Shown: one piece after another, positions 1-13,254 of the stretch
Numbering within the stretch: position 1 is the stretch's first letter
Layout: each line of letters begins with the position of its first letter
DNA from: Candidatus Zhuqueibacterota bacterium
GTDB lineage: Bacteria > SM23-31
DNA: 13,254 bases
Direction of reading: 5' to 3'
Assembly: GCA_022562855.1 (NCBI GenBank)
Contig: JADFON010000019.1
Span: 1-13,254 of the forward strand
Position numbers and translations under genes: made by a program
The notes under the pieces: model-generated
The model's database searches: none
Seen by the model: the letters and a program-made list of their open reading frames with translations, nothing else
Told to the model about the DNA's origin: nothing

Positions 1-331
1 TTGTAGAGTTAGACTGAGAGGTAACTTCCGTACTTTCATAAACAACTTGCCCTGTCTCAGGGTCAACTCCAACTGGGGCATACGTTGTGAACGTTGACGG
101 CGCTCTATAATTTCTGCCCGGACCAGCGCTAAAGGACAGATTCGGTAAAATTCCGCTATAAGAAGCAAGTTTTTGCGATTTAGAATTATTAAAATTTGTC
201 TGCGCATTCAAAATCTGGGAATTATTCTCGAGCGCTATGTTAATACAATCATCTAAAGTTAAAAGCGTCTGTGCATTTGAGAGACCTGAAAATGTCATCA
301 ACAAAATAAAAATAAATGATACCCGCTTCAT
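1..331 (-). CDS. TolC-family outer membrane efflux protein (N-terminal part, runs off left edge)
   Basis: I translated this frame from the minus strand; only the first 110 residues lie in the window. It starts at the ATG ending at 331, preceded by a strong Shine-Dalgarno GGAGGG. Residues 1-20 form a signal peptide (basic MKR, hydrophobic core, cleavage near SNA-Q). The mature start, TLLTLDDCINIALENN at about 22-37, is the hallmark opening of the outer membrane efflux protein (OEP/TolC) family, followed by a heptad-rich stretch and SYSGILPNLSFSAG at about 57-70, where the first beta strand normally begins. TolC-like proteins form trimeric outer-membrane channels coupled to inner-membrane pumps. 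It lies downstream of an ABC exporter on the same strand, with a 241-bp gap. That suggests, but does not prove, a functional link. The family call is firm; the substrate is unknown. Confidence 0.88.
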   Translation of the reverse strand, partial: MKRVSFIFILLMTFSGLSNAQTLLTLDDCINIALENNSQILNAQTNFNNSKSQKLASYSGILPNLSFSAGPGRNYRAPSTFTTYAPVGVDPETGQVVYESTEVTSQSNST

Positions 332-430
332 AAAACCCTCCTTGTTTATGTCGAATCGAATAATACTTGTACTAATCCGCCTTGAGATACGATTTCAACC
401 TTAAAATGTTCCTTTTTTCGGGGTCCAAAA

Positions 431-458
431 TTCAAATGCTTGAAATGCATTATTTGAA
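431..458 (-). terminator. Imperfect inverted repeat, possible weak terminator of the ABC transporter transcript
   Basis: On the minus strand, TTCAAA-TAA-TGC pairs with GCA-TTTGAA, leaving a TAA bulge and a 7-nt loop, and it is followed by a short TTTT. It lies about 115 bp beyond the ABC transporter stop and about 100 bp before the tolC-like start. The stem is AT-rich and interrupted, so it could equally be an operator or chance. Confidence 0.28.
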
Positions 459-572
459 CTCAGAAAATGTGGTGACAAAATAAAATTCTCTACATTGACA
501 TCTATATTTGCAAATGAGCACGTATTTTTAATGGGAATTTAGAATAACCAACATCACGCATTTTTTTAATAA

Positions 573-2381
573 TCAATATGGAGATTCCTGTGAGACGTCA
601 TTAATTGTCTCCTGTTCGCGGTATTGCAGCGCATATAACTTATAGTAGATTCCTCTTTGTCTTAACAATTCCTGGTGCGTTCCGTCTTCCCGAACCCTGC
701 CTTTGTGAAGTACAATTATACGGTCTACATTTTTTATTGTCGAGAGTCTGTGAGCGACAATTACAGAGGTTCGCCCCTCCATTAAACGATTGAGCGCTTT
801 TTGAATCAAGATTTCAGTTTCAGTATCAATGTTGGAAGTCGCTTCGTCCAATACGAGGATTTTTGGATTATAAACGAGCGCCCGCGCAAAAGAAATCAGT
901 TGTTTTTGACCTGTAGAAAAATTACTTCCTCTTTCAAGAACCTCTTCTTCAAATCCGTTAGTAAGTTTTGATATAAAATCATATGCATGAACGTCTTTTG
1001 CCGCTTGAATAAGCTCCTCTTCCGTAATGGCATCATTTGCCAGTGTAATGTTTTCCCGTACCGAGCCGGAAAATAGGAATACATCCTGCAGAACAATTCC
1101 TACCGCTTTTCTCAAAGATTCTTTTGTGATATTTTCGCTATTTATTCCGTCAATGGTGATCTCACCTTTCTGAATACGGTAAAATTTGCCAAGCAAGTTG
1201 ATTATCGTTGTTTTGCCAGCCCCTGTCGCACCGACAATAGCTACTTTTTCACCCTGTTTTATTTTGAACGAAACATCCTTTAGGACCCAGTCCTCCCCTT
1301 TATAAGCAAACCAAATATTTTTAAATTCTATATCTCCCTTCACATTTTCAAGATTTACAGCGCCCGGATTGTCCGGAATCTCATCAACGGTATCGAGCAA
1401 TTTAAAGACCCGTTCGGAGGAAGCCATTGCCGCTTGCAGGATATTGTATTTTTCGCTTAAATCCTGGATTGGTCTGTAGAAACGCTGCGCGGCAAGAACA
1501 AAGGCAACCAGTTCTCCCCAGGTAAATTCGTTTGATATTATCGCAATACCGCCAAACCAGATAATAAGCGCCACTGCCACAGCGCTTAACACTTCTACTG
1601 CCGGGAAAAAAACGGAAAAATAAAGTATCGTTTTCAAATATGCGTTAAGATGGTCGGCATTTATCCGGTCAAACTGCCGGTAATTCTTATCTTCACGGTT
1701 AAAAAGCTGTACGATTTTCATCCCGGTTATATTCTCCTGGAGGAATGAATTGATCTTAGCAATGAAGATTCGAATATTACGAAAACCCTCGCGGGCTTTC
1801 TTTTTAAAGAGAAAAGCGGTAATAAATAATGGAGGAACAACAGATAATGTAATAACAGCCAATTCCACATTATAATAAAACATCATAAAAACAAGCCCGA
1901 ACAAAAGTAAGATATCCCCAATTATTGTCACGACACCGGATGAAAATAATTCGTTCAACGCATCCACATCCGATGTAAGACGCGTTACCAGTCTTCCAAC
2001 AGGATTCCGGTTAAAAAATGACAATTGTAAGCTTTGTAAATGAGAAAATATTTGATTTCTCATGTCGTACATTATGCGCTGACCGGTCATCTGCATGATG
2101 TAGAAATGAAAATACTGAAACACAAAGCTAACAGCAGAAATCAATATGAACAACGCAGTAATCGATGTTAGTCCTGCATAATCTCCAGCGCTTATGTAAT
2201 TGTCAATAGCGTATTGGGTTAGAATCGGTCCCGCAATAGCAAAAACCGATACAAAAACAAGCAAAACGCCGGCTACAATGACAGCCTTTGTATAGGGGAC
2301 CAAATATCGAATAAGCCTGTTCATCAAACGGGCGTCATACGCCTTGCCCAGTACTTCTTCTTCTGTAATTCTGTCTTCCAT
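573..2381 (-). CDS. ABC exporter half-transporter (fused transmembrane and ATPase domains, MdlB/MsbA type)
   Basis: This is a 602-residue type IV ABC exporter with six transmembrane helices between about residues 30 and 310, then a nucleotide-binding domain. It probably pumps a lipid, peptide or drug out across the inner membrane. Visible ATPase motifs are Walker A GATGAGKTT (384-392), the Q-loop glutamine (about 432), Walker B ILVLDE with the catalytic glutamate at 513, and the switch histidine in AHRLS (about 544). The signature motif reads FSTGQ (488-492) instead of LSGGQ. An intact catalytic glutamate with an altered signature resembles the TM288-like half of heterodimeric exporters. A partner half would then be expected, but none is next to it. 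No clear Shine-Dalgarno precedes the ATG. A near-consensus promoter lies about 90 bp upstream. A TolC-like gene follows on the same strand. Confidence 0.95.
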   Translation of the reverse strand: MEDRITEEEVLGKAYDARLMNRLIRYLVPYTKAVIVAGVLLVFVSVFAIAGPILTQYAIDNYISAGDYAGLTSITALFILISAVSFVFQYFHFYIMQMTGQRIMYDMRNQIFSHLQSLQLSFFNRNPVGRLVTRLTSDVDALNELFSSGVVTIIGDILLLFGLVFMMFYYNVELAVITLSVVPPLFITAFLFKKKAREGFRNIRIFIAKINSFLQENITGMKIVQLFNREDKNYRQFDRINADHLNAYLKTILYFSVFFPAVEVLSAVAVALIIWFGGIAIISNEFTWGELVAFVLAAQRFYRPIQDLSEKYNILQAAMASSERVFKLLDTVDEIPDNPGAVNLENVKGDIEFKNIWFAYKGEDWVLKDVSFKIKQGEKVAIVGATGAGKTTIINLLGKFYRIQKGEITIDGINSENITKESLRKAVGIVLQDVFLFSGSVRENITLANDAITEEELIQAAKDVHAYDFISKLTNGFEEEVLERGSNFSTGQKQLISFARALVYNPKILVLDEATSNIDTETEILIQKALNRLMEGRTSVIVAHRLSTIKNVDRIIVLHKGRVREDGTHQELLRQRGIYYKLYALQYREQETINDVSQESPY

Positions 2382-2469
2382 GTTTAATCTGGCAATATCT
2401 TGGACAAATCAATTATTTTTTAAAAAATCTAATTTACAAAATTTTATACTTATTTTCTATATGAAATCT

Positions 2470-2499
2470 ATCATAATAATTATCCCCTTCTAATGTCAA
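2470..2499 (-). promoter_or_regulatory. Sigma-70-like promoter for the ABC exporter gene
   Basis: On the minus strand a perfect -35 TTGACA (2494-2499) and a -10 TATGAT (2470-2475) are separated by 18 bp. The predicted start is near 2463, giving a leader of about 80 nt before the ATG at 2381. This is one of the closest matches to consensus in the window. Confidence 0.6.
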
Positions 2500-2542
2500 A
2501 TCGTTTTTATTGAATATTCCCGGAAGGAATACTAAATTAGCC

Positions 2543-2571
2543 TTGACTTTTTAAAGAATAAATATTACTTT
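2543..2571 (+). promoter_or_regulatory. Putative promoter for the secreted Fn3-like gene
   Basis: TTGACT (2543-2548) and TACTTT (2566-2571) are spaced by 17 bp, about 36 bp before the ATG at 2608. The -10 also fits the TAnnTTTG-like pattern of Bacteroidetes promoters. It lies close to, and divergent from, the ABC exporter promoter, so the two could be co-regulated. Confidence 0.4.
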
Positions 2572-2607
2572 TTCCGAATATATCTACCTATTTAATTATT
2601 CCCACCG

Positions 2608-3057
2608 ATGTGGTTCAGCGCTATGAGAAGGTATTGTAAGATTTACTATTTACTTATCGTATTTGTAATCTTCAATTCTGTTTCGGTTTTTGCCCAAAAC
2701 AGCATTACTACCCCTCTTCAAATTGGTTTTCAGCCGATTAATGATAATATCGTATTGAGATGGAGAAGTGTGGACGAATCAGCAGTAAAGGAATATTTAA
2801 TCGAAAGAAGCACCGATCAGATTAATTATAGCGTAATCGAGACAGTCTTGCCCCGAGGAAATAATACCGATTATACATATACCGATACAAACATATTCAA
2901 GACCGCTGCTCGCACCTTTTACTACAGGTTAAGAATTCAAAAAACAGACAGCACATTCGTATATTCAAATATTGTACATCTTTCACCTCGAATCTCCAGC
3001 GCAAAACAGACATGGGGAAGTATCAAAGCAATCTTCACCAATCGCAAAAACAACTAA
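2608..3057 (+). CDS. Small secreted protein with a fibronectin type III-like domain
   Basis: This encodes 149 residues. A signal peptide covers about residues 7-29 (basic RRYCK, a hydrophobic stretch, cleavage near VFA-Q), with no lipobox. The remainder forms one Fn3-like beta sandwich at about residues 45-125: IVLRWRSVDE, then YLIERSTD, then a YTDTN turn, then FYYRLRIQ and YSNIV. This is the layout of the Fn3-like repeats common in secreted Bacteroidetes/Ignavibacteria proteins. A second in-frame ATG at 2623 begins MRRYCK and is an equally good start; neither has a Shine-Dalgarno. No catalytic domain and no C-terminal sorting domain is visible. An adhesion or binding role is possible, but the function is not known from sequence. 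Confidence 0.75.
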   Translation: MWFSAMRRYCKIYYLLIVFVIFNSVSVFAQNSITTPLQIGFQPINDNIVLRWRSVDESAVKEYLIERSTDQINYSVIETVLPRGNNTDYTYTDTNIFKTAARTFYYRLRIQKTDSTFVYSNIVHLSPRISSAKQTWGSIKAIFTNRKNN

Positions 3058-3109
3058 TAAATCCATCTTGTTCTTAAAATCTTCTCCTTAGCATTCCCTT
3101 AATTTATTA

Positions 3110-3139
3110 TTGAACAAACATCCTTGAAATAAATATCTG
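3110..3139 (+). promoter_or_regulatory. Weak candidate promoter for the Nramp-like/GDPD pair
   Basis: TTGAAC (3110-3115) and TATCTG (3134-3139) are spaced by 18 bp, about 40 bp before the ATG at 3181. It is in the expected place, but both boxes deviate from consensus and the region is AT-rich. Confidence 0.28.
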
Positions 3140-3180
3140 TGACTAAATGGAAGCGGATAATTCTATTTAGGCGTCTATGA

Positions 3181-4425
3181 ATGTTTATGGATAAAAGTAA
3201 ATCGTGGTTTTCTGCAATCGCACCGGGGATCTTAGTCGCCGCTACAGGTGTTGGGGCAGGCGATCTGATATTTGCCAGCTTTGCCGGATCCAACATCGGT
3301 CTGTCTATATTGTGGTTAGCAGTCTTAGGCGCCCTGTTAAAATGGGTTCTTGCGGAGGGACTTGCACGCTGGCAGATGGGGACTAATACAACCCTGCTCG
3401 AAGGATCTACCAGACATTTGCCGGGAATCACGCATTGGATATTTCTTATATACCTTTTAATTTGGTCGCTCGGGGTCGGAGGTGCGCTAATTTCCGCGTG
3501 CGGTGTTGCCAGTGCGGGACTGTCCGATTTGATCGGATTAAACATTTCCTACCGGTACTGGGGAGTATTTCATGCAATTCTTGGTTATTTCTTTGTTATA
3601 AAAGGAGGATATAACCTGTTTGAAAAGTTAATGTCATTTTTCATCGTTATAATGTTTATTACTGTTATTGTAACCGCTATTCGTATTGATCCAGCATGGC
3701 AAGACATTATTTCCGGTTTATTTGTTCCCAGAATACCCAGTGGGCATGAGAATCTAATTTGGTCTGTCGGCGTAATTGGAGGCGTAGGCGGAACCCTGAC
3801 CCTGCTCTCCTATGGATACTGGATAAAAGAAAAAGGAAGAAATGGTGCGCAAGGCGTTAGAGAATGCAGGGTTGATTTAACCATTGGCTATGGTATGACG
3901 GCTATTTTCGGAATAGCGATGATAATTATTGGCTCAAAAACCACTATAACCGGCACCGGCGCCCGGGTTGCTCTTGATCTCGCAGATCAATTAGAAACAA
4001 TTCTCGGAAGTCCGGGTAAATGGATATTTCTTATTGGATTTTGGGGAGCGGTTTTTTCCAGCCTTTTAGGTGTATTGCAAAGCGTTCCATATATATTTGC
4101 CGACTTTTTTTTCCTGCGTAAAGGCATAGTTATAGCCGATAATCCTGACTTTGATCTTTCAGGTTCAAAACCGTACAAAATATATTTGCTGTGTCTCGGG
4201 TTTATACCGATTCCGATGCTTTGGATTCAATTCGACCTTGTGCAGACAATATATGCGATGTTAGGAGCTGTTTTCTTGCCGATGCTTGCTATTACTTTGC
4301 TCATTATGAATAACAAAAAGCAGTGGATAGCGAAAAGTTTTCGAAACGGTCCCTTTACGAATAGTCTGCTTATTTTAACTCTTATGTTTTTTCTGTATTT
4401 CGTTTATTTAAGATATTTGAATTAA
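3181..4425 (+). CDS. Divergent Nramp-family metal-ion transporter lacking the canonical DPGN and MPH motifs
   Basis: This is a 414-residue membrane protein with about 11 hydrophobic helices and the Nramp (SLC11) fold signature. The opening, APGILVAATGVGAGD at residues 14-28, aligns with helix 1 of MntH/Nramp proteins (GPGFLVAxxYIDPGN). The metal-binding DPGN is replaced by GAGD (25-28). In helix 6 the usual A-x-x-MPH is replaced by GGTLTLLSYGYW (about 203-214), so the methionine ligand is missing. Canonical Nramp proteins import Mn2+ or Fe2+ with protons. Divergent relatives such as the NRMT group are known to carry Mg2+, so the substrate here cannot be assumed. A second in-frame ATG lies at 3187; a weak AGG sits 9 nt before 3181. 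The phosphodiesterase gene follows after 24 bp and is probably co-transcribed. The superfamily call is strong; the substrate is open. Confidence 0.85.
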   Translation: MFMDKSKSWFSAIAPGILVAATGVGAGDLIFASFAGSNIGLSILWLAVLGALLKWVLAEGLARWQMGTNTTLLEGSTRHLPGITHWIFLIYLLIWSLGVGGALISACGVASAGLSDLIGLNISYRYWGVFHAILGYFFVIKGGYNLFEKLMSFFIVIMFITVIVTAIRIDPAWQDIISGLFVPRIPSGHENLIWSVGVIGGVGGTLTLLSYGYWIKEKGRNGAQGVRECRVDLTIGYGMTAIFGIAMIIIGSKTTITGTGARVALDLADQLETILGSPGKWIFLIGFWGAVFSSLLGVLQSVPYIFADFFFLRKGIVIADNPDFDLSGSKPYKIYLLCLGFIPIPMLWIQFDLVQTIYAMLGAVFLPMLAITLLIMNNKKQWIAKSFRNGPFTNSLLILTLMFFLYFVYLRYLN

Positions 4426-4449
4426 TAAAACTTTACCGGATTATATAAA

Positions 4450-5199
4450 ATGTCAAATTTCAAAATTGTAGCGCACCGTGGAGCCTCGGGGAGCGCACCG
4501 GAGAATACGTTTGCCGCGTTTGAAAAGGCGGTGGAATCAGGAGTTGATGCAATTGAAATCGACGTGCACCAGACAATGGATGGAAAAATTGTAATCATTC
4601 ATGATGATACATTGGACAGGACGACCAACGGCAGCGGTCCGATTTGTGAAAAAAAATATGAAGAATTGAAAAACGTGGACGCTGGATCGTGGTTTGACTC
4701 AAATTATTCAGATGAAAGAATTCCCCTGTTTTCAGATTTCCTGGATTTTATGAAAAACAAAGCCGAAATAATTGTTGAAGTAAAATACGGTTCACAAAAA
4801 TATCCGGAAATAGAAAATAATGTCTGGTCATTGCTTAAGTCGCACAATTTGGTTAAAACTACGGTTGTTTCTTCATCCAAAGTCACTATATTAAACACGT
4901 TTAGACAATTATCACAGGAAATAAACCTTGGGAAAATACTATCCCCAAAGGAGCTCTGGCGCTCACTATTTCAACCGGACTCGCTGATGTACAAACAGGA
5001 TATAATAAAACAGGTAAAAGAAATCCACCCTCATTGGTCGTTTGTAGATGCTAAATTCATGAAATGGGCAAATTCTTTAGGTCTGGCGGTAATCCCCTGG
5101 ACAATAAATAAGGAAATAAAAATTCGTGTGATGATTGACAGGGGTGTTCAGGGAGTGATCACAAATTTTCCTGAAATTGCAAAAAGGGCACAAAAATAA
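4450..5199 (+). CDS. Glycerophosphodiester phosphodiesterase (GDPD family)
   Basis: This is a 249-residue TIM-barrel hydrolase, typical size for bacterial cytoplasmic UgpQ-like enzymes. It hydrolyses glycerophosphodiesters to glycerol-3-phosphate and an alcohol. The diagnostic residues are present: AHRGASGSAPENT (8-20) with the catalytic His9 and Arg10, EIDVHQT (36-42) with the metal ligands Glu36 and Asp38, the second catalytic histidine in HDDTLDRTT (51-59), and EVK (110-112). The C-terminus has the usual PWTIN and GVQGVITNFPE strands. There is no signal peptide, so it should act in the cytoplasm. It starts 24 bp after the Nramp-like gene without an obvious Shine-Dalgarno, so translation may depend on the upstream gene. 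It faces the TauE gene tail to tail across 63 bp. Confidence 0.95.
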   Translation: MSNFKIVAHRGASGSAPENTFAAFEKAVESGVDAIEIDVHQTMDGKIVIIHDDTLDRTTNGSGPICEKKYEELKNVDAGSWFDSNYSDERIPLFSDFLDFMKNKAEIIVEVKYGSQKYPEIENNVWSLLKSHNLVKTTVVSSSKVTILNTFRQLSQEINLGKILSPKELWRSLFQPDSLMYKQDIIKQVKEIHPHWSFVDAKFMKWANSLGLAVIPWTINKEIKIRVMIDRGVQGVITNFPEIAKRAQK

Positions 5200-5262
5200 G
5201 AAAATTCTTTTAATCATTACGTTATTTCAAGCGAATAATGAATTTTTAAATATCCACTATTA

Positions 5263-6072
5263 TCAAAGAAGTGAAATCTTAATAAATGCCAAAATTAATA
5301 ACAAGCCAAAAATCTTCCGCATTCGGTTTAATGAAAATCTTTCGTTTAATTTGGTGCCAATTATAATTCCGATTAGAGCACCCGCTATTAAAGGAATCCC
5401 GGTTGGTAGATACACATACCCTAAAGAGTATTCCGGCAGAAGCGGATTATTCCATCCATTCATAATCTTAGCTGCCATTCCGGCTATCGATGTAAAGAAA
5501 ATAATCCCGCTTGCGGTACCGGGTATCTTTTCTACAGGAAAGTGAAACAGGAAGATCATAATCGGTAGTGTCATAAGCCCGCCGCCGACACCGACCATTG
5601 CCGCAACAAATGCGGTGACTAATCCCGTTGCCGCTAAAGGAAGGTAAGAAACTACAGGTTTTTGTTCATCTCTTGGATAAACCTCATAAAACATTTTAAT
5701 ACCAGCAAGTAAAACTATAATTCCGAATAACCGAAACAAATTTTCACTCGAAAAGTATTTTGTAGCTACAGATGAACCTATAAATGCACCAATAATACAG
5801 AAAAGACCTATTCTGAAAACTCCTTTCCACAGCACAAGTCCTCGAAGATAATATCGAAAAACCCCAAAGAGAGAAAAAAAGCTCACCACGAAGAAGTTTG
5901 TTCCTGCTACCATATAATATACTATAGAGCTTTCAATTCCCAGTAATCGCTGGTAAATCACGAGGCAAATGGGATTCATGATAATTCCACCGCCAAGACC
6001 TAATAGTCCCGCAATAGTCCCACCAAGAATACCTACAAAAAGGAGTAATAGAGTTATGGGAAACGAAAGCAC
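5263..6072 (-). CDS. TauE/SafE-family sulfite/organosulfonate exporter-like permease
   Basis: This is a 269-residue inner-membrane protein of about eight helices, in two homologous halves. Each half opens with the family's glycine-rich motif: AGLLGLGGGIIMNP (21-34) and VGVGGGLMTLP (160-170). Family members (formerly DUF81, UPF0721) move sulfite, sulfoacetate, taurine-derived anions or other small anions, and the substrate cannot be read from sequence. The start is a GTG at 6072, 15 nt after the stop of the 84-residue gene and in the same reading frame as it. No Shine-Dalgarno is visible, so translational coupling to the small gene is likely. Transcription probably comes from the promoter at 6390-6418. 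Confidence 0.92.
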   Translation of the reverse strand: MLSFPITLLLLFVGILGGTIAGLLGLGGGIIMNPICLVIYQRLLGIESSIVYYMVAGTNFFVVSFFSLFGVFRYYLRGLVLWKGVFRIGLFCIIGAFIGSSVATKYFSSENLFRLFGIIVLLAGIKMFYEVYPRDEQKPVVSYLPLAATGLVTAFVAAMVGVGGGLMTLPIMIFLFHFPVEKIPGTASGIIFFTSIAGMAAKIMNGWNNPLLPEYSLGYVYLPTGIPLIAGALIGIIIGTKLNERFSLNRMRKIFGLLLILAFIKISLL

Positions 6073-6087
6073 TATAAAAGGAAGTTT

Positions 6088-6342
6088 TTATACTGTAATG
6101 TTAATACTGATACCTAGACTTTTTTGCAATTTAACCGCGGCTTTACCAAGTGTTCGGAAATCAAGATTATTAAAGCTCCTGATATTTTGAACAAACTCCC
6201 CATAAGTAACGGCTCCGCTGAATTGAATTCCTAATCGACTCGGTTCACGGTTTGGGATTTGCGGTCTTACCGGTCTTACAGGCTTGTTGGAAGATAAAAA
6301 GGTAAGAGGACGAAAACTTCCGATTTTTTGACTAGATGGCAT
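6088..6342 (-). CDS. Hypothetical 84-residue proline/arginine-rich protein
   Basis: I do not recognise this family. The N-terminal half (1-40) is basic and rich in Pro, Arg and Ser (KPVRPVRPQIPNREP at about 20-34), and looks disordered. The C-terminal half (about 41-84) looks folded, with an amphipathic helix around DFRTLGKAAVKLQKSLG and a final hydrophobic strand, ISINITV. There is no signal peptide or membrane segment. A good promoter lies about 48 bp upstream of its ATG, so it is the first gene of a two-gene transcript with the TauE-like permease. It ends 15 nt before the permease start in the same frame. No Shine-Dalgarno is seen. The leading promoter and coding-like composition support a real gene, but confidence is moderate. 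Confidence 0.6.
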   Translation of the reverse strand: MPSSQKIGSFRPLTFLSSNKPVRPVRPQIPNREPSRLGIQFSGAVTYGEFVQNIRSFNNLDFRTLGKAAVKLQKSLGISINITV

Positions 6343-6389
6343 TTAAAAAGATTGATTGAAAGCTTTACTTTATCTGACACTGTTTAACT

Positions 6390-6418
6390 AATTTAATCTT
6401 TTAAACCTCAATTGTCAA
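6390..6418 (-). promoter_or_regulatory. Sigma-70-like promoter for the 84-residue gene and TauE-like permease
   Basis: On the minus strand a perfect -35 TTGACA (6413-6418) is spaced 17 bp from TAAATT (6390-6395). It lies just after the AMMECR1 stop and gives a leader of about 40 nt to the ATG at 6342. Confidence 0.55.
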
Positions 6419-6447
6419 GTGAAATGCTTTTTTCATGAAGCAGGAAA

Positions 6448-7002
6448 TCATCCGTTCTTATCACCAAATATTTCTGCGCTGAAAATTTGTATCGTTGTCT
6501 TGCTGTCTTTCCAGGCATGTGCCGATAAGCACGCCTTTAGACACGTATGTTCAAGAAAACTATTCTCATCCCATTTATTCTCAACAGCTACCTGTGGTAA
6601 AAGCAATCCGTGTCTTCCACCTGATGAAATGTATAGACCATGTAATCCTACCACAATTTCCTTTGTATCTGATATTGTCTTCAAGGGTGATAGAACTGAG
6701 ATTTCCAATTTTGTTTCGTCTAATTCGTCGATTTTCATTGGTGGAAACCTGCTGTCCATTGTGGCTGCGCTTTCTGCCATTCGGGCAACAGTTTCGGGTA
6801 GAGGAAGGTCCGAGGTCAATAAACCTACACATCCTCTTAATTGTTTGTTTTTTTTAATAGTAACAAACGCTCCACAACACTCATTAAGTGTTTCAGAGTC
6901 GAAACTTTCTATTGTCAATTCTATGTTCAACAGCTTGGATTTGATTGCTTCGCGGGCAACCTGTAATAATTTTTTTTTGTCTTCAATGCTAAACTTGGAC
7001 AT
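6448..7002 (-). CDS. AMMECR1-domain protein (AmmeMemoRadiSam system protein A type)
   Basis: This encodes 184 residues, matching the stand-alone prokaryotic AMMECR1 domain. The family hallmark LRGCVG (55-60; usually LRGCIG) is present. So are the downstream conserved elements: DSRFPPM (83-89), LEISVLSPL (99-107), GLYISSGGRHGLLLPQV (122-138), then W144, C154, KA and AW spaced as in the family. The biochemical role is not settled. In many genomes it is encoded with a Memo-like protein and a radical SAM protein, neither of which is in this window. The gene follows the receiver gene on the same strand after 99 bp and may have its own promoter at 7026-7055. No Shine-Dalgarno is seen. The family call is firm; the function is unknown. 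Confidence 0.93.
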   Translation of the reverse strand: MSKFSIEDKKKLLQVAREAIKSKLLNIELTIESFDSETLNECCGAFVTIKKNKQLRGCVGLLTSDLPLPETVARMAESAATMDSRFPPMKIDELDETKLEISVLSPLKTISDTKEIVVGLHGLYISSGGRHGLLLPQVAVENKWDENSFLEHTCLKACLSAHAWKDSKTTIQIFSAEIFGDKNG

Positions 7003-7025
7003 AGTACTTTATTGGTTTTTATGAA

Positions 7026-7055
7026 ATTATATAACAGAATCAGTAAATCAATCGA
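7026..7055 (-). promoter_or_regulatory. Candidate promoter for the AMMECR1-domain gene
   Basis: On the minus strand a perfect -10 TATAAT (7026-7031) lies 18 bp from a weak -35 TCGATT (7050-7055). The predicted start is about 17 nt before the ATG at 7002. Confidence 0.35.
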
Positions 7056-7101
7056 TTTATTTCGATATTTAAAATACCTATAAGTGAAAAATACCTGCGA
7101 C

Positions 7102-7518
7102 TTATGACTTCTTGTCATCGTCTTTATTCTCTTCTGATTCTGGTTCAGCAATAAGCAAATTTATTTCCCTGATCAACCGGTTGATTTTTACCGGTTTCGC
7201 TATAAAAATGCGTACACCAAGACTATAAAGATCTTTTATTCTTATTTCATTTAGACTGGATGATAACATAATCACTGGAATATTTCTAATTTTGAATTGG
7301 ATTTTTTCAAGGAACTCCTGTCCGTTTAATTTGGGCATTTGATAATCTGTTATAATCAGGGCAATTTCATCATCGAAATCTTTGATAAATTTTATAGCAT
7401 CAACAGGATTAGAAGATAATATACAATTGTACTTTTTTTCAAGACGTTTCAAAAGTAATAATCTAATTGGTTTTGTATCATCGAGAATTAATATTGTCTT
7501 TTTATCAGACTTCTCCAT
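7102..7518 (-). CDS. Single-domain CheY-like response regulator (receiver)
   Basis: This encodes 138 residues with one receiver domain and no output domain. Key residues are visible: the acidic pair Asp13-Asp14 (ILDDTKP), the phospho-acceptor Asp58 in ITDYQMPKLNG, the switch serine in MLSSS (about 87), and the conserved Lys108 in IAKPV. It should be phosphorylated by a histidine kinase and act by binding a partner protein. The last 15 or so residues are a charged tail (EPESEENKDDDKKS), unlike CheY, which ends at the last helix. No kinase is nearby. It is divergent to a gene encoding a FliM-type CheY-docking peptide, which makes that protein the prime candidate partner. It lies upstream of the AMMECR1 gene, but co-transcription is uncertain. 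Confidence 0.92.
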   Translation of the reverse strand: MEKSDKKTILILDDTKPIRLLLLKRLEKKYNCILSSNPVDAIKFIKDFDDEIALIITDYQMPKLNGQEFLEKIQFKIRNIPVIMLSSSLNEIRIKDLYSLGVRIFIAKPVKINRLIREINLLIAEPESEENKDDDKKS

Positions 7519-7751
7519 AATTACTACTTATATATTTTTAAAAAATATTTACTTTAAGTTTTACTTCAAGCAAACCATCTTTTATTTAATATTAATTATT
7601 AGTTAATAGTGTATAAACTCTTTCTATATAAGGTTTTATAATAATATGGCTAAAATTTTCCTTTTATTCAAATCAATTAATTATTACCTTCCAATGCAGT
7701 AGCTCGATATCAGAGTAATAAACAATAACAATAATATTTATTGGAGAATAG
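7519..7751. promoter_or_regulatory. Divergent AT-rich regulatory spacer between the CheY-like and FliM-N-like genes
   Basis: This 233-bp spacer is very AT-rich and must hold the promoters of both divergent genes. I see no open frame that looks coding and no clear sigma-28 or sigma-54 flagellar promoter. AT-rich palindromes such as TATTTTTAAAAAATA near 7531-7547 are present but fit the base composition. Only the Shine-Dalgarno GGAG at 7743-7746, before the plus-strand ATG, is clear. Confidence 0.5.
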
Positions 7752-8057
7752 ATGGCGGCGCCACTCAGCCAGGATGAAATCGATGCTTTGCTTGGTGACA
7801 CTGATGCATTAGACGACTCCGATCCCATTGAATTGGAAGCCGATATAGCTGAAGAAGGCTCCCGCAAAACCGGTTCTAAGAATATTGGAATCCGCGAAAC
7901 CAAGCCTTTCCGATTTGATTTTTCTTATAGATCACCCATACTAAAAAGCAATGATTATGTTTTTAATCCAAATTTAGAAGAGAAAATGGAGAATTCTACC
8001 GTAGTAGTCCGCACTATATCAAATTATTCCACCTTCCTTAGAAAAAAGGATAATTAA
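7752..8057 (+). CDS. Small protein with an N-terminal FliM/FliY-type CheY-binding peptide, no switch domain
   Basis: This encodes 101 residues. LSQDEIDALLG (5-15) is essentially identical to the N-terminal CheY-P docking segment of FliM and FliY (LSQxEIDALLNG). Residues 16-50 form an acidic, disordered linker (DTDALDDSDPIELEADIAEE). Residues 51-101 (KPFRFDFSYRSPI, then YVFNPNLEE and VVVRTISNY) may form a small beta-rich unit that I do not recognise. The FliM middle domain and the SpoA/FliN domain are absent, and the gene stops cleanly; the following 200 bp do not encode them in any frame. A good Shine-Dalgarno (GGAG, 5 nt from the ATG) argues for real expression. The divergent neighbour is a CheY-like receiver. 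Possible readings are an adaptor that recruits the phosphorylated receiver, or a decayed fliM remnant. The intact frame favours the former. Confidence 0.72.
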   Translation: MAAPLSQDEIDALLGDTDALDDSDPIELEADIAEEGSRKTGSKNIGIRETKPFRFDFSYRSPILKSNDYVFNPNLEEKMENSTVVVRTISNYSTFLRKKDN

Positions 8058-8264
8058 CCCTTCCGCGAAAGCAATATATCTATATTATTTCTTAGATTCA
8101 ATGTAAAAACTTATTTCTGCAAATCGGTCAAATGCGTTGATTTTAGTTATATTTAATTTTTTTGTTTAAATTGAAGCAAAAGTTAAATTTATTCGTATCT
8201 ACTACTGATAATGTAAAATTCCAAAATCTGTTTGATAAACTGAAATTACTTGAAGATTACTTAA
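8058..8264. other. AT-rich intergenic spacer, no confident feature
   Basis: This 207-bp spacer lies between two plus-strand genes. I see no strong terminator or promoter. A 37-codon open frame (TTG at 8171 to TAG at 8284) overlaps the next gene's start, but I do not call it. A poor TTGAAG/TATCTA pair with 19-bp spacing occurs near 8171-8201. Confidence 0.4.
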
Positions 8265-8900
8265 ATGAGTGCGAAAATCCATAGAAAGCAAGACCGCAAT
8301 AAAATATTTGGTGTGATCCTCGTTGGATTGGGTATTATTTTCCTGGTGGAAATTTTATTCGGCAGCAATTTATTTGACTTCCTGATTTCATTATGGCCTT
8401 TGATTTTAATTGTAATCGGATGGAAAATATTACGGGATGCTAAACATTCTCAGAGAAAACATGAAAACGAAGATGAAGGTAAGTCTTCATTTGAAGAAAA
8501 ATCGTCAAGGGGATTTTCCAAAGAATCCGGGGAGGACAGGTTTGCTCATTCCGCAATCATTGGAGACACCTCAATAAGACTAACCACAAAGAGCTTTCAG
8601 GGGGGAAACGCCTCCAGTGTAATAGGAGATATCCATGTAAACCTGAGTGAAATTGATTTTGACAGCGGTGAAAGAAAATTAAGATTTTCGACCGTAATTG
8701 GAGATTCAAATATTACTATGCCAAAGGATTTCGCTTTTAATATAACCGGTAGTTCCGTAATTGGCGATATTCACATTTTTGGACAAAAGGCAGAAGGTTT
8801 ATTCAGAAATCTGTCATACAAATCGCAGAATTACGATACGGCAGAAAAAAGAATAAAGATTTTTGTATCTTCTGTCATAGGAGATATTCACATCGCTTGA
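8265..8900 (+). CDS. LiaF-like membrane protein with C-terminal VIGD-repeat domain
   Basis: This encodes 211 residues. Two hydrophobic helices (about 13-32 and 37-53) form the N-terminal DUF5668-like/LiaI-LiaF-type membrane unit, followed by a charged, disordered linker (about 57-93). The C-terminal part (about 94-211) carries five copies of a (S/T)xIGD motif at residues 97-101, 118-122, 143-147, 164-168 and 203-207, usually continuing as IxHI. This matches the beta-solenoid 'toastrack'-like domain of LiaF and cell wall-active antibiotic response proteins. Such proteins often modulate two-component or sigma/anti-sigma envelope-stress signalling. No liaRS-like kinase or regulator is adjacent apart from the single-domain receiver upstream. 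A weak GAAG is the only Shine-Dalgarno candidate. It converges with asd across 43 bp. The fold call is good; the role is inferred. Confidence 0.82.
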   Translation: MSAKIHRKQDRNKIFGVILVGLGIIFLVEILFGSNLFDFLISLWPLILIVIGWKILRDAKHSQRKHENEDEGKSSFEEKSSRGFSKESGEDRFAHSAIIGDTSIRLTTKSFQGGNASSVIGDIHVNLSEIDFDSGERKLRFSTVIGDSNITMPKDFAFNITGSSVIGDIHIFGQKAEGLFRNLSYKSQNYDTAEKRIKIFVSSVIGDIHIA

Positions 8901-8926
8901 GGACTTTCTTGCAATCTTATTAATAG

Positions 8927-8945
8927 AACGGTTGTAACCCGTTTT
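8927..8945 (+). terminator. Weak hairpin between the convergent LiaF-like gene and asd
   Basis: AACGG and CCGTT form a 5-bp stem around a 7-nt loop, followed by a short T run that overlaps the asd stop codon. The stem is short, so terminator activity is only possible. Confidence 0.28.
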
Positions 8946-9996
8946 AGATAAAACCTTTCACTTTGAGAAGCTCCGCATTCAAAATCGCCGCACCTGCAGC
9001 GCCGCGTATTGTATTATGCGATAGAACTACATATTTATAATCCGATACTTTGCATTTACGTATCCTCCCTACCACACAAGCCATACCATCCGATATATAT
9101 CTGTCCAACCGTGGTTGAGGTCTGTCCTTTTCTGAAGTGACAACTACCGGATATTCTGGTGCGCTTGGAAGTTTCATATAATGAATGGGAGAAATATACG
9201 AATTAAAAGCGCTTTCTATTTGTTTTTCACCCGCCTTAGTCTGCAGGTTTACAGATACCGTTAACATATGCCCATCGCTGACGTTTACCCTGTTGCATTG
9301 GGCGCTAATGATAAAATTCGCATATTCAACAGTATCTTTACGCAAATTACCGAAAAGTTTTAATGGTTCAGTCTCGACTTTCTCTTCTTCGTTCGCAATA
9401 TATGGCAATACATTGTCGATAATATCAAGCGATGAAATCCCGTTCTGTCCTGCTCCCGATAAAGCTTGCATCGAAGTGACCTGTACGGAATTAACCCCAA
9501 ATGACTTTACAACAGGCGCCAAGCTCAATGCAAGAGCGATTGTTGTACAGTTTGGATTCGTAATAATAAATCCCTTGTCAAAGTTTCTGTTTTTTTGTTG
9601 GAAGGGAATTAAGTCCAAATGGTCACAATTTATCTCCGGTATTACCAAGGGTATATCAGGTTCCATTCTGTAACTACTCGAATTACTGATTACCGGATAA
9701 CCAGCCCTTGCGAAAGAACATTCTATCTCACCTGCAATTATTGAGGGGAGACTTGAAAAAACAAAATCGCAATCCAGGTTTGGTTTAACAGGTTTAACCG
9801 GGATCCGCATTATATTAACGGGCATAGGATAAGGGAGCTTCCACGAACAAGATTCTTCATAACTTTTGCCAGTTGACTTGTCGGAAGCAGCCAAATCCGT
9901 TACTTCAAACCATGGGTGATCTTCCAGCAGAAGAGCCAGTCTCTGCCCTACCAGTCCTGTGGCGCCGAGTATCCCAACTTTTAATTTCTTACTCAT
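8944..9996 (-). CDS. asd: Aspartate-semialdehyde dehydrogenase, archaeal/fungal-type
   Basis: This 350-residue enzyme reduces L-aspartyl-4-phosphate with NADPH to L-aspartate-4-semialdehyde, the branch point to lysine, threonine, methionine and diaminopimelate. The NADP-binding loop is GATGLVGQR (11-19). The catalytic cysteine is Cys150 in ITNPNCTT, and the substrate-binding segment includes CNRVNVSDGH (234-243) with the catalytic histidine. SNSSSYRMEPDIPLVIPE (104-121) and SGAGQNG (180-186) match the group first described in Methanocaldococcus and fungi more closely than the E. coli type. The start codon overlaps the lysC stop (ATGA), so the two are translationally coupled and made together. 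The length is complete and no key residue is missing. Confidence 0.96.
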   Translation of the reverse strand: MSKKLKVGILGATGLVGQRLALLLEDHPWFEVTDLAASDKSTGKSYEESCSWKLPYPMPVNIMRIPVKPVKPNLDCDFVFSSLPSIIAGEIECSFARAGYPVISNSSSYRMEPDIPLVIPEINCDHLDLIPFQQKNRNFDKGFIITNPNCTTIALALSLAPVVKSFGVNSVQVTSMQALSGAGQNGISSLDIIDNVLPYIANEEEKVETEPLKLFGNLRKDTVEYANFIISAQCNRVNVSDGHMLTVSVNLQTKAGEKQIESAFNSYISPIHYMKLPSAPEYPVVVTSEKDRPQPRLDRYISDGMACVVGRIRKCKVSDYKYVVLSHNTIRGAAGAAILNAELLKVKGFI

Positions 9997-11219
9997 ATTT
10001 TTCGAATCAATTCTTCCAATTTAAATGCCCTGTGAATAGCTTTAACGGCAGTTTCCACTTTTTGTTGGTCAATAACACATGCAATCCGGATATGGGATGT
10101 GCTAATTGAATCAATATTAATATTGTTATCTGATAGTGTCTTAAATATTTTTGCCGCTACCCCGGTGGAACTCGCTATTCCTGACCCTATTACTGAGACT
10201 TCAGCCATTCCGTCATTAAAAGTGACTCCTCCCGCTTTTATCTTAGGGCAAACCCGTTCAAGAACTTTTACAACCGATTCCATATCCTCTTTGTCCGAAA
10301 GCATCGTTATATCGGAATATTTTCCATCACTGATCCCCTGAATAATAAGTCTAATATTTATACCGGTCTTGGAAATAGCGGAAAATATTGTCGCTGCAAT
10401 ACCCGGTGTATCAGGCACTTTTTGAATGGCTATTTTGGCTACGTTTCTATCGACAGTCACTCCTGTGACAGCTACTCTTTCCAACATTTTATCCTCTACG
10501 ATTGTTGTGCCATTTCCTGGCGTGTGAGCGGATTTTACCACTAACGGAATACCAAATTTCATTACAATTTCTACTGCCCTCGGATGCAGAACCTTTGCGC
10601 CCGAACCGGCAAATTCGAGCATTTCTTCGTAAGAAATGTAATTTAGTTTCGCCGCATTGTTTACGATATTGGGGTCTGCTGTGTATACACCCTCCACATC
10701 GGTAAGAATCTCGCAGCAGTCGGCATTGAGCGCCGCTGCAAGCGCCGCAGCAGAAGTATCCGATCCTCCCCTGCCCAACGTTGTAATCTCTGATTCACTG
10801 CTTATCCCCTGGAACCCCGCAACTATGACAACCTTTCCCTCCTTGAAAAGATTCATAATACGCTCGATTTTTACTTTTTTTATTTTTGCGTTTCTGTGAC
10901 GACCGTCGGTAACGATTCCGCTTTGGGCGCCCGTCAATGAGACCGAAGTTCCGCCGAGATTATTGATTGCCATGGACAAAAGCGCTATGGATACTTGCTC
11001 ACCGGTAGCCATGAGCATATCCATTTCCCTGTATGGCGGATTTGGAGAAATATCCTTTGCCATTTCTATTAACCTGTCAGTTGTATCACCCATTGCCGAC
11101 ACAACGACGGCTATCGCCTTGCCCATTTCTGCAAGTTCCAAAATTCGCTTGGCAACTTTTATAATCTTTTCGGGCGTGCTAATTGAACTCCCGCCGTATT
11201 TTTGGACAATAATTTTCAT
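9993..11219 (-). CDS. lysC: Aspartate kinase, monofunctional, with two ACT domains
   Basis: This 408-residue enzyme phosphorylates L-aspartate, the first step of the aspartate family pathway. The kinase domain shows KYGGSS (7-12), the catalytic-region glutamate in ATGEQVS (71-77), and the nucleotide/aspartate loop GRGGSDTSA (149-157). Two C-terminal ACT domains (about 263-325 and 341-402) bind the amino-acid effectors that give feedback inhibition. There is no fused homoserine dehydrogenase. The length fits the Bacillus/Corynebacterium-type monofunctional enzyme. The ATG at 11219 has no Shine-Dalgarno, but a well-spaced promoter lies about 60-90 bp upstream. It is followed by asd with an ATGA overlap. 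Confidence 0.97.
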   Translation of the reverse strand: MKIIVQKYGGSSISTPEKIIKVAKRILELAEMGKAIAVVVSAMGDTTDRLIEMAKDISPNPPYREMDMLMATGEQVSIALLSMAINNLGGTSVSLTGAQSGIVTDGRHRNAKIKKVKIERIMNLFKEGKVVIVAGFQGISSESEITTLGRGGSDTSAAALAAALNADCCEILTDVEGVYTADPNIVNNAAKLNYISYEEMLEFAGSGAKVLHPRAVEIVMKFGIPLVVKSAHTPGNGTTIVEDKMLERVAVTGVTVDRNVAKIAIQKVPDTPGIAATIFSAISKTGINIRLIIQGISDGKYSDITMLSDKEDMESVVKVLERVCPKIKAGGVTFNDGMAEVSVIGSGIASSTGVAAKIFKTLSDNNINIDSISTSHIRIACVIDQQKVETAVKAIHRAFKLEELIRKI

Positions 11220-11281
11220 TTTATGTCAAACGAGAATTAAGACAAACTGTTCAGCAATTGCCTGAATACCGTAGTAAATGC

Positions 11282-11310
11282 AAGATAACGTATCATTCGG
11301 GAAAAAACAA
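11282..11310 (-). promoter_or_regulatory. Candidate promoter for lysC-asd
   Basis: On the minus strand TTGTTT (11305-11310) and TATCTT (11282-11287) are spaced by 17 bp, predicting a start near 11275 and a leader of about 55 nt. It sits in the 144-bp gap between the sulfur-carrier gene and lysC, so lysC-asd may be transcribed separately from thrC. I see no T-box or lysine-riboswitch-sized structure in this short leader. Confidence 0.4.
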
Positions 11311-11363
11311 TATTTGTTTGATTATCGGGTGTTTCCTAAAATAAACTTAAATTAGAGCGATTT

Positions 11364-11642
11364 TCAAATGCCACCCGCTATTGCAGGGATTATCGACAAC
11401 ACATCTCCGTCGGAAACAAGGGTATTCTTACCATTCTTAAACCGGATATCCTCATCATTCAAATAGACATTTATAAACCTTCTTACATCTCCATTTTCAT
11501 CACAAATACGTTCAACTAATTAAGGAAACCGTTCTCCGAGATTCGTGATGACTTCGGCTACAGAAGACCCGTTTGCTTCAACCTGCTTCTGCTCTTCGGT
11601 CAATTTCCGCATTGGGGTCGGAATTCTAACTGTGACTGGCAT
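11364..11642 (-). pseudogene. MoaD/ThiS/CysO-like sulfur-carrier protein interrupted by one in-frame TAA
   Basis: Translating the minus strand from the ATG at 11642 gives 40 residues (MPVTVRIPTPMRKLTEEQKQ onwards, to GERFP), a TAA at 11520-11522 (codon 41), then 51 more residues in the same frame to a TGA at 11364. The pieces join into one 92-codon ubiquitin-like sulfur carrier. VRIPTPMRKLT, RFINVYLNDEDIR and VLSIIPAIAGG align with CysO and the MoaD-like proteins. Relatives usually have FPG/YPG followed by ERICDE at the break. Such proteins carry a C-terminal thiocarboxylate as sulfur donor. The C-terminus is GGI, with one residue after the diglycine. The start lies 17 bp inside the thrC 3' end and has a strong AAGGAG Shine-Dalgarno at 11653-11658. 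No frameshift or other damage is seen. It may be a recent pseudogene, a sequence error, or read through. Confidence 0.82.
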
Positions 11643-12909
11643 AATATATTTTCTCCTTGTTCTTTATATTTGATTCAATTAATTCCTGAAAATTTTCAAG
11701 TTTCGGTGCAATTATGGCGGAAAGAGAAAGTTTGTTCTCAATCGCCTCTCTTGTTTTTAAACCGTTACCGGTTATACAAAGCACAATTATCTCATTTCTT
11801 CCAATTTTTTCTGTTTCTATCAGCCTTTTGAGAGCCCCGACAACAACGCCGCCTGCTGTTTCAGCAAAGATGCCTTCGCATTCTGCAAGTAATTTTATCC
11901 CTTCAATAATTTCATCGTCACCAGGGTTTTCGCCGTACCCGCCCGTTGCATTGATAACATCCAAAGCATAAGGTCCATCCGCAGGATCACCGATTGCAAG
12001 CGATTTCGCAATAGTTTCCGGTGTTTTAACCGGTATGATGAATTTTGTCTCATCTTTTAAGGAATTCACAATGGGGGAACATCCTTCTGCTTGAGCGCCA
12101 TAGAATTTGCAATGCCGGTTATCAACGAATCCAAGATCTTTGAATTCGTTAAATCCTTTGTATATTTTATTTATTAACGAACCTCCCGCCATTGGTACAA
12201 CTATGCTGTCCGGCAGTTTCCAACCTAACTGCTCCGATATTTCGTAACCGACCGTTTTACTTCCTTCGGAGTAATACGGTCGAAAGTTTATGTTTACAAA
12301 CGCCCAATCATATAGTCCGGCGATTTCACTGCACAAACGGTTGATTTGATCGTATGTACCGTCTACCCTGATAACGTTCGACCCGTATATGGAAGACCCG
12401 ATTATTTTCCCTTCTTCAAGATCGGAAGGAATAAAAACATAACTTGTAAGACCGGCATAGGCGGCGTTTGCCGCTACAGAATTCGCAAGATTACCCGTAC
12501 TTGCGCACCCAATAGTTGTAAAGCCAAATTCAATTGCACTCGACATCGCCACGCTAACGACACGGTCCTTGAATGATAAGGTTGGGAAATTAACTGCATC
12601 ATTTTTTATCCACAACTCGCGGACTCTTAGTCTTTCGGCTAACCGGTTTGCGCGAATTAATGGTGTAAAACCAACCTGCAGACCTACAGAAGGACTGCTT
12701 TGAAGGGGCAGAAGTTCCCGGTACCTCCACATGGATGGATGTCTTGACGCTATTGTTTCTTTGTTTAAGACTTTTTTTATTGCCTTATAATCGTAATCTA
12801 CCTCAAGAGGTCCAAAGCAATATTCGCACACATATATAGGCTCTTTTGGATAATTTTTTCCACATTCCCTGCATTTCAAACCGGTATAAAACGATCGTTT
12901 TTTATCCAT
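11626..12909 (-). CDS. thrC: Threonine synthase
   Basis: This 427-residue PLP enzyme converts O-phospho-L-homoserine to L-threonine. The N-terminus carries a small zinc-ribbon-like knuckle (Cys13, Cys16, Cys28, Cys31), seen in one branch of threonine synthases. The PLP lysine is Lys114 in LSFKDR, with the phosphate-binding STGNLANS (137-144) and glycine-rich AGGS and ITGNG downstream. The family is close to other beta-replacing PLP enzymes, so use of a sulfur nucleophile cannot be excluded given its neighbour. A 17-nt purine tract containing (AG)6 abuts the ATG and serves as the Shine-Dalgarno. It is 24 bp after pheA, and its 3' end overlaps the sulfur-carrier start, indicating one operon. 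Homoserine dehydrogenase and kinase genes are not in the window. Confidence 0.95.
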   Translation of the reverse strand: MDKKRSFYTGLKCRECGKNYPKEPIYVCEYCFGPLEVDYDYKAIKKVLNKETIASRHPSMWRYRELLPLQSSPSVGLQVGFTPLIRANRLAERLRVRELWIKNDAVNFPTLSFKDRVVSVAMSSAIEFGFTTIGCASTGNLANSVAANAAYAGLTSYVFIPSDLEEGKIIGSSIYGSNVIRVDGTYDQINRLCSEIAGLYDWAFVNINFRPYYSEGSKTVGYEISEQLGWKLPDSIVVPMAGGSLINKIYKGFNEFKDLGFVDNRHCKFYGAQAEGCSPIVNSLKDETKFIIPVKTPETIAKSLAIGDPADGPYALDVINATGGYGENPGDDEIIEGIKLLAECEGIFAETAGGVVVGALKRLIETEKIGRNEIIVLCITGNGLKTREAIENKLSLSAIIAPKLENFQELIESNIKNKEKIYYASHS

Positions 12910-12926
12910 TTCTTCTCTCTCTCTCT
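12910..12926 (-). promoter_or_regulatory. (AG)n ribosome binding site of thrC
   Basis: A pure purine tract containing six AG repeats (12914-12926) directly precedes the thrC ATG and supplies the GAGAG/AGAAG pairing with 16S rRNA. Because it is a simple repeat, its length could vary by slippage. Confidence 0.5.
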
Positions 12927-12933
12927 GTTTGTT

Positions 12934-13254
12934 TTAATAATTGAGACCATTTCGATAACAGCCAAGAACTTTGAAAAAGTCCGTTATTTCCTGAATATGG
13001 TTAATAGCGTTTTTGCATCTTTCATTTTCAACATTTTCTTCTATATCAAGATAGAAAAAATACTGCCACGGCTTGCCGTACAACGGTCTCGATTCAATCT
13101 TGGAAAGGCTGATGTCCCTCAGGGCAAAAACACTTAAACACTTGAATAAGGAGCCTGGGTTGTTTTCCATCGAAAATACAATGCTTGTTTTATTTGCATC
13201 CTTTGCAATCGAGTGATTTTTTTCCAATACGATAAACCGTGTGTAGTTTTCCTC
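12934..13254 (-). CDS. pheA: Prephenate dehydratase, C-terminal ACT domain (5' end outside window)
   Basis: The open frame runs to the right edge. The first visible residues, EENYTRFIVL, are the conserved end of the catalytic domain (NxTRFxxL), and the rest is the phenylalanine-binding ACT domain: SIVFSMENNPGSLFKCLSVF, then ISLSKIESRP (the ESRP effector motif), then WQYFFYLDIE. The enzyme decarboxylates and dehydrates prephenate to phenylpyruvate, with feedback inhibition by phenylalanine. The stop is TAA at 12934. About 106 residues are present, so most of the catalytic domain lies beyond the window. A TTG at 13227 is inside the gene, not its start. A chorismate mutase fusion cannot be judged from this fragment. 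Confidence 0.94.
   Translation of the reverse strand, partial: EENYTRFIVLEKNHSIAKDANKTSIVFSMENNPGSLFKCLSVFALRDISLSKIESRPLYGKPWQYFFYLDIEENVENERCKNAINHIQEITDFFKVLGCYRNGLNY

Follow-up and report, generated by a model that had tools for sequence, protein, structure and literature searches.

The 13,254-nucleotide window analysed here, from contig 393 of a draft genome (G000, 79.6% complete), encodes a 101-residue protein that, by sequence comparison, is a member of a family specific to candidate phylum SM23-31, in which a known docking arm is carried on a new, phylum-restricted protein. The nearest named relative of this genome is the MAG PL23a_bin.125, which comes from coral skeleton and has been placed in SM23-31 (PMC9868349). 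Two forms of the protein, A and B, are encoded in the phylum, and these small arm proteins are probably accessories in motility signalling, not broken motor genes, because one of the two is apparently co-induced with the flagellar filament. The window gene, a copy A, is open from an ATG start to a stop codon; the reading in the earlier note of LSQDEIDALLG, with an acidic linker after it and a clean stop at the end of the frame, agrees with the sequence, as does its description of an intact frame with a good Shine-Dalgarno element (Table 1). Relatives of the same architecture in all six genomes, with dN below dS, mark the frame as a real gene.

Table 1. Coordinates of the window features and of the gene that follows fliA in three genomes
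Feature	Coordinates	Strand	Basis
Gene for the 101-residue family member, copy A	7752..8057	+	Relatives in 6/6 phylum genomes
Shine-Dalgarno core GGAG, 5 bases 5' of ATG	7743..7746	+	Sequence
FliM-type docking arm, residues 5-15 (LSQDEIDALLG), predicted helix 7-15	7764..7796	+	Sequence, profile alignment, model
Linker, residues 16-50, acidic, variable	7797..7901	+	Mean pairwise identity 17%; model confidence lowest here
Conserved tail, residues 51-101	7902..8054	+	Invariant residues; predicted hairpin 69-71/84-86, helix 89-99
Receiver-domain gene, divergent from copy A	7102..7518	-	PF00072; orthologues found
Unnamed conserved protein after fliA	L200:2938-3252, L201:5068-5388, L203:3373-3741		G000, G002, G004

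Six genomes of SM23-31 (G000-G005) were sampled, and each encodes relatives of similar size and the same plan. The earlier note had asked whether the tail defines a family and whether its members keep the docking peptide; both proved to be the case, with 12 copies in the six genomes, 11 of which retain the peptide. In these 11, an N-terminal arm is joined through a variable linker to a conserved tail of the form Y.SP[VI][IL]K....NP...VV..L.NY. Arm residues Gln7, Glu9, Ile10, Asp11, Leu13, and Leu14 are invariant or nearly so in A1, and Ser61, Pro62, Lys65, Pro73, and Val86 of the tail are invariant in all 12 copies. Five copies are of type A, six are B-type (one each in G000, G001, G002, G004, and G005, plus the single, B-like copy of G003), and one is armless. 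The armless copy, at L020:1429-1644, is one of three family members in G004; it has the tail, a TTG start after GGAGG, and Asp in place of the NP-motif Asn72 that is found in the other 11 copies. The tree splits the copies into A and B across one branch (support 82/91), which suggests that the two groups are products of one old duplication, the evidence being moderate given the long branches. Comparison of the type A genes in G004 and G005 gave a dN of 0.33 and a dS of 1.9 (dN/dS ∼0.17), this dS being high. A search of ∼380 genomes of other phyla with the family profile found no relatives, the matches being only arms of FliM-sized proteins. A mobile or phage gene was ruled out by the lack of any match in phage records, plasmid records, and viral contigs.

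The relationship to FliM is confined to the arm. A Pfam search with the 101-residue protein (threshold E 1) returned no matches; neither the FliM middle domain (PF02154) nor the C-terminal SpoA domain of FliM, FliN, and FliY (PF01052) was found, and the CheY-P phosphatase domains CheC, CheX, and CheZ were matched in neither Pfam nor NCBIfam. NCBIfam gave a weak match of residues 5-27 to the FliM model TIGR01397 (E 0.064). When the family profile was aligned by hhalign with the arm of FliM from the same phylum, residues 1-24 matched with a probability of 93.5 and an E of 2.3e-7; a profile comparison of the same type between the tail and FliM gave a probability of 0.1, which is no alignment. By these alignments the arm shows homology to, or close mimicry of, the FliM arm, and the resemblance is beyond chance. 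Full-length FliM is encoded in all six genomes, after motB-like and fliL-like genes, and each FliM has its own arm, which reads MAEILSQ(K/N)EIDALLSSVS or a near variant. The variant in G003 is MSDILSQKEIDALL in place of MAEILS(Q)(K/N)EIDALL, or MSDILSQKEIDALLSSVS over the longer stretch. FliY is complete in G001, G003, G004, and G005 and has no docking arm there, and the SpoA proteins of the phylum are genes other than the family members. Replacement of a missing FliM arm by a detached one was ruled out, FliM being armed in every genome. A match to FliM restricted to the arm might be expected of a fliM remnant. However, the tail shows no alignment to FliM, the relatives are not full-length FliM proteins, an intact, armed fliM is present in the same genome, and the family has been retained with old paralogues and a low dN/dS; the tail conservation already refutes decay of fliM, to which we assign next to no weight. 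The view in the earlier note of a stand-alone arm protein that lacks a switch domain and is not a decaying fliM is borne out.

The secondary structure of copy A listed in Table 1, in which residues 69-71 and 84-86 are strands, was predicted by AlphaFold from 12 alignment rows (mean pLDDT 72, pTM 0.31), and the same elements were predicted at lower confidence for a B copy that is 26% identical. No PDB entry matched the protein by sequence, or by fold with this low-confidence model. The predicted picture is of a flexible tether joining a helical arm to a small hairpin-helix tail. Pairwise identity averages 0.55 across the arm, falls to 0.17 in the linker, and rises again to 0.36 in the tail; conservation of the two ends while the linker drifts supports an accessory docking role. 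An alternative is that the tail is the working part, acting on some cell component, and that the arm, inherited from the 5' end of a fliM gene, retains only weak function. The armless G004 copy fits this proposal, as do the invariant residues of the tail and the drift of some B arms, but the arm is on average the more conserved part and all copies except one retain it, and we regard a tail-only function as unlikely.

A sigma-28 (FliA)-type promoter motif, TNAA[AG]-N16-CCGATA, is located 47-262 bases ahead of the start codon of the B-type copy in six of six genomes, including the single copy of G003. None of the five A copies has a FliA-type promoter within the 300 bp 5' of its start, and the armless copy also lacks one; in G004 and G005, copy A is instead preceded by TTGACA and TATATT elements, read by eye, at a spacing of 17-18 bases. 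Markov simulation gave ∼0.0009 chance motif matches per 300 bp, and for occurrence at six of the 12 copies P is ∼5e-16, a value that serves as a guide only because the pattern was first spotted in these genes. An independent check is provided by TTAAA-N16-CCGATA, with the same spacing, which lies 5' of flagellin genes in G000, G002, G003, and G004, of flgM-like genes in G000 and G002, and of a fliD-like gene in G002. The fliA gene is itself present and adjoins flhF-flhG, the three being together in G000, G002, and G004 (flgM, fliD, fliA, and flhG were assigned by eye from sequence and neighbours). The presence of the motif on B and its absence from A mean that, as judged by promoter, B is a member of the late flagellar regulon whereas A is not, and copy B appears to be co-expressed with the flagellar filament. 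Because B shares its promoter with flagellin, flgM, and fliD, the family is tied to the flagellar regulon. This argues against the coupling to a non-flagellar output that the earlier note had proposed, and the occurrence in non-flagellated genomes that it had raised was not observed, since every family-bearing genome has flagellin and full-length FliM. None of the family copies adjoins flagellar or canonical che genes. Directly 3' of fliA in the three genomes listed in Table 1 is an unnamed conserved protein of 104-122 residues with the pattern MR.V..Q..H/AQTP.VER..QTR..Q.

The divergent receiver gene was considered as the source of a partner for copy A, which would then be an adaptor coupling that receiver to a non-motor output, as the earlier note had suggested. 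The receiver has the phosphorylation residues, but those that correspond to CheY 92 and 119 are both Glu and that at 106 is Phe; among the four orthologous receivers (G000, G002, G003, and G005), Glu119 and Phe106 are found in all four and Glu92 in three. In Escherichia coli, a salt bridge links Lys119 of CheY to Asp12 of FliM (PMC7012829). The equivalent of Asp12 in the family is Asp11, which is retained in 10 of the 11 arms. Since Glu occupies the position at which Lys119 pairs with Asp12, the receiver is an unlikely docking partner. Its gene and copy A are transcribed divergently in G000 and G002, which represent two genera, and the G005 orthologue comes after an MCP-CheA operon; both arrangements would suit an adaptor. 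Against this, the pairing is absent from G001, G003, G004, and G005, and copy B belongs to the sigma-28 regulon. Together with the receiver residues, these points make such an adaptor improbable. A conserved operon at L172 and L188 (G000, G002) holds antiporter-like, CheW, MCP, and CheA genes, then a glycosyltransferase-like gene, and contains no CheY. Elsewhere in the window, an 84-residue conserved ORF (MPSSQKIGSFRPLTF...; 6088-6342, minus strand) that adjoins a membrane permease gene is strongly alike across two genera, its counterpart being at L021:3516-3770 (minus strand).

The EIDALL motif of FliM and FliY binds CheY-P (PMC9126983; PMC6946799). Canonical CheYs with Lys92, Tyr106, and Lys119 are encoded at G000:C128 (99-458) and G003:C268. 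Because these proteins keep the three residues and the receivers have Glu119, a canonical CheY is the better partner candidate as judged from sequence. The G000 protein, whose best PDB match is the CheY homologue 3gwg (E 1.9e-37), is encoded in a chemotaxis cluster apart from the window locus, near a CheX-CheB-like fusion and a CheD-like partial ORF. In this cluster, the apparent CheX-CheB fusion, of 588 residues and named by eye, lies between two receivers at L225:513-2279 (minus strand).

We tentatively favour, as close to an even call, an SM23-31-specific flagellar or chemotaxis accessory whose arm binds canonical CheY-P and whose tail is tethered elsewhere, competing with FliM or relaying the signal. 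The N-terminal helix would mimic the FliM docking arm and bind the canonical phosphorylated CheY of the cell, most likely the G000:C128 product in the window genome, and the conserved tail would hold the protein to a further component. The protein could compete with FliM for CheY-P, buffering or draining it and thereby tuning the switching of the motor, or could deliver CheY-P to a position next to the switch. Copy B would be produced along with the filament under sigma-28, and production of copy A would involve no sigma-28 promoter. We infer CheY-P binding, competition with FliM, and any tail partner. Docking to CheY-P is supported by homology of the arm to that of FliM in the same genomes, by retention of the arm and of Asp11 across the family, and by the canonical CheY in the chemotaxis cluster of the window genome. 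The B promoter motif, its occurrence before flagellin, flgM, and fliD, and the presence of fliA support a flagellar role. Weighing against this explanation are the lack of any CheW-domain protein in the 90% complete G004 despite its three family members, imperfect B arms (EITALL in G000, TPEEID in G001), the A copies without a flagellar promoter, and the position of all copies away from flagellar and canonical che genes. The protein may act as a decoy or sink. It is possible, though we hold this with some doubt, that SM23-31 as a whole relies on a free-standing, soluble CheY-docking arm, present as two copies under different regulation, which would compete with the flagellar switch for CheY-P or relay CheY-P to it.

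The chief rival to CheY-P docking is that the arm is a ligand of the MinD-like ATPase FlhG and that the protein adjusts how many flagella are made or how the C-ring is assembled, not switching. FlhG binds FliM via the FliM N-terminus (PMC12826062), and the grouping of flhF-flhG-fliA in three genomes is in keeping with such a role. In G004 (90% complete), which has FlhG in addition to its three family members, no CheW-domain protein was found; the family may not need the CheA pathway, with the arm perhaps serving FlhG, or the che genes may be absent from the draft through assembly gaps. However, neither neighbourhood nor fusion connects the family to flhG, and the arm fits the CheY-type consensus equally fully, so that the sequence does not discriminate between the ligands. 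We consider the FlhG reading fairly unlikely. Taken together, the earlier note stands in its identification of a stand-alone arm protein that is not a product of fliM decay, and is not supported in its non-flagellar output and its pairing with the divergent receiver.

If the arm works as it does in FliM, motor sensitivity could be set by a separate, regulated protein, so that the switch and the amount of CheY-P would not be its sole determinants. Having two paralogues, of which one is apparently co-expressed with the filament, would make this idea testable by transfer of the protein to a tractable host, and the family offers a phylum-specific marker and a route to the tail partner. Among open-licence papers, neither a stand-alone FliM arm nor such tuning of the motor response was found described.

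With respect to known systems, the family resembles FliM (TIGR01397/PF02154) in its N-terminal docking arm, the first 14 residues being mostly shared, and in a predicted short helix that follows a few extended residues. Unlike FliM, it has no middle or SpoA domain, is ∼100 residues long as opposed to ∼340, has an unrelated tail, and coexists with full-length FliM. FliY and FliN with an EIDAL motif are likewise non-FliM proteins that may bear the arm (PMC6946799, PMC12826062), but these have a SpoA domain, and FliY also CheC, whereas the family has neither; in this phylum the complete FliY proteins of the four genomes named above lack the arm and the family carries it. FlgM is of similar length (∼100 residues) and in these genomes has a sigma-28-type promoter, as copy B does, but identity with FlgM was ruled out because a separate FlgM-like gene exists, and the family protein matches FlgM in neither Pfam nor NCBIfam. 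The closest analogy of idea is CheF, the archaeal CheY-P adaptor (PMC9126983), which is also a separate adaptor for CheY-P with a second binding part; as described, CheF is set apart by its PH-like domains, its length of ∼350 residues, and its location at the archaellum.
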